Of a stretch of 64,000 nt of DNA, positions 1 through 64,000 are shown piece after piece (the first letter of the stretch is position 1; the number at the start of each line of letters is the position of its first letter). Position numbers and translations under genes: made by a program. This DNA comes from Microtetraspora sp. NBRC 13810 (GTDB taxonomy: Bacteria > Actinomycetota > Actinomycetes > Streptosporangiales > Streptosporangiaceae). The stretch spans positions 62,001-126,000 of the forward strand of contig NZ_BSRQ01000026.1 of the NCBI RefSeq assembly GCF_030268685.1. Reading direction: 5' to 3'. The notes beneath the pieces were generated by a model. It made no database searches and was not told the origin of the DNA. It saw only the letters and a program-made list of their open reading frames with translations.

Positions 1-1406
1 AACGGCGCGGCGCCATGGTCTCCAGGGTGACCGGCGACGTGGACCAGATCAGCACGTTCATGCAGTTCGGCGGGCTGATGATCATCGTGGCCGGCGGGCA
101 GCTCGTGGTGGCCAGCGTGCTCATGCTGGTCTACTCCTGGCAGCTCACCATGCTGGTGTGGGCGTGCTTCCTGCCGCTCATGGTGGCGCTGCCGCGCTTC
201 CAGCGCTGGCTGTCCGGCGCCTACACGCAGGTCCGCGAGCGCACCGGCGACATGCTCGGCGCGGTGAGCGAGTCGGTCGTGGGCGCGCAGGTCATCCGGG
301 CCTACGGCGTGGAGGACCGTACGGCGGAGCGCATCGACGCCGCGATCGGCGCCAACTACGCCGCGCAGTCCCGCGCCCAGAAGATCGTCGCCACCGTCTT
401 CCCGCTCACCGAGGTGGTCTCCGCGCTGGCGATCGCCGGAGTGGTGCTGCTCGGCGTGCGCCTGGGCCTCGACGGCGGTATCAGCCAGGGCCAGCTGGTG
501 GCCTTCCTCTTCCTGATCACGCTGTTCGTCTCGCCGCTCCAGGTCGCCACCGAGGTGCTCAACGACGCCCAGAACGCGATCGCCGGGTGGCGCCGCATCC
601 TCGGCGTGCTCGAAACCCCGGCCGACGTGGCCGACCCGGGCCCGGCCGGCGTGGAGCTGCCCCGCGGCCCCATCTCGGTGCGCTTCGAGGGCGTCGAGTT
701 CGCCTATCCGGGCGGCAAGCCGGTGCTGCGTGAGATCGACCTGGAGATCCCGCCCCGGTCCAGGATCGCCGTCGTCGGCGAGACCGGCTCGGGCAAGACG
801 ACCTTCGCCAAGCTCCTCACCCGGCTGATGGACCCGACGGCCGGACGGGTGCTCGTCGACGGCCACGACCTGCGCGACGTCAGGTTCTCCTCGCTGCGCG
901 AACGCATCGTGATGGTCCCCCAGGACGGCTTCCTCTTCGAGGGCACCCTCGCCGAGAACATCCGGTTCGGCCGCCCCTCGGCCACCGACGACGAGATCCT
1001 GCTCGGCCTCACCGAGCTGGGCCTGGCCGACTGGCTGGAGGGACTGCCCGCGGGCCTCGCCACCCAGGTGGGCCAGCGCGGCGAGTCCCTCTCCGCGGGG
1101 GAGCGCCAGCTCGTCGCCCTCGCCCGCGCCTACCTCGCCGACCCCGACCTGCTGCTCCTGGACGAGGCCACCTCCGCCGTGGACCCGGCGACGGAGGTAC
1201 GGCTGGCGCGCGCCCTGGAGGGCGTCACCCGGGGCCGCACCGCCGTCTCCATCGCCCACCGGCTGTCCACCGCCGAGGCGGCCGACGAGGTCCTGGTCTT
1301 CGACCGGGGCCGCGTCGTGCAGCGCGGCCCGCACGCCGAACTGGTCGCCCGCCCCGGCGTCTACGCCGACCTGCACGCCTCCTGGGTCTCCGCCGCCCGC
1401 TCCTGA
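1..1406 (+). CDS. ABC transporter, fused permease and ATPase (5' end outside window)
   Basis: C-terminal part of a half-size ABC exporter of the multidrug/lipid type. The frame is open to the window edge, so the ATG at 15 is internal and the true start lies upstream. Counting from that Met, residues 20-180 hold the last membrane helices of the permease, then the nucleotide-binding domain follows: Walker A GETGSGKT at 255-262, signature LSAGE at 359-363 (in place of LSGGQ), Walker B with LLDE ending at 384, and the switch His at 415. It would work at the inner membrane as a homo- or heterodimer; the partner, if any, would be upstream. The substrate cannot be told. A strong hairpin follows the stop. 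Confidence 0.9.
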   Translation, partial: RRGAMVSRVTGDVDQISTFMQFGGLMIIVAGGQLVVASVLMLVYSWQLTMLVWACFLPLMVALPRFQRWLSGAYTQVRERTGDMLGAVSESVVGAQVIRAYGVEDRTAERIDAAIGANYAAQSRAQKIVATVFPLTEVVSALAIAGVVLLGVRLGLDGGISQGQLVAFLFLITLFVSPLQVATEVLNDAQNAIAGWRRILGVLETPADVADPGPAGVELPRGPISVRFEGVEFAYPGGKPVLREIDLEIPPRSRIAVVGETGSGKTTFAKLLTRLMDPTAGRVLVDGHDLRDVRFSSLRERIVMVPQDGFLFEGTLAENIRFGRPSATDDEILLGLTELGLADWLEGLPAGLATQVGQRGESLSAGERQLVALARAYLADPDLLLLDEATSAVDPATEVRLARALEGVTRGRTAVSIAHRLSTAEAADEVLVFDRGRVVQRGPHAELVARPGVYADLHASWVSAARS

Positions 1407-1408
1407 CC

Positions 1409-1452
1409 GGCGCCCCATGCCCTGACGGGGCCCCGGCAGGGCATGGGGCGCC
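1409..1452 (+). terminator. Hairpin after the ABC transporter gene
   Basis: A perfect 16-bp inverted repeat (arms 1409-1424 and 1437-1452) with a 12-nt loop begins two bases after the stop codon. There is no T-run after it, which is common for actinobacterial terminators. It separates the exporter gene from hisI. Confidence 0.65.
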
Positions 1453-1503
1453 GTTGACCGTGGCGGCGCGGGGCGTGAGGTCCCCGTGGGGCAGAATTGA
1501 GGC

Positions 1504-1854
1504 ATGTCCCTCGACCCAGCCGTCGCCGCCAGGCTCAAGCGCACCTCCGACGGGCTGGTGCCCGCCGTCGTCCAGCAGCACGACACCGGCGAGGTGCTCA
1601 TGCTCGCCTGGATGGACGACGAGGCGCTGCACCGCACGCTCACCACCGGGCGGGCCACCTACTGGTCGCGCAGCCGCGGCGAATACTGGGTCAAGGGTGA
1701 CACCTCGGGCAACGTCCAGTGGGTGAAGTCGGTCGCGCTCGACTGCGACGGCGACACGATCCTGCTCCGGGTCGACCAGGTGGGCGCCGCCTGCCACACC
1801 GGTGACCGCACCTGCTTCGACGCGGGCGTCCTCACGGTCGCCGGCGCGCGCTGA
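1504..1854 (+). CDS. hisI: Phosphoribosyl-AMP cyclohydrolase
   Basis: Opens the adenine ring of phosphoribosyl-AMP, the third step of histidine biosynthesis, in the cytoplasm. At 116 residues it is the stand-alone HisI form without the HisE pyrophosphohydrolase domain. The metal site is visible: Asp80-Cys81-Asp82-Gly-Asp84 for Mg and Zn, and Cys97 and Cys104 in the GAACHTG...C stretch. The start is ATG 1504. The stop overlaps the next start by one base (TGATG), so translation is probably coupled. In many actinobacteria trpE sits just downstream of hisI; here it does not. Confidence 0.95.
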
Positions 1855-2471
1855 TGCACAGGGAACAGGCGCTGTGGATCCTCGCCTGCGCGGTGGGCGC
1901 CGGGCTGACGCTGCTCGCCGCCGGACGTGACTGGGCGAGGGTCACCTTCACCGGAGCCGGAGCCGGGCACGGCGCCGCGGCCGCGGTCCCGGTGACCGGG
2001 AGCGAGCTGTCCGCCGCGCTGACCCCGCTGGCCCTGGCCGCCGCGGCCGCCGCGCTGGCCGTGCTGGCCGCGCGCGGGCCGTGGCGCAGGCTGGTGGCCG
2101 CCGTGCTCGCGCTCTGCGGCTCGGGCGTCGCGGCCGGCGCCCTGTCCGGCACGGCGGGCCAGGCGGTCGCCGACGCGGCCAGGGAGCACAGCGCGCTGGC
2201 CGCCACCGGTCAGCCGGTCGTGGCCACCCTCTGGTTCTGGCCGGCCGCGGCGGCGGCGGGCGGGCTGATCCTGCTGGCCGCCGGGGTGACGGCGGCCGTG
2301 CGCGCGGGAAGCTGGGGCGGCATGTCCGACCGCTACGAGCGCCCCGGCGCGACCGGCCGGCGGGCGGACGACGTGCCCGCGCCGGCGCTCGGCGACCGGG
2401 CCCTGTGGGACGCGATCGACCGCGGCGCGGACCCGACCGCCGACACCCCCGAGCGCGGCACGGGGACCTGA
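1854..2471 (+). CDS. Trp-biosynthesis-associated membrane protein (TIGR02234-like)
   Basis: Integral membrane protein of 205 residues with four hydrophobic segments (about residues 5-22, 58-75, 80-98 and 120-150) and a short charged cytoplasmic tail. Proteins of this size and layout lie between hisI/trpE and trpC in many actinobacteria and form the Trp-biosynthesis-associated membrane family; the molecular role is unknown. Assignment rests on topology plus position, as there is no catalytic motif. It overlaps hisI by one base. Confidence 0.75.
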   Translation: MHREQALWILACAVGAGLTLLAAGRDWARVTFTGAGAGHGAAAAVPVTGSELSAALTPLALAAAAAALAVLAARGPWRRLVAAVLALCGSGVAAGALSGTAGQAVADAAREHSALAATGQPVVATLWFWPAAAAAGGLILLAAGVTAAVRAGSWGGMSDRYERPGATGRRADDVPAPALGDRALWDAIDRGADPTADTPERGTGT

Positions 2472-2615
2472 CCCCGGAACCGCTGGATGCCCAGGCAGGA
2501 CGCGGTTAAGCTGACGCTCGGTTACAACTTGTCCACAAAGCCGTCGATCAGGCGTTCTACCCTGCGCCCCTCGCTAGGCTTGCGCCCCGCAACTCGTTCC
2601 ACATAGGAGTCTTTG

Positions 2616-3068
2616 ATGAGTTACGGGAATCAGCCGGGCGGACCGGGAGAATACGGGGCAACACCTCCCGGTGGCGGGTACGGCCCGCCGTCCGGCGGCG
2701 GCTACGGCGGCCCTCCCGGCGGGGGATATGGACCTCCTGGCGGCGGTTACGGCCAGCCCGGTGGCTACGGCACTCCGCCGCCGCCGCCGGACAACCACCT
2801 TGTGCCCGCGATCCTGACCACGATCTTCTGCTGCCTGCCCCTGGGCATCGTGGCGATCGTGAAGTCGTCGCAGGTCAACTCGCGGTGGGCGGCAGGCGAC
2901 TACCAGGGCGCCATCACCGCCTCCGAGGAGGCCAAGACCTGGTGGAAGCGGACGCTGATCATCGGCATCATCGTGGAGGTGCTGGTCATCGTCGCCTACG
3001 TGGTGTTCGTGGCGTGGATCTTCGCCCAGGTGCCTGACGTCCCGACCGGCGGCGTCTACGGTTACTGA
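2616..3068 (+). CDS. CD225/dispanin family membrane protein
   Basis: The first 60 residues are a Gly/Tyr/Pro-rich disordered tail of repeated GGGYGPP-like units. The CD225 core follows: a hydrophobic segment with the CCLPLGIVAIVKSSQV signature, a cytoplasmic loop with an AxxxS-A-AKTW stretch, and a second membrane helix near the C-terminus. In bacteria this family is of uncertain role; it is related to the interferon-induced transmembrane proteins. ATG 2616 is preferred over TTG 2613 because AGGAG at 2605-2609 is 6 nt upstream. The stop overlaps the next start by one base. Confidence 0.85.
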   Translation: MSYGNQPGGPGEYGATPPGGGYGPPSGGGYGGPPGGGYGPPGGGYGQPGGYGTPPPPPDNHLVPAILTTIFCCLPLGIVAIVKSSQVNSRWAAGDYQGAITASEEAKTWWKRTLIIGIIVEVLVIVAYVVFVAWIFAQVPDVPTGGVYGY

Positions 3069-3505
3069 TGACTCTTGACACGGTGCGCACCGAGAGGCGC
3101 GGCAGGGGGCGGCTGCCGGCCGTCCTGGCGCCGCTCGGTGCCGCCGCGGCGGCGGGCGTTGTGTTCGCCGTCGTCGGCGTGATCGACCCCAACCAGCCCG
3201 GCCACTACCCGACCTGCCCGTTCCTGTGGGCCACCGGGCTCTACTGCCCGGGGTGCGGCACCCTGCGCACCATCCACGCCCTCGCGCACGGCGACCCCGT
3301 GGCCGCGCTCGGCCTCAATCCGCTCGCGGTGGCCACGGTCCCGTTCCTGGTGTACTGGTGGGGCCGCTGGGCGCTGCGCGCCTGGCAGGGCAGGCCGAGA
3401 CGCACGCGACTCGCCCACCCGGCCTATATCTGGGCCTTCCTGGCCCTCGTCATCGTTTACTGGATAGTCAGGAACCTGCCCTTCGGGGCGTTCCTCGCGC
3501 CGTGA
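3068..3505 (+). CDS. DUF2752 membrane protein
   Basis: Small membrane protein of 145 residues with the features of the DUF2752 family: a CPFLWATGLYCPGCGTLR stretch (two cysteine pairs next to a membrane helix) and three hydrophobic segments. The function of the family is not established; it often lies next to CD225 proteins, as here, which suggests a joint membrane role. Its start overlaps the CD225 stop by one base, so the two are probably made from one transcript. Confidence 0.85.
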   Translation: MTLDTVRTERRGRGRLPAVLAPLGAAAAAGVVFAVVGVIDPNQPGHYPTCPFLWATGLYCPGCGTLRTIHALAHGDPVAALGLNPLAVATVPFLVYWWGRWALRAWQGRPRRTRLAHPAYIWAFLALVIVYWIVRNLPFGAFLAP

Positions 3506-3658
3506 CGGCGCGGCCGCCGTCCACCCGATGGCGGGGCGAGTGGACCGAGGCCGATACCATCGGCAGTCAAGGCCGAACGCGTCGCCCGGGCGGGATCGCG
3601 CGGTGCGAGGCGGGTTCGAGGCCACAGTCAGAGAATCGACCGGAGGGACCCTGATCGG

Positions 3659-3733
3659 GTGAGCGAGCGGACTGATCGGGCTGACGTGTTCGCCATCGCG
3701 GACTCCGAGCTCCGCAGCGAGGAGAAGGCATGA
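3659..3733 (+). CDS. Possible 24-residue ORF coupled to trpC
   Basis: A GTG at 3659 opens a short frame that ends at a TGA overlapping the trpC ATG (ATGA). A GGAGGG at 3642-3647 is 11 nt upstream. The peptide is hydrophilic, rich in Asp, Glu, Arg and Ser, and has no tryptophan codons, so it is not a classical trp leader peptide. It could act only to deliver ribosomes to trpC, or it may be chance, since trpC has its own GAGGAG. Confidence 0.3.
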
Positions 3734-4569
3734 CAGTGCTCGACGAGATCCTGGACGGGGTTCGGGCCGACCTCGCCGACCGGCAGAAGGCCGTGTCGCT
3801 GGAGGAGCTCAAGCAGCGCGCCGAGCGCGCCCCGGCACCTCTTGACGCCTACGCGGCGCTCGGCGGCGACAAGGTCTCCGTGATCGCCGAGGTCAAGCGG
3901 TCCAGCCCGTCGAAGGGCGCGCTGGCCGCGATCGCCGACCCCGCGGCCCTCGCCGCCGACTATGAGGCGGGCGGCGCGCACGTCATCAGCGTGCTGACCG
4001 AACGGCGGCGCTTCGCCGGCAGCCTCGACGACCTGGTCGCGGTGCGCGCGGCCGTGGACATCCCGATCCTGCGCAAGGACTTCATCGTCACCTCCTACCA
4101 GCTCTGGGAGGCCCGCGCCTGCGGCGCCGACCTGGCGCTGCTGATCGTGGCGGCCCTGGAGCAGAACGCGCTGGTCTCGCTCATCGAGCGGGCGGAGTCG
4201 ATCGGGCTGGCTCCGCTGGTCGAGGTGCACACCGAGGAGGAGACCGAGCGCGCGCTGGCGGCGGGCGCCCGGATCATCGGCGTCAACGCCCGCGACCTCA
4301 AGACGCTCTCGGTGGACCGCGACGTCTTCGCCCGGATCGCGCCCAAGATCCCCGACGGCGTCATCAAGATCGCCGAGTCCGGGGTGCGCGGCCCGCACGA
4401 CCTGCTCGCCTACGCCAGGGCCGGAGCAGACGCCGTCCTCGTGGGAGAGAGCCTGGTCACGGGTAAGGACCCCAGGGCGGCCGTCGTCGACCTGGTGACC
4501 GCCGGCGCACACCCAGCGACGCGGCTCGACGCCACGCGTTCCGACCACGGACCCGAAGGACAGCAGTGA
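3730..4569 (+). CDS. trpC: Indole-3-glycerol phosphate synthase
   Basis: Closes the ring of carboxyphenylamino-deoxyribulose phosphate to indole-3-glycerol phosphate in tryptophan synthesis. A TIM barrel of 279 residues. Family signatures are present: [13 protein letters not shown] with the catalytic lysine, LRKDFI, and the phosphate-binding end IAESGVRG and VLVGESLV. Start ATG 3730 has GAGGAG just upstream. The stop overlaps the trpB start (GTGA), so trpC and trpB are translationally coupled. Confidence 0.96.
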
Positions 4570-5810
4570 CCGCAACAGAAGGAAGCCTCCTGACCGCCGC
4601 CGACCTCGCGGGCGGCGGAGTGCACGGCGACGACCCCGACACGCGCGGCAAGTTCGGCGTGTTCGGCGGGCGCTATGTGCCGGAGGCCCTGATCCCGGCC
4701 CTCGACGAGGTGGCGAGCGTCTACGCGGAGGCCAAGAACGACCCGGCCTTCGTCGCCGAGTTCGAGCACCTTCTGCGCACCTACGCCGGCCGGCCGACCA
4801 CCCTCACCGAGGTGCCGCGCTTCGCCGAGCACGCGGGCGGCGCCCGGATCGTCCTCAAGCGCGAGGACCTCACGCACACCGGCGCCCACAAGATCAACAA
4901 CGTGCTCGGCCAGGCCCTGCTCACCCGGCGCCTCGGCAAGAACCGCGTGATCGCCGAGACCGGCGCCGGCCAGCACGGCGTCGCCACCGCCACCGCCGCG
5001 GCCCTGCTCGGCCTGGAGTGCGTGATCTACATGGGCGCCGTCGACTGCGAGCGCCAGGCGCTCAACGTCGCCCGCATGAAGCTGCTCGGCGCCACCGTCG
5101 TCCCGGTCGAGAACGGCAGCAAGACGCTGAAGGACGCGATCAACGAGGCGTTCCGCGACTGGGTCAGCAACGTCGAGCACACGCACTACCTTTTCGGCAC
5201 CGTCGCCGGGCCGCACCCCTTCCCGGAGATCGTCCGCGACTTCGCCCGCGTCATCGGCGTCGAGGCGCGCCGGCAGATCATCGAGCTGACCGGCAAGCTG
5301 CCCGACGCGGTCGTCGCGGCCGTCGGCGGCGGCTCCAACGCGATCGGCATCTTCCACGCCTTCATCGGCGACGAGGGCGTGGCGCTGCACGGCTACGAGG
5401 CGGGCGGCCGCGGCCTGGAGAGCGGCGAGCACGCGCTCACGCTCACCGCGGGCAGCATCGGCGTCCTGCACGGCTCGCGCACCTACGTGCTCCAGGACGA
5501 CGAGGGCCAGACCATCGAGTCGCACTCGATCTCGGCGGGACTGGACTACCCGGGCGTCGGCCCCGAGCACGCCTGGCTCAAGGACTCCGGCCGGGCCACC
5601 TACCACGGCGTCACCGACGCCGAGGCGATGGAGGCGTTCTCGCTGCTCGCCCGCACCGAGGGCATCATCCCCGCCATCGAGTCCTCCCACGCGCTGGCCG
5701 GCGCCCTCAAGCTCGGCCGCGAGCTGGGCCCGGACGCGACCATCCTGGTCAACCTGTCCGGGCGCGGTGACAAGGACATGGGTACCGCCATGAAGTACTT
5801 CAACCTGTAA
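4566..5810 (+). CDS. trpB: Tryptophan synthase beta subunit
   Basis: PLP enzyme that joins indole and serine to make tryptophan, in an alpha2-beta2 complex with TrpA. 414 residues with a TrpB1-type sequence. The Schiff-base lysine is Lys109 in HTGAHKINN, the PLP phosphate loop is GGGSNAIG, and the C-terminal part carries [11 protein letters not shown] 4566 is the start, overlapping trpC by four bases. trpA follows after 53 nt. Confidence 0.97.
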
Positions 5811-5863
5811 GCGGGACGCGGACCGCGCGACCGTGAGCGCGATCCAATGAAACGGACTCATTG

Positions 5864-6658
5864 ATGACGACTCTTGCCTCCGTGTTCGAGAAGGCGCGCT
5901 CCGAGGGCCGCGCCGCTCTCATCGGATATCTCCCGGCCGGCTTCCCGTCCAAGGAGGGCGGCATCGCCGCCGCCACCGCGATGGTCGAGGCCGGCTGCGA
6001 CGTGATCGAGATCGGCCTGCCCTACTCCGACCCGCTCATGGACGGTCCCACCATCCAGGACGCCGTGCACAGGTCCCTGACCAACGGCACCCGGATCGCC
6101 GACGTGCTGGACACGGTCGAAGGCGTGGCGAAGACCGGCGCCGCCACCCTCGTCATGACCTACTGGAACCCGATCGACCGCTACGGCGCCGAGCGCTTCG
6201 CCCGCGACCTGGCGAGCGCCGGCGGGGCCGGGACCATCACGCCCGACCTCACCCCCGAGGAGGCGCGCCCCTGGCTCGACGCCTCGGCCGCGGCGGGCAT
6301 CGACACGGTCTTCCTGGTCGCGCCGAGCTCCACCGAGCCGCGCATCGAAGCCGTCACCGCCTGCTGCACCGGCTTCGTGTACGCCGCCTCCCTGATGGGC
6401 GTGACCGGCGCCAGGGAGACGGTCAGCTCGGCCGCCGAGGGCCTGGTCAAGCGCACCCGCCCGCACACCGACCTGCCGGTCTGCGTCGGCCTCGGCGTCG
6501 GCACCGGCCGGCAGGCGGCCGAGGTCGCGGGCTACGCGGACGGCGTCATCGTGGGCTCGGCGTTCATCCGCCGCCTCCTCGACGCGCCCGACGAGGCCGC
6601 CGGCCTGAAGGCGGTCCGCGCGCTCGGCGAGGAGCTGGCGAACGGCGTGCGCACCTGA
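5864..6658 (+). CDS. trpA: Tryptophan synthase alpha subunit
   Basis: Splits indole-3-glycerol phosphate to indole and glyceraldehyde 3-phosphate; indole is channelled to TrpB. Starting at ATG 5864 gives 264 residues and places the two catalytic acids at Glu49 and Asp60, the same numbers as in Salmonella TrpA, which favours this start over TTG 5861. Signature stretch VIEIGLPYSDPLMDGPTIQ is intact. No strong Shine-Dalgarno is seen; it is probably carried on the trpCB transcript. Confidence 0.95.
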   Translation: MTTLASVFEKARSEGRAALIGYLPAGFPSKEGGIAAATAMVEAGCDVIEIGLPYSDPLMDGPTIQDAVHRSLTNGTRIADVLDTVEGVAKTGAATLVMTYWNPIDRYGAERFARDLASAGGAGTITPDLTPEEARPWLDASAAAGIDTVFLVAPSSTEPRIEAVTACCTGFVYAASLMGVTGARETVSSAAEGLVKRTRPHTDLPVCVGLGVGTGRQAAEVAGYADGVIVGSAFIRRLLDAPDEAAGLKAVRALGEELANGVRT

Positions 6659-6813
6659 ACACCTGAAGTGTCCGCCCGGTCACGTACCGTCTCGGCGGGT
6701 TCCACGGCTTACCGGGCTCTTATCCATGACATGGTGAGATGCTGGCGGGGACGGTGGGCGTCCTCATCCGCCCGCCCCGCCCGGCGTATGGCAAGCTCGC
6801 CGTTTAGGAGACC

Positions 6814-7413
6814 ATGGTGCTCGTGACTTCGGATCAGACCGCGCCGCTCCGGTCGCGTAACGCTCGGATGGCGCTACCCTGGGTGACAACCGCCGCAAGG
6901 CTCGTGGTGGCCGGGGTGCTGATCGTGGCCGGATGGCTGAAGATCGGCAATCCCGTGCTGTCCGTCCACGCGGTCGAAGCATACGAACTGCTGCCCGGCT
7001 CGGTCGCCACGGCGGTGGGCTACGGCCTGCCCATCCTGGAGATCGTGGTGGGGGTGCTGCTGGTCGTCGGGCTGCTCACCAGGGTCGCCGGCATCGTCGC
7101 CGCGTTGCTCATGCTCGCCTTCGTCATCGGCATCGCCTCCGCCTGGGCACGGGGACTGCGCATCGACTGCGGTTGCTTCGGCGGCGGTGGCCAGCTCGCC
7201 TCGGGTCAGGATCCCAGCTATTTCTGGGAGATCGTCCGTGACGCGGGGATCTTCCTGCTGGCCGGCTGGGTCGTGTGGTTCCCGCCGGGTCGTCTCGCGC
7301 TCGACTCGGCGCTCGGGCTCGCCCCCGAGCGCGAGCCGTACGACCCGGAGTTCGAGCACGACGAGGTGGACGACGGGGGCGCCGAGGCGTCCCAGAACAA
7401 GGGGAGCGACTGA
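6814..7413 (+). CDS. MauE/DoxX-like redox membrane protein
   Basis: Polytopic membrane protein of 199 residues with four hydrophobic segments, of the MauE/DoxX group. It carries CGCFGGGG at about residue 113, a CxC pair that could exchange electrons with a thioredoxin-fold partner. The next gene is such a partner (one-base overlap), so this pair probably handles disulfides outside the membrane. The start is ATG 6814, although AGGAG at 6806-6810 is only 3 nt away; GTG 6817 would be better spaced. The C-terminal tail is acidic. Confidence 0.8.
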   Translation: MVLVTSDQTAPLRSRNARMALPWVTTAARLVVAGVLIVAGWLKIGNPVLSVHAVEAYELLPGSVATAVGYGLPILEIVVGVLLVVGLLTRVAGIVAALLMLAFVIGIASAWARGLRIDCGCFGGGGQLASGQDPSYFWEIVRDAGIFLLAGWVVWFPPGRLALDSALGLAPEREPYDPEFEHDEVDDGGAEASQNKGSD

Positions 7414-8162
7414 TGGGCGGCAAGGCCACGCGGGAGTCCCGGGCCCGCGATCGGATCAGGGCACAGCGTGAGGCCGATCGCAAGCGCCACGAGCGCAGGC
7501 GGATCGTCACCTACGCCCTCGCGGCGGTCGTCGCCGTGGCGGCGGTGGCCGGCGGATGGCTCTACGCGGCCAACCAGAGCCAGTCCGAGACCGCCAGTGG
7601 CAAGGTCGCGCCGGTCACCCTGCAGCCCGACGGCTCGGTCGTGATGGCGCAGCCGGGCGTCGAGAAGCCCGTGCTGGACATCTACGAGGACTTCCAGTGC
7701 CCGGCCTGCAAGGCGCTGGAGGAGACCAGCGGCACCACGGTCAAGAACCTCGCGGCCGAGGGACAGGTCAAGGTCGTCTTCCACCCCATCACGATCTTCA
7801 GCGCCGAGCCCACGAAGTCCAACTCGGTACGGGCGGGCGCCGCGGCCCGGTGCGTGCCCTCGGGGCAGTGGCTGGCCTACCACGACAAGCTCTTCGCCGG
7901 GCAGCCGAGCGAGGCCGTCGAGGGCTTCAAGCTTGACGAGCTGGTGGCCTGGGGCAAGGAGGTCGGGGTCACCTCGCCCGACTTCGACAAGTGCGTCACC
8001 TCCCAGGAGCACGCCGCGTTGCAGGGTGACTACACCGCCAAGGTGCTCAAGCAAGGGGTGGTCCGGGGCACGCCGACCGTCATCCTGAACGGCAAGGAGC
8101 TGGGGGACGAGGCGTTCAGTCCCTCCCAGCTACGCAAAGCCGTTCTTGATGCCTCCAAGTAG
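7413..8162 (+). CDS. Membrane-anchored DsbA-like thiol:disulfide oxidoreductase
   Basis: 249 residues: a highly basic cytoplasmic tail (1-31), one membrane helix (about 32-53), then an extracytoplasmic thioredoxin fold. The active site is CPAC (Cys96-Cys99) in DFQCPACK, and the cis-Pro loop RGTPTVILNG is near the C-terminus, as in the DsbA/DsbG group (Thioredoxin_4). It probably oxidises or isomerises disulfides in secreted proteins with the MauE-like protein as membrane partner. ATG 7413 overlaps the upstream stop by one base; the frame extends further upstream but the overlap and membrane topology support this start. Confidence 0.88.
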   Translation: MGGKATRESRARDRIRAQREADRKRHERRRIVTYALAAVVAVAAVAGGWLYAANQSQSETASGKVAPVTLQPDGSVVMAQPGVEKPVLDIYEDFQCPACKALEETSGTTVKNLAAEGQVKVVFHPITIFSAEPTKSNSVRAGAAARCVPSGQWLAYHDKLFAGQPSEAVEGFKLDELVAWGKEVGVTSPDFDKCVTSQEHAALQGDYTAKVLKQGVVRGTPTVILNGKELGDEAFSPSQLRKAVLDASK

Positions 8163-8188
8163 CCGCCGACACGGTACTGTCACCTGAC

Positions 8189-9418
8189 ATGCCCCTCGCC
8201 TCGATTCCCAGCCCCTCAGAAGGCGTCTGGTACCTCGGACCGATACCTCTGAGGGCCTATGCCCTGTGCATCATGCTCGGTGTCGTCGTCGCCGTCTGGC
8301 TCGGCGAGCGCCGTTGGCGTGCCCGTGGCGGCGCGCCCGGTACGATCGTCGACCTCGCCGTGTGGGCGGTGCCCTTCGGCCTGGTCGGCGGCCGGCTCTA
8401 CCACGTGATCACCGACTGGCAGCTCTACTTCGGGCCCCAGGCGCCCAACGAGCCGATCGAGGCGCTGTTCATCTGGAACGGCGGGCTCGGCATCTGGGGA
8501 GCGGTCGCGCTCGGCGGCGTGGGCGTGTGGATCGGCTGCCGGCGGCGAGGCATCTCGCTGAGCGCCATGGCGGACACCCTGGCTCCCTGCATCGTGCTCG
8601 CCCAGGGCATCGGGCGCTGGGGCAACTACTTCAACCAGGAGCTCTTCGGCAGCCCGACCGACCTGCCGTGGGGCCTGGAGATCGACCCCAGCAGGCCCGG
8701 CACCGTCCCCGGCGAGGACACCTACCACCCGACCTTCCTCTACGAGTCGATCTGGGACGTCGCGCTCGCGTTCGCGCTGATCTGGATCGGCCGCCGCTTC
8801 GCCTTCCGGCACGGCCGGCTGTTCGCGCTCTACGTCGCGGGCTACACCTTCGGCCGGTTCTGGATCGAGGGGCTGCGGGTCGACCCGGTCGGCGGTGTGG
8901 ACCACGCCGTCGACTTCCTCGGGCTGCGGCTCAACCAGTGGACCGCGATCGTGCTGTTCATCGGCGCGCTCGTCTACTTCTGGGCGACCCGGAACAAGAC
9001 CACCGAGGAGTCTCTGGGCGTGGTCGTCCCCGAGCCGCGAGACGACGCCCCGGTCGAGGCCGAGGCGGTCGACCCCGCGCACACCGCCGACATGTCCGAC
9101 GACGAGCAGACCGCCGAGCCGGGCGATCCGGAGGAACCGGCGGACGAGCCCACCGGCAAGCCGGCCGAAAAGCCGGAGAAGACCGGCGCGGCCGGAGAGT
9201 CAGCCGAGAAGGCGGAGACGGCTGGGGATCCAGGGAAGTCGGCGGACGAGTCGGCCGAGAAGGCAGAGACGGCCGGGGAGCCGGCGGACGGGCCGGGCGT
9301 GAAGGCGGCGAACGCGTCCGCGGGCGGGCCGGCCGACGATCCCGCCCACCCGGCGGACCAGGCCGACGAAGGCGAGGCGGTGCTCGCCGCGGGCGAGGGC
9401 GAGGCCGGCAAGAAATGA
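8189..9418 (+). CDS. lgt: Prolipoprotein diacylglyceryl transferase with long acidic tail
   Basis: Transfers diacylglycerol from phosphatidylglycerol to the lipobox cysteine of prolipoproteins in the inner membrane. Residues 1-270 form the usual seven-helix Lgt, with the GRLYHVITD stretch, the signature GRWGNYFNQELFG and the later RFWIEGLRVD. Residues from about 275 to 409 are an Ala/Glu/Pro/Asp-rich, probably disordered tail with repeated SAEKAETAG motifs. Such tails occur in actinobacterial Lgt proteins but this one is long. Substrates in this window include LivK and the lipoprotein at 22.2 kb. Confidence 0.94.
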   Translation: MPLASIPSPSEGVWYLGPIPLRAYALCIMLGVVVAVWLGERRWRARGGAPGTIVDLAVWAVPFGLVGGRLYHVITDWQLYFGPQAPNEPIEALFIWNGGLGIWGAVALGGVGVWIGCRRRGISLSAMADTLAPCIVLAQGIGRWGNYFNQELFGSPTDLPWGLEIDPSRPGTVPGEDTYHPTFLYESIWDVALAFALIWIGRRFAFRHGRLFALYVAGYTFGRFWIEGLRVDPVGGVDHAVDFLGLRLNQWTAIVLFIGALVYFWATRNKTTEESLGVVVPEPRDDAPVEAEAVDPAHTADMSDDEQTAEPGDPEEPADEPTGKPAEKPEKTGAAGESAEKAETAGDPGKSADESAEKAETAGEPADGPGVKAANASAGGPADDPAHPADQADEGEAVLAAGEGEAGKK

Positions 9419-9443
9419 GGCATGGCGGGCCGGGGGGCGCGCC

Positions 9444-10262
9444 ATGAGCCGCGAGTCCACACGCAAACGCAGGCGCAGCAACCAGCCGCCCCCGGACGAG
9501 AACTTCCTGGCGCCGATCGGGATCAACCACACCCAGCAACGCATCTTGCTGATCGTCGGCGTCGTCGTCGCCGTGCTGGCGAGCTCGGTGGGCTTCACCG
9601 CCGCGGTCGCCTCGCTCGGCCGCGACGTGACCGCCGACCAGACCGGCGCGGCCCTGGGGCTCGGCAAGCCGCGCCCCGAGGTCTACCGGGCCTGGACCTC
9701 GCCGAAGCTGTTCGCGCCGATCGCCGACCGCCAGGCGGATGCCGAGCCGTTGACGGCGAAGGAGATCTTCGGCGCCAAGACCGTCAAAAACGGGAAGATC
9801 ACACTGAGGTTGCTCGACAGCCAGTTGGACGCCGACTGCGCGGCGGCCGTCTGGGGCCAGGGGCTGATCGGCGAGCTGTCCAAGGCCGGTTGCACCCAGG
9901 CCGTCCGCGGCGTCTTCCTCAGCTCGGACCGGCGCTACGTCGCGCACTACACGATGTTCAACCTGGGCACCGCGCAGGCAGCCGACAGCCTGGTCAACGC
10001 GTTGAACGTGCAGTATCGCGGCAACTGGACCCAGGCGCTGCCGAACCCCCGGGCGGTGTTCCCGGTGGACGGGTACAGCGAGGGCAGCGGGCACGCGATG
10101 GGGCACTACGCCGGTCTCGTCTGGCTCGCCCGGGTGAACGGCGGCGAGCCGGCCAGGAACGACGACTTCGTCGCGCTGTCCCTGGCGGTCCGCAGTGTGG
10201 AGAAGGCGCTCTACCGCAGGGTGGTCGCGGCCTCCGGCGCGGGCGCGGCCGAGGAGCAGTGA
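9444..10262 (+). CDS. Membrane-anchored protein of unknown function, paralogue 1
   Basis: Not recognised. 272 residues: basic N-terminus, one membrane helix at about 32-55, then an extracytoplasmic domain of about 210 residues. The domain has two cysteines in the DADCAAAVWGQGL and KAGCTQA stretches that may form a disulfide. It resembles the protein encoded immediately downstream in several blocks: PLTxxE, a D-C-A-x-A-V-W-G motif, GCTQA/GCSQA, F-N-L, and GHAMGHY/GRALGHY. It probably shares a transcript with lgt. Confidence 0.7.
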   Translation: MSRESTRKRRRSNQPPPDENFLAPIGINHTQQRILLIVGVVVAVLASSVGFTAAVASLGRDVTADQTGAALGLGKPRPEVYRAWTSPKLFAPIADRQADAEPLTAKEIFGAKTVKNGKITLRLLDSQLDADCAAAVWGQGLIGELSKAGCTQAVRGVFLSSDRRYVAHYTMFNLGTAQAADSLVNALNVQYRGNWTQALPNPRAVFPVDGYSEGSGHAMGHYAGLVWLARVNGGEPARNDDFVALSLAVRSVEKALYRRVVAASGAGAAEEQ

Positions 10263-10272
10263 GCCCGTCCCC

Positions 10273-10935
10273 GTGTCCATCGTGTCCGGTGTGTCCGCCC
10301 TGTCGGTCCGTGCCCGTCTGATCGCCGCCGCCGGGGTGTGCGTCCTCCTGGCGGGTGGGGCGGGCTTCTTCCTGCTGCGCGAGGGCGATCCGCTCCGTCC
10401 GGCTGTCTTCGGCGCCGAGCGCACCTCGGCCCTCTACTCGCCGATCGACTCCCGGACCAGGGATCCCGAGCCGCTGACCGTCCAGGAGCTGTTCGCCTCG
10501 GCCGAGCTCGGCACCGGCTCGGCCGGGCTGGTCCGCCAGGCGACGGAGACGCTCACGGACTGCGCCGAGGCGGTCTGGGGGGACGGGGTGATTGAGGCCG
10601 TGCGCGGGTGCTCGCAGGCACTGCGGGCACGCTACGAGTCCGCCGACGGCAAGGTCGCCGCGCAGTTCCTGATCTTCAACCTGCCCGACGGCGCAGCCGC
10701 CGACCGTCTGCTGACCGCCCTGGCCTCGGGCGGGTTCGTCCGGCCCGCGCCGGACCTGCCGGGCGGCTTCGACCCGGCGAGGAGCCGGGCCCAGGGGCGC
10801 GCCCTCGGGCACTACGTCACCGTCGCATGGGTCGGCCCGGTCGGCGGCCGGGGCAGGACGGATCTCACCGCGCAGCAGCTCGCGCTGGACACCCTCACCC
10901 GCCCCCTGCAGCAGCGCGTCATCGACGCCACCTGA
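10273..10935 (+). CDS. Membrane-anchored protein of unknown function, paralogue 2
   Basis: Not recognised, but clearly related to its upstream neighbour. 220 residues from GTG 10273: a membrane helix at about 15-35 and an outer domain with CAEAVWGDGV, RGCSQALRARY, FLIFNLPDG and GRALGHYVTVAW, all with counterparts in the first protein. The start is uncertain because no good ribosome-binding site precedes it (GAGGAG is about 15 nt away); translation may be coupled to the stop 10 bases upstream. Looks like a tandem duplication that has diverged. Confidence 0.65.
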   Translation: MSIVSGVSALSVRARLIAAAGVCVLLAGGAGFFLLREGDPLRPAVFGAERTSALYSPIDSRTRDPEPLTVQELFASAELGTGSAGLVRQATETLTDCAEAVWGDGVIEAVRGCSQALRARYESADGKVAAQFLIFNLPDGAAADRLLTALASGGFVRPAPDLPGGFDPARSRAQGRALGHYVTVAWVGPVGGRGRTDLTAQQLALDTLTRPLQQRVIDAT

Positions 10936-11273
10936 GTCACCGCCGCCCCATCGCGAGGACACCGGCGAAGGCACCGGCGAGGCACCCGTGAAGGCACCCG
11001 TGAAGGCACCGGCAAGGCACCGGCGAGGACGCCGGCGGGGTCATCGGGGCTGGTCAGCGCGGGCCTGGGTGGAATATCGTGCTAAAGCCCTCCGTTAATG
11101 TCTCGAAGGCGACGCCGCCATCGAGAGGTCGTGGATCAGTGGGTGAATGTTCGCGATGTGAACCTGGTGGGCACCATTCCGGCAGGGTGGGGTAATCTCT
11201 ACCCACTATCGCAGCAGGGCCAACGTCGTCCCTCGCCTCAGCACAAGCAGACGAAGACGACGGGAGGGATTCA
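10936..11273. other. gltB upstream region with short tandem repeats
   Basis: No gene is seen in these 338 bases. From about 10962 to 11035 there are six or seven degenerate copies of a 12-13-bp unit of the GGCACCGGCGA / GGCACCCGTGAA type. Nearer gltB, 11187-11206 holds an imperfect inverted repeat around TAATCT. GGGAGGG at 11262-11268 is the gltB ribosome-binding site. The repeats look like replication slippage; no clear -35/-10 pair was found. Confidence 0.5.
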
Positions 11274-15782
<4,509 letters not shown>

Positions 15783-15798
15783 GGGGGGTTACACACCG

Positions 15799-17283
<1,485 letters not shown>

Positions 17284-17299
17284 GCCCAGGTACGAACCC

Positions 17300-17339
17300 G
17301 ATCATGCGCGTCCCCGGCCGGGGGCGCGCATGATCTTTT
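17300..17339 (+). terminator. Intrinsic terminator of gltBD
   Basis: 16-bp stem (17300-17315 with 17320-17335, one G-T pair), GGCC loop, then TTTT. Lies 16 nt after the gltD stop. Confidence 0.9.
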
Positions 17340-17465
17340 GCCGCACCGCTAATCCCGCGTCTTTTCCTAAAGTGAGGAAATTTACCAATAAGGGTGAATT
17401 CCCGGCGGCAGGGGAGACCTGAACTGAGAAGATGCTGCCCGGAACGGGCGGACATGGAGGCGTAC

Positions 17466-19139
17466 ATGTGGCGGCGGAAGAGGAGCCTGGGCGGTGCCCT
17501 GACGGCGGTCGCGCTGGCACTGACCGGCTCGGCGGCGGTGGCGGTGCCGGCGGAGGTGACGGGACCGGCGGGCACGTCGCGGGACTACATGGTCTTCTAC
17601 ACGGCGGGCGCCCAGGACCGGGCCGAGTCGGCTATCAGGAGCGCGGGGGGCCGGCGGGTCTCGGCGGGGGATCCGAGGCTCGGCTACGTCATCGCCAGCG
17701 GCCCCGGTACGGCCTTCGTCGAGGCGCTCGGCCGCAGTGACGCGATCGCCGGCGTCTCCGCCAACCGGAAGATCGGCTCGGCGGCCGCCCTGCCCACCGC
17801 CGGCCTCGCCACCCGCGCCACCGTGGACCGCAAGCGCCTGAACGCCCCCGCGCCCGCCGGCCAGGAGCCGCTCGCGCCGTTGCAGTGGGACATGAAGCTG
17901 ATCGGCGCCACCGCCGGCCAGTCCTACAAGAAGGCGCCGGGCGACAAGAGGGTGCTCGTCGGCGTCATCGACACCGGCATCGACGGCAAGCACCCGGACA
18001 TCGCGCCCAACTTCGACCGCGCGCTCAGCCGCAACTTCGTGACCGACACGCCGAAGGACCCCAAGGGCAACACGCAGGACGGCCCGTGCGAGTACAAGGG
18101 CTGCAAGGACCCGGTGGACGTCGACGGCGAGGGGCACGGCACCCACGTCGCCAGCACGATCGCCGCGCCGATCAACGGCCTGGGCATCGCGGGCGTGGCG
18201 CCGAAGGTGACCCTGGTGAACCTGCGCGCGGGCACGGACGCCGGCCTGTTCTTCCTCAAGCCCAGCCTCGACGCGCTCGCCTACGCCGCCGACGCCGGCA
18301 TCGACGTGGTCAACATGAGCTACTACATCGACCCGTGGCTGTTCAACTGCCCGGCCAACCCGTCCGACTCCAAGGCGCAGCAGCTGGAGCAGCAGGGCAT
18401 CATCACCGGGATGCAGCGCGCGCTGGACTACGCGCGCAGCCGGGGCGTCACGCTCATCAGCGCGATCGGCAACAACTCCACCGACCTCGGCCGGCCCACC
18501 CGCGACTCCACCAGCCCGGACTACCCCTCGGGCGAGGAACGCGACCGCAAGATCGACAACTCCTGCCTCAACGTGCCCGCCGAGTCCAAGGGGGTCATCT
18601 CGATCTCCTCGGTCGGCCCGTCCGAGCTCAAGGCGTACTACTCCGACTACGGCATCGAGCAGACCGACCTCGCGGCGCCCGGCGGGGACGACTTCTCGCC
18701 CGGCAGCACCAAGAGCGACATCGCCCGCACCATCCTCGGCGCGGCCCCCGAGCAGCTGCTGCGCGCCCAGGGCCTGATCGACAAGAACGGCAAGCCCAAG
18801 ACGACAGCCGTCGTGCGCGACTGCAAGGGCTCCACCTGCGCCTACTACCAGTACCTCCAGGGCACCTCGATGGCCGCCCCGCACGCCACCGGCGTCGCCG
18901 CCATCCTGATCAGCCGCTTCGGCAAGCCCGACAACGGCGGCCTCAGCCTCGCCCCCGCCACCGTGGAACGCCTCCTGTACGAGACGGCGGTCCGCAAGGG
19001 GTGCCCGGCCTCCGGGAAGCAGACCTACAGCCCCTTCGGCATCAAGGACACCCAGGCGTGCCAGGGGGACCAGGCGCGCAACGGCTTCTACGGCCACGGC
19101 ATCGTGGACGCGGAGCGGGCCGCCACCGTCACCAAGTAG
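17466..19139 (+). CDS. Secreted S8 family serine peptidase (subtilase)
   Basis: 557 residues from ATG 17466, chosen because TGGAGG lies 6 nt upstream and it gives a clean signal peptide (basic start, hydrophobic core, Ala-rich cleavage region near residue 28-30). An inhibitor-I9-like propeptide follows. The catalytic triad is visible: Asp169 in VIDTGIDGKHPD, His224 in GHGTHVAS, and the Ser of GTSMAAPHATG near the C-terminus; the oxyanion Asn is in SAIGNNS. It should degrade extracellular proteins. No extra C-terminal domain is present. Four or more cysteines suggest disulfides. Confidence 0.93.
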   Translation: MWRRKRSLGGALTAVALALTGSAAVAVPAEVTGPAGTSRDYMVFYTAGAQDRAESAIRSAGGRRVSAGDPRLGYVIASGPGTAFVEALGRSDAIAGVSANRKIGSAAALPTAGLATRATVDRKRLNAPAPAGQEPLAPLQWDMKLIGATAGQSYKKAPGDKRVLVGVIDTGIDGKHPDIAPNFDRALSRNFVTDTPKDPKGNTQDGPCEYKGCKDPVDVDGEGHGTHVASTIAAPINGLGIAGVAPKVTLVNLRAGTDAGLFFLKPSLDALAYAADAGIDVVNMSYYIDPWLFNCPANPSDSKAQQLEQQGIITGMQRALDYARSRGVTLISAIGNNSTDLGRPTRDSTSPDYPSGEERDRKIDNSCLNVPAESKGVISISSVGPSELKAYYSDYGIEQTDLAAPGGDDFSPGSTKSDIARTILGAAPEQLLRAQGLIDKNGKPKTTAVVRDCKGSTCAYYQYLQGTSMAAPHATGVAAILISRFGKPDNGGLSLAPATVERLLYETAVRKGCPASGKQTYSPFGIKDTQACQGDQARNGFYGHGIVDAERAATVTK

Positions 19140-19217
19140 CCGGGAGGGGGACGCCCGTGAGAGCCTGAGGGCGACACGGACGTCCCTGCTCGGGAGGCGG
19201 GCCACGGCCCGGAGACC

Positions 19218-19589
19218 ATGTACACGCTCATCGCGGACGCCACGATGACCGTCCACTTCCTCTTCCTCGGCTACCTCGCGGTGGGCGGGTTCCTCGCCTG
19301 GGTCCTGCCGCGGACGATCGCCGGCCACCTGGCGGTGGCGGCCTGGGGCCTGGTCTCGGTCACCGTGGGCGTGGAGTGCCCGCTGACCCTGCTGGAGGAC
19401 TGGGCGCGGCGCAACGCCGGGCTGCCCGGGTTGCCGCCCAGCGGGTTCATCGACCACTACATTGAGGGCGTCGTCTATCCGGCGCGGTACACCGGAACGG
19501 TGCAGCTCGGGGTCGCCGTCCTGATCGCGGTCTCCTGGGGCGGTTGGGCGCTCCTGCGACGTTCGCGACGCCGCGTTCACGTGGGATAG
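19218..19589 (+). CDS. DUF2784 membrane protein
   Basis: Membrane protein of 123 residues with three or four hydrophobic segments and the DUF2784 pattern: an N-terminal H-F-L-F-L helix, GVECPLTLLEDWAR, and GFIDHYIEGVVYP before the last helix. Function unknown. ATG 19218 has GGAG a few bases upstream. The next gene, pyk, has its own ribosome-binding site 79 nt later. Confidence 0.85.
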   Translation: MYTLIADATMTVHFLFLGYLAVGGFLAWVLPRTIAGHLAVAAWGLVSVTVGVECPLTLLEDWARRNAGLPGLPPSGFIDHYIEGVVYPARYTGTVQLGVAVLIAVSWGGWALLRRSRRRVHVG

Positions 19590-19667
19590 CGTGTTGTCAC
19601 CAAGATTTCCGATACCGCTACGGCCATCGTCATCATCAAGTGGTCTGTACCAATTAGGGTAGGACTC

Positions 19668-21098
19668 GTGAGTCGTCGAGCGAAGATAGTCTGCACACTT
19701 GGCCCTGCCACGTCCTCTCCCGAGCGCATCCGCGAGCTCATCGCGGCGGGTATGGACGTCGCGCGCTTCAACCTCAGCCACGGCAGCCACGAGCTGCACC
19801 AGGAGATCTATGACCGGGTGAGGGAGGCGGCGGCCGAAGCCGGCCGTGGTGTAGGGCTGCTCGCCGACCTCCAGGGTCCCAAGATCCGGGTCGGCAAGTT
19901 CGCCGAAGGCCCCGTGCGCCTCGGCTTCGGTGACGTCTTCGCCATCACGACCGAGGACATCCCGGGCGACCGCGAGCAGGTGTCCACCACCTACGCCGGC
20001 CTGCCCGGCGACGTGCGCGCCGGCGACACGATCCTCGTCGACGACGGGCGGGTCGTGCTGGAGGTCACCCGGGTCGACGGTCAGCGGATCACCACCCGCG
20101 TGGTGATCGGCGGCATGATCTCCGACAACAAGGGCCTCAACCTGCCGGGCGTCAACGTCAGCGCCCCCGCCCTCACCGACAAGGACGAGGCCGACCTGCG
20201 GTGGGCGCTGCGCACCGGGTTCGACATGATCGCCCTGTCCTTCGTGCGCCGTCCCTCCGACGCCGACGTGGTGCGCAACATCATGGAGCAGGAGGCGGTC
20301 CGGCTCCCGCTGCTCGCCAAGATCGAGAAGCCGCAGGCCGTGCAGCGGCTCCCGGAGATCGTCGAGGCGTTCGACGGCATCATGGTCGCCCGCGGCGACC
20401 TGGGCGTCGAGCTGCCCCTCGAAGAGGTCCCGATCGTGCAGAAGCGGGCGATCGAGCTGTGCCGGGAGAAGGCCAGGCCGGTCATCGTCGCCACCCAGAT
20501 GCTCGACTCGATGATGAACGCGCCGCGCCCGACCCGCGCCGAGGCGTCCGACGTCGCCAACGCGGTGATGGACGGCGCCGACGCGGTCATGCTCTCCGGG
20601 GAGACGTCGGTCGGCAACTATCCGATCGAGGCCGTCGCCACCATGGACCGCATCGCCTGCGCCGCCGAGCGGGCCTCCCTGGAGGCCACCCACACGCTGG
20701 ACCGCATGCCGGAGACCACCGGCGGGGCCATCGCCCGCGCCGCCGCCGAGGTCGGCGCGATCGTCGGCGCCAAGGCTCTCGTGGCGTTCACCATGTCCGG
20801 CGAGACCGCCCGCCGCCTGGCCCGCTACCGCTCGCCGATCCCGCTGGTCGCCTTCACCTCCGCGCCCAACGTGCGCGGCCAGCTCTCGCTGACCTGGGGC
20901 GTCGAGACCTTCCACGTGCCGTTCGTGCACCACACCGACGACATGGTCCGCCAGGTGGAGTCCTCCCTGCTGACCCTGGGCCGGTGCGAGAAGGGCGACA
21001 AGGTCGTCATCGTCGCCGGCTCCCCGCCCGGCACCCCCGGCTCCACCAACGCCCTGCGCGTCCACCAGATCGGCGCCGCGGTCTCGCACCCCAGCTGA
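19668..21098 (+). CDS. pyk: Pyruvate kinase
   Basis: Turns phosphoenolpyruvate and ADP into pyruvate and ATP, the last step of glycolysis. 476 residues, standard length. Visible: N-terminal KIVCTLGPATSSPE, the metal/substrate site IEKPQAV and MVARGDLGVE, the Lys-containing VIVATQMLDSM, and the C-terminal allosteric domain. GTG 19668 is preceded by AGGGTAGGA. A terminator follows 25 nt after the stop. Confidence 0.96.
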   Translation: MSRRAKIVCTLGPATSSPERIRELIAAGMDVARFNLSHGSHELHQEIYDRVREAAAEAGRGVGLLADLQGPKIRVGKFAEGPVRLGFGDVFAITTEDIPGDREQVSTTYAGLPGDVRAGDTILVDDGRVVLEVTRVDGQRITTRVVIGGMISDNKGLNLPGVNVSAPALTDKDEADLRWALRTGFDMIALSFVRRPSDADVVRNIMEQEAVRLPLLAKIEKPQAVQRLPEIVEAFDGIMVARGDLGVELPLEEVPIVQKRAIELCREKARPVIVATQMLDSMMNAPRPTRAEASDVANAVMDGADAVMLSGETSVGNYPIEAVATMDRIACAAERASLEATHTLDRMPETTGGAIARAAAEVGAIVGAKALVAFTMSGETARRLARYRSPIPLVAFTSAPNVRGQLSLTWGVETFHVPFVHHTDDMVRQVESSLLTLGRCEKGDKVVIVAGSPPGTPGSTNALRVHQIGAAVSHPS

Positions 21099-21122
21099 CC
21101 GCCGGCGGGCACGACCAGCGCA

Positions 21123-21158
21123 CACCGCTCCGGGTCATCCCGGGGCGGTGTTCCTTTT
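21123..21158 (+). terminator. Intrinsic terminator of pyk
   Basis: 12-bp stem (21123-21134 with 21139-21150, one T-G pair), TCAT loop, followed by TTCCTTTT. Confidence 0.85.
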
Positions 21159-21234
21159 CACCGATGGCCTCAACGGCCCTGTGCGGCGTTTTCCGGCGAT
21201 ATGGGGCCAACGTCGGCGGCGGCGGGTGCCCGGG

Positions 21235-21367
21235 GCGCTGAAGGGCCCTCCGGCGGTCGTGGCGCGGGCGCTGCGGGGCCTTCCGGCTGCCGTGGCGCGA
21301 GTGCTGAAGGGCTTTTCCGGCGGTCGTGGCGCGGAGCCTGTAGGGCTTTCCGGCGGTCGTGGCGCGG
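21235..21367. repeat. Four tandem 33-34-bp degenerate repeats
   Basis: Copies begin at 21235, 21268, 21301 and 21335, each ending in a GTGGCGCGG-like block. They fill most of the space between the pyk terminator and the tRNA gene. The short frames across them on both strands look like repeat artefacts and I do not call them genes. Confidence 0.8.
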
Positions 21368-21438
21368 GGCCGGACGCGACGGTGCCCGCCGTACATGCGA
21401 CCGCCCGGCCTCAGGCGGGCCGGGCGGATGACGGTCGG

Positions 21439-21511
21439 TGCCCCGAGTGGGATTCGAACCCACACTTGATGGATTTTGAGGCCATTGACTCTGCCGTTGG
21501 TCTATCGGGGC
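21439..21511 (-). tRNA. tRNA with CAA anticodon (Leu-type), short variable region
   Basis: On the minus strand a full cloverleaf folds: 7-bp acceptor stem GCCCCGA/TCGGGGC, discriminator A, D arm with GAC/GTC, a perfect T arm GTGGG-TTCGAAT-CCCAC, and an anticodon loop CTCAAAA giving CAA (leucine). 73 nt; the 3' CCA is not fully encoded (ACCG). Two oddities: the variable region is only about 5 nt, although tRNA-Leu normally has a long variable arm, and the anticodon stem has a C-T mismatch at 31-39. It is divergent from the response-regulator gene. Confidence 0.85.
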
Positions 21512-21629
21512 GTTCACCTGCGGTTACCAGGATCACAACAGACGCCTGACAGCCACCGGGCGTGCAAGATCCACGACCAGGCGACCCAGGCGTGGTTCTA
21601 ATCTAGCGGACTTGAGTACCCTCTTGCTC

Positions 21630-22229
21630 GTGAGTACGCAGCGGCGAGTGGTGATCGCGGAAGACGAGGCGCTGATTCGTCTCGATCTCAAGGAGATGCT
21701 CGAAGAGGACGGGTATGCCGTCGTCGGGGAGGCCGGTGACGGGGAGACGGCGGTCAAGCTCGCCTTGGAACTGCGGCCGGACCTGGTGATCCTGGACGTG
21801 AAGATGCCGATCCTGGACGGCATCTCCGCCGCCGAGCGGATCGTCTCCGAGCGGGTGGCGCCGTGCCTGATCCTCACCGCGTTCTCGCAGCGGGATCTCG
21901 TGGAGCGGGCCCGTGACGCCGGGGCGATGGCCTATCTGGTGAAGCCGTTCACCAAGTCGGACCTGGTGCCCGCGATCGAGATGGCGGTGAGCAGGCACGA
22001 GGAGATCGCGGCCCTGGAGCGCGAGGTCAGCACGCTGTCGGACCGGCTGGAGACCCGCAAGCTCGTCGAGCGGGCCAAGGGCCTGCTGATGGCCCAGCAC
22101 GGGTGGAGCGAGCCGCAGGCGTTCCGGTGGATCCAGAAGGCGTCGATGGACCGCAGGCTGAGCATGCGCCAGGTCGCCCAGATCGTCGTCAACGAGACCT
22201 CCGCCGAGCCGCCGCAGCCGCAGGGCTGA
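21630..22229 (+). CDS. Response regulator with ANTAR RNA-binding domain (PdtaR-like)
   Basis: 199 residues from GTG 21630: an N-terminal receiver domain with acidic pocket Glu11/Asp12, phosphorylation site Asp56 (LVILDVKMP) and LVKPF, a coiled-coil linker, and a C-terminal ANTAR domain (about 125-185; ERAKGLLM..G.SEPQAFRWIQK). Phosphorylation lets ANTAR proteins bind two-hexaloop RNAs and stop transcription termination; PdtaR of mycobacteria is the nearest known type. The cognate kinase is not in this window. TTG 21612 is an in-frame alternative start. Confidence 0.9.
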   Translation: MSTQRRVVIAEDEALIRLDLKEMLEEDGYAVVGEAGDGETAVKLALELRPDLVILDVKMPILDGISAAERIVSERVAPCLILTAFSQRDLVERARDAGAMAYLVKPFTKSDLVPAIEMAVSRHEEIAALEREVSTLSDRLETRKLVERAKGLLMAQHGWSEPQAFRWIQKASMDRRLSMRQVAQIVVNETSAEPPQPQG

Positions 22230-22243
22230 GACGAGGGCGGGGC

Positions 22244-23167
22244 TCAGCCGGAGCCCGTGTCACAGCCGTCCGCGATCAGGCGGTCCAGGGCGGTGCGCAG
22301 CTCTGGGGAGACGCCGAAGGTGAGGAACTGCGGCTTCAGCGTGCCGGCGCCCGCCCAGTAGGGGAAGACGTAGGTCTTCTTACTCTCGGCCAGGGCGTGC
22401 GGGTCGCAGCCCGTCGCGACGAACCGCACCGGCACCTCCAGACTGTCCCGCCCGGGTTCGAGCACCGCGATCGGGGTGCCCTCCGCCCGCGGCGCCGTCA
22501 ACTGGAAGATCACGCTGCCCCGCAGGTCCTGCAGCGTGATGACGCCGGGCGCCTTCCGCCGCACGACCACGGTGCCGGTCAGCGTTTCCCGGTCGCCGTG
22601 CCGCTCGCGGGTCCACCGCGTGCCGAACCGGATGTCCGCCGACCGGCCCACGACCGCCGCGGCGCAGTCGAGCCGGACCAGGCTGGTCAGCAGCGGGTCG
22701 GGGTGGGGGAGCGGCAGCCGGATCCGCCTGGTGCCGGTGCCCTCCCGGATCCAGGCGAGCGCGTGGGCGGGGCCGGGCTCGGGGATGGTGGCGCCCGTGC
22801 AGCGCGCGGAGCCGTACGTGAGGCGCAGGTCCACCCGCGGGGTGGTGCCGACCTCGGTGGCCACGGTGGCCGGGGGCAGGACCTCCAGCGGCGGGGCGAC
22901 GAGTTGCAGGCGCTCGATCCACACCGGCGGGCCGTCGTTGCGCACGGCGACGGACAGGACGTGCTTGGCCTCGTCGATGCGCGCCTGCTGCAGGGTGGCG
23001 GACAGGCCCGGCGGCGGGGCCTCGGAGACCGCGGCGGGCGCGGCGCCGCCGGAGCAGGCGGCGAGGCCGGGCGCGGCGCAGGCGAGCGTGAGGGCGGCGG
23101 ACGCCGCCCGCGTCACGCTTCGGCGGGCACGGGACGCGGGTGTGGCGGAGCCGGTCACGTTCGGCAC
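22244..23167 (-). CDS. Putative lipoprotein of unknown function
   Basis: 307 residues from GTG at 23167. The N-terminus is basic, then hydrophobic, ending in the lipobox LAAC followed by SGG, so it should be lipidated by Lgt and anchored outside the membrane. The mature part is soluble with beta-rich character and four cysteines; I recognise no domain. Its repeated pattern of aliphatic stretches around VSVAVRNDG and LTGTVVV resembles Ig-like secreted proteins. It is convergent with the ANTAR regulator (14 nt between stops). Confidence 0.75.
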   Translation of the reverse strand: MPNVTGSATPASRARRSVTRAASAALTLACAAPGLAACSGGAAPAAVSEAPPPGLSATLQQARIDEAKHVLSVAVRNDGPPVWIERLQLVAPPLEVLPPATVATEVGTTPRVDLRLTYGSARCTGATIPEPGPAHALAWIREGTGTRRIRLPLPHPDPLLTSLVRLDCAAAVVGRSADIRFGTRWTRERHGDRETLTGTVVVRRKAPGVITLQDLRGSVIFQLTAPRAEGTPIAVLEPGRDSLEVPVRFVATGCDPHALAESKKTYVFPYWAGAGTLKPQFLTFGVSPELRTALDRLIADGCDTGSG

Positions 23168-23523
23168 TTTAGGCCGGGAAAGAGGATTGCAAAACCTCGC
23201 GCCGGGGAAAACCGCTCGTAATATCACGCCATGCCACCCCTCGCGGCCGGGCGCCGGGCCGCGTCCCTCCGGTTCCGCCATCCGAGATCGCCCGCCCGGC
23301 ATACGAGACGGCCGCTACGTTGCGGCACTTGTCGCGATGCGTCATACCAGCGCAACTCTCCGGAGTTCACTAAGTTGAGGACTGATTACGACTCCGCATC
23401 CAAGTGTCCACAGTTCATGCCTACGCCTGGCTAGTGACCCGTGGAGTTTTATACGTTTCCGTCATTCGATCGGGACGGGTCGGCGGTGCTGACATATCCC
23501 GGCCTGGATGAAGGAGATACTTC
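23168..23523. other. livK upstream region
   Basis: No gene is seen. The region is divergent between the lipoprotein gene and livK and is less GC-rich between about 23370 and 23470. AAGGAG at 23511-23516 is the livK ribosome-binding site. I could not pick out a convincing promoter pair. Confidence 0.5.
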
Positions 23524-24819
23524 ATGATCCGCATTGCCCCCCTCGGGCGCGCGCTGGCCGTCGCGGCAGCAGCGAGCCTCGCCCTGACGGCCTGTGGCGG
23601 TGGCGACGACACTGCCGCTCCGGCCGACAGTTCCGCGCCGGCTTCCTCGGCCCCGGCCTCCTCCGCCGCTCCTGCGCCGGGCGATGGCACGCTGACCATT
23701 GGCACCCTGCTGCCGCAGACCGGTGACCTCGCCTACCTCGGCCCGCCCGAGTTCGCGGGCGTTGACCTGGCCGTGGAGGAGATCAACGCGGCGGGCGGTG
23801 TTCTGGGCAAGCCGGTCACCAAGATCCACACTGACTCCGGCGACACCAAGACGGACATCGCCTCGCAGTCGGTGGACAAGTTGCTGCAGCAGAAGGCCGA
23901 CGTCATCATCGGCGCGGCCTCCTCCGGTGTGTCGTTCACGGTCATCGACAAGATCGTGAACGCGGGTGTGGTGCACTTCTCGCCGGCGAACACCTCGCCC
24001 GACTTCACCACCTACAACGACAAGGGCCTCTACTTCCGTACGGCCCCCTCCGACGTGCTCCAGGGCCGGGTGCTCGGTGACCTGATCGTCTCCGACGGCA
24101 GCGACACCGTCGCGATCCTCAACCGCCAGGACTCCTACGGCACCGGCCTCGCCAAGGAGGTCCAGGCGTCCGTCGAGGGCGGCGGCGCCACGGTGGCCGC
24201 CACGGTCGCCTACGACCCGGCCGCCGCCGACTTCTCCGCCGACGTCGCCAAGATCAAGGCCGCCAACCCCAAGGCGATCGCCCTGATCTCCTTCGACGAG
24301 ACCAAGAAGCTCATCCCCGAGCTCATCAAGCAGGGCATCGGCCCCGACAAGGTCAAGATCTACTTCGTCGACGGCAACCTGGCCGACTACTCCGAGGACT
24401 TCCCCAAGGGCACGCTGAAGGGCGTCAAGGGCACCCAGCCCGGCGCGGCCGTGACCGAGGACTTCCGGGCCAAGCTGCTCAAGACCAACCCGGACCTCAA
24501 GGACTTCAACTACGGTCCCGAGTCCTACGACGCCGCCATGCTGACCGCCCTGGCCGCCGAGGCCGCCAAGGACGACTCCGGCACGGCGATCGCGTCCAAG
24601 CTCGTCGAGGTGAGCAAGGACGGCGAGAAGTGCAGTGACTTCAAGGCCTGCAGCGACCTGCTCAAGGCCGGCAAGGACATCGACTACGACGGCGTGAGCG
24701 GTCCGGTCCAGTTCAGCGACGCCGGTGACCCGTCCGAGGCCACCATCGGCATCTACGAGTACGGCGACGACAACGTGCACAAGAACGTCAACTTCCTGTC
24801 CGGCAAGGTCGACAGCTGA
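23524..24819 (+). CDS. livK: Branched-chain amino acid ABC transporter, substrate-binding lipoprotein
   Basis: 431 residues. The signal peptide ends in the lipobox LTAC followed by GGG; a Ser/Ala-rich linker (about 25-55) precedes a type I periplasmic-binding fold. LivK-type features include GTLLPQTGDLAYLGPPE, INAAGGVLGKPV and the ANTSPDFTTYND hinge region. It should deliver branched-chain amino acids or similar compounds to the permease encoded at 25-29 kb. The gene converges on the livHMGF operon rather than leading it. AAGGAG is 7 nt before the ATG. Confidence 0.92.
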   Translation: MIRIAPLGRALAVAAAASLALTACGGGDDTAAPADSSAPASSAPASSAAPAPGDGTLTIGTLLPQTGDLAYLGPPEFAGVDLAVEEINAAGGVLGKPVTKIHTDSGDTKTDIASQSVDKLLQQKADVIIGAASSGVSFTVIDKIVNAGVVHFSPANTSPDFTTYNDKGLYFRTAPSDVLQGRVLGDLIVSDGSDTVAILNRQDSYGTGLAKEVQASVEGGGATVAATVAYDPAAADFSADVAKIKAANPKAIALISFDETKKLIPELIKQGIGPDKVKIYFVDGNLADYSEDFPKGTLKGVKGTQPGAAVTEDFRAKLLKTNPDLKDFNYGPESYDAAMLTALAAEAAKDDSGTAIASKLVEVSKDGEKCSDFKACSDLLKAGKDIDYDGVSGPVQFSDAGDPSEATIGIYEYGDDNVHKNVNFLSGKVDS

Positions 24820-24861
24820 CCTACCCGGCTCAGCGGGCGAAGTTCTCCCGACGGCACAAGG

Positions 24862-24894
24862 AAAGGGCCCCGGTCACCGACCGGGGCCCTTTCC
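24862..24894 (+). terminator. Terminator of livK
   Basis: Perfect 14-bp stem (24862-24875 with 24879-24892) and 3-nt loop, with A3 before and T3 after. Symmetric enough to work on both strands. Confidence 0.85.
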
Positions 24895-25132
24895 CGTCGT
24901 CCGGAGCGGTCCCAGACGCGTCGTACGGCCCGCGCCGCCCCCCGGGTACCCCCGCGGCAGCCGGACCGCTCCTCGTGCGCCGTGGCCGCCGGTGAGAGCC
25001 CCGTGGCGGCACGGCGGAGCGTCTCCTGGTCCGTCCGCGCCCCCACCGGCGGACGCGGGCTTGCCTCGGCCTGAGGGACCGGGAAGCGGAAAGGCCCGTG
25101 CACGGCCTTCGGCCTGTAGGGGCCGGGAAACG

Positions 25133-25170
25133 GAAAACCCGTGTACGGCCCGGACGGGCCGTACACGGGT
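25133..25170 (-). terminator. Terminator of livHMGF
   Basis: Perfect 15-bp stem (25137-25151 with 25156-25170), GGAC loop, followed on the minus strand by TTTT. It lies 15 nt after the livF stop. Between it and the livK terminator (24895-25132) I see no gene. Confidence 0.88.
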
Positions 25171-25184
25171 CGGGTGAAGGACGA

Positions 25185-26012
25185 TCAGGCGCGCGCCAGC
25201 GTGCCCAGGTAGAGCTCGATCACCTTCGGGTCGTTGCTCAGGTCGCGGCCGCTCGCCGTGTAGGCGTTGCGGCCCTGGTCGAGGACGTAGCCGCGGTCGC
25301 AGATCTGCAGGCAGCGGCGGGCGTTCTGCTCCACCATGATCACCGTGACGCCGGCCTTGTTGATCTGCTGGGCCCGGATGAACACCTGGTCCTGCAGCTT
25401 GGGCGACAGGCCCGCCGACGGCTCGTCCAGGAGCAGCACCGACGGCTCGGTCATCAGCGCCCTGGCCATCGCGACCATCTGCCGCTCACCGCCGGACAGG
25501 GAGCCCGCGCGCTGCTTGCGACGCTCCTTGAGGGCGGGGAACAGCTCGGCCACGAACTCGAAGCGCTCCCTGAACTTCTTGGGTGCCTGGAAGGCGCCCA
25601 TTTCGAGGTTCTCCTCGATGGTGAGGCTGGGGAAGACGTTGTTCGTCTGCGGGACGAAGCCCACGCCCCGCTCCACCAGCGCGTGCGCCTTGAGGTTGGT
25701 GATGCTCTCCCCGTTGAGGGTCACCGTGCCGCTGCGCACGTTCACCAGCCCGAAGATCGTCTTGAGCAGGGTGGACTTGCCCGCGCCGTTCGGGCCGATG
25801 ATCCCGATCAGCTCACCCTCGCCGACGTAGAGGTCGGCGCCGTTGAGGATGTTCACCCCGGGGATGTAACCGGCGAAGAGCTCGTCACAGCGGAGCACGG
25901 CGTTCTCCGCGCCCGCCAGGTGCTCGCTCCGGTCGATGACGGCGGCCTCCGACGTCGCCGCCTCCCCGGTCTCCTCCGCCCGCGTGGTGGGCGCGCCCGC
26001 GGCCTCAGTCAT
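25185..26012 (-). CDS. livF: Branched-chain amino acid ABC transporter, ATPase LivF
   Basis: 275 residues. After an acidic N-terminal extension of about 35 residues, a LivF-type ATPase: Walker A GPNGAGKST, Q-loop PQTNNVFPSL, signature LSGGE, Walker B VLLLDEPSAGLSP, and the switch His replaced by the VEQNARRC motif typical of LivF/LivG. It powers uptake with LivG. The start overlaps the livG stop by 8 nt. Last gene of the operon. Confidence 0.94.
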   Translation of the reverse strand: MTEAAGAPTTRAEETGEAATSEAAVIDRSEHLAGAENAVLRCDELFAGYIPGVNILNGADLYVGEGELIGIIGPNGAGKSTLLKTIFGLVNVRSGTVTLNGESITNLKAHALVERGVGFVPQTNNVFPSLTIEENLEMGAFQAPKKFRERFEFVAELFPALKERRKQRAGSLSGGERQMVAMARALMTEPSVLLLDEPSAGLSPKLQDQVFIRAQQINKAGVTVIMVEQNARRCLQICDRGYVLDQGRNAYTASGRDLSNDPKVIELYLGTLARA

Positions 26013-27027
26013 CGCCGGGCTCCTTCCTGCTCGTGCCCTCCGCGACCGACGCGGGCGCCGGGCGCGCGGCGTCGGCGGGGTCCGCCACGCCCTGCGCCTC
26101 GGCCTCCAGCGCGGCCTCGGCCTCGGCGAGCTGCTGCTCCTCTTCCTCCGCCGACAGGGGGGCGTCGTGGTGGGCGCCGAGATAGGCGTCCACGACCCGC
26201 GGATCGGACATGATCGAGTCCGGCGGGCCCTCCGCGATGACCGAGCCCTGCGCCATCACGATGACCCAGTCGCTGATGTCGCGGACCATGTCCATGTCGT
26301 GCTCGACGAAGAGCACCGTCATGCCCTGCTCGCGCAGGTCCTTCACGTGGCCGAGCAGCGACTGCGTCAGGGCCGGGTTCACGCCGGCCATCGGCTCGTC
26401 GAGCATGACCAGCTCCGGCTCGACCATCAGCGCCCGGGCCATCTCCAGCAGCTTGCGCTGGCCGCCCGACAGGCTGCCCGCGAAGTCCGCGCTCTTGGCG
26501 TCGAGCTTGAAACGCCGCAGCAGGTCCTCGGCGCGCTCGGTGATCTCCTTCTCCTGGCCCCGCCACAGGCCGGCCACCAGGGCGCGCAGGAAGTTCTCGC
26601 CGCGCTGGCCCTGGGCGCCCAGGCGCATGTTCTCCAGCACGGTCAGCTTGGACAGCGCCTTGGTGAGCTGGAAGGTGCGCACCATGCCCTGCCGGGCGAC
26701 CTTGTGCGCGGAGACGCCCTTCATCGGCCTGCCGTTGAAGGTCCACTCGCCGGCGTCGGCGGTGTCGAACCCGGTGAGCTGGTTGAAGAAGGTCGTCTTG
26801 CCCGCGCCGTTGGGGCCGATGAGCGCGGTGATGGAGCCGCGCTGGATCTCGACGTGCTCGACGTTCACGGCGGTGAGGCCGCCGAAGCGCCGCACCACGT
26901 TGTTCACGACGAGGATCGGGTCGGGCTTGGGCACGCCCGGCTCGGAGGCCAGCTCGGCGAACACCGCCGTGGCCTGCGCCTTGCGCGGGCCGATGGCCTG
27001 CGGTTGTACGGCTTCGTCAGCGTGCAT
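26005..27027 (-). CDS. livG: Branched-chain amino acid ABC transporter, ATPase LivG
   Basis: 340 residues, longer than the usual 255-290 because of extensions at both ends (about 35 residues N-terminal, about 50 acidic residues C-terminal). Walker A GPNGAGKTT, signature LSGGQ, Walker B VMLDEPMAGVNP, and FVEHDMD with the switch His. Pairs with LivF on the cytoplasmic face of LivH-LivM. Overlaps livM by 11 nt. Confidence 0.94.
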   Translation of the reverse strand: MHADEAVQPQAIGPRKAQATAVFAELASEPGVPKPDPILVVNNVVRRFGGLTAVNVEHVEIQRGSITALIGPNGAGKTTFFNQLTGFDTADAGEWTFNGRPMKGVSAHKVARQGMVRTFQLTKALSKLTVLENMRLGAQGQRGENFLRALVAGLWRGQEKEITERAEDLLRRFKLDAKSADFAGSLSGGQRKLLEMARALMVEPELVMLDEPMAGVNPALTQSLLGHVKDLREQGMTVLFVEHDMDMVRDISDWVIVMAQGSVIAEGPPDSIMSDPRVVDAYLGAHHDAPLSAEEEEQQLAEAEAALEAEAQGVADPADAARPAPASVAEGTSRKEPGDD

Positions 27028-28006
27028 CGAGTGCGATCTCCCTCTTGTCGCCGAAGATGCCCTGTGGTCGGAATATGAGCAGGAGCATGAGCCCGAATCC
27101 GACGAGCATGAGCCTGATGGGGCCGACCTGCGTCACGGTGATCACGTTGATGACGCCGGCGTTGACCGCCTCCTCCAGGAAGGTGCTGATCAGGATCAGC
27201 AGCGCCCAGAAGATCGCCGCGCCGACGACCGGCCCGAGGATGCGGGCCGCGCCGCCCAGGATGAGCACGGTGTAGGCGTAGAACGTCAGGTCGGTGCTGT
27301 ACAGGTCGGGCTGCACGGCCGAGCGGCTCAGCGCGAAGATGAAGCCGGCCAGGGCGCCGATGACGCCGCCGAGCACGAGCGACTGCATCTTGTAGGAGAA
27401 GACGTTCTTGCCGAGGCTGCGCACGGCGTCCTCGTCCTCGCGGATGGCCTTCAGCACGCGTCCCCACGGGCTCTTCATGAGCAGGTAGATCACGAAGCAG
27501 GACAGCGCGACGAGGATCCAGCCGACCGTGAGCACCCACATGGTGCGGTGGTCGAAGCCGATGATGCTGCCGACGTTGTACTGCCCGTCGGGGTAGGGGT
27601 TCATCGCGTAGAACGAGTCGGAGAACCCCTGGAGGCCGTCGGTGCCGCCGAAGGTGCCCTCCAGGGCCACGGCGCGCACCACCAGCCGGACGATCTCCGC
27701 GGCGGCGATCGTGACGATGGCCAGATAGTCGGCGCGCAGCCGCAGAGTGGGGATGCCCAGCAACAGCGCCAGCACCACGGCCAGCGCGATGCCGATGGCG
27801 ACACCCAGGAAGAACGGCAGGCCGAAGGTGGCCACGGTCACCGCGATGGAGTAGCCGCCCACCGCGAGGAAGGCCGCCTGGCCGAAGTTCAGCAGGCCGG
27901 TGTAGCCGAAGTGGACGTTGAGGCCGATCGCCGCCAGGGCGTAGATGACCGCCTCGCTGCCGATGCCGGATTCGATGGCCCGGCTGAAGATGAGAGTCCA
28001 GTCCAT
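27017..28006 (-). CDS. livM: Branched-chain amino acid ABC transporter, permease LivM
   Basis: Inner-membrane permease of 329 residues with eight to ten hydrophobic segments and LivM signatures: GYTGLLNFGQAAFLAVGGY near the N-terminus, the EAA-like loop in SPWGRVLKAIREDEDAVRSLG, and a C-terminal LLLIFRPQGIFG. Forms the channel with LivH. Starts 13 nt after the livH stop. Confidence 0.93.
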   Translation of the reverse strand: MDWTLIFSRAIESGIGSEAVIYALAAIGLNVHFGYTGLLNFGQAAFLAVGGYSIAVTVATFGLPFFLGVAIGIALAVVLALLLGIPTLRLRADYLAIVTIAAAEIVRLVVRAVALEGTFGGTDGLQGFSDSFYAMNPYPDGQYNVGSIIGFDHRTMWVLTVGWILVALSCFVIYLLMKSPWGRVLKAIREDEDAVRSLGKNVFSYKMQSLVLGGVIGALAGFIFALSRSAVQPDLYSTDLTFYAYTVLILGGAARILGPVVGAAIFWALLILISTFLEEAVNAGVINVITVTQVGPIRLMLVGFGLMLLLIFRPQGIFGDKREIALDAR

Positions 28007-28019
28007 GGTGTGCCTCCGC

Positions 28020-29321
28020 CTAACCGATCCGCTCGCGCCGGCCGAGAATGCCCTGCGGTCTGACCAGGAGAACGAGGATCAGAACGACCAGCGCGCCGAC
28101 CGTCTTCATCTCCGGCGGGATCCACAGCGTGGACACCTGGACGAACAGGCCGACGATCAGCGAGCCCACCAGGGCGCCGAACGCGGTGCCGAGGCCGCCC
28201 AGGGTGACTCCGGCGAACATGAGCAGCAGGATCTGCAGGCCCATCTGGTAACTGAGGTTCTGCGTGGTGCCCAGAAGGATGCCGGCCAGCGCGGCGACGG
28301 CGGTGCCGACGGCCCACACGAGCCGCACGACGCGGTCGACGTTGATCCCGGAGGACTCCGCCAGCGCCGGGTTGTCCGCGACGGCGCGGGTCGCCTTGCC
28401 CAGGCGGGTGTAGATCAGCGCCAGGCCCACCGCGACCAGCACCACGATCTGGATGCCCATCGCGACGAGGTTCTTCGGGGTGGTGAAGATCGGGCCGATC
28501 TGGATGCCGCTCTGCGCGACGTACTGCGCGTACGGCACGCCCTCGCCGCCGAAGATGAACAGCAGCAGGTTGCGCAGGAACAGCGCCAGACCGATCGAGA
28601 TGATCATCATGGAGACGAGACCGGTCTTGCGTTTGCGCAGCACGCCCCAGAAGAACCGATCCTGGCCGTAGCCGAGCGCTGCGCAGACGACCACCGCCAA
28701 CGGCGCGGCGATCAGCAGGTGCAGCCCGAGGGTGGTGTTGAAGATGTAGGCGACGAAGGCGCCGATGGTCAGCAGCTCGCCGTGCGCGAAGTTGGTCAGG
28801 CCCGTGGTGCCGAAGATCAGCGAGAGCCCGACTGCGCCCAGGGCGATGGTGAGGCCCAGGCTGAGGCCGTCGAAGGCGAGCTGGGCGAACCGGGTGAAGA
28901 ACTCCTGGGTCGCGCTCGGTGTGTCCGGCGCGGCGCCGGTGCCGCCCTGGCCGCCGCTCGCGGCGAGGGGGAAGAGCACACTGCGGTTCTGGCCTTCGAA
29001 GACCTGGACGGTGAGGGTGGCCCGGTCCTTGTTCCTCAGCGATGTGCCCTGCGGGAGTGTCGCCTGGTCAATGGTGACCTTGTATGTGCCCGCCTTGGGG
29101 ACGGGGATCTCCCAGGCGCCCCTCGCGTCCGTGGTGGCGTCTCCGACGGCGGCGCCGCCTTCGTCGGCGACGCTGATTTTCACGCCGTTCACTGGCTGGC
29201 CCTGGTTCTGGATAGTCCCCTTCAGGCCCTCACCCTCCGCCCACGCCATGGCGGGGCCGGAGGCGAGCAGGAAGATGAGTCCGCCCAGGAAGGCCGTGAA
29301 CGCGATCACGGCTCTGCGCAA
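28020..29321 (-). CDS. livH: Branched-chain amino acid ABC transporter, permease LivH with N-terminal Ig-like domain
   Basis: 433 residues, about 140 longer than LivH usually is. Residues 1-28 are a cleavable-looking signal sequence; about 30-115 form a carboxypeptidase-regulatory-like beta sandwich (GLKGTIQNQGQPVNGVKI, ATTDARGAWEIPVPKAGTY); a Gly/Ala-rich linker follows; and from about 145 the LivH permease starts with FGTTGLTNFAHGEL and ends in VRPQGILG. The extra domain should face outside, where it could meet LivK. First gene of the operon. Confidence 0.9.
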   Translation of the reverse strand: MRRAVIAFTAFLGGLIFLLASGPAMAWAEGEGLKGTIQNQGQPVNGVKISVADEGGAAVGDATTDARGAWEIPVPKAGTYKVTIDQATLPQGTSLRNKDRATLTVQVFEGQNRSVLFPLAASGGQGGTGAAPDTPSATQEFFTRFAQLAFDGLSLGLTIALGAVGLSLIFGTTGLTNFAHGELLTIGAFVAYIFNTTLGLHLLIAAPLAVVVCAALGYGQDRFFWGVLRKRKTGLVSMMIISIGLALFLRNLLLFIFGGEGVPYAQYVAQSGIQIGPIFTTPKNLVAMGIQIVVLVAVGLALIYTRLGKATRAVADNPALAESSGINVDRVVRLVWAVGTAVAALAGILLGTTQNLSYQMGLQILLLMFAGVTLGGLGTAFGALVGSLIVGLFVQVSTLWIPPEMKTVGALVVLILVLLVRPQGILGRRERIG

Positions 29322-29926
29322 TGGTGCTCCCTTATGAGGTCATGGCGGGGGGTGTGGTGCCCCCCCAAACTCGACTCGCGCATCGCAAAATCGGCCTGCA
29401 ACGCTGGGCGGAGCTTAGCTCCGAGATGACCGGTTCCGGGTCGTCCGTCACCAATCGGTGACCAGGGTGTTTCACTGACGTGAGAAAAAAGGGGCCTGGT
29501 CAGAGCGGGTTTACTCACGAAGTGAATTCTTGACAGGGATGTCTTACTGTTTGGCTGATTACCCCCCTTCCGAAGGGGGTGGGAATGCGGAAAGCCGTGA
29601 ACGCGACCGGTGTCCGGGCGCTCACGGCCGGCACATGCGGAAGAGATGGCTCGACGGGACGGACGGTCCCGGAGGAGTCGAGCCCGGGGGCGACCTTTGG
29701 TGCCGTGCTGGGCTTCCCCGGCCCAGCACGTTGTCTACTCGGTCATCCCCCGGGCTCCGCTGAGCCACAACGGTAGCGACCGGGGGCCGACGTTGGCAAA
29801 GAAACAGGTGAGCCGCCCTGCGACCGGAGGGAAGAGGGGTGCGGCGGTTCCCCGCGGGCGTCAAGCGGCGGCCTCCTCTCGGTCGACCTCACGTTTTCTG
29901 TCAGAGGAGGCGGCTAGGCTGCCAAT
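29322..29926. other. Intergenic region between livH and polA
   Basis: 605 bases without a gene I can support. It holds three small dyads with CAC...GTG cores at 29447-29462, 29472-29483 and 29515-29525; a TTGACA at 29530-29535 without a good -10; a CCCCCTT-AAGGGGG hairpin at 29563-29579; and a 9-bp perfect hairpin at 29705-29729. Short frames here (29530, 29610) have no homology-like features. Confidence 0.5.
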
Positions 29927-32614
29927 GTGCCGAAGACCGAAGCCACCACTCGTCCGTGTCTCCTCCTGCTCGACGGGCACTCCCTGGCCTACCGGGCGTT
30001 CTACGCGCTGGAGAAGGCCAACCTCGTCACCACCGACGGCCAGCACACCGAGGCGGTCTACGGCTTCACCTCGATGCTGGTCAACGTGCTGCGCGACGAG
30101 CGGCCAAGCCATGTCGTGGTGTGCTTCGACCGGTCCGAGCCGACCTTCCGGCACGAGGAATACGCCGAGTACAAAGCCAACAGGAGCGAGACCCCTGAGG
30201 ACTTCCGCGGCCAGGTCAGCCTGATCTTCGAGGTGCTCGACACGCTCAGGGTGCCCCGGCTGTCCCTGGCCGGCTTCGAGGCCGACGACCTGATCGCCAC
30301 GCTCGCCACGCGCGCGTCGGAGCAGGACATGAGCGTGCTGATCGTCACCGGCGACCGCGACGCGCTCCAGCTCGTCAACGACCGGGTGACGGTGCTGATG
30401 ACCCGCCGCGGCATCAGCGACATGACCCGCTTCACCCCCGAGGCGGTCGTCGAGAAGTACGAGCTGACGCCCGCGCAGTATCCCGACTTCGCGGCCATCC
30501 GCGGCGACAGCAGCGACAACCTCAAGAACATCCCGGGCGTGGGCGAGAAGACCGCGGCCAAGTGGATCCGCGAGTTCGGCTCGCTGGAGGAGCTGGTCAA
30601 CCGGGTCGACGAGGTCAAGGGCAAGGTCGGCGAGAAGCTGCGCGAGCACCTCGGCCAGGTCATGATGAACCGCAGGCTCACCGAGCTGCGGCGCGACGTC
30701 CCGGTCGACGCCGAGGTCGAGGAGCTGCGCCTCGGCGAGTTCGACCGCGACGGCATCCACAAACTCCTCGACTCGCTGCAGATCCGCGGCGAGCTGCGCG
30801 AGCGGCTGTTCAAGACCTTCGGCGCGGTCGAGCCCGAGGCCGAGGACGCCTTCGAGATCGAGCTGGCCACGCTCGGCCCCGGCGAGGTGGCCGGGTGGCT
30901 GGGCGGCATGCGGGAGGGGCGCGCCGGCCTCGCCATGCGCTGCGTCTACGGCAGCGGCACGGGGCGGGTCGACGCCCTCGCCGTCGCCGCGCCCGGCGGC
31001 GCCGCCGCCCATCTCGACCCCACCACGCTCACCGAGGACGACGAGGCCGCGCTGCGCGCCTGGCTGGGCGACCCCGGCCGGCCCAAGGCGGTGCACGGAG
31101 CCAAGGGGCCGATGCTCGCCCTGTGGGCCCACGGCATGGAGCTGCGCGGGGTGACCTGCGACACCGCCCTCGCGGCCTACCTCGCCACCCCGGGCCAGCG
31201 CGACTTCAAGCTCGACGACCTCGCCATCCGCTACCTCAGGCGCGAGCTGCGCACCGAGGCCGAGCCCGGCGGTCAGGGCACGCTCTTCGGCGACGACGAC
31301 GAGGCCGAGGCCCGCGACCTCGCCCTGCGCGCGGAGGCCGTCAGGGAGCTCGCCGACGGCCTGGAGACGTTCCTGTCCGACCGCGGCGGCACCCACCTGA
31401 TGACCGACGTCGAGCTGCCGCTGGTGACCGTGCTCGCCGAGATGGAGCGCGACGGCATCGCCGCCGACCGCGCCCACTTCGCCGCGCTGGAGGCGGAGTT
31501 CGGCGCGGCCGTGAAGCAGGCGGTGGAGGAGGCGCACCGCGCGGTCGGCGAGCAGTTCAACCTCGGCTCGCCCAAGCAGCTCCAGGAGATCCTGTTCGGC
31601 AAGCTCGCCCTGCCCAAGACCAAGAAGATCAAGACGGGCTACACCACCGACGCCGACGCCCTGCTCTGGCTGGCCGGGCAGACCGAGCACGAGTTGCCCA
31701 CCATCCTGCTGCGCCACCGCGACCAGACCAAGCTGCGCACCACGGTCGAAGGACTGATCAAGGAGATCGGCGACGACGGCCGCATCCACACCACCTTCAA
31801 CCAGATCATCGCGGCGACCGGCCGGCTCAGCTCCGAGAAGCCCAACCTGCAGAACATCCCGATCCGCACCGCCGAGGGCCGCCGCATCCGCCAGGGCTTC
31901 GTCGTGGGGGAGGGCTACGAGACCCTGTTCACCGCCGACTACAGCCAGATCGAGCTGCGCATCATGGCCCACCTGTCCGGCGACGAGTCGCTGATCGCGT
32001 CCTTCGAGTCCGGGCACGACTTCCACCAGGCCACCGCCGCGCGGGTGTTCGACCTGCCGCCGGAGCAGGTCGACGGCGAGCTGCGCGCGCGGATCAAGGC
32101 GATGAACTACGGCCTCGCCTACGGCCTGTCCGACTTCGGGCTGTCCGGCCAGCTCAACATCCCGGTCGCCGAGGCCCGCGCCCTGAAGGACGAATACTTC
32201 GAGGAGTTCGGCGGCGTCCGCGACTTCCTGCAGGCGATCGTGGCCCAGGCGCGCACCGACGGCTACACCGAGACCATCATGGGCCGCCGCCGCTACCTGC
32301 CCGACCTCACCAGCGACAACCGGCAGCGCCGCGAGATGGCCGAGCGGATGGCGCTCAACGCGCCGATCCAGGGTTCGGCCGCCGACATCATCAAGGTCGC
32401 GATGCTCAACGTGCGGCGCGAGCTGGAGGCGCAGGGCCTGCGTTCCCGCATGCTCCTGCAGGTGCACGACGAGCTGGTGTTCGAGGTCGCGCCGGGCGAG
32501 CTGGCGGCGCTCCGCGAGCTGGTCGTCGGCAAGATGGCCGCCGCCTACCGGCTGCGCGTCCCGCTGGAGGTCTCCGTGGGCGTGGGCCGCACCTGGGAGG
32601 ACGCCGGGCACTGA
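29927..32614 (+). CDS. polA: DNA polymerase I
   Basis: Gap filling and primer removal in replication and repair. 895 residues: 5'-3' exonuclease/flap domain (about 1-300; LLLDGHSLAYRAFYAL, VVCFDRSEPTFRHEEY, RGDSSDNLKNIPGVGEKTA), a middle domain where the classical 3'-5' exonuclease acidic motifs are not recognisable, as usual in actinobacteria, and a family A polymerase domain (about 510-895; TADYSQIELRIMAHLSGD, the O helix around RARIKAMNYGLAYGLS, and LQVHDELVFE). GTG 29927 is the start. Probably monocistronic. Confidence 0.96.
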   Translation: MPKTEATTRPCLLLLDGHSLAYRAFYALEKANLVTTDGQHTEAVYGFTSMLVNVLRDERPSHVVVCFDRSEPTFRHEEYAEYKANRSETPEDFRGQVSLIFEVLDTLRVPRLSLAGFEADDLIATLATRASEQDMSVLIVTGDRDALQLVNDRVTVLMTRRGISDMTRFTPEAVVEKYELTPAQYPDFAAIRGDSSDNLKNIPGVGEKTAAKWIREFGSLEELVNRVDEVKGKVGEKLREHLGQVMMNRRLTELRRDVPVDAEVEELRLGEFDRDGIHKLLDSLQIRGELRERLFKTFGAVEPEAEDAFEIELATLGPGEVAGWLGGMREGRAGLAMRCVYGSGTGRVDALAVAAPGGAAAHLDPTTLTEDDEAALRAWLGDPGRPKAVHGAKGPMLALWAHGMELRGVTCDTALAAYLATPGQRDFKLDDLAIRYLRRELRTEAEPGGQGTLFGDDDEAEARDLALRAEAVRELADGLETFLSDRGGTHLMTDVELPLVTVLAEMERDGIAADRAHFAALEAEFGAAVKQAVEEAHRAVGEQFNLGSPKQLQEILFGKLALPKTKKIKTGYTTDADALLWLAGQTEHELPTILLRHRDQTKLRTTVEGLIKEIGDDGRIHTTFNQIIAATGRLSSEKPNLQNIPIRTAEGRRIRQGFVVGEGYETLFTADYSQIELRIMAHLSGDESLIASFESGHDFHQATAARVFDLPPEQVDGELRARIKAMNYGLAYGLSDFGLSGQLNIPVAEARALKDEYFEEFGGVRDFLQAIVAQARTDGYTETIMGRRRYLPDLTSDNRQRREMAERMALNAPIQGSAADIIKVAMLNVRRELEAQGLRSRMLLQVHDELVFEVAPGELAALRELVVGKMAAAYRLRVPLEVSVGVGRTWEDAGH

Positions 32615-32665
32615 GCAGTTCCGGCGACGGGTTCGCCACGCCGGTCGGTGGCGGCAGGCGCGCCC

Positions 32666-32776
32666 GTGTCCGCCTTCGCTCGCCCTGGACTCGTGGCCGC
32701 GCGTGTCCGTCTGCGCTCGCCCCGGGCTCGTGGCCGCGTGTGTGCGTCGGGGCTCGCCCGGGTGCGTGGGGCGCGT
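32666..32776. repeat. Three imperfect 37-bp tandem repeats
   Basis: Copies begin at 32666, 32703 and 32740; the first two are close (GTGTCCG...CTCGCCC.GG.CTCGTGGCCGCG), the third is degenerate. Confidence 0.65.
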
Positions 32777-33191
32777 GTTCGCCGGATGCTCCGGGCTCGC
32801 TTCGGCGTGGCGGTGGCGGCCCCGGTCTCTACCCACCGAGAGGGCGACTTCGACGCACTTATCCGGAAATTTTCCCTTAATGGGGATTTAGGGCTGCATA
32901 TCCTTTTTGTGGGGTTGGGGAAGGTGAAAGTCCGGGGTGGCGGGAGTATGATCCTCCTGGCGTTCCGCTCGCCGGTCACGGGCTTACGGGCCGGTCCCGG
33001 CGTCCTTCCGGGGCGGGGGAGCCGACGCGGGGCGATGATGATCGGGAGCGGGGGCCGGCGTTCGGGGTGGCGATGATGATCTCCAGCATGGAGAAAATCG
33101 CGGTAATATCACCACCAAGCGGATCTGCCAGGTCAGTGGCCGCAGACGCCCGCACAGGAGTGAGGATCCTCCATTCGGGCATGCCTCCGGA

Positions 33192-33220
33192 TTGACCAGG
33201 CTCGTCAGGTCTCATATGCT
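33192..33220 (+). promoter_or_regulatory. Probable rpsA promoter
   Basis: TTGACC at 33192-33197, 17-nt spacer, TATGCT at 33215-33220. It fits the principal sigma factor of actinobacteria and would give a leader of about 135 nt before the rpsA ATG. A perfect GAGGATCCTC palindrome just upstream could also matter. Confidence 0.55.
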
Positions 33221-33362
33221 GATCGCTGCGCTGTGGGCTCGCGCGCGCCTCAGACGGAGCGGGCTCGCGCTCGACTTGTCGACGACGATTCCTCGGCTTG
33301 GATGAGGGCCTGCCGCGCGTCAGCCACATCGACATCTGTCCGCGTTCGGAGCAATTCCACAC

Positions 33363-34850
33363 ATGACGAGCAGCACCGAGGCCACCTCGAACACCCCGCA
33401 GGTAGCGGTCAACGACATCGGTTCCGAAGAGGCCTTCCTCGCCGCGATCGACGAGACCATCAAGTACTTCAACGACGGCGACATCGTCGAAGGCACCGTC
33501 GTCAAGGTCGATCGAGACGAGGTCTTGCTCGACATCGGTTACAAGACCGAGGGGGTCATCCCCTCGCGTGAGCTCTCGATCAAGCACGATGTCGACCCGG
33601 CCGAGGTCGTCGAGGTCGGCGAGCACGTCGAGGCCCTGGTTCTCCAGAAGGAGGACAAGGAAGGCCGCCTGATCCTGTCCAAGAAGCGCGCGCAGTACGA
33701 GCGCGCCTGGGGCACGATCGAGAAGATCAAGGACGAGGACGGCATCGTCACCGGCACGGTCATCGAGGTCGTCAAGGGCGGCCTCATCCTCGACATCGGC
33801 CTGCGCGGCTTCCTGCCGGCGTCCCTGGTCGAGATGCGCCGCGTCCGCGACCTGCAGCCCTACGTCGGCCGCGAGCTCGAAGCCAAGATCATCGAGCTGG
33901 ACAAGAACCGCAACAACGTGGTCCTGTCCCGCCGCGCCTGGCTGGAGCAGACGCAGTCCGAGGTTCGCCAGACGTTCCTCAACACCCTGCAGAAGGGCCA
34001 GGTCCGCAAGGGCGTCGTGTCCTCGATCGTCAACTTCGGCGCCTTCGTGGACCTCGGCGGTGTCGACGGTCTGGTGCACGTCTCCGAGCTTTCCTGGAAG
34101 CACATCGACCACCCCTCCGAAGTGGTCGAGGTCGGCCAGGAGGTCACCGTCGAGGTCCTCGACGTCGACATGGAGCGCGAGCGGGTCTCCCTGTCGCTCA
34201 AGGCGACGCAGGAGGACCCCTGGCAGCAGTTCGCCCGTACCCACCAGATCGGCCAGGTCGTTCCCGGCCGGGTCACCAAGCTGGTGCCGTTCGGTGCGTT
34301 CGTCCGGGTCGAGGAGGGCATCGAGGGCCTGGTCCACATCTCCGAGCTGGCCGAGCGCCACGTGGAGATCCCGGAGCAGGTCGTCCAGGTCGGCGACGAG
34401 ATCTTCGTCAAGATCATCGACATCGACCTCGACCGCCGTCGCATCTCGCTGTCCCTCAAGCAGGCCAACGAGGGCGCGATCGGCGCCGACGTCGAGTTCG
34501 ACCCCACGCTGTACGGCATGGCGGCGACCTACGACGACCAGGGCAACTACATCTACCCCGAGGGCTTCGACTCGGAGACCGGCGAGTGGCTCGAAGGCTT
34601 CGAGAAGCAGCGTGAGGAGTGGGAGCGGCAGTACGCCGAGGCCCAGACCCGCTTCGAGGCGCACAAGAAGCAGGTCGAAGAGGCCCGCAAGGCCGAGGCC
34701 GAGGCCGGCGAGATCCCGCAGACCTACTCGGGTGAGACCGCCCCGGCGGCCGGTGGCTCCAGCTCGTCCAACGCTTCGGGCGGCGGCGCCCTCGCCTCCG
34801 ACGAGGCGCTGGCCGCGCTCCGCGAGAAGCTGGCCGGCGGTCAGAGCTGA
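33363..34850 (+). CDS. rpsA: 30S ribosomal protein S1
   Basis: RNA-binding protein that recruits mRNA to the 30S subunit. 495 residues with four S1 domains (about 33-105, 120-185, 205-275 and 290-362), the third and fourth being the best conserved (GVVSSIVNFGAFVDLGGVDGLVH; GRVTKLVPFGAFVRVEEGIEGLVH). This is the actinobacterial four-domain layout rather than the six of E. coli. The C-terminal 120 residues are acidic and Ser/Ala-rich, and probably disordered. No classical Shine-Dalgarno precedes the ATG, as is common for rpsA. Confidence 0.97.
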   Translation: MTSSTEATSNTPQVAVNDIGSEEAFLAAIDETIKYFNDGDIVEGTVVKVDRDEVLLDIGYKTEGVIPSRELSIKHDVDPAEVVEVGEHVEALVLQKEDKEGRLILSKKRAQYERAWGTIEKIKDEDGIVTGTVIEVVKGGLILDIGLRGFLPASLVEMRRVRDLQPYVGRELEAKIIELDKNRNNVVLSRRAWLEQTQSEVRQTFLNTLQKGQVRKGVVSSIVNFGAFVDLGGVDGLVHVSELSWKHIDHPSEVVEVGQEVTVEVLDVDMERERVSLSLKATQEDPWQQFARTHQIGQVVPGRVTKLVPFGAFVRVEEGIEGLVHISELAERHVEIPEQVVQVGDEIFVKIIDIDLDRRRISLSLKQANEGAIGADVEFDPTLYGMAATYDDQGNYIYPEGFDSETGEWLEGFEKQREEWERQYAEAQTRFEAHKKQVEEARKAEAEAGEIPQTYSGETAPAAGGSSSSNASGGGALASDEALAALREKLAGGQS

Positions 34851-34874
34851 CCCGCTTCTAGCCGACGCGTAACA

Positions 34875-34904
34875 ACGAGGGCCCCGCTCCGGCGGGGCCC
34901 TCGT
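34875..34904 (+). terminator. Terminator of rpsA
   Basis: Perfect 13-bp GC-rich stem (34875-34887 with 34892-34904), 4-nt loop, 25 nt after the stop; only a weak T content follows. Confidence 0.8.
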
Positions 34905-34965
34905 CCGCGTTCACGCCCAGGCGGGCCGAGCCGGGCCGGGCGCGGCAGCGAGTAAGGTGGGCGCC

Positions 34966-35424
34966 GTGACGCGGATCGAGCGGGCCGCCCCCGAAGACGC
35001 CGGAGAGATCCTCACCGTGCAGCGGGCGGCCTACGTGACGGAGGCCCAGCTCTACGGCGACCCGTTCATCTCCCCGCTGGTGGAGACCGCCGAGCGGATC
35101 CGGAAGATCATCGAGTCCGGCACGGTGCTCAAGGCGTGCGAGGAGGGCCGGCTGATCGGGGCGGTGCGCGGTCAGATGGCCGACGCCACCTGCCTGGTGG
35201 GCCGCCTGGTGGTGGCGCCCGACAGCCAGGGGCGGGGGGTCGGCGGCGCGCTGCTCGCCGCCCTGCACGAGCAGGTGCCGGACGCCACGGCCTTCGCGTC
35301 GTCCACCGGTCACCTGTCCGAGGGCAACCTGCGGCTCTACCGGCGGCACGGCTACCGTGAGACCGGCCGCGAGCGGGTCCACGACCACCTCACCCTCGTG
35401 CACCTGCGGAAGGAGCGTTCTTGA
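34966..35424 (+). CDS. GNAT family N-acetyltransferase
   Basis: 152 residues from GTG 34966, chosen because AAGGTGG lies about 5 nt upstream. GNAT fold with the acetyl-CoA motif [24 protein letters not shown] (the Q-G-R-G-V-G pyrophosphate loop) and a C-terminal LYRRHGY motif B. Substrate unknown. Overlaps coaE by one base. Confidence 0.88.
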
Positions 35425-36020
35425 TGCTCAAGGTGGGCCTGACCGGTGGCATCGGGTCGGGCAAGAGCGAGGTGGCCAGGCGGCTGTCCGCCCGCGGAGC
35501 GGTGGTGATCGACGCCGACAAGATCGCCAGGGAGGTCGTCGAGCCGGGCACCGAGGGCCTGGCGCGGATCGTCGAGGTCTTCGGCGAGGGTGTGCTGCGC
35601 GCGGACGGCGCCCTCGACCGGGAGAAGCTGGGCTCGATCGTCTTCCCCGACAAGGAGAAGCTCGCCTCGCTCAACGCGATCGTGCACCCCCTGGTCGGCA
35701 CCAGGGTCGCCGGCCTCCAGGCCGCCGCCCCCGGCGACGCGATCGTGGTCTACGACGTGCCGCTCCTCGCCGAGAACAACCTCGCCCCCATGTACGACGT
35801 GGTGATCGTGGTGGACGCCGCCGACGAGATCCGCCTGGACCGGCTGGTGCACGCCCGCGGCATGGCCGAGGCCGACGCGAAGGCCCGGATCGCCGCGCAG
35901 GCGTCCAGGGACGAGCGGCTGGCCGTCGCCGACCTCATCATCCCCAACGAGGGCCCGCTGGAGGAACTGGACGCACGGGTGGACGAGGTCTGGCACCACC
36001 TGCGGCAGGCGGCCCTCTAG
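35424..36020 (+). CDS. coaE: Dephospho-CoA kinase
   Basis: Last step of coenzyme A synthesis: phosphorylates the 3'-OH of dephospho-CoA. 198 residues from ATG 35424 (TTG 35421 is also in frame). P-loop [11 protein letters not shown] at residues 5-15, [10 protein letters not shown], the [10 protein letters not shown] substrate stretch and the LIxNEG end are typical. GGAAGGAG precedes it. In many actinobacteria coaE carries a C-terminal UPF0157 domain; here it does not. Confidence 0.95.
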
Positions 36021-36047
36021 CGAGCCGCCCGGCGGGCGTGTGGGATC

Positions 36048-37223
36048 ATGGGCCGCGTGCCGCGCATCGGCGGACCCGACCTCCTCCGGCTCGCGCTGCT
36101 CGCCACCGGAGCGCTCTGCGTCGCCACCGGCCTGCTGCCGCTGGGCGAGGCGGCCGCGGCGATGGCGGAGATCGGGCCGCTGCTGCTCTTCCTCGCCGGC
36201 GTCGTCGTCCTCTCGGAGCTGACCAGGGAGGCGCAGGTCTTCGACGTCGTGGCCACCCGGCTGGCGATCGCCGGCAAGGGCAGCTATCCCGCGCTGTTCT
36301 TCCTGTGCACGGCCTTCGCCTCGCTGGTCACGATCTTCCTCAACCTCGACACCACGGCGATCCTGCTGACCCCGGTCATGCTCGCGCTGGCGGCCAGGGC
36401 CGGCATCGCGGCGCTGCCGCTGGCGATGGTCACCCTGTGGCTCGCCAACACCGCGAGCCTCCTGCTGCCGGTCTCCAACCTGACGAACCTGCTCGCGATG
36501 AGCAGCCTGAACCTGACGACGGTGGAGTTCGCCGGACGCATGTGGGCGCCGCAGGCCGCCTCGATCGCGGTGACGCTGGCGTTCCTGTGGGCGTTCTTCT
36601 GGCGGCGCGGCGCGCGCGGGGCCGAGCGCTACGAGCCGCCCGCGCCGGTCCCGGTCGCGGACCCGGTGCTGTGCGCCGGGGCGGGGGGCGCCTGCCTGGC
36701 CTTCGTCGCCGCGATCTTCGCCGGGGTAGCCGTGGGCGTCGCGGCGGCGGCGGCCGCCGTCCTCGTGCTCGCGCTCTTCGCGGTGCGCGCGCCGCGGCGG
36801 CTCGTGTGGAGCCTGGTCCCGTGGCGGCTCCTGGTCTTCGTCACCGGGCTCTTCCTGGTCGTCCCCACCCTGGGCCGCCTCGGCCTGACCGACCTGATGA
36901 ACACGCTGATCGGCGGCGGCGGCGCCTACCGCACCGCGTTCACCGGCGCGGGGCTGGCCAACCTGGTCAACAACCTGCCCGCCTACGCCGCCGCGCGGCA
37001 GGCCGTCCCCTTGCACCACGGCGACCAGACGCTGGCCCTGCTCATCGGCGCCAACGCCGGGCCGCTGGTCACGCCGTGGGCCTCGTTGGCCACGCTGCTG
37101 TGGTTCGAGTGGTGCCGCCGCGGGCGGGTGCGGGTGCCGGTGGCGAAGGTCGTGCTGACCGGCGCCGGCCTGGCGGTCGCCGCCGTGGGCTCGGCGGTCG
37201 CCGCGCTGCTGCTGACCGCCTGA
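36048..37223 (+). CDS. ArsB/SLC13-type ion permease
   Basis: 391 residues with ten or more hydrophobic segments, of the ion transporter superfamily (ArsB/CitM/SLC13). Two inverted halves each carry a hairpin with the family's Asn/Thr-rich tip: FLNLDTTAILLTPVMLAL and ANLVNNLPAYAA, plus NTASLLLPVSNLTN. Arsenite, citrate or another anion is possible. No arsR or arsC gene lies nearby, so arsenical export is not supported by context. Start could be ATG 36048 or GTG 36057. Confidence 0.8.
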   Translation: MGRVPRIGGPDLLRLALLATGALCVATGLLPLGEAAAAMAEIGPLLLFLAGVVVLSELTREAQVFDVVATRLAIAGKGSYPALFFLCTAFASLVTIFLNLDTTAILLTPVMLALAARAGIAALPLAMVTLWLANTASLLLPVSNLTNLLAMSSLNLTTVEFAGRMWAPQAASIAVTLAFLWAFFWRRGARGAERYEPPAPVPVADPVLCAGAGGACLAFVAAIFAGVAVGVAAAAAAVLVLALFAVRAPRRLVWSLVPWRLLVFVTGLFLVVPTLGRLGLTDLMNTLIGGGGAYRTAFTGAGLANLVNNLPAYAAARQAVPLHHGDQTLALLIGANAGPLVTPWASLATLLWFEWCRRGRVRVPVAKVVLTGAGLAVAAVGSAVAALLLTA

Positions 37224-37274
37224 GGGCCCCGTACGGCCGGCGCCGGGCGGCGGGAGCCGTACGGGGCGGGGAGG

Positions 37275-38048
37275 TCAGAACCAGCCGCGGTGGCGGGCCA
37301 TGGACTGGAGACCGGCGTGCAGGGCCTGCTCGGCCGTGGCCGGGTTGCCGTCGTAGCGGACGGTGAAGCGGTTGTAGGTGTCGTGGCTGGAGTTGAGGAA
37401 GCCGCCGCGGGTGTCGGCCTCCAGGATGACGTCCATCGACTGCGGGCCGGCGATGAAGGTGAGCTCCAGCTCGTTGAAGTGGCGGCGCCAGTCGTGGCCC
37501 GCGTAGTACTCGATCTCCTGGAAGAACGGCATGGTCGAGCCGCGCAGCGTGCCGCGCTCCAGGTCGGCCTTCTTGAACCGGAAGCCCGCGTTGTCCAGCG
37601 CGCGCAGCAGGTGGTCCTGGGCGGGGAGCGGGTTGACGAACAGCGGGTCGAGGTCGCCCTTGTCCAGCGCGCCGGCCAGGGCGAGCTCGGTGGCCACGCC
37701 CAGCCGCATCCCGTGCAGGGGGTGGCCGCCGATGGCGCTGATCGGCGTCTCCCACGGCACCGCGATCTCGAAACGCGCGGTGTTGGACTGCCCGGCGGCG
37801 AGCTGGAACGGGCCGGTGATCTGCTGGCGGAGGAAGCTGTAGTTCGACTGGTACTCGTTGTCGCCGCTCTCGACCTCGACGACGGCGGTGAAGTCGATGA
37901 AGATGCCGTCGACCTTGTGGTCGGCGGAACCGCCACGGAAGTTCACCTCACCGCGGAGGAGCTCACCGGGACGGACGTTGGAGTTGTGCAGAACCGTGTC
38001 GACCTCGACACCGGCGCCGAACGCGGCCATGAGTTTGCGGAACACCAT
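37275..38048 (-). CDS. Sporulation-control protein Spo0M homologue
   Basis: 257 residues from ATG 38048 (MVFRKLMAAFGAGVEVDT), with TGGAG 8 nt upstream on the minus strand. Matches the Spo0M/arrestin-like layout: VDTVLHNSNVRPGELLRGEV, G-x-ADHKVDGI, and the C-terminal HRRGWF-like end after DTYNRFTVRYDGN. In Bacillus Spo0M affects sporulation timing; in actinobacteria it is widespread and its role is unclear. Lies just downstream of the SPFH pair on the same strand, 28 nt from the end of the second SPFH gene. Confidence 0.88.
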   Translation of the reverse strand: MVFRKLMAAFGAGVEVDTVLHNSNVRPGELLRGEVNFRGGSADHKVDGIFIDFTAVVEVESGDNEYQSNYSFLRQQITGPFQLAAGQSNTARFEIAVPWETPISAIGGHPLHGMRLGVATELALAGALDKGDLDPLFVNPLPAQDHLLRALDNAGFRFKKADLERGTLRGSTMPFFQEIEYYAGHDWRRHFNELELTFIAGPQSMDVILEADTRGGFLNSSHDTYNRFTVRYDGNPATAEQALHAGLQSMARHRGWF

Positions 38049-38076
38049 CGGGTGGACTCCAGGGTGAGGTGGGTTG

Positions 38077-39324
38077 TCAGTTGGGTTCAACGGGCGGCTT
38101 GACCCGCCCGTTCCCGCCCGTGATCCCGGGCAGGAGTTGCGCGAGCAGCAGCGTGGACAGCGCCGAGGAGTCCCCGGCCCCCTGTGCCGTCCTGACCACG
38201 ATCGGCTGCGGCGCGCTCTCGGTGAGCTTGGCGCCCACGTCGAGCCTGCGGCGCGCCAGCTCGTACTGGAGCACCGCGCGATTGTCGCGGTAGGAGTCCG
38301 CCAGCCGGCGCAGGGCCTTGGCCTCGTTCTCAGCGGAGGTCAGCTCGGCGCGGCCCCTGGCCTCGATCTCCCAGCGCACCCGCTGCGCCTCGGTCTCGTG
38401 CTCCTCCAGCATCCGCGCCACGTCCTTGCGCGCGGTGTTGTGGGCCGCCTTGACCTCGACGATCCGGGCGTCGCGGGTCTTCTTCGCCCGCTCGATCTCC
38501 ATCAGCAGCGTGTCGATCCTGCGCTTCCTGGTCAGCTCCCACTCCCGCTCGTAGGCCGACAGCTCCTTGGCGACCTTCTCCCGGGTGGCGAGGTGCTGCT
38601 GGTAGGTGTCGGGCAACTGCACGTCGGGGATGTTCGCGCCGGTGACCCGGACGCCGTACCTGCCGAGCTGGCGGTTCAGCGCGTCCTGCATGTCGCCCAC
38701 ATCAGAGCCGCGCAGGTCGTAGGCGCGCTCGGTGTGCACCTTGCGGCTGCGCTGGCGGATCGCGTCCTGCACGGCGCTGGACAGCACCAGGTCGAAGTTG
38801 CCCGCGCCGATCGTCCGGACGAACGCCACCGGGTCGACGATGCGGAACTTCAGGAAGAACTCGATCGCCTTCAGCGGGACGTTCTCGGCCGTCGGGCAGG
38901 CCGAGATGGGCGCCGTGTAGGGGATCTCGGTCGAGGTGTCCACCACCGCGTCCACCCGGTCCCACGGCAGCCACAGGTAGTGCCGGCCCGGCTCCAGCGT
39001 GCCGGTGATCGCCCCCCACCTGCTCCGCACGCCCGTGGTGCCCTGCTCGATCTCGATGATCGAGCGCCGCCACACCCAGACCAGCCCGGCGGCGAGGGAG
39101 ACCGCCGCGCCCAGCCAGGCGAACAGCGCGAGGGCTCCGCCGGCGAAGATCCCGGTGCCGGCCAGGTAGAGGGCCAGGAAGAGCAGCGACGTCCACGCCA
39201 GGCCGCGCCGGTCCTTGGGGATCACCACGGGGACGAGCTGGCCCTGCTCGCCGCCGCGGAGCAACTGGCGGATCTCGGACCAGGAGGCCAGGGAATCCTT
39301 GATCTTGGAGAACTCGCGGTTCAT
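38077..39324 (-). CDS. SPFH/band 7 membrane protein (second of pair)
   Basis: 415 residues starting at ATG 39324, which overlaps the previous stop by four bases. Two adjacent hydrophobic segments at about 45-85, then an SPFH domain (about 85-265; EQGTTGVRSRWG, GRHYLWLPWDRV) followed by a long alpha-helical, charged coiled-coil (about 265-370; KVAKELSAYEREWELTRKRR). SPFH proteins form membrane-bound rings or scaffolds. With its upstream partner it is likely to form a hetero-oligomer. The frame continues far upstream in the track but only as a shadow of the partner. Confidence 0.87.
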   Translation of the reverse strand: MNREFSKIKDSLASWSEIRQLLRGGEQGQLVPVVIPKDRRGLAWTSLLFLALYLAGTGIFAGGALALFAWLGAAVSLAAGLVWVWRRSIIEIEQGTTGVRSRWGAITGTLEPGRHYLWLPWDRVDAVVDTSTEIPYTAPISACPTAENVPLKAIEFFLKFRIVDPVAFVRTIGAGNFDLVLSSAVQDAIRQRSRKVHTERAYDLRGSDVGDMQDALNRQLGRYGVRVTGANIPDVQLPDTYQQHLATREKVAKELSAYEREWELTRKRRIDTLLMEIERAKKTRDARIVEVKAAHNTARKDVARMLEEHETEAQRVRWEIEARGRAELTSAENEAKALRRLADSYRDNRAVLQYELARRRLDVGAKLTESAPQPIVVRTAQGAGDSSALSTLLLAQLLPGITGGNGRVKPPVEPN

Positions 39325-40937
39325 CGGACCTCCTCCCCGGCACCCGCCGGGTGCGGCGGGACCGGTGCGCTCGGCCGTACGGCGGAGCCTTGGTCGGGTG
39401 CGGCGAGCAGGGCGGCGATCTCGGTCTCCCGCGCCGCGACCCGGTCGCGGATCTCGCCCATCCTGGACCGGATCGCCGCCATGTCCTCGGCGGAGAACAG
39501 CGCGGCGCCGCGGCCGCCGATGAGCTGCTGGGCCAGGGCCAGGAAGTCGATGTCCCCGCCGGCCCCGCCGTCGCCGACCTGGACGACGCGCGGCAGCCGC
39601 GCGGCGACCGACTCCAGCTTGTCCAGCAGGTCGGTCTGGAACCGGTAGTCGAGGATCTCCGGCGCCCCGGCGGCCGACAGCGCCCTGATGTCCAGCGCCT
39701 GGGCCTCCAGCAGGGCCGCGTTGGCGTTCGCCGTGCTCTCCGCCTCCACCAGCCGCTGCCGGGCCTGCGCCTTGGCCTTGTGGGACTCCCGCTCCAGGGC
39801 GGTGTCCATCTGCGCCTGGTAACCGGCGATCTCGGCGTGGATCGCGGACAGCGTCTCGTGCAGCCCGGCCAGTTCCTTGGCCAGGTCGCCCTCGTTCTGC
39901 TCCTTGCGCAGCTGGAGCTCGTACTCGTAGGTGTAGGCCTCCTTGGCGACCCGCACCATCTCCGGCGCCGCCAGGTCCATCCGGTACTCCTGGCTGGAGG
40001 GCTCGGCGTGCGTGATGTTGACGTCGGTGAGGCGTACGGCCGGCAGGAACTGCTGGTTGAGGTTCTCCAGCATGCCGTGCGTGTTCTCGCCCACCAGGTC
40101 GTAGATGTCCTCGGCGCGCTGGGCGTAGATCAGGCTGCGGGTGACCTCGCTGATCGCGTTCTGCAGCTTGGCCTGGAAGCCGCCGACCGAGCCGAGCACG
40201 AAGATGAACTCCGCCGGGTCCTCGATCCGGAACTGCAGGAAGAGGTCGACGCTCGCCTTGACGCCCTGCTGGGTGGGGGCCTCGCTGATCGGCGCGTTGA
40301 AGGGGTACTCGCGGGTCGTGTTGACGATGTAGCTGACCCGTTTCCACGGGTTGAACAGCGTCACCCGGCCCGGTTCGGCGATCTCCACCAGCTTGCCGAA
40401 CTTCGTGATCAGCGCGCGGCAGCCCTCCGGCACCATCACCACGCTGCGGCGCCACCACAGGAAGACCGCGGCCACCAGCAGCACGGCCCAGTAGTGCGGG
40501 CCGAACAGCACCCGGGCGCCGTCGGGCAGGCCGGTGGCGACCAGCCCGGCCAGGCCGAGCGCCACGAGCACCACCAGCGGCACGACCAGCTTCACCGCTC
40601 CGCTCCTGGGGATCACCACCGGCGAGATGACGTGCATGGCACGGCCGCCCTCGCCCTGCCCGGAGAAGCTGCGGTTGAGGATCTCGCCGGCCTCGGCGAG
40701 GGAGGCCGGGCGGGCCTCGATCTGGGTGCCGGTCGACGCCGCCTGGTCCCGGGCGGCGGCGAAGTCGTGCGGGTCGAGGCGGAAGGCCGCGCCCTGCCCG
40801 CCCTGGAGCTGGCCGGCGGCCTGGTTCACCAGCCCGCCGACCATCTGCCCGACCGCCGAGCGCGGGTCACCTCCTCCGGCGACGCTCTGGGCGACGCCCA
40901 TCGCCTGGTCGAGGATCGCCTGTCGTGGTCGAGACAT
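39321..40937 (-). CDS. SPFH/band 7 membrane protein (first of pair)
   Basis: 538 residues. An N-terminal 90-residue soluble part rich in Gly, Ala and Gln, two hydrophobic segments (about 117-160), the SPFH domain (about 165-345; VPEGCRALITKFGK, LFNPWKRVSYIVNT, QFRIEDPAEFIF), then a coiled coil (about 345-440) and a C-terminal Ala-rich region. Same order as its partner, so the two look like an old duplication. CGGAGG-type ribosome-binding site 8 nt from the ATG. A 12-bp-arm palindrome lies 15 nt upstream of the start. Confidence 0.87.
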   Translation of the reverse strand: MSRPRQAILDQAMGVAQSVAGGGDPRSAVGQMVGGLVNQAAGQLQGGQGAAFRLDPHDFAAARDQAASTGTQIEARPASLAEAGEILNRSFSGQGEGGRAMHVISPVVIPRSGAVKLVVPLVVLVALGLAGLVATGLPDGARVLFGPHYWAVLLVAAVFLWWRRSVVMVPEGCRALITKFGKLVEIAEPGRVTLFNPWKRVSYIVNTTREYPFNAPISEAPTQQGVKASVDLFLQFRIEDPAEFIFVLGSVGGFQAKLQNAISEVTRSLIYAQRAEDIYDLVGENTHGMLENLNQQFLPAVRLTDVNITHAEPSSQEYRMDLAAPEMVRVAKEAYTYEYELQLRKEQNEGDLAKELAGLHETLSAIHAEIAGYQAQMDTALERESHKAKAQARQRLVEAESTANANAALLEAQALDIRALSAAGAPEILDYRFQTDLLDKLESVAARLPRVVQVGDGGAGGDIDFLALAQQLIGGRGAALFSAEDMAAIRSRMGEIRDRVAARETEIAALLAAPDQGSAVRPSAPVPPHPAGAGEEVR

Positions 40938-40951
40938 CCATCACACCTCCG

Positions 40952-40977
40952 TATATTCACCTGGACAGGTGGATATA
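40952..40977. promoter_or_regulatory. Palindromic operator candidate for the SPFH operon
   Basis: TATATTCACCTG (40952-40963), two-base spacer, CAGGTGGATATA (40966-40977): 12-bp arms with one mismatch. It sits 15-40 bases before the SPFH start codon and just upstream of the ribosome-binding site (complement of CCTCC at 40946-40950). Nothing else in the 190-bp divergent region with uvrB is as symmetric. Confidence 0.65.
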
Positions 40978-41129
40978 TCACGTCACGTAGTTGTACGTAC
41001 ACTTTTATTGGCTGAAACGTGTAACTGCAGGGATAGTCAAGGGGGGCGGCCTTGCGAACCGCTTGACGGCCGATTGCGCGGCTTCCGGTCCGGCCGGTTC
41101 TGTCGGTGGCGCCGCCTAGAGTGGGTCAG

Positions 41130-43235
<2,106 letters not shown>

Positions 43236-43440
43236 CCGCCCCCCGATCACCCGCCACGGGCTCCCCGATCGCCCACCGGTGGCTCAGCGGGCCATGCGAC
43301 GGGTGCCAAGGGGGTTACGCGACGGTAGCCGGCACGGGCCGCGCTGTGCCGGCTTCGTTGCGCTGTGCCGGCTTCGTCGTGGGGTGCCCACAACGGTCGT
43401 GGTGTGCTCGCCACGGTTGCGCTGTGGTTAGGGGCGCGGC

Positions 43441-43525
43441 GCGGGCCGTGGTCAGGCGCGGGCCGTGGTCAGGCGCGGGCCGTGGTCAGGCGCGGGCCGT
43501 GGTCAGGCGCGGGCCGTGGTCAGGC
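43441..43525. repeat. Five perfect 17-bp tandem repeats
   Basis: Unit GCGGGCCGTGGTCAGGC at 43441, 43458, 43475, 43492 and 43509. The last copy covers the stop codon (43520-43522) of the minus-strand gene, so its terminus may be set by repeat number. Upstream, 43340-43380 holds two copies of a 19-bp TGCGCTGTGCCGGCTTCGT-type unit. No other gene lies between uvrB and this point. Confidence 0.9.
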
Positions 43526-44239
43526 GCGGTCCTCCGGCGGGTGAGGTTGCCGGTACTGGTGGGGCTGCTGTAGCGGATGCGGTTGCTGGTGCGGTTGCTG
43601 GACCGGGTGGGGCTGCTCTACGGTTCGCCGGTAGAGCTCGTCGATCTCGTCCAGGGGGTCGCGGACAGCGCTGCCGCGGCGGGCCTCCAGCTCAAGCTCG
43701 GTCCGGTCGTGCAGGTCGGACAGGCCGGTCGCGGCGTGCCCGACCTGGCTGTCGAGCAGGTCGGCGCGGACCCGGGCGCAGGTGGTGGTCAGCTTGGCGT
43801 AGTGGTCGCGCAGCCGTTCCAGGGTGACGTGGTCGATGAAGCCGGAGGCGCGCCGGTGCTGGGCGTACATGCCGAGCTGGGAGTCGAGCACCGCGGCGTG
43901 CTCCTCGATCTCCTTGATCAGCGCGGGGAGGTCGCCGAGGCCCCACCCCTGACGCAGCGCGTGGTCCACGGCCTGGCGGGTCGTCGAGACCTCGCGCCGC
44001 AGGCTCACCCGCAGCCGCTCGGTCTCCGCCGCCTCACCCGTCCCCATCGCGTTGACCTGGGTGACGAGCTTGGTCGAGACCGTGCGTGCCTTGCGTGCGG
44101 CGGCCTTGCCCAGCTTGATCGCGACATAGATCCCGACGCCGCCGACGACCAGCAGGAACAAGAAGATCACCAAGATGATCGTGATGAGGGTGTCGATCGC
44201 AGGCACCTCCGCACCGGAGAGTCGGACGCCATCGAGCAT
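43520..44239 (-). CDS. Single-span membrane protein with coiled coil, function unknown
   Basis: 239 residues from ATG 44239. A membrane helix at about 17-40 follows a short N-terminus, then a basic stretch and a long alpha-helical region (about 55-190) with heptad-like leucines, and a C-terminal tail of QPHP/QPHQ repeats (about 205-239). I recognise no domain. ATG 44239 is uncertain; a GTG about 30 bases in, behind GCGGAG, is possible. The 3' end lies in the tandem repeats. Confidence 0.65.
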   Translation of the reverse strand: MLDGVRLSGAEVPAIDTLITIILVIFLFLLVVGGVGIYVAIKLGKAAARKARTVSTKLVTQVNAMGTGEAAETERLRVSLRREVSTTRQAVDHALRQGWGLGDLPALIKEIEEHAAVLDSQLGMYAQHRRASGFIDHVTLERLRDHYAKLTTTCARVRADLLDSQVGHAATGLSDLHDRTELELEARRGSAVRDPLDEIDELYRRTVEQPHPVQQPHQQPHPLQQPHQYRQPHPPEDRA

Positions 44240-44506
44240 AACCGCCCCCGCCCCCCAACGCTGGATGATCACCCACCACCCACCGCCCGCCGTCCGCCGA
44301 CTGGAACCGGGATCGGCGCCGCCGTCCGGCGCCCACCGCTTACCGCCCGACGCGCGGCGCCCACCGACCGCCGACCCGGGGCCGGGGAACGGCGACCGCC
44401 GACCCGGGGCCGGGGACCGGGGACCGGGGACTAAAGACGGGTGACGGGTGATGGGCGATCTACGGATGTGGACGGATCTTCGTACCTGAGCCCTCGGGCG
44501 GGATGG
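44240..44506. other. Intergenic region with GC-rich repeats
   Basis: No gene seen. Two near-identical copies of a GACCGCCGACCCGGGGCCGG block begin at 44366 and 44394 (period 28), followed by GGGGACC triplets. Confidence 0.5.
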
Positions 44507-45115
44507 CTAGCCTTCGGGGTCGTGGGTGGGGAGTGGGGTGCCGCGGGTGCGGCGGCGGCGTGCTCGGCTGATGGTGAGCCAGGCGAGTACGGCCAGGGCG
44601 GCGAGGATCAGCACGACGAGGACCGGTAGGAAGATCGCGACCAGGCTGAGCCCGAGCGACCCGGCGTCCTCCACCGTGCTCGCCACCGGCGCGCCCAGGC
44701 CGCCGGTGCCCGCGTTGACCACCGGCCTCGCGGCGGCCTTCATCAGATGCACGGCGAGCGCCAGGCCGATCCCCAGCAGCCAGCCCACCCAGGGGCGCTC
44801 GGTCATCCAGTTGGAGTTCTCCAGCTCGGCGGCGGCAGAGGTGGCGCTGAACACCACGCCGCCGGCCGCCGGGCGCACCGCCGTCTGGATCAAATCGTTG
44901 ACGTGGTCCACCACCGGCAGCTTGTCCAGCACCAGCTCGGCGAGCAGCAGGACGCCGATGACGGCCAGCACCCAGCCGTTCGACAGCCACGCGTACTCCG
45001 GCGGCAGCCGTACGGCGTCGGAGGCGTTGGCGAGGACGCCGACCACGAGCAGCGGGATGTAGGCGTTGAGACCCGCCGCGGTGGACAGGCCCAGCCCGGT
45101 GAGCATCGCGAGCAT
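44507..45115 (-). CDS. DUF4126 membrane protein
   Basis: Membrane protein of 202 residues with five or six hydrophobic segments. DUF4126 features: an N-terminal TGLGLSTAAGLNAYIPLLVVG helix, ELVLDKLPVVDHVNDLIQT, and RPAAGGVVFSA. Its role is unknown; some relatives neighbour cell-envelope genes. Ends with a basic, polar tail. No clear partner nearby; the next gene upstream is 35 nt away on the same strand. Confidence 0.88.
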   Translation of the reverse strand: MLAMLTGLGLSTAAGLNAYIPLLVVGVLANASDAVRLPPEYAWLSNGWVLAVIGVLLLAELVLDKLPVVDHVNDLIQTAVRPAAGGVVFSATSAAAELENSNWMTERPWVGWLLGIGLALAVHLMKAAARPVVNAGTGGLGAPVASTVEDAGSLGLSLVAIFLPVLVVLILAALAVLAWLTISRARRRRTRGTPLPTHDPEG

Positions 45116-45150
45116 GGGCCCTTCCTACCCCCGATCCGGCCCCCGGCGCG

Positions 45151-46284
45151 TCATCCGGCGGAGATGCGCCGCAGCCGTTCGGCGGCGCCGGCGAACTCCT
45201 CCATGATCTCGTGGACGACCCGGCGGACCGGTTTCACCTCGTTGAGCTGGCCGACGACCTGGCCGACGAAGTGGCTGGCGAGCCGCAGGGCGCCCTCGTC
45301 GCCGGACTCCGCGGAGCGGATGATCCGCGACATCGCCCCCTCGGCGAGCAGCGCCTGCCACGGCATGGGAAGGGGCCCCGGGCTCTCGGTGGCGTCGTCC
45401 CACTCCTCGGTCCACGCCGACGTGAGCTGCCGCGCGGGCTTGCCGGTCCTGCACGGCGACCGGGTGGTGTCCCGCGAGGTCGCGGCGAGCAGCTTGCGCA
45501 CGACCACCGGCGGCGTCTCCGCCTCCTCCGTGGTCAGCCAGACCGACCCGCACCACACGCCCTCGGCGCCCAGGGCCATCGCGGCGGCCATCTGGCGGCC
45601 GGAGGCGATCCCGCCCGCCGCCAGCACCGGCACGTCCACGGCGTCCACCACCTGGGGGACCAGCACCATGGTGGAGATCTCCCCGGTGTGCCCGCCCGCC
45701 TCGCCGCCCTGCGCCACGATGAGGTCCGCCCCGGCGGCGACCTGCCTGCGCGCGTGCTCGACCGTGCCGACCAGCGCGGCGACCGGCACGCCCGCCCGCC
45801 GCGCCAGGGCGACCAGCTCGGGCGGCGGCGGCCCCAGCGCGGCGGCGACGAGCGCGACGGGGTGCTTCAGCGCTACCTCGACCAGGCCGGTGGCGCCCTC
45901 CCCGGTGATCCGGTGGCCGAACTCCGCCGGCTGCGTGACCGGCCCCCCGCCGTAGGGCTCGCCCCCGCTCACGCCGTACTTCGCGAACAGGTGGCTGACG
46001 AAGTCGCGGTGCCGTTCGGGGACGAGATCCGCCAGCCGCGTCCCCGGCCCGGCCGCGGCGGCGTCGATCCGGCCGGGCACCAGCACGTCCACCCCGTACG
46101 GCCGGCCGCCCACCTGGGCGTCGATCCAGGACAGCTCGGCCTCCAGCCGGTCGGCGGAGTAGCCGACCGCGCCGAGCACGCCCAGGCCGCCCGCGTTGGT
46201 GACCGCGGCGACCACGTCCCTGCGGTGGCTGAAGGCGAAGAGCGGGAATTCGACGCCGAAGCGTGCACAGATCGCGGTCCGCAT
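45151..46284 (-). CDS. Nitronate monooxygenase-like flavoprotein
   Basis: 377 residues of the NMO/2-nitropropane dioxygenase TIM-barrel family, FMN dependent. AVTNAGGLGVLGA at the N-terminus, the active-site stretch AQGGEAGGHTG with the catalytic His, and the FMN phosphate loop PVLAAGGIASGRQ. Oxidises nitronates such as propionate-3-nitronate in known members; some relatives act as other flavin reductases or dehydrogenases, so substrate is open. Likely cotranscribed with DUF4126 only by proximity. Confidence 0.88.
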   Translation of the reverse strand: MRTAICARFGVEFPLFAFSHRRDVVAAVTNAGGLGVLGAVGYSADRLEAELSWIDAQVGGRPYGVDVLVPGRIDAAAAGPGTRLADLVPERHRDFVSHLFAKYGVSGGEPYGGGPVTQPAEFGHRITGEGATGLVEVALKHPVALVAAALGPPPPELVALARRAGVPVAALVGTVEHARRQVAAGADLIVAQGGEAGGHTGEISTMVLVPQVVDAVDVPVLAAGGIASGRQMAAAMALGAEGVWCGSVWLTTEEAETPPVVVRKLLAATSRDTTRSPCRTGKPARQLTSAWTEEWDDATESPGPLPMPWQALLAEGAMSRIIRSAESGDEGALRLASHFVGQVVGQLNEVKPVRRVVHEIMEEFAGAAERLRRISAG

Positions 46285-46308
46285 GCGGCGACCGTAACCC
46301 GGGGCCTC

Positions 46309-46992
46309 TCACAGGTCCAGGTGCCCGCCGGCGCACACGGCCGGGGGCGGGCCGTCCGGATCCGGGGCCTGCCAGCCGTGCGCGGCGTCGTAGCGGCGGA
46401 CGACCCTCGCGGGCACGCCGGCCAGCACGCAGTGGTCGGGGAACTCCCCGCGTACCACGGCGCCGCCGGCGACCACGGTCTGCCGGCCGAGCCGGGTGCC
46501 GGGCAGGATGATGGCGCCCGCGCCGAGCCAGGAGCCCGGCCCGATCACCACCGGGTTGTTACGCGGCCACTGGCGGCCGATCGGCGTCTCGGGGTCGTCG
46601 TAGACGTGGTTCTGGTCGGTGATGTAGACGTAGGGGCCGGTGAAGACGTCGTCGCCGATGTCGATGGACTGGTGGCCGACGATGTGCGAGCCGCGGCCGA
46701 TCGAGCACGCCCGGCCGATCCGCACCACGGAGCCGGGACCGAGGTCCACGCCGGGGCCCATGCCCGCGGAGATCGACACCCGTTCGCCGACCAGCGTGTG
46801 GTCGCCGATCTCGATCCATGCCTCTCCGAAGATGGCTCCCACCGGGAACGCGATGCACGCCCCCTCGCCCAGCGCGCGGAACCGGTAGCCTCCCGGGCTG
46901 AGCGGCGTCACCGCCCCGGCCTCGCGGATCGCGGCCCAGCCACGGTGGATCAGAGCGCCGGTGAACCGCCGCAGGGCATCACGGATCGACAT
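46309..46992 (-). CDS. Hexapeptide-repeat acyltransferase
   Basis: 227 residues from ATG 46992. A left-handed beta-helix with many [LIV]-G-x-x-x-x hexads (IGRACSIGRGSHIVGHQSI, VVIGPGSWLGAGAIILPGT) and a C-terminal VLAGVPARVV, typical of CoA-dependent O- or N-acyltransferases such as maltose/galactoside acetyltransferases. The His in DQNHVYDD may be the catalytic base. Substrate unknown. The open frame extends 99 codons upstream but into the pyrG promoter region, so ATG 46992 is preferred. Divergent from pyrG. Confidence 0.85.
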   Translation of the reverse strand: MSIRDALRRFTGALIHRGWAAIREAGAVTPLSPGGYRFRALGEGACIAFPVGAIFGEAWIEIGDHTLVGERVSISAGMGPGVDLGPGSVVRIGRACSIGRGSHIVGHQSIDIGDDVFTGPYVYITDQNHVYDDPETPIGRQWPRNNPVVIGPGSWLGAGAIILPGTRLGRQTVVAGGAVVRGEFPDHCVLAGVPARVVRRYDAAHGWQAPDPDGPPPAVCAGGHLDL

Positions 46993-47073
46993 AAGCGACC
47001 AAGTTACTGCTAGGTCACCTTCGCGGGTAACCTCGGGGCATGACCCCGTTAGGGCACTTCGCGGGCGTTGTTT

Positions 47074-49443
<2,370 letters not shown>

Positions 49444-49458
49444 TGAGGAGGTAGCGCC

Positions 49459-50373
49459 CTGAGCGAGACGGAGGCGGTGCTGTCGAGTTACCTCGCCCAC
49501 CTGGCGGTGGAGCGCGGCCTCGCGGCGAACACGCTCGCCTCTTACCGGCGCGACCTGCGGCGCTACGTGGACCATCTGACCGGCCGGGGCCGGCACACCT
49601 TCGGCGAGGTGGCCGAGGACGACGTCCTCGCCTTCCTCGCCGCGCTGTGCGAGGGCGACGAGGCCCACCAGGCCCTGGCCGCGGGCTCGGCGGCGCGCGC
49701 CGTCTCCGCGGTGCGCGGGCTGCACCGTTTCGCGCTGCGCGAGGGCGTCGCCGGCCACGACCCGGCGCACGAGGTACGGCCGCCGCGCGGCCTGCGCAGG
49801 CTGCCCAAGGCGATCAGCGTCGACGAGGCCGAGCGGCTGATCGCCGCCGCCGGCCCCGACGGCGCGCCGCTCACCCTCCGCAACAGAGCCCTCCTGGAAC
49901 TCCTCTACGGCACCGGCGCCCGCATCTCCGAGGCCGTCGGCCTGGTCGTCGACGACCTGGAGCCCGAGCAGGTCCTGCTGCGCGGCAAGGGCGGCCGCAG
50001 CCGGATCGTGCCGCTCGGGCGGTACGCGAGGAAGGCGCTGGACGCCTATCTCGTGCGCGCCAGGCCCGTCCTGTCCGCGCACGGCCGGGGCACCCCCGCG
50101 GTGTTCCTCAACGCCAGGGGCGGCCGGCTCACCCGCCAGGGGGCCTGGGAGGTGCTCCAGGCCGCCGCCGAGCGGGCCGGGCTGGCCGGAGTCTCGCCGC
50201 ATATGTTGCGACATTCGTTCGCAACTCACCTCCTGGACGGCGGTGCGGACGTTAGGGTGGTGCAGGAACTGCTCGGCCATGCCTCGGTGACCACCACCCA
50301 GGTGTACACCTTGGTCACGGTTGATAAGCTCCGCGAGGTCTATGCCGCGGCGCACCCCCGCGCCAGGCCGTGA
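49459..50373 (+). CDS. xerD: Tyrosine recombinase XerD, probable CTG start
   Basis: Resolves chromosome dimers at dif with XerC. 304 residues if it begins at CTG 49459. That start has a full GAGGAGG at 49445-49451, 7 nt away, and gives an N-terminus of the length seen in mycobacterial XerD; GTG 49477 would remove six residues and has only GGAG 3 nt off. SAM-like N-domain (1-95), then the catalytic domain with Arg in [12 protein letters not shown], Lys in [30 protein letters not shown] (His and the Tyr nucleophile). The usual xerD-parA-scpAB order follows. Confidence 0.93.
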
Positions 50374-50466
50374 CCGTCGCAGGGCGTGCCGCCTTGCCGC
50401 ATACGTGTTGACGCCATAGTGTCCGTCCGGACGGTCCGGTTCGGGGCCGTCAGGGAGGTTCAACTG

Positions 50467-51414
50467 GTGACTTTGACCACCGACGCTTCTAACCGGGACG
50501 CGACCCCCGGCACCCCTGACAACCCCTGGGGTGACACCAAGACCGCCACGACCCCTCGTGGCGGCGGAGTGCTCGGTCCGACCGGGCGCCCTCGCCCGAT
50601 CTTCCCCGAGCCGCGCCCGCGTACGACGCACGGACCGGCCCGGATCGTCGCCATGGTCAACCAGAAGGGCGGCGTCGGCAAGACCACCACCACGATCAAC
50701 CTGGGCGCCGCGCTCGCCGAATGCGGGCTCAAGGTGCTGCTGGTCGACTTCGACCCGCAGGGCGCCCTGTCCGTGGGACTCGGCATCAACCCCCTCCAGC
50801 TCGACCTCACGGTCTACAACCTGCTCATGGAGCGCGGCGTCACGGCCGAAGAGGTGCTGCTGAAGACCAACGTCGACGGCATGGACCTGCTGCCGAGCAA
50901 CATCGACCTGTCCGCGGCCGAGGTCCAGCTCGTCACCGAGGTCGCCCGCGAGCAGGTGCTCGGCCGGGTGATCAAGCCGCTGCTCCCCGAGTACGACGTG
51001 TGCCTGATCGACTGCCAGCCGTCCCTCGGCCTGCTCACGATCAACGCGCTCACCTGCGCGCACGGCGTCATGGTCCCGCTGGAGTGCGAGTTCTTCGCCC
51101 TGCGCGGAGTCGCCCTGCTGATGGACACCATCACCAAGGTCCAGGAGCGGCTCAACGAGGACCTGGAGATCGAGGGCCTGCTCGCCACGATGTACGACGC
51201 GCGCACCCTGCACGGCCGTGAGGTGCTGGCCCGCGTGGTGGAGGCGTTCGACGAGAAGGTCTTCCACACGGTGATCAACCGCACCGTCCGGTTCCCCGAC
51301 GCGACCGTGGCCGGCGAGCCCATCACCAGCTTCGACTCCTCCTCGCTCGGCGCCAGCGCCTACCGCGAGCTGGCCCGCGAGGTTCTGGCGAGGTGGCCGG
51401 ACCCCAGTGCGTGA
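50467..51414 (+). CDS. parA: ParA/Soj family chromosome-partitioning ATPase
   Basis: 315 residues from GTG 50467 (AGGGAGG 8 nt upstream). A 55-residue Thr/Pro-rich N-terminal tail precedes the ATPase. Deviant Walker A KGGVGKTT at 67-74 with signature Lys67, the DFDPQG motif, and LIDCQPSLG. It lies upstream of scpA, not beside parB, so it is the second ParA-like protein of actinobacteria found with SMC-ScpAB genes; its exact role is less clear than that of ParA beside parB. A TTGACG is seen at 50408-50413. Confidence 0.9.
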   Translation: MTLTTDASNRDATPGTPDNPWGDTKTATTPRGGGVLGPTGRPRPIFPEPRPRTTHGPARIVAMVNQKGGVGKTTTTINLGAALAECGLKVLLVDFDPQGALSVGLGINPLQLDLTVYNLLMERGVTAEEVLLKTNVDGMDLLPSNIDLSAAEVQLVTEVAREQVLGRVIKPLLPEYDVCLIDCQPSLGLLTINALTCAHGVMVPLECEFFALRGVALLMDTITKVQERLNEDLEIEGLLATMYDARTLHGREVLARVVEAFDEKVFHTVINRTVRFPDATVAGEPITSFDSSSLGASAYRELAREVLARWPDPSA

Positions 51415-51454
51415 CCGCCGCCTCGCAGGTGGTGATCCGGAGGACAATGGGAGT

Positions 51455-52279
51455 GTGACGGAGGAGCCGGCGACGCGGCCCGACACGTTCCAGGTGCATC
51501 TGGACGTGTTCGAGGGCCCCTTCGACCTGCTCCTCGGGCTCATCGGCAAGCACAAGCTCGACATCACCGAGGTGTCGCTGCACAAGGTCACCGACGAGTT
51601 CATCGCCTTCATCCGCGCCCGCGGCCCGGAGTGGGACCTCGACCAGGCGAGCCACTTCCTGCTCGTCGCCGCGACCCTGCTCGACCTCAAGGCGGCCAGG
51701 CTGCTGCCCACCGGCGAGGTGGAGGACGAGGAGGACCTCGCCCTGCTGGAGGCGCGCGACCTGCTCTTCGCGCGGTTGCTGCAATATCGCGCCTACAAGG
51801 AGGTGGCCAAGGTCTTCTCCGGGCGGATGGCCGCCGAGGCGCTCCGCTTCCCGCGGATCGTGCCGATGGAGCCGCAGTTCGCCGGGTTGCTCCCCGAGCT
51901 GATCCTGGGCATCGGCCCCGACCAACTGGTGAGGATCGCGGCCAACGCCTTCAAGCCGAAGCTGCCGCCATCCGTGTCCACCGCGCACATCTACCAACCG
52001 CTCGCCAGCGTGCGTGAACAAGCGGCTATCCTTGTCGAGCGGCTCCGGCGTGCCCGCACGGCGACGTTCCGGGCGCTCACCGCCGACTGCGAGGGTCCCT
52101 TCGAGGTGGTCGCGCGATTCCTGGCCGTTCTGGAGCTCTTCCGGGAGGCGGCCGTCTCCTTCGAGCAGATCGAGCCGCTCGGAGAGCTGCATGTGACCTG
52201 GACGGGCAGCGACGACGGAGACGTCGCCGTGACCGACGACTACGACGAGAGCGCGGGGAAGAAGCCGGCCGATGAGTGA
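51455..52279 (+). CDS. scpA: Segregation and condensation protein A
   Basis: Kleisin subunit of the SMC-ScpAB condensin. 274 residues from GTG 51455 (an earlier GTG at 51407 lies inside parA). N-terminal FQVHLDVFEGPFDLLLGLI, YxxYK stretch, and a C-terminal winged-helix that binds the SMC head. It bridges the SMC dimer. Overlaps scpB by 8 nt, so the two subunits are made together. Confidence 0.94.
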   Translation: MTEEPATRPDTFQVHLDVFEGPFDLLLGLIGKHKLDITEVSLHKVTDEFIAFIRARGPEWDLDQASHFLLVAATLLDLKAARLLPTGEVEDEEDLALLEARDLLFARLLQYRAYKEVAKVFSGRMAAEALRFPRIVPMEPQFAGLLPELILGIGPDQLVRIAANAFKPKLPPSVSTAHIYQPLASVREQAAILVERLRRARTATFRALTADCEGPFEVVARFLAVLELFREAAVSFEQIEPLGELHVTWTGSDDGDVAVTDDYDESAGKKPADE

Positions 52280-52841
52280 GGAAGGCACGCACGAGGGCGC
52301 CGAGCCGACCCTGCGCGCGGCGCTGGAGGCGATCCTGCTTGTGATCGACGAGCCGGTCGCCGAGATCACGCTCGCCCAGGTCGTCGAGCGTCCCACCCAC
52401 GAGGTCGCCGCCGCGTTGCGCGAGCTGTCCCAGGAATACACCGAGGGCGGGCGTGGTTTCGACTTGAGAGAGGTCGCCGGAGGCTGGCGTTACTACACGC
52501 GGGCCGAGTGCGCGCCGTTGGTCGAGCGGTTCGTCCGCGACGGCCAGCAGACGCGGCTGACGCAGGCCGCCCTCGAAACTTTGTCCGTGGTTGCCTACCG
52601 GCAGCCCGTGAGCCGAGCGAGGGTGGCCGCGATCCGCGGCGTCAACAGCGACGGGGTCATGCGCACCCTTGTCGCCAGGGGCCTCGTCGAAGAGGCCGGC
52701 ACAGACCCGGAGAGCCAGGCCGTGCTCTACCGGACCACTTCCTACTTCCTGGAACGACTGGGCCTGAGGAGCCTCGACGAGCTCCCCGAACTCGCGCCCT
52801 TCCTTCCTGACGATGTGGAATCTCTAGAGGAGACCAAGTGA
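52272..52841 (+). CDS. scpB: Segregation and condensation protein B
   Basis: Dimeric double winged-helix protein that binds the middle of ScpA. 189 residues; features include LRAALEAILLVIDEPV, GGWRYYTR, LTQAALETLSVVAYRQPVSR and IRGVNSDGVMRTL, which match ScpB. ATG 52272 overlaps scpA, and the stop overlaps the rluB start by four bases. Confidence 0.95.
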   Translation: MSEEGTHEGAEPTLRAALEAILLVIDEPVAEITLAQVVERPTHEVAAALRELSQEYTEGGRGFDLREVAGGWRYYTRAECAPLVERFVRDGQQTRLTQAALETLSVVAYRQPVSRARVAAIRGVNSDGVMRTLVARGLVEEAGTDPESQAVLYRTTSYFLERLGLRSLDELPELAPFLPDDVESLEETK

Positions 52842-54970
52842 ACGACAGGCGTACCCCGTCCGGTGATGGACGCGGTAGAGCACGCGGCGGCGACAGCGGC
52901 CGGCGCGACGACGGCAGGCGCGGCTCAGGCGGCCGCGACGCCTCCGGTGGCCGCTCGGGTGGCGGCGCCCTCCGCGCGAGCCGTGGCGGCTCCCGCGAGC
53001 GCTACGGCCGCCAGGAAGGCGACCGCGGCGGTTTCCGCGGCGAGCGCTCAGGCGGCGCCCCCCGCGGCCGTACCGGCGGCTCCGGCGACGCCTCCCGCGG
53101 GCGTGCCGGCGGCTCCGGCGACTACCGCGGCCGGGGCGAAGGCTCCGGCGACCGCTACGGCCGCCCGTCCGGCGGACGTTCCTCCGATGGCCGCCCGTCC
53201 GGCGGCCGGCCGGGCGCGGGCCGTTCCGGCGACTCCCGCGGCTCCTACTCCCGTGACTCCCGCGACTCGCGTGGTTCCGACTCGCGCGGCGCGGGTTCCC
53301 GCGGCTCCTACGGCGGCTCCTCCCGCGACGACCGCGGCTACGGCAGGCGCGACGACGCCCCCCGTTCGCGTTACGGCTCCTCCCGCGACGACGCCCCCCG
53401 CTCCCGTTACGGCGGCTCGCGCGACGATGCTCCGCGTTCGCGTTTCGGTGGTTCGCGCGACGACGCTCCGCGCTCGCGTTTCGGCGGTTCCCGTGACGAT
53501 GCCCCGCGTTCGGGGTACGGCTCGCGTGACGATGCCTCGCGCTCTCGTTTCGGTGGTTCCCGCGACGGCGCTTCGCGTTCGCGTTTCGGCTCGCGTGACG
53601 ACGCTCCGCGTTCGCGTTTCGGCGGGCGGGACGACGCGGGGGCCCGTCCGGGCGCCGGGCGCGGTGGGGACGCCTCGCGCTCGCGCTACGGCCGGGACGG
53701 CGACGCGCCCCGTGCCCGCTTCGGGCGCGACGGTGACGGCGCGCGGGCCCGGTTCGGCGGCTCCCGCGACGATGCTCCGCGTTCGCGTTTCGGCGGCTCG
53801 CGCGACGACGCCCCCCGCTCCCGTTATGGCGGCCGGGACGGCGACGCCCCCCGTTCGCGGTACGGCGGGCGGGACGACGAAGTGCAGACGATCGGCGGTG
53901 GCGGCGAAGGCGGCACGCGTGCCCGCTTCGGGCGTGACGGCGGCCGGGACCGGTTCCGCCGGGCGGACGACCGTCCCGCGCGCCGTTCCGAGAGCTCTGG
54001 CCGTTCCGAGGGCCGTTCGGAGGGCTACGGTCGTCCCGGAGGGTCCGGCGCGGGCCGGGGGACCGGCGCGGGCCGCGGCGGCGAGCGTCCCGGGGCCGGT
54101 GCGCGCCGGCCGGTGGCCGACCGCAGGACCGGACGCGGCGACACCCGCGGCGACGGCGACGTGTTCAAGACGGCCGCCCAGCCGCTGCGCGACCCCGACC
54201 ACTTCCCGCACAACTACACCGACGACCGCGACACCACCGAGGTGCCCGACGGCGTGCGGCTGCAGAAGGTGCTCGCGCAGGCGGGCGTGGCGAGCCGCAG
54301 GGCGTGCGAGGACATGATCGGCGAGGGCCGGGTCATGGTCGACGGCCAGGTGGTGCGCAGGTTCGGCGCCCGCGTCGACCCGGCCAAGCAGGTCATCCAC
54401 GTGGACGGCAAGCGCATCCCGACCGCCCCCGACCTCGTCTACTTCGCGATCAACAAGCCGATCGGCGTGGTCAGCACCATGTCCGACCCCGACGGCCGCC
54501 CGTCGCTCGCCGACTACGTGGCCGACCGGACCGAGCGGCTCTTCCACGTGGGCCGCCTGGACACCGAGACCGAGGGCCTGATCCTCCTCACCAACGACGG
54601 CGAGCTCGCCAACCGGCTGACCCACCCCAGCTACGGCGTGCAGAAGAAGTACTGGGCCAAGGTGCCCGGGCCGATCGCGCGCGACCTCGGCCGGCGCCTG
54701 AAGAAGGGCATCGCGCTGGAGGACGGCGTGGCCAAGGCGGACGAGTTCTCCATCGTGCAGGAGCACGGCCAGCAGGCGCTGGTCGAGGTGGTGCTGCACG
54801 AGGGGCGCAAGCACATCGTCCGGCGGATGCTGGAGGCGGTCGGCCATCCGGTGATCGACCTGGCCAGGATCGAGTTCGGCCCGATCAAGATGGGACGCCT
54901 CAAGTCGGGCACCGTGCGCTCGCTCTCCCTGCACGAGGTCGGAGAGCTTTACTCCGCCGTGGGGTTGTAG
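52838..54970 (+). CDS. rluB: Pseudouridine synthase RluB with a long RGG-like N-terminal extension
   Basis: Makes pseudouridine in 23S rRNA (position 2605 in E. coli). 710 residues against about 240-290 for plain RluB. Residues 1-465 are low-complexity Arg/Gly/Ser/Asp, with over a dozen copies of an SRDDAPRSR[FY]GG-like unit at about 170-345. From about 470 an S4 domain (VRLQKVLAQAGVASRRACE), then the catalytic domain with GRLDTETEGLILLTNDG (Asp is the nucleophile) and HEGRKHIVRRML. GTG 52838 overlaps scpB. The extension resembles RNA-binding RGG tails and is likely disordered. Confidence 0.9.
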   Translation: MNDRRTPSGDGRGRARGGDSGRRDDGRRGSGGRDASGGRSGGGALRASRGGSRERYGRQEGDRGGFRGERSGGAPRGRTGGSGDASRGRAGGSGDYRGRGEGSGDRYGRPSGGRSSDGRPSGGRPGAGRSGDSRGSYSRDSRDSRGSDSRGAGSRGSYGGSSRDDRGYGRRDDAPRSRYGSSRDDAPRSRYGGSRDDAPRSRFGGSRDDAPRSRFGGSRDDAPRSGYGSRDDASRSRFGGSRDGASRSRFGSRDDAPRSRFGGRDDAGARPGAGRGGDASRSRYGRDGDAPRARFGRDGDGARARFGGSRDDAPRSRFGGSRDDAPRSRYGGRDGDAPRSRYGGRDDEVQTIGGGGEGGTRARFGRDGGRDRFRRADDRPARRSESSGRSEGRSEGYGRPGGSGAGRGTGAGRGGERPGAGARRPVADRRTGRGDTRGDGDVFKTAAQPLRDPDHFPHNYTDDRDTTEVPDGVRLQKVLAQAGVASRRACEDMIGEGRVMVDGQVVRRFGARVDPAKQVIHVDGKRIPTAPDLVYFAINKPIGVVSTMSDPDGRPSLADYVADRTERLFHVGRLDTETEGLILLTNDGELANRLTHPSYGVQKKYWAKVPGPIARDLGRRLKKGIALEDGVAKADEFSIVQEHGQQALVEVVLHEGRKHIVRRMLEAVGHPVIDLARIEFGPIKMGRLKSGTVRSLSLHEVGELYSAVGL

Positions 54971-54971
54971 C

Positions 54972-55048
54972 CTTTCGAGACACGAAAGACCCATAACGTG
55001 CCGAAAGGTACGGAGTAGGTGCCGGGAGCCGTCCTCGGGGCGGCTCCC
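54972..55048 (+). ncRNA. Structured leader before aroH: three hairpins
   Basis: Three stems in a row in the 96 nt between rluB and aroH: CTTTCG/CGAAAG (54972-54977, 54983-54988), CGTGCC-GAAA-GGTACG (54997-55012, GNRA tetraloop), and GGGAGCCG/CGGCTCCC (55024-55031, 55041-55048). The third may end rluB transcripts, or the set may be a regulatory leader. No known riboswitch is recognised. Confidence 0.4.
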
Positions 55049-55066
55049 AGAGAAAAGGGGATGGGC

Positions 55067-55426
55067 ATGGTGCGGGCTGTCCGCGGGGCGATCCAGATCG
55101 AGTCCAACGACCGGGAGGCGATCCTCTCCGGGGTCACCGAACTGGTCGCCCAGGTGATGGAGCGCAACCGGCTGACCACGGACGACGTGATTAGCGTGAT
55201 CTTCACGGCCACACCGGACCTGACCGCGGAGTTCCCCGCCCTCGCCGCGCGCAAGCTCGGCTTCCACAACGTCCCGCTGATCTGCGCCTCCGAGATCGAC
55301 GTGCCCGACGCACTGCCGCGCGTCGTCCGGTTGATGGCGCACGTCGAGGTCGACGTGCCCCGCGAGCAGATCCAGCACGTCTACCTTCGTGGCGCGGTCG
55401 CCCTCCGGGTGGACATCGCCCAGTGA
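55067..55426 (+). CDS. aroH: Chorismate mutase, AroH class
   Basis: Turns chorismate into prephenate, the branch to phenylalanine and tyrosine. 119 residues from ATG 55067, which leaves AAAAGGGG 6 nt upstream (ATG 55061 is too close). Trimeric AroH fold: RGAIQIESNDREAI with the active-site Arg, FTATPDLTAEFPA, and a C-terminal VYLRGAVALR. The AroH class is the usual secreted or cytoplasmic small mutase of Bacillus and actinobacteria; no signal peptide is present. tyrA follows. Confidence 0.95.
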   Translation: MVRAVRGAIQIESNDREAILSGVTELVAQVMERNRLTTDDVISVIFTATPDLTAEFPALAARKLGFHNVPLICASEIDVPDALPRVVRLMAHVEVDVPREQIQHVYLRGAVALRVDIAQ

Positions 55427-55472
55427 GTCCCGTATGCGCAACCTGTGGAACGACTCCCGAGAGAAGCCCCTC

Positions 55473-56570
55473 ATGAGCGTGGTCGAAAGCGTCCTGGTCG
55501 TCGGCACCGGGCTGATCGGCACGTCCGTGGCCCTCGCCCTGCGCGAGCACGACGTGACGGTCTACCTCGCCGACAAGAACCCGGGCGCCGTACGGCTGGC
55601 GCGGGAGCTGGGCGCCGGAACCGAGTGGGAGCCGGGCGTCCGGGCCGACCTGGCGGTGATCTCGGTGCCGCCGCAGGTCGTCGCCGAGCAGCTGAAGGAG
55701 TTGCAGGACCAGGGAGCCGCCCGCTTCTACACCGACGTGGCGAGCGTCAAGGCCGTCCCGCTGGCGGACGCCGTACGGCTCGGCTGCGACGTCCGCAGCT
55801 ATGTCGCGGGGCATCCGCTGGCCGGGCGCGAGCGGTCCGGCCCGGCGGCGGCCCGCGCCGACCTGTTCCTCGGCCGGCCGTGGGCCTACTGCCCGATCGA
55901 GGAAACCTCGCCGGAGGCGGTCGAGACGCTGCTCGGGCTGATCAAGCTCTGCGGCGGCGAGGCCGTCCGGGTGGCGGCCGAGGAGCACGACAGGGCGGTC
56001 GCGGTGGTCTCGCACGCCCCGCACGTCACGGCCGCGGCGGTCGCCGCGCGGCTCGCCGAGGCGCCGGAGCGGGCGCTGGGGCTGGCCGGTCAGGGCGTGC
56101 GCGACGTGACCAGGATCGCGGCCGGCGATCCCGCGCTGTGGACGGGCATCCTGTCCGGCAACGCGCTGCCGGTGGCCGAGGTGCTGGAGGCGGTGGCGGA
56201 GGACCTGAAGGCCGCGGCCTCGGCCCTGCGCCGCTCGGCCGCGGACGAGGACCCGGCGGCGGACCGGGAGGCCGCGATGGACTGGGTGACCGGCCTGCTC
56301 GACCGGGGCGTCACCGGCACCGGCCGCATCCCCGGCAAGCACGGCGGCCCGGCCCGTACGTACGCCGCCGTCACCGTGCTCGTCGGCGACCGGCCCGGCG
56401 AGCTGGCCAAGCTGTTCCAGATCGCGGAGGACGCCGGGGTCAACATCGAGGACGTGCGCCTGGAGCACGCCCCCGGGCTGCCGCTGGGCGCCGCCGAGCT
56501 GTCGGTGCAGCCGCCGGCGGCGGCGACGCTGGCCGAGGCGCTGCGCAGGCACGGGTGGCACCTGCGCTGA
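55473..56570 (+). CDS. tyrA: Prephenate dehydrogenase
   Basis: Oxidises prephenate to 4-hydroxyphenylpyruvate for tyrosine. 365 residues from ATG 55473 (ATG 55434 also possible). N-terminal NAD-binding [29 protein letters not shown], active-site His in [10 protein letters not shown], and [11 protein letters not shown]. The C-terminal 80 residues form an ACT-like regulatory domain ([21 protein letters not shown]), which in some family members lets tyrosine feed back. aroH and tyrA form a two-step module. Confidence 0.94.
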
Positions 56571-56689
56571 CGGCCGAGCCGTGCACAGCGCGGCGCCTGT
56601 TGTCCACAGGCATGGCAAGGGCGGCCTCGGGTGCTCCGCAACACCGGTAGCCTCCAACACAGGATCTGACCAACACACAAGGAGTGGCC

Positions 56690-57346
56690 GTGACCGGACT
56701 GGTCGTCGCCATGGACGGCCCCTCGGGGTCGGGCAAGTCGAGCGCCTCCCGCGGGGTCGCCAGGGCGCTGGGTCTCCGCTACCTCGACACCGGGGCGATG
56801 TACCGCGCGATCACCTGGTGGATGCTCCAGCAGCGGGTGGACCTCGGCGACGCGGAGGCGATCGCGGCCAGGGCCGCCGACCCCGTGCTGCTGATCGGCA
56901 CCGACCCGGACGCTCCGGCCGTGGCCGTCGACGGCGTCGACGTGGCCGAGCCCATCCGCGGCTCGGAGGTCACCGGCGCGGTGTCCGCCGTGAGCGCGGT
57001 GCCGCAGGTGCGCGCCCGGCTCGTGGCCGAGCAGCGGGCCATCATCGGCGCGGGCGACATCGTGGTCGAGGGCCGCGACATCGGCACCGTGGTCGCCCCC
57101 GACGCCCGGGTCAAGCTCTACCTCACCGCGAGCGCCGAGGCCCGCGCCCAGCGGCGTACGGCGGAGCTGGCCGGCACGACGGTCGAGGCCCAGCAGGCCG
57201 CGATGGCCCGCCGCGACACGCTCGACTCGACCCGCAAGGCCGCGCCCCTGGCCAAGGCCCCCGACGCCGTCGAGCTCGACACCACGGCCCTCAACCTCGA
57301 CGAGGTCATCGCCGAGATACTGCGACTGGTAAAGGAACGGACGTGA
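56690..57346 (+). CDS. cmk: Cytidylate kinase
   Basis: Phosphorylates CMP and dCMP. 218 residues from GTG 56690 (AAGGAG 5 nt upstream; GTG 56684 would overlap it). P-loop [11 protein letters not shown] at residues 9-19, [24 protein letters not shown] and RTAELAG are typical. The stop overlaps der by four bases (GTGA). Confidence 0.95.
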
Positions 57347-58758
57347 CCACGGATTACGACGACGAGAGCGGCTGGATCGAGGCCGAGCTCGCCGAGTTCG
57401 AGGACGGCGGGTCCGCGGCCGACGAGGCCGACGCCGGCCCGCTGCCGGTGGTCGCCGTCGTCGGCCGTCCCAACGTCGGCAAGTCCACCCTGGTCAACCG
57501 CATCATCGGGCGCCGTGAGGCGGTCGTGGAGGATGTGCCGGGTGTGACCAGGGACCGGGTGACCTATGAGGCCACCTGGCGGGGCCGCAGGTTCACCCTG
57601 GTGGACACCGGCGGCTGGGATCCCGAGGCCACCGGCATGGCCCTGCGGATCGCCGAGCAGGCGCAGGTGGCGGTCGAGCTGGCCGACGTGATCCTGTTCG
57701 TGGTCGACGCCACCGTGGGCATCACCGACGCCGACGAGGCGGTCGCCGGAGTGCTGCGGCGTTCGGGCAAGCCCGTCGTGCTCGCCGCCAACAAGGTGGA
57801 CGACCAGCGGATGGAGCTGGAGGCCACCGCGCTGTGGTCGCTGGGCATCGGCGAGCCGCAGCCGGTGTCGGCGCTGCACGGCCGCTCCAGCGGCGACCTG
57901 CTCGACACGGTGCTCGACGCGCTGCCCGAGGCGCCGCCCCAGCGGTTCGGCGCCGAGCGCGGCCCGCGCCGGGTCGCCCTCGTCGGCAAGCCCAACGTCG
58001 GCAAGTCCTCGCTGCTCAACAAGCTGGCGGGGGAGGAGCGCGTCCTCGTCGACCCGATGGCGGGCACCACCCGCGACCCGGTCGACGAGCTGGTCGAGCT
58101 GGGCGGCAAGACCTGGCGGTTCATCGACACGGCCGGCATCCGGCGCCGTGACCGCGAGCTCAAGGGCGCCGACTTCTACGCCAGCATGCGCACCCGCTCG
58201 GCCCTGGAGCGCTCGGAGGTGGCGATCGTGCTGATCGACGCCAGCGAGGTGCTCACCGAGCAGGACCTGCGGATCATCTCGCTGGTCACCGAGTCGGGCC
58301 GGTGCATGGTCGTCGCCTTCAACAAGTGGGACCTCGTCGACGAGGACCGGCGTTACTACCTGGAGAAGGAGATCGACCGCCAGCTCGTCCGCGTCCCGTG
58401 GGCGCTGCGCGTGAACATCTCCGCCATGACCGGCCGGCACGTCGAGAAGCTCGTCCCGGCCATCGAGCGCGCCATCGAGTCCTGGTCCACCCGCGTCCCC
58501 ACCGCCAGGCTCAACGCCTTCCTCACCGACCTGGTCCGCGCCACCCCGCCCCCCGTCCGCGGCGGCAAGCAGCCCAAGATCCTCTTCGCCACCCAGGCGT
58601 CCATCGAGCCCCCCAAGTTCGTCCTGTTCACCTCAGGCTTCCTGGAGGAGACCTACCGCCGCTTCATCGAGCGCCGCATCCGCGAGGAGTTCGGCTTCGC
58701 CGGCTCCCCGGTCACGGTCACCATGAAGATCCGCGAAAAGCGCTCAGCCAAGAAGTAG
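57343..58758 (+). CDS. der: GTPase Der (EngA), ribosome assembly
   Basis: Two tandem GTPase domains and a KH-like domain; needed for 50S maturation. 471 residues from GTG 57343 (AAAGGA 6 nt upstream). G1 motifs GRPNVGKST and [10 protein letters not shown]3 DTGGW and DTAGI, G4 NKVD and NKWD. An acidic N-terminal tail of about 30 residues is extra. The end is followed by a classic terminator, which marks the end of the conserved block. Confidence 0.97.
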
Positions 58759-58776
58759 CCGTCACCGCTTAACCGG

Positions 58777-58810
58777 CAGGCCGTTCCCGAAAGAGGGGAC
58801 GGCCTGTTTT
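58777..58810 (+). terminator. Intrinsic terminator after der
   Basis: CAGGCCGT (58777-58784) pairs with ACGGCCTG (58799-58806), extended by T-G and CCC/GGG pairs, GAAAGA loop, then TTTT. Textbook form. Confidence 0.92.
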
Positions 58811-59184
58811 CGTGTGCGCGAGGTCTGATCACCGGCCGATACTCGTGTTCCACATCCGGCGAATGCATGCCCGGAATGGCATTGCGGACACTCAGTAATG
58901 CGTCTTCGGTACACAGTATGAAGCGTATTTTCCAAAACCAGGCATCTCGTGTGATGTAGATCACCGGCTTTTGGCGACCGTCCGGACTGTGCTGCCTGAC
59001 GTGCGGAAAAGGTTCAACGAACAGCGGTGATGTCACGGTCGGTGATCTTGAGCTAACCCGACCGATCTTGCGGCAATTGTTCGCTTTAGTCAGTATGGCG
59101 GCGGATTAGATCAGCTGTGCTTATGCGTCGGGACCCTTTATTGCGGTGCCGCGCGTCCGCATGCCCTGAAGGAGTGTGGCACTC
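58811..59184. other. Boundary region between core genes and accessory patch
   Basis: No gene seen in 374 bases. Less GC-rich than the core. TTGCGG (59068-59073), 17-nt spacer and CAGTAT (59091-59096) is a weak promoter candidate for the secreted-protein fragment. AAGGAG at 59169-59174 precedes its start. Confidence 0.4.
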
Positions 59185-59643
59185 GTGGGTCGATCGCACT
59201 GGTTCGGCAAGCTGCGCCCGCCGTCTTGGTTGATAGGCGTTGTGGCGATCGTGGGCTTGCCGGGACTGTTGCAATTGCCGGCGTTTCCCGCGCAGGCGCA
59301 GCCTGTTCAGGTTCCGCTCGTTCTTCCGCAACAGATGACCGGGTCAGCCGTTCTGCCCTCTGAGGCGGATGGGGCGTCGACGCGGAGAGCCGAAACGGGT
59401 CCTCCGGCGGTTGCGGCCCCGGGCAAGGGGGAGCGGCCCAGGGGTGCTTTGCCGTTGGACGTGCGGAAGCCCAATAGGGTATTGCGCGGCAAACCCGGTG
59501 TCAGGCCGTTGCTGCCGCGCAGTGCGTCTTCGCGGGCCAAGGTCAAAGCAGATGCGTGGTCGTCAGCGCTCTTCAATTCAAATGCCGCGAGTCCCCCCAA
59601 TATCACTACGTCCTATCCTGAGGATCAGTCACAGGTGGATACA
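59185..59643 (+). pseudogene. Truncated 5' end of a large secreted protein gene, cut by the IS element
   Basis: About 153 residues from GTG 59185 (AAGGAG 10 nt upstream): a signal peptide (basic start, hydrophobic core, FPAQAQ cleavage region near residue 35), then a Pro/Ala/Arg-rich stretch and SPPNITTSYPEDQSQVDTLN, which looks like the linker before repeated Ig-like or RHS-type domains in secreted actinobacterial toxins. The frame then enters the IS element and stops at 59703. The same type of protein often ends in HINT plus a toxin domain, as found on the other side of the IS. That both pieces came from one gene is inference. Expected function: secreted polymorphic toxin. Confidence 0.6.
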
Positions 59644-60486
59644 CTGAACGTATTTCATCCTGTTTCGCGGGCTTGGAGAACGAAGATAGCTTTGACGAGC
59701 TGACCTGCGCGAAGGGGACAGCAACGTAGTTTCCGCAGGATGCGCCAGGTCTTCAGCACCGCATTGGCGCGCTCGCCGGGGCCGCGGAGCTTGGCATGGG
59801 CGGAGTTGGCCACCTTCTGCGAGGCGGGCTTGTTCCTTCCCTTGTACGGCACCAGCACCCGCCGGCCTGCGCCAACGTACGCCTTGTCGGCAAGAGTGAT
59901 CAGCCCGGCGGCCTCCAGGCGCCGGATGATGCCCCAGATTCGCGCTGCCGTCAGGTCGTGCACCGAACCCGGAAGTGATCCCGAGGTCCACAGCGGCGTT
60001 CCGTCCGGAGCGGCGAGGACCTGGACGTTCATGCCGTGGTGCCGGTGCTTGCCGGAGTAGTACGGCCGGTCGGCGGCGACCCGGTCGATCGGGATGAGCG
60101 TGCCGTCCAGGACGACGAAGGCGTATCCGGCGCGCTTTGCCGTGCGCAGTGCCTGGTCCAGGGTGGGCGAACGCTGTGCGAGCAGGGCGACGGCCTCGTG
60201 CACGTAGCGCCAGGCGGTGGCCGCCCCGACGCCGAATCCGGCAGCGACCTCGGCGAATGTCTCACCCTTGCGCAGGTGGACGAGAACGAGCATGGCCTGC
60301 TGTGCGGGGTTGAGCCGGCGCCACGGCGAACCGATCAAGGCTCGATGGCGGCGGATCACACCGGCCAGGTAGGTCAAGGTCCGGCGTGACAAGGGCAGCA
60401 CAGCACGATAGAACAGCAACTCGAAGCCTCTGGTTACAGGTTGATCTTGGTCGACAACCCTTCTACCAGAGGCTTCTTTATGTCAG
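59644..60486 (-). mobile_element. IS5-like insertion sequence (ends tentative)
   Basis: Contains one transposase gene on the minus strand. Candidate ends are CTGAACGTA at 59644 and the inverse CTGACATAA ending at 60486, which match only partly (about 10 of 16); no target duplication is seen. A 12-bp perfect inverted repeat (60423-60434 and 60465-60476) lies just before the transposase start. Lack of a clean target duplication is compatible with an IS-mediated deletion. Confidence 0.65.
59655..60419 (-). CDS. IS5-family DDE transposase
   Basis: 254 residues from TTG 60419 (AGAGG 8 nt upstream). An N-terminal HTH (TFAEVAAGFGVGAATAWRYVHEA, about 55-80) and a DDE_Tnp_4-type catalytic domain: Asp in VVLDGTLIPIDR, Asp in GSVHDLTAAR, Glu in GPGERANAVLKTW, with the K/R seven residues later. 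The full catalytic triad is present, so it may be active. The ribosome-binding site lies in the 3' arm of a 12-bp inverted repeat, which would hide it in transcripts read through from outside. Confidence 0.9.
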   Translation of the reverse strand: MLFYRAVLPLSRRTLTYLAGVIRRHRALIGSPWRRLNPAQQAMLVLVHLRKGETFAEVAAGFGVGAATAWRYVHEAVALLAQRSPTLDQALRTAKRAGYAFVVLDGTLIPIDRVAADRPYYSGKHRHHGMNVQVLAAPDGTPLWTSGSLPGSVHDLTAARIWGIIRRLEAAGLITLADKAYVGAGRRVLVPYKGRNKPASQKVANSAHAKLRGPGERANAVLKTWRILRKLRCCPLRAGQLVKAIFVLQARETG

Positions 60487-60547
60487 GACCGAACCCAGCG
60501 ATCCACAGCGAGCCCACGACCTGCCACATCAGGTTGGAATCAGCTCA

Positions 60548-61828
60548 GTGAAGAAGGAGATCAAGCAGCGGATCAAGGACAAGTCCAAGGACAAGAAGAA
60601 GCGCCAGGACCGCCAGCAGCCCAAGGACAAGTCCAAGGAGAAGCTGAAGGAGAAGGACAGGAAGAAGGCCGAGGACCGGGCCAAGCAGAAGGCCAAGGAG
60701 AAGGCTGACCAGAAGGTCAGGGAGAAGGCCAAGGAGAAGCAGGAAAAGGCCAAGAAGAGGGCCGCCACCACTAAGAAGAAGAACAACGAGACCGTCAACG
60801 AGGACCGCCTCGAGATCATCGATGCCTTCACCGGCACCTCGATGGACGAGCCGATCGACATGTCGCTCCCGTGCATGTCGGCCATGGGCTGCGCCAAGGA
60901 CATCGTCGAGGAGGTCGTGGACAACGTCACCGAGGACGTGGTCGACGAGATCATCGAGCAGGTGGCCCCCGAGTTACCGCTCGTCGGCCTCCCGGGCGAC
61001 GGCCTGGGCAGCTGCGACCGCCGGCCCAACAGCTTCGTCCCCGGTACCCCGGTCCTCATGGCCGACGGCACGTCCAAGCCGATCGAGGACGTGAAGGTCG
61101 GCGACCACGTCCTCGCCACCGACCCAGAGACCGGCGTCACCGGCTCCAGGCCCGTCACCACGTTGATCACCGGCGACGGCACGAAGAACCTGGTCAAGCT
61201 CACCATCGACATCGACGGCACCCGCGGCACGGCCACCGACGTCGTCACTGCCACGGACGAGCACCCGTTCTGGATCCCCGCTCTGCGTGAGTGGCTACCG
61301 GCTGGCCAGCTCCAGCCCGGCATGTGGCTCCAAACCTCGGCCGGCACCCATGTCCAGCTAACCGCCGTCCAGAAGTGGACCACCACCCAACGCGTCCACA
61401 ACCTGACCGTTGACGAGCTGCACACCTACCATGTGGTAGCAGGCGACCAGGCTATCCTCGTCCATAACACAAGTCCTCGCGGTGACTGTGGGCCCATTGA
61501 CGACGATGCAGGCGCGCTGGCGAGATGTGAACGGGATAATCTAGGCAACGCTCTTGGAAAGAAGCACGCCACTTATTGTGGCGGCTATGATCCTGATGGT
61601 AATGCGTATGCTGGATGCTCTGGAAACCCAACCGGATGCGCCGAGAACGATATTGAGCGCCAGGCAGGCAGAGGTCCTGGCGGCGTGAGATTTGAAGGAG
61701 CTTTCGGCTGGCGTCAAGGCGAATGGACCGAAATTCCAGTATGTAAGAGGTGCCAGGAAAGATATGATAGAGATCAATTTCCTCCGGGCATAACATTTGA
61801 TTCTGGAGGGAGGTGGAGCCGTGAGTGA
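60548..61828 (+). pseudogene. 3' part of a polymorphic toxin: Lys/Glu-rich segment, HINT domain and deaminase-like toxin
   Basis: 426 residues from GTG 60548; the open frame runs upstream into the IS, so the natural 5' end is lost. Residues 1-80: Lys/Glu/Asp/Gln-rich helix. 85-160: acidic. About 165-307: HINT domain (NSFVPGTPVLMADG, KVGDHVLATDPETG, TATDEHPFW, LTVDELHTYHVVAG) ending in VHN, where the tip is cut free. 308-426: toxin with a deaminase-like zinc site CAE (Cys364, Glu366) and CxxC (Cys399, Cys402). Base composition drops at the HINT-toxin border near 61480. No signal peptide is left, so secretion is unlikely; it may be dead or a donor of toxin tips. Confidence 0.75.
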
Positions 61829-62342
61829 TAATATAGTTAGAACGGAGCTGAGCCGTCACAACTGGGGATCGCTTCGGGTGATGGGGGGCGAGGCTGACCG
61901 TATACCAGAAAGCATTCTGACTCTCGTCTCAAGCGAAACCGAGGACGATGTCTTGGCTGCATACTGGGAGCTTGAGAACTATGTCGTGGTTCAAGGGCAG
62001 CTGTTCGAGGCGTCGCAGCATGTGGTTCCCGTCTTGCTTGCAGCCCTTGCGGGGGAAATTTCACAGGTAGCTCGCAAGGCTGTTCTTGAACTGCTTTTTC
62101 AGTTGGTTTCTGGTGAGTCCGACGCAGAAGAGGTGGAGAGAGGAAATTCGGATCTCGGATCCATCTGTCGACAAAACGCTCGAGAAGGAATCTGGACATT
62201 TTATCGAGAGCTATGCTCGGGTCATTATGATCTCGCCAGAGATATTCTTGAAATGATTGATCAAGACAGGGATAGGTTTACTCATTTTGTGGACGCCTAT
62301 CCGCATGGCAAGCGAAAGAAGCAGCGCGGGCGAATTGGTTAG
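61821..62342 (+). CDS. Probable immunity protein of the deaminase toxin
   Basis: 173 residues from GTG 61821, overlapping the toxin by 8 nt, with a very strong GGAGGGAGGTGGAG before it. Acidic, alpha-helical and HEAT-like (pairs of amphipathic helices around VPVLLAALAGEISQVARKAVLELLFQLV), with a basic last segment. No enzyme motif. Position, overlap and matching AT-rich composition make it the likely neutraliser of the upstream toxin. Family not recognised. It may be kept because it protects against kin that still secrete the toxin. Confidence 0.65.
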   Translation: MSDNIVRTELSRHNWGSLRVMGGEADRIPESILTLVSSETEDDVLAAYWELENYVVVQGQLFEASQHVVPVLLAALAGEISQVARKAVLELLFQLVSGESDAEEVERGNSDLGSICRQNAREGIWTFYRELCSGHYDLARDILEMIDQDRDRFTHFVDAYPHGKRKKQRGRIG

Positions 62343-62347
62343 AGAGA

Positions 62348-62402
62348 AATAAGAGAATCCCATGCCTCGCTCTTATGAGTGCGTGGCATGGAATCTCTTA
62401 TT
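62348..62402 (+). terminator. Terminator of the toxin-immunity pair
   Basis: 18-bp stem with one bulge (AATAAGAGA...CATGCC with GGCATGG...TCTCTTATT), followed by TTTATATATAAATTTT. Much more AT-rich than the core terminators. Confidence 0.88.
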
Positions 62403-62472
62403 TATATATAAATTTTGGTCCGTATTGGGTGGGGCGCATCCTGGTGCCCGAAGTGGGCACAACGAGATTGCT

Positions 62473-62522
62473 TGACGGCTAAGTTGACGGCTACAGCGGC
62501 TGCGATCGTTTTCTGACGGCTA
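62473..62522. repeat. Three copies of TGACGGCTA at the integrase 3' end
   Basis: Direct copies at 62473-62481, 62485-62493 and 62514-62522; the last covers the integrase stop codon. Could be arm-type binding sites of the integrase next to an attachment site, which often lies here. Confidence 0.45.
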
Positions 62523-63578
62523 CGGTTCGGGGTGGCCGTCGAGGGCGTCGCCCATGCGTTCGATGGCGTCGCGTTGGAGGCGGAGCCGGACGTGGGCGTA
62601 GGTGTCGGCGGTGATGGAGATGTGGGCATGGCCGAGCAGCTCTTTGATCACGATGAGGTCTACGCCCTGGTCCAGCAGGAGTGAGGCGCACGAGTGTCGG
62701 AGGTCGTGGAAGCGGATCGTGCGTAGGCCCGCGCGTTGAAGCAGGGCCTTGAAGTCGCGGTTGACGTTGGCCGGGTTGATCATTCCGCCGTGCCGGGTGG
62801 TGAACACGAGCCCGGTCTCGGGCCAGGCCGCTCCAATGGCTTCGCGTTCGCGCTCTCCGTGCTCGCGGTGCGTGGTCAGGGCGTCGATGCATGGGCCGGG
62901 CAGGGCGATGCGGCGTTCGGAGTTGACGGTCTTGGTGGGGGCGAGGACCAGGCCGGTGCCGCCGGGGATGTACTGGAGGGTCTGGCGGATGGTCAGGGTG
63001 CCGCCGGTCAGGTCCACATCCGTCCAGCGCAGGCCGAGTAGTTCGCCGCGGCGCATGCCGGTGCGCAGGGCCAGCATGATCAGGGCGTATAGCCGGGAGT
63101 CGCGGGAGGCTTCCAGCAGGTGGCGGGCTTCGGTGGCGGTGAGGGGTTCGATGCGCTGGCAACGTCCGGCGCTGACCTGGACGTTGCGGGCGACGTTGCG
63201 GGCGACGTTGCGGGCGAGGTCGTCTTCTCGTACGGCGTGCTGGAGCGCCGAGCGGAGCAGGGCGTGTAGGTAGACGATGGTCAGCGGGGAAAGGTATTGG
63301 CGGCAGCAGTGGCCGAGGGCGCAGCAGCGGGGCCGGTTCCGCTCAGCGGCGGCGTTCGGGTCGCGGGCGGCGTCGATGCCCTGGGCGCAGCAGCGGCAGG
63401 TGGTGCGGAGCCGGTCGAGCCAGAGGCGGACGTCCTTGGCGGTGAGCCGGTTGAGCTTCTTGGCGCCGAGCGCGGGAATCAGGTAGAGCCGTGCGCAGGT
63501 GCGGTAGCGGGCCAGGGTGGAGGGGCGGACGGTGTGGACGGCCACATGGTCCAGCCAGTGCGTGAGGTAGTCGGCCAC
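62520..63578 (-). CDS. int: Phage/ICE-type tyrosine integrase, N-terminally shortened
   Basis: 352 residues from GTG 63578. SAM-like core-binding domain (1-~130) with a Cys-rich insert (TTCRCCAQG...RCCALGHCC) seen in many actinobacterial integrases, then the catalytic domain: Arg in TGMRRGELLGL, HDLRHSCASL, GHAHISITADTYAH with the Tyr nucleophile. The N-terminal arm-binding domain (normally 50-60 residues more) is missing: upstream the frame meets a TGA at about 63650 with no start. ARNV is repeated three times because of three copies of a 12-bp unit (63181-63216). Catalytic residues intact, but integration activity doubtful. Confidence 0.85.
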   Translation of the reverse strand: MADYLTHWLDHVAVHTVRPSTLARYRTCARLYLIPALGAKKLNRLTAKDVRLWLDRLRTTCRCCAQGIDAARDPNAAAERNRPRCCALGHCCRQYLSPLTIVYLHALLRSALQHAVREDDLARNVARNVARNVQVSAGRCQRIEPLTATEARHLLEASRDSRLYALIMLALRTGMRRGELLGLRWTDVDLTGGTLTIRQTLQYIPGGTGLVLAPTKTVNSERRIALPGPCIDALTTHREHGEREREAIGAAWPETGLVFTTRHGGMINPANVNRDFKALLQRAGLRTIRFHDLRHSCASLLLDQGVDLIVIKELLGHAHISITADTYAHVRLRLQRDAIERMGDALDGHPEP

Positions 63579-63647
63579 GGACGGGTCCTGGGTGGTGCGG
63601 GGAGCGTTCTGCCGGTGTTCGTTGCTGTCGAAAACGTTGATCCAATG

Positions 63648-63959
63648 TCATTTCTGGGCTCTCGCCGAGGCATCGCACGGCACTGAGATGATCGTGCCAC
63701 CGGCGTAGTCGCTCAGGCGGGCATCGGTGGCGTCGTTCCCGAACGCCCAGTAGACGACGGCGGAGCCGTTGACATCGCCGGCGGCCGGCAGGGGAGTGGC
63801 GCCGCGCTGCCCGGCTTCTGACTGGGCAGCGGTGGAAGGCGGCGTAGTGGCCGCGTGTACCGGCATCGCACCGCTGAGCGCGACGGCCGCCGCCAGGAGC
63901 GTGCTTGAACCACACCTCGTCGCATTGGCCGGAACCGGTGCCACCTTCGTCAACGGCAT
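63648..63959 (-). CDS. Small secreted protein of unknown function
   Basis: 103 residues from ATG 63959 (TTG 63992 is an in-frame alternative). A signal peptide (LLAAAVALSGAMPVHA|A) and a short mature part with AGDVNGSAVVYWAFG and one or two cysteines. Not recognised. It ends 70 nt before the shortened integrase and may itself be a fragment. No partner visible before the window edge. Confidence 0.55.
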   Translation of the reverse strand: MPLTKVAPVPANATRCGSSTLLAAAVALSGAMPVHAATTPPSTAAQSEAGQRGATPLPAAGDVNGSAVVYWAFGNDATDARLSDYAGGTIISVPCDASARAQK

Positions 63960-64000
63960 CCTTATCGGACGACCCAATGAGAAGCCTTTCAAGGGTCTTT

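Follow-up and report, generated by a model that had tools for sequence, protein, structure and literature searches.

What controls a pair of adjacent SPFH genes in an actinomycete, and does that control point to a function for their products? To our knowledge, the role of most bacterial SPFH proteins is still obscure. We analysed a stretch of 64,000 nucleotides from Microtetraspora sp. NBRC 13810 (hereafter the window; the whole genome measures 8.97 Mb). A sequence-only reading of this stretch had proposed that two SPFH genes with the same domain order are translationally coupled, followed by Spo0M on the same strand, and governed by a 26-bp palindrome acting as a dimeric operator.

The SPFH1–SPFH2–Spo0M operon

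Three genes make up the operon, and a Shine-Dalgarno sequence precedes the first of them.

39321-40937, minus strand: SPFH1, 538 aa, with a Band_7 domain (PF01145) and two hydrophobic segments ahead of the SPFH domain
38077-39324, minus strand: SPFH2, 415 aa, with a Band_7 domain (PF01145); its ATG overlaps the stop codon of SPFH1 (ATGA)
37275-38048, minus strand: Spo0M, 257 aa (PF07070)
40946-40950, minus strand: Shine-Dalgarno sequence GGAGG of SPFH1, by direct reading, one base off the palindrome

Both SPFH proteins belong to the SPFH/Band_7 superfamily, with Pfam E-values of 4.8e-15 for SPFH1 and 7.3e-22 for SPFH2 (56.5 and 78.7 bits against a cut-off of 23.6). They are paralogues, and the profiles of the two families align over 343 columns, from a common PVVIP motif through the hydrophobic segments and the SPFH domain to the coiled coil. 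The idea of two SPFH proteins with the same domain order is therefore borne out. Spo0M is an arrestin-fold protein, and the third gene product matched PF07070 over residues 4-215 (positions 1-212 of the 213 in the profile, E = 1.1e-70). The divergent neighbour of SPFH1 is uvrB (Pfam), and three more Band_7 matches lie elsewhere in the Microtetraspora genome. PADLOC returned no match for SPFH1, SPFH2 or Spo0M, and on this ground we dropped a reading of the operon as a defence system.

The locus was compared with 80 named relatives that carry the SPFH pair, all from other genera, which together with the window gave 81 upstream regions. The most similar SPFH1 proteins among these relatives (81-84% identity) came from Streptosporangium sp. 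KLBMP 9127, Spongiactinospora and Thermocatellispora. The paralogous SPFH genes stand side by side in 80 of 80 loci. Start and stop codons overlap by 4 nt in the window and also overlap in 56 of the 80 relatives (37 by 4 nt, 17 by 1 nt and 2 by 11 nt); among the 24 relatives counted as lacking the overlap, L103 is miscalled. Spo0M follows on the same minus strand in the window, and 68 of the 80 relatives are alike in this respect; the other 12 are L074, L083 and ten Nocardiopsis-type or unplaced loci. The overlap and the gene order were thus confirmed.

The two proteins had also been described as lacking HflK/HflC features. HflK and HflC each have one N-terminal membrane segment, and their SPFH domain lies outside the cytoplasm. 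Against the single segment of HflK/C, hydropathy places two or more hydrophobic windows ahead of the SPFH domain in 23 of 27 SPFH1 proteins and in 19 of 26 SPFH2 proteins. Neither protein qualifies as an HflK/HflC equivalog: SPFH1 reached 28.5 bits of the 159.4 required by TIGR01933 and 16.9 of the 134.4 required by TIGR01932, and SPFH2 reached 27.1 of 159.4 with TIGR01933. The description holds for these scores, which are far below cut-off, but not for the search of solved structures, where the best PDB sequence match of SPFH1 is HflK itself (E = 2.5e-6). This match, and the arrangement of the two genes as an adjacent hetero-pair, are what one would expect of a divergent HflK/HflC acting with FtsH. 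The equivalog scores and the additional hydrophobic windows speak against that interpretation, as does the sequence of SPFH2, which is nearer to stomatin (its nearest solved structure is an archaeal stomatin), and we consider it very improbable. A structure search was conducted with the SPFH2 model only (pLDDT 70), the SPFH1 model being poor (pLDDT 57). High-probability matches came from chains of HflK/C, erlin, stomatin, prohibitin, QmcA and flotillin, a likeness to known subunits of SPFH rings and cages, though the TM-scores by query length were low (0.21-0.37).

The palindrome upstream of SPFH1

40952-40977, no strand assigned: 26-bp palindrome, arms of 12 with one mismatch and 2 nt between them; found in this genome only
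40972-40979, minus strand: GATATATC element reaching into one end of the palindrome; exact copies in 14 of 81 upstream regions

The palindrome exists as had been reported. It is a near-perfect 12+2+12 structure placed 15 nt ahead of the SPFH1 start codon and one base from the Shine-Dalgarno sequence, a position that would suit a dedicated dimeric repressor using it as the operator of the operon, and just 7 of 1000 dinucleotide shuffles of the 186-bp intergenic stretch reach its score. Palindromes of the same kind (arms of 12, at most one mismatch, gap of at most 8) number 89 in 464 kb of the genome, this one counted, and most of them are G+C-rich. The palindrome is therefore unusual for its place and not remarkable in a scan of the whole window.

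It had been suggested that a search of the genome for the palindrome would lead to a regulator gene carrying its own site. We found no second site with up to 3 mismatches in the 8.97-Mb genome. The 14-bp core CACCTGNNCAGGTG has a single exact copy, and allowing one mismatch adds 30 copies (reversed control: 90). Half-sites are close to the control rate: with up to one mismatch there are 11, the palindrome's own two among them, compared with 7 for the reversed control. The same reading had made the operator depend on conservation of the palindrome in relatives that have the operon. None of the 80 named relatives presents it within 180 nt upstream of SPFH1 (the closest, L032, differs at 9 of 26 positions), and it is also absent upstream of SPFH1 in a second set of 16 relatives, which partly overlap the 80 and some of which have a misplaced start. 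The operator reading fails because the palindrome is not conserved in relatives with the operon, all of them outside the genus. We view a dedicated repressor at this site as highly unlikely, and the palindrome itself is probably incidental or species-specific.

A role as an RNA leader element was rejected as well: the 94-nt leader, with its start assumed, folds no better than shuffled sequences (z = 0.25, 117 of 200 at least as good), and Rfam gave two matches, both far below gathering scores. Separately, in 8 of the 81 regions (L032, L034, L036, L037, L040, L041, L060 and L089) the Shine-Dalgarno sequence of SPFH1 lies inside a small inverted repeat, ACCTCGGAGGT or ACACCGGAGGTGT, which is absent from the window's copy.

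A conserved direct repeat upstream of SPFH1

About 70 bp further upstream of SPFH1 than the palindrome, we identified a direct repeat (hereafter the box) next to a hexamer resembling a -10 element.

41049-41066, minus strand: direct repeat TCAAGCG-GTTC-GCAAGGC with an 11-bp period, proposed response-regulator box
41035-41040, minus strand: -10-like hexamer TTGACT, separated by exactly 10 nt from the second GCAAG word in the repeat; putative promoter element

Of the 81 SPFH1 upstream regions, each taken as 300 nt, 69 contain the words YAAG and YAA(G/C) with an 11-bp period; the patterns were composed after viewing these sequences, and the relatives do not count as independent samples. Each of nine alternative periods between 7 and 16 turned up in 0-4 of the 81 regions, and simple shuffles presented the 11-bp pattern in 1.6 regions on average (maximum 5). 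The pattern followed by TNNNNT exactly 10 nt on was detected in 70 of the 81 regions, whereas 200 shuffles gave a mean of 0.05 and a maximum of 1. Across the 69 aligned sites, T occupies hexamer positions 1 and 6 in every case, although the pattern used there did not require it. Within the half-sites, G stands at position 5 in all 69 first copies and in 67 of the 69 second copies, and C predominates at position 2. Eleven regions are without the box: L083 and the ten loci that are Nocardiopsis-type or unplaced. The box remains with SPFH1 where uvrB sits elsewhere (L102) and also in Nonomuraea where other genes part it from uvrB.

Two further observations concern these upstream regions. Upstream of SPFH1 in L083, we noticed by eye possibly three degenerate 11-bp units (GCAAGCG, GCGACCG and GTGAGTA) located 10 nt before TACGGT. 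In several Nonomuraea loci (L044 2829-4859, and similarly elsewhere), uvrB and SPFH1 are parted by an ABC transporter and an XRE-like regulator of 77 aa (named by reading), and a ATAGCACACCTACTAC-like motif recurs in the divergent region of these loci.

OmpR/PhoB-type activators that bind at -35 use two half-sites one helical turn apart at a fixed distance to the -10 element. The box shows the same organization, with a direct repeat of about 11 bp in 69 of 81 regions and a fixed distance to the predicted -10 in 70 of 81. These features suggest that the box is probably read by a response regulator of the OmpR/PhoB type, which we regard as the candidate class. The hexamer TTGACT of the window and its TTNACT relatives do not have the A usual at -10 position 2, which counts against the promoter model. 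A scan for the sigma-70 consensus gave one match, on the plus strand, and no terminator.

The phylogenetic distribution of the pair extends beyond that of the box. Of 296 genomes of the class, 27 gave SPFH1 relatives at 1e-60, and five of these 27 lie outside the family. In stretches of 6.5-8.5 kb from these five loci the pair is present, and neither a Spo0M match nor the box was detected. Because these loci and the ten Nocardiopsis-type or unplaced ones have the pair without both, the pair probably predates its association with Spo0M and the box. It follows from the same loci that an SPFH scaffold would not depend on control through the box. Ahead of SPFH1, many of the Nocardiopsis-type or extra-family loci without the box (L099-L111 and L272-L275) share a TGTGGGAnGATG-like motif, which would be a different promoter for the same SPFH pair.

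Recurrence of the box at other genes

We built a first profile (R1) from 36 SPFH1 sites and searched 120 genomes of the family at E up to 0.2. This yielded 51 matches: 19 at SPFH1, 6 at a lipoprotein gene, 5 on the 3' side of pfkA, 2 at a GT4 glycosyltransferase (PF00953), 2 at an LCP protein (PF03816), both from one genus, and 17 others. Since about 24 chance matches are expected under these settings, single matches mean little and it is recurrence at homologous genes that counts. The 17 others fit no recurrent unit, being single or ambiguous and in several cases within coding sequence. The lipoprotein gene, the 3' side of pfkA, the GT4 gene and the LCP gene recur independently with the profile made from SPFH1 sites.

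Over all profile searches, the box precedes homologous lipoproteins in 8 genomes of 7 genera, including the Microtetraspora genome itself, and a secreted protein in 4 genomes, each from a different genus; in 9 genomes it is preceded by pfkA. The lipoprotein is followed by a DUF2079 protein in Microtetraspora and G011 (Pfam) and in G092 (by reading). Weak sites were found with fhaA 300-500 nt behind them in two genomes, again including Microtetraspora.

A second profile (R2), composed of 16 SPFH1 sites and 18 other sites, matched all 21 genomes chosen from the box clade (E up to 0.05) and 0 of 4 others (E up to 1), a test that is not independent because many of the 21 genomes supplied training sites. 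The Microtetraspora genome has two strong R2 sites, both of them part of the profile: that of the SPFH operon (25.3 bits) and the one given below, the next site scoring 13.8. In G024 and G141 the box is present and no SPFH1 was detected.

G000:C27:92754-92785: box of the lipoprotein/DUF2079 unit in the Microtetraspora genome, 24.1 bits

The box lies just 3' of pfkA in L196, L197, L204, L205, L207, L239, L248, L253 and L158. At some of these loci the box is directed antisense into a convergent gene, MHYT-like by reading, and a MacSR-like kinase lies past that gene. The box on the pfkA side possibly serves a long leader or a small RNA.

Candidate regulators

The pfkA loci raise the alternative that the box is the site of a MacSR-like two-component system of the NarL type, which would regulate its own operon. 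In 6 of the 9 pfkA loci the box has pfkA on one side and a DUF5931 kinase on the other, with a convergent gene intervening in 5 of them; the kinase and its response regulator, which are MacSR-like, stand directly behind the box in G109 and past the convergent gene in the five other loci. No DUF5931 kinase was seen in the stretch covered at the remaining 3. The MacR site is reportedly an inverted repeat, which counts against this alternative. A search for the kinase further showed that it does not accompany the box throughout: G011 and G079 have boxes and no DUF5931 kinase at E 1e-40, four genomes without box matches (G007, G009, G022 and G057) do have the kinase, and the macSR-like locus of Microtetraspora itself is without a box. 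MacR is therefore disfavoured as the regulator of the box and in our judgement quite unlikely, even though its targets in S. coelicolor are membrane proteins and lipoproteins according to the accessible part of the source (PMC9739842), which counts in its favour.

MtrA is another candidate, which we likewise consider unlikely. Published MtrA sites are direct repeats with a period of about 11 bp, as is the box, and their half-site is GTnAC (from the accessible parts of PMC5650626, PMC13189361 and PMC6265350); in mycobacteria, MtrA controls genes of cell division and the cell wall (from the accessible part of PMC6265350), which also counts for MtrA. The box departs from this half-site with its nearly invariant G at position 5 and predominant C at position 2. 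Moreover, no second copy of the pattern was found in the Microtetraspora genome, and by reading, mtrA was in none of the inspected loci with box matches.

A proposed model of envelope control

We lean towards a model in which the SPFH pair and Spo0M are activated alongside other envelope genes by a probable OmpR/PhoB-type response regulator, as sequence comparison suggests. Transcription would begin a short way past the hexamer at 41035-41040. The putative promoter there lacks a -35 hexamer at the customary position and would need an activator on the direct repeat at 41049-41066. That the box adjoins a -10-like hexamer would fit an activator better than a repressor. The palindrome would lie in the mRNA leader and play no conserved part. 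SPFH1 and SPFH2 may co-assemble into a membrane scaffold with the SPFH part in the cytoplasm, and Spo0M would be made together with this scaffold from the same operon.

The operon likely belongs to a small envelope regulon, because the same box precedes other, mostly envelope, units in related genera. These units, together with the parallels from B. subtilis given below, whose sources were accessible in part, point to envelope maintenance as the function of the operon. The earlier suggestion of a stress-induced membrane scaffold under a specific repressor survives in part: the evidence points to a paired scaffold, specific control and a link to the envelope, but does not support the palindrome as the control element. 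More tentatively, it is possible that an undescribed envelope regulon exists in Streptosporangiaceae, in which a response regulator that recognizes a direct-repeat GCAAGC box jointly activates the SPFH scaffold and Spo0M, the lipoprotein/DUF2079 unit, the secreted protein and, in some genera, the GT4 sugar transferase, the LCP protein and a second two-component system. Such a regulon would join membrane scaffolding to the assembly of cell-wall polymers.

A promoter box common to lipoprotein and cell-wall genes offers a testable functional setting for the SPFH pair, and the box is a handle for tracing its regulator. A search of the accessible literature found no paper combining SPFH and Spo0M, and in a search on SPFH with four genus names, SPFH was absent among the matches listed.

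Comparison with known systems

The operon resembles HflK/HflC of E. coli in its adjacent genes for two related SPFH proteins and in the sequence match of SPFH1 to HflK. It differs in having two hydrophobic segments, Spo0M and no protease gene. Stomatins (PH1511 and human stomatin) are the closest solved relatives of SPFH2 by sequence, and their fold was matched too. Unlike stomatin, the proteins described here form a hetero-pair, in which SPFH1 has a long coiled coil and an extra N-terminal region.

PhoB/MtrA-type boxes have two half-sites one helical turn apart (from sources accessible in part), and PhoB promoters keep a fixed distance to the -10 element. Both properties are found in the box upstream of SPFH1, whereas its half-site is GCAAGC instead of GTnAC.

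The B. subtilis scaffold proteins FloT and FloA and Spo0M provide a further comparison. According to the accessible part of PMC3498285, spo0M, yuaG (floT) and yqfA are core sigma-W genes, so that scaffold genes and spo0M share envelope-stress control there, and FloA was found in the Spo0M interactome (accessible part of PMC5325327). The genes in B. subtilis lie in separate operons under an ECF sigma factor, whereas those described here form one operon behind a direct-repeat box. The existence of this SPFH–Spo0M operon suggests that the common control seen in Bacillus may reflect a working partnership.
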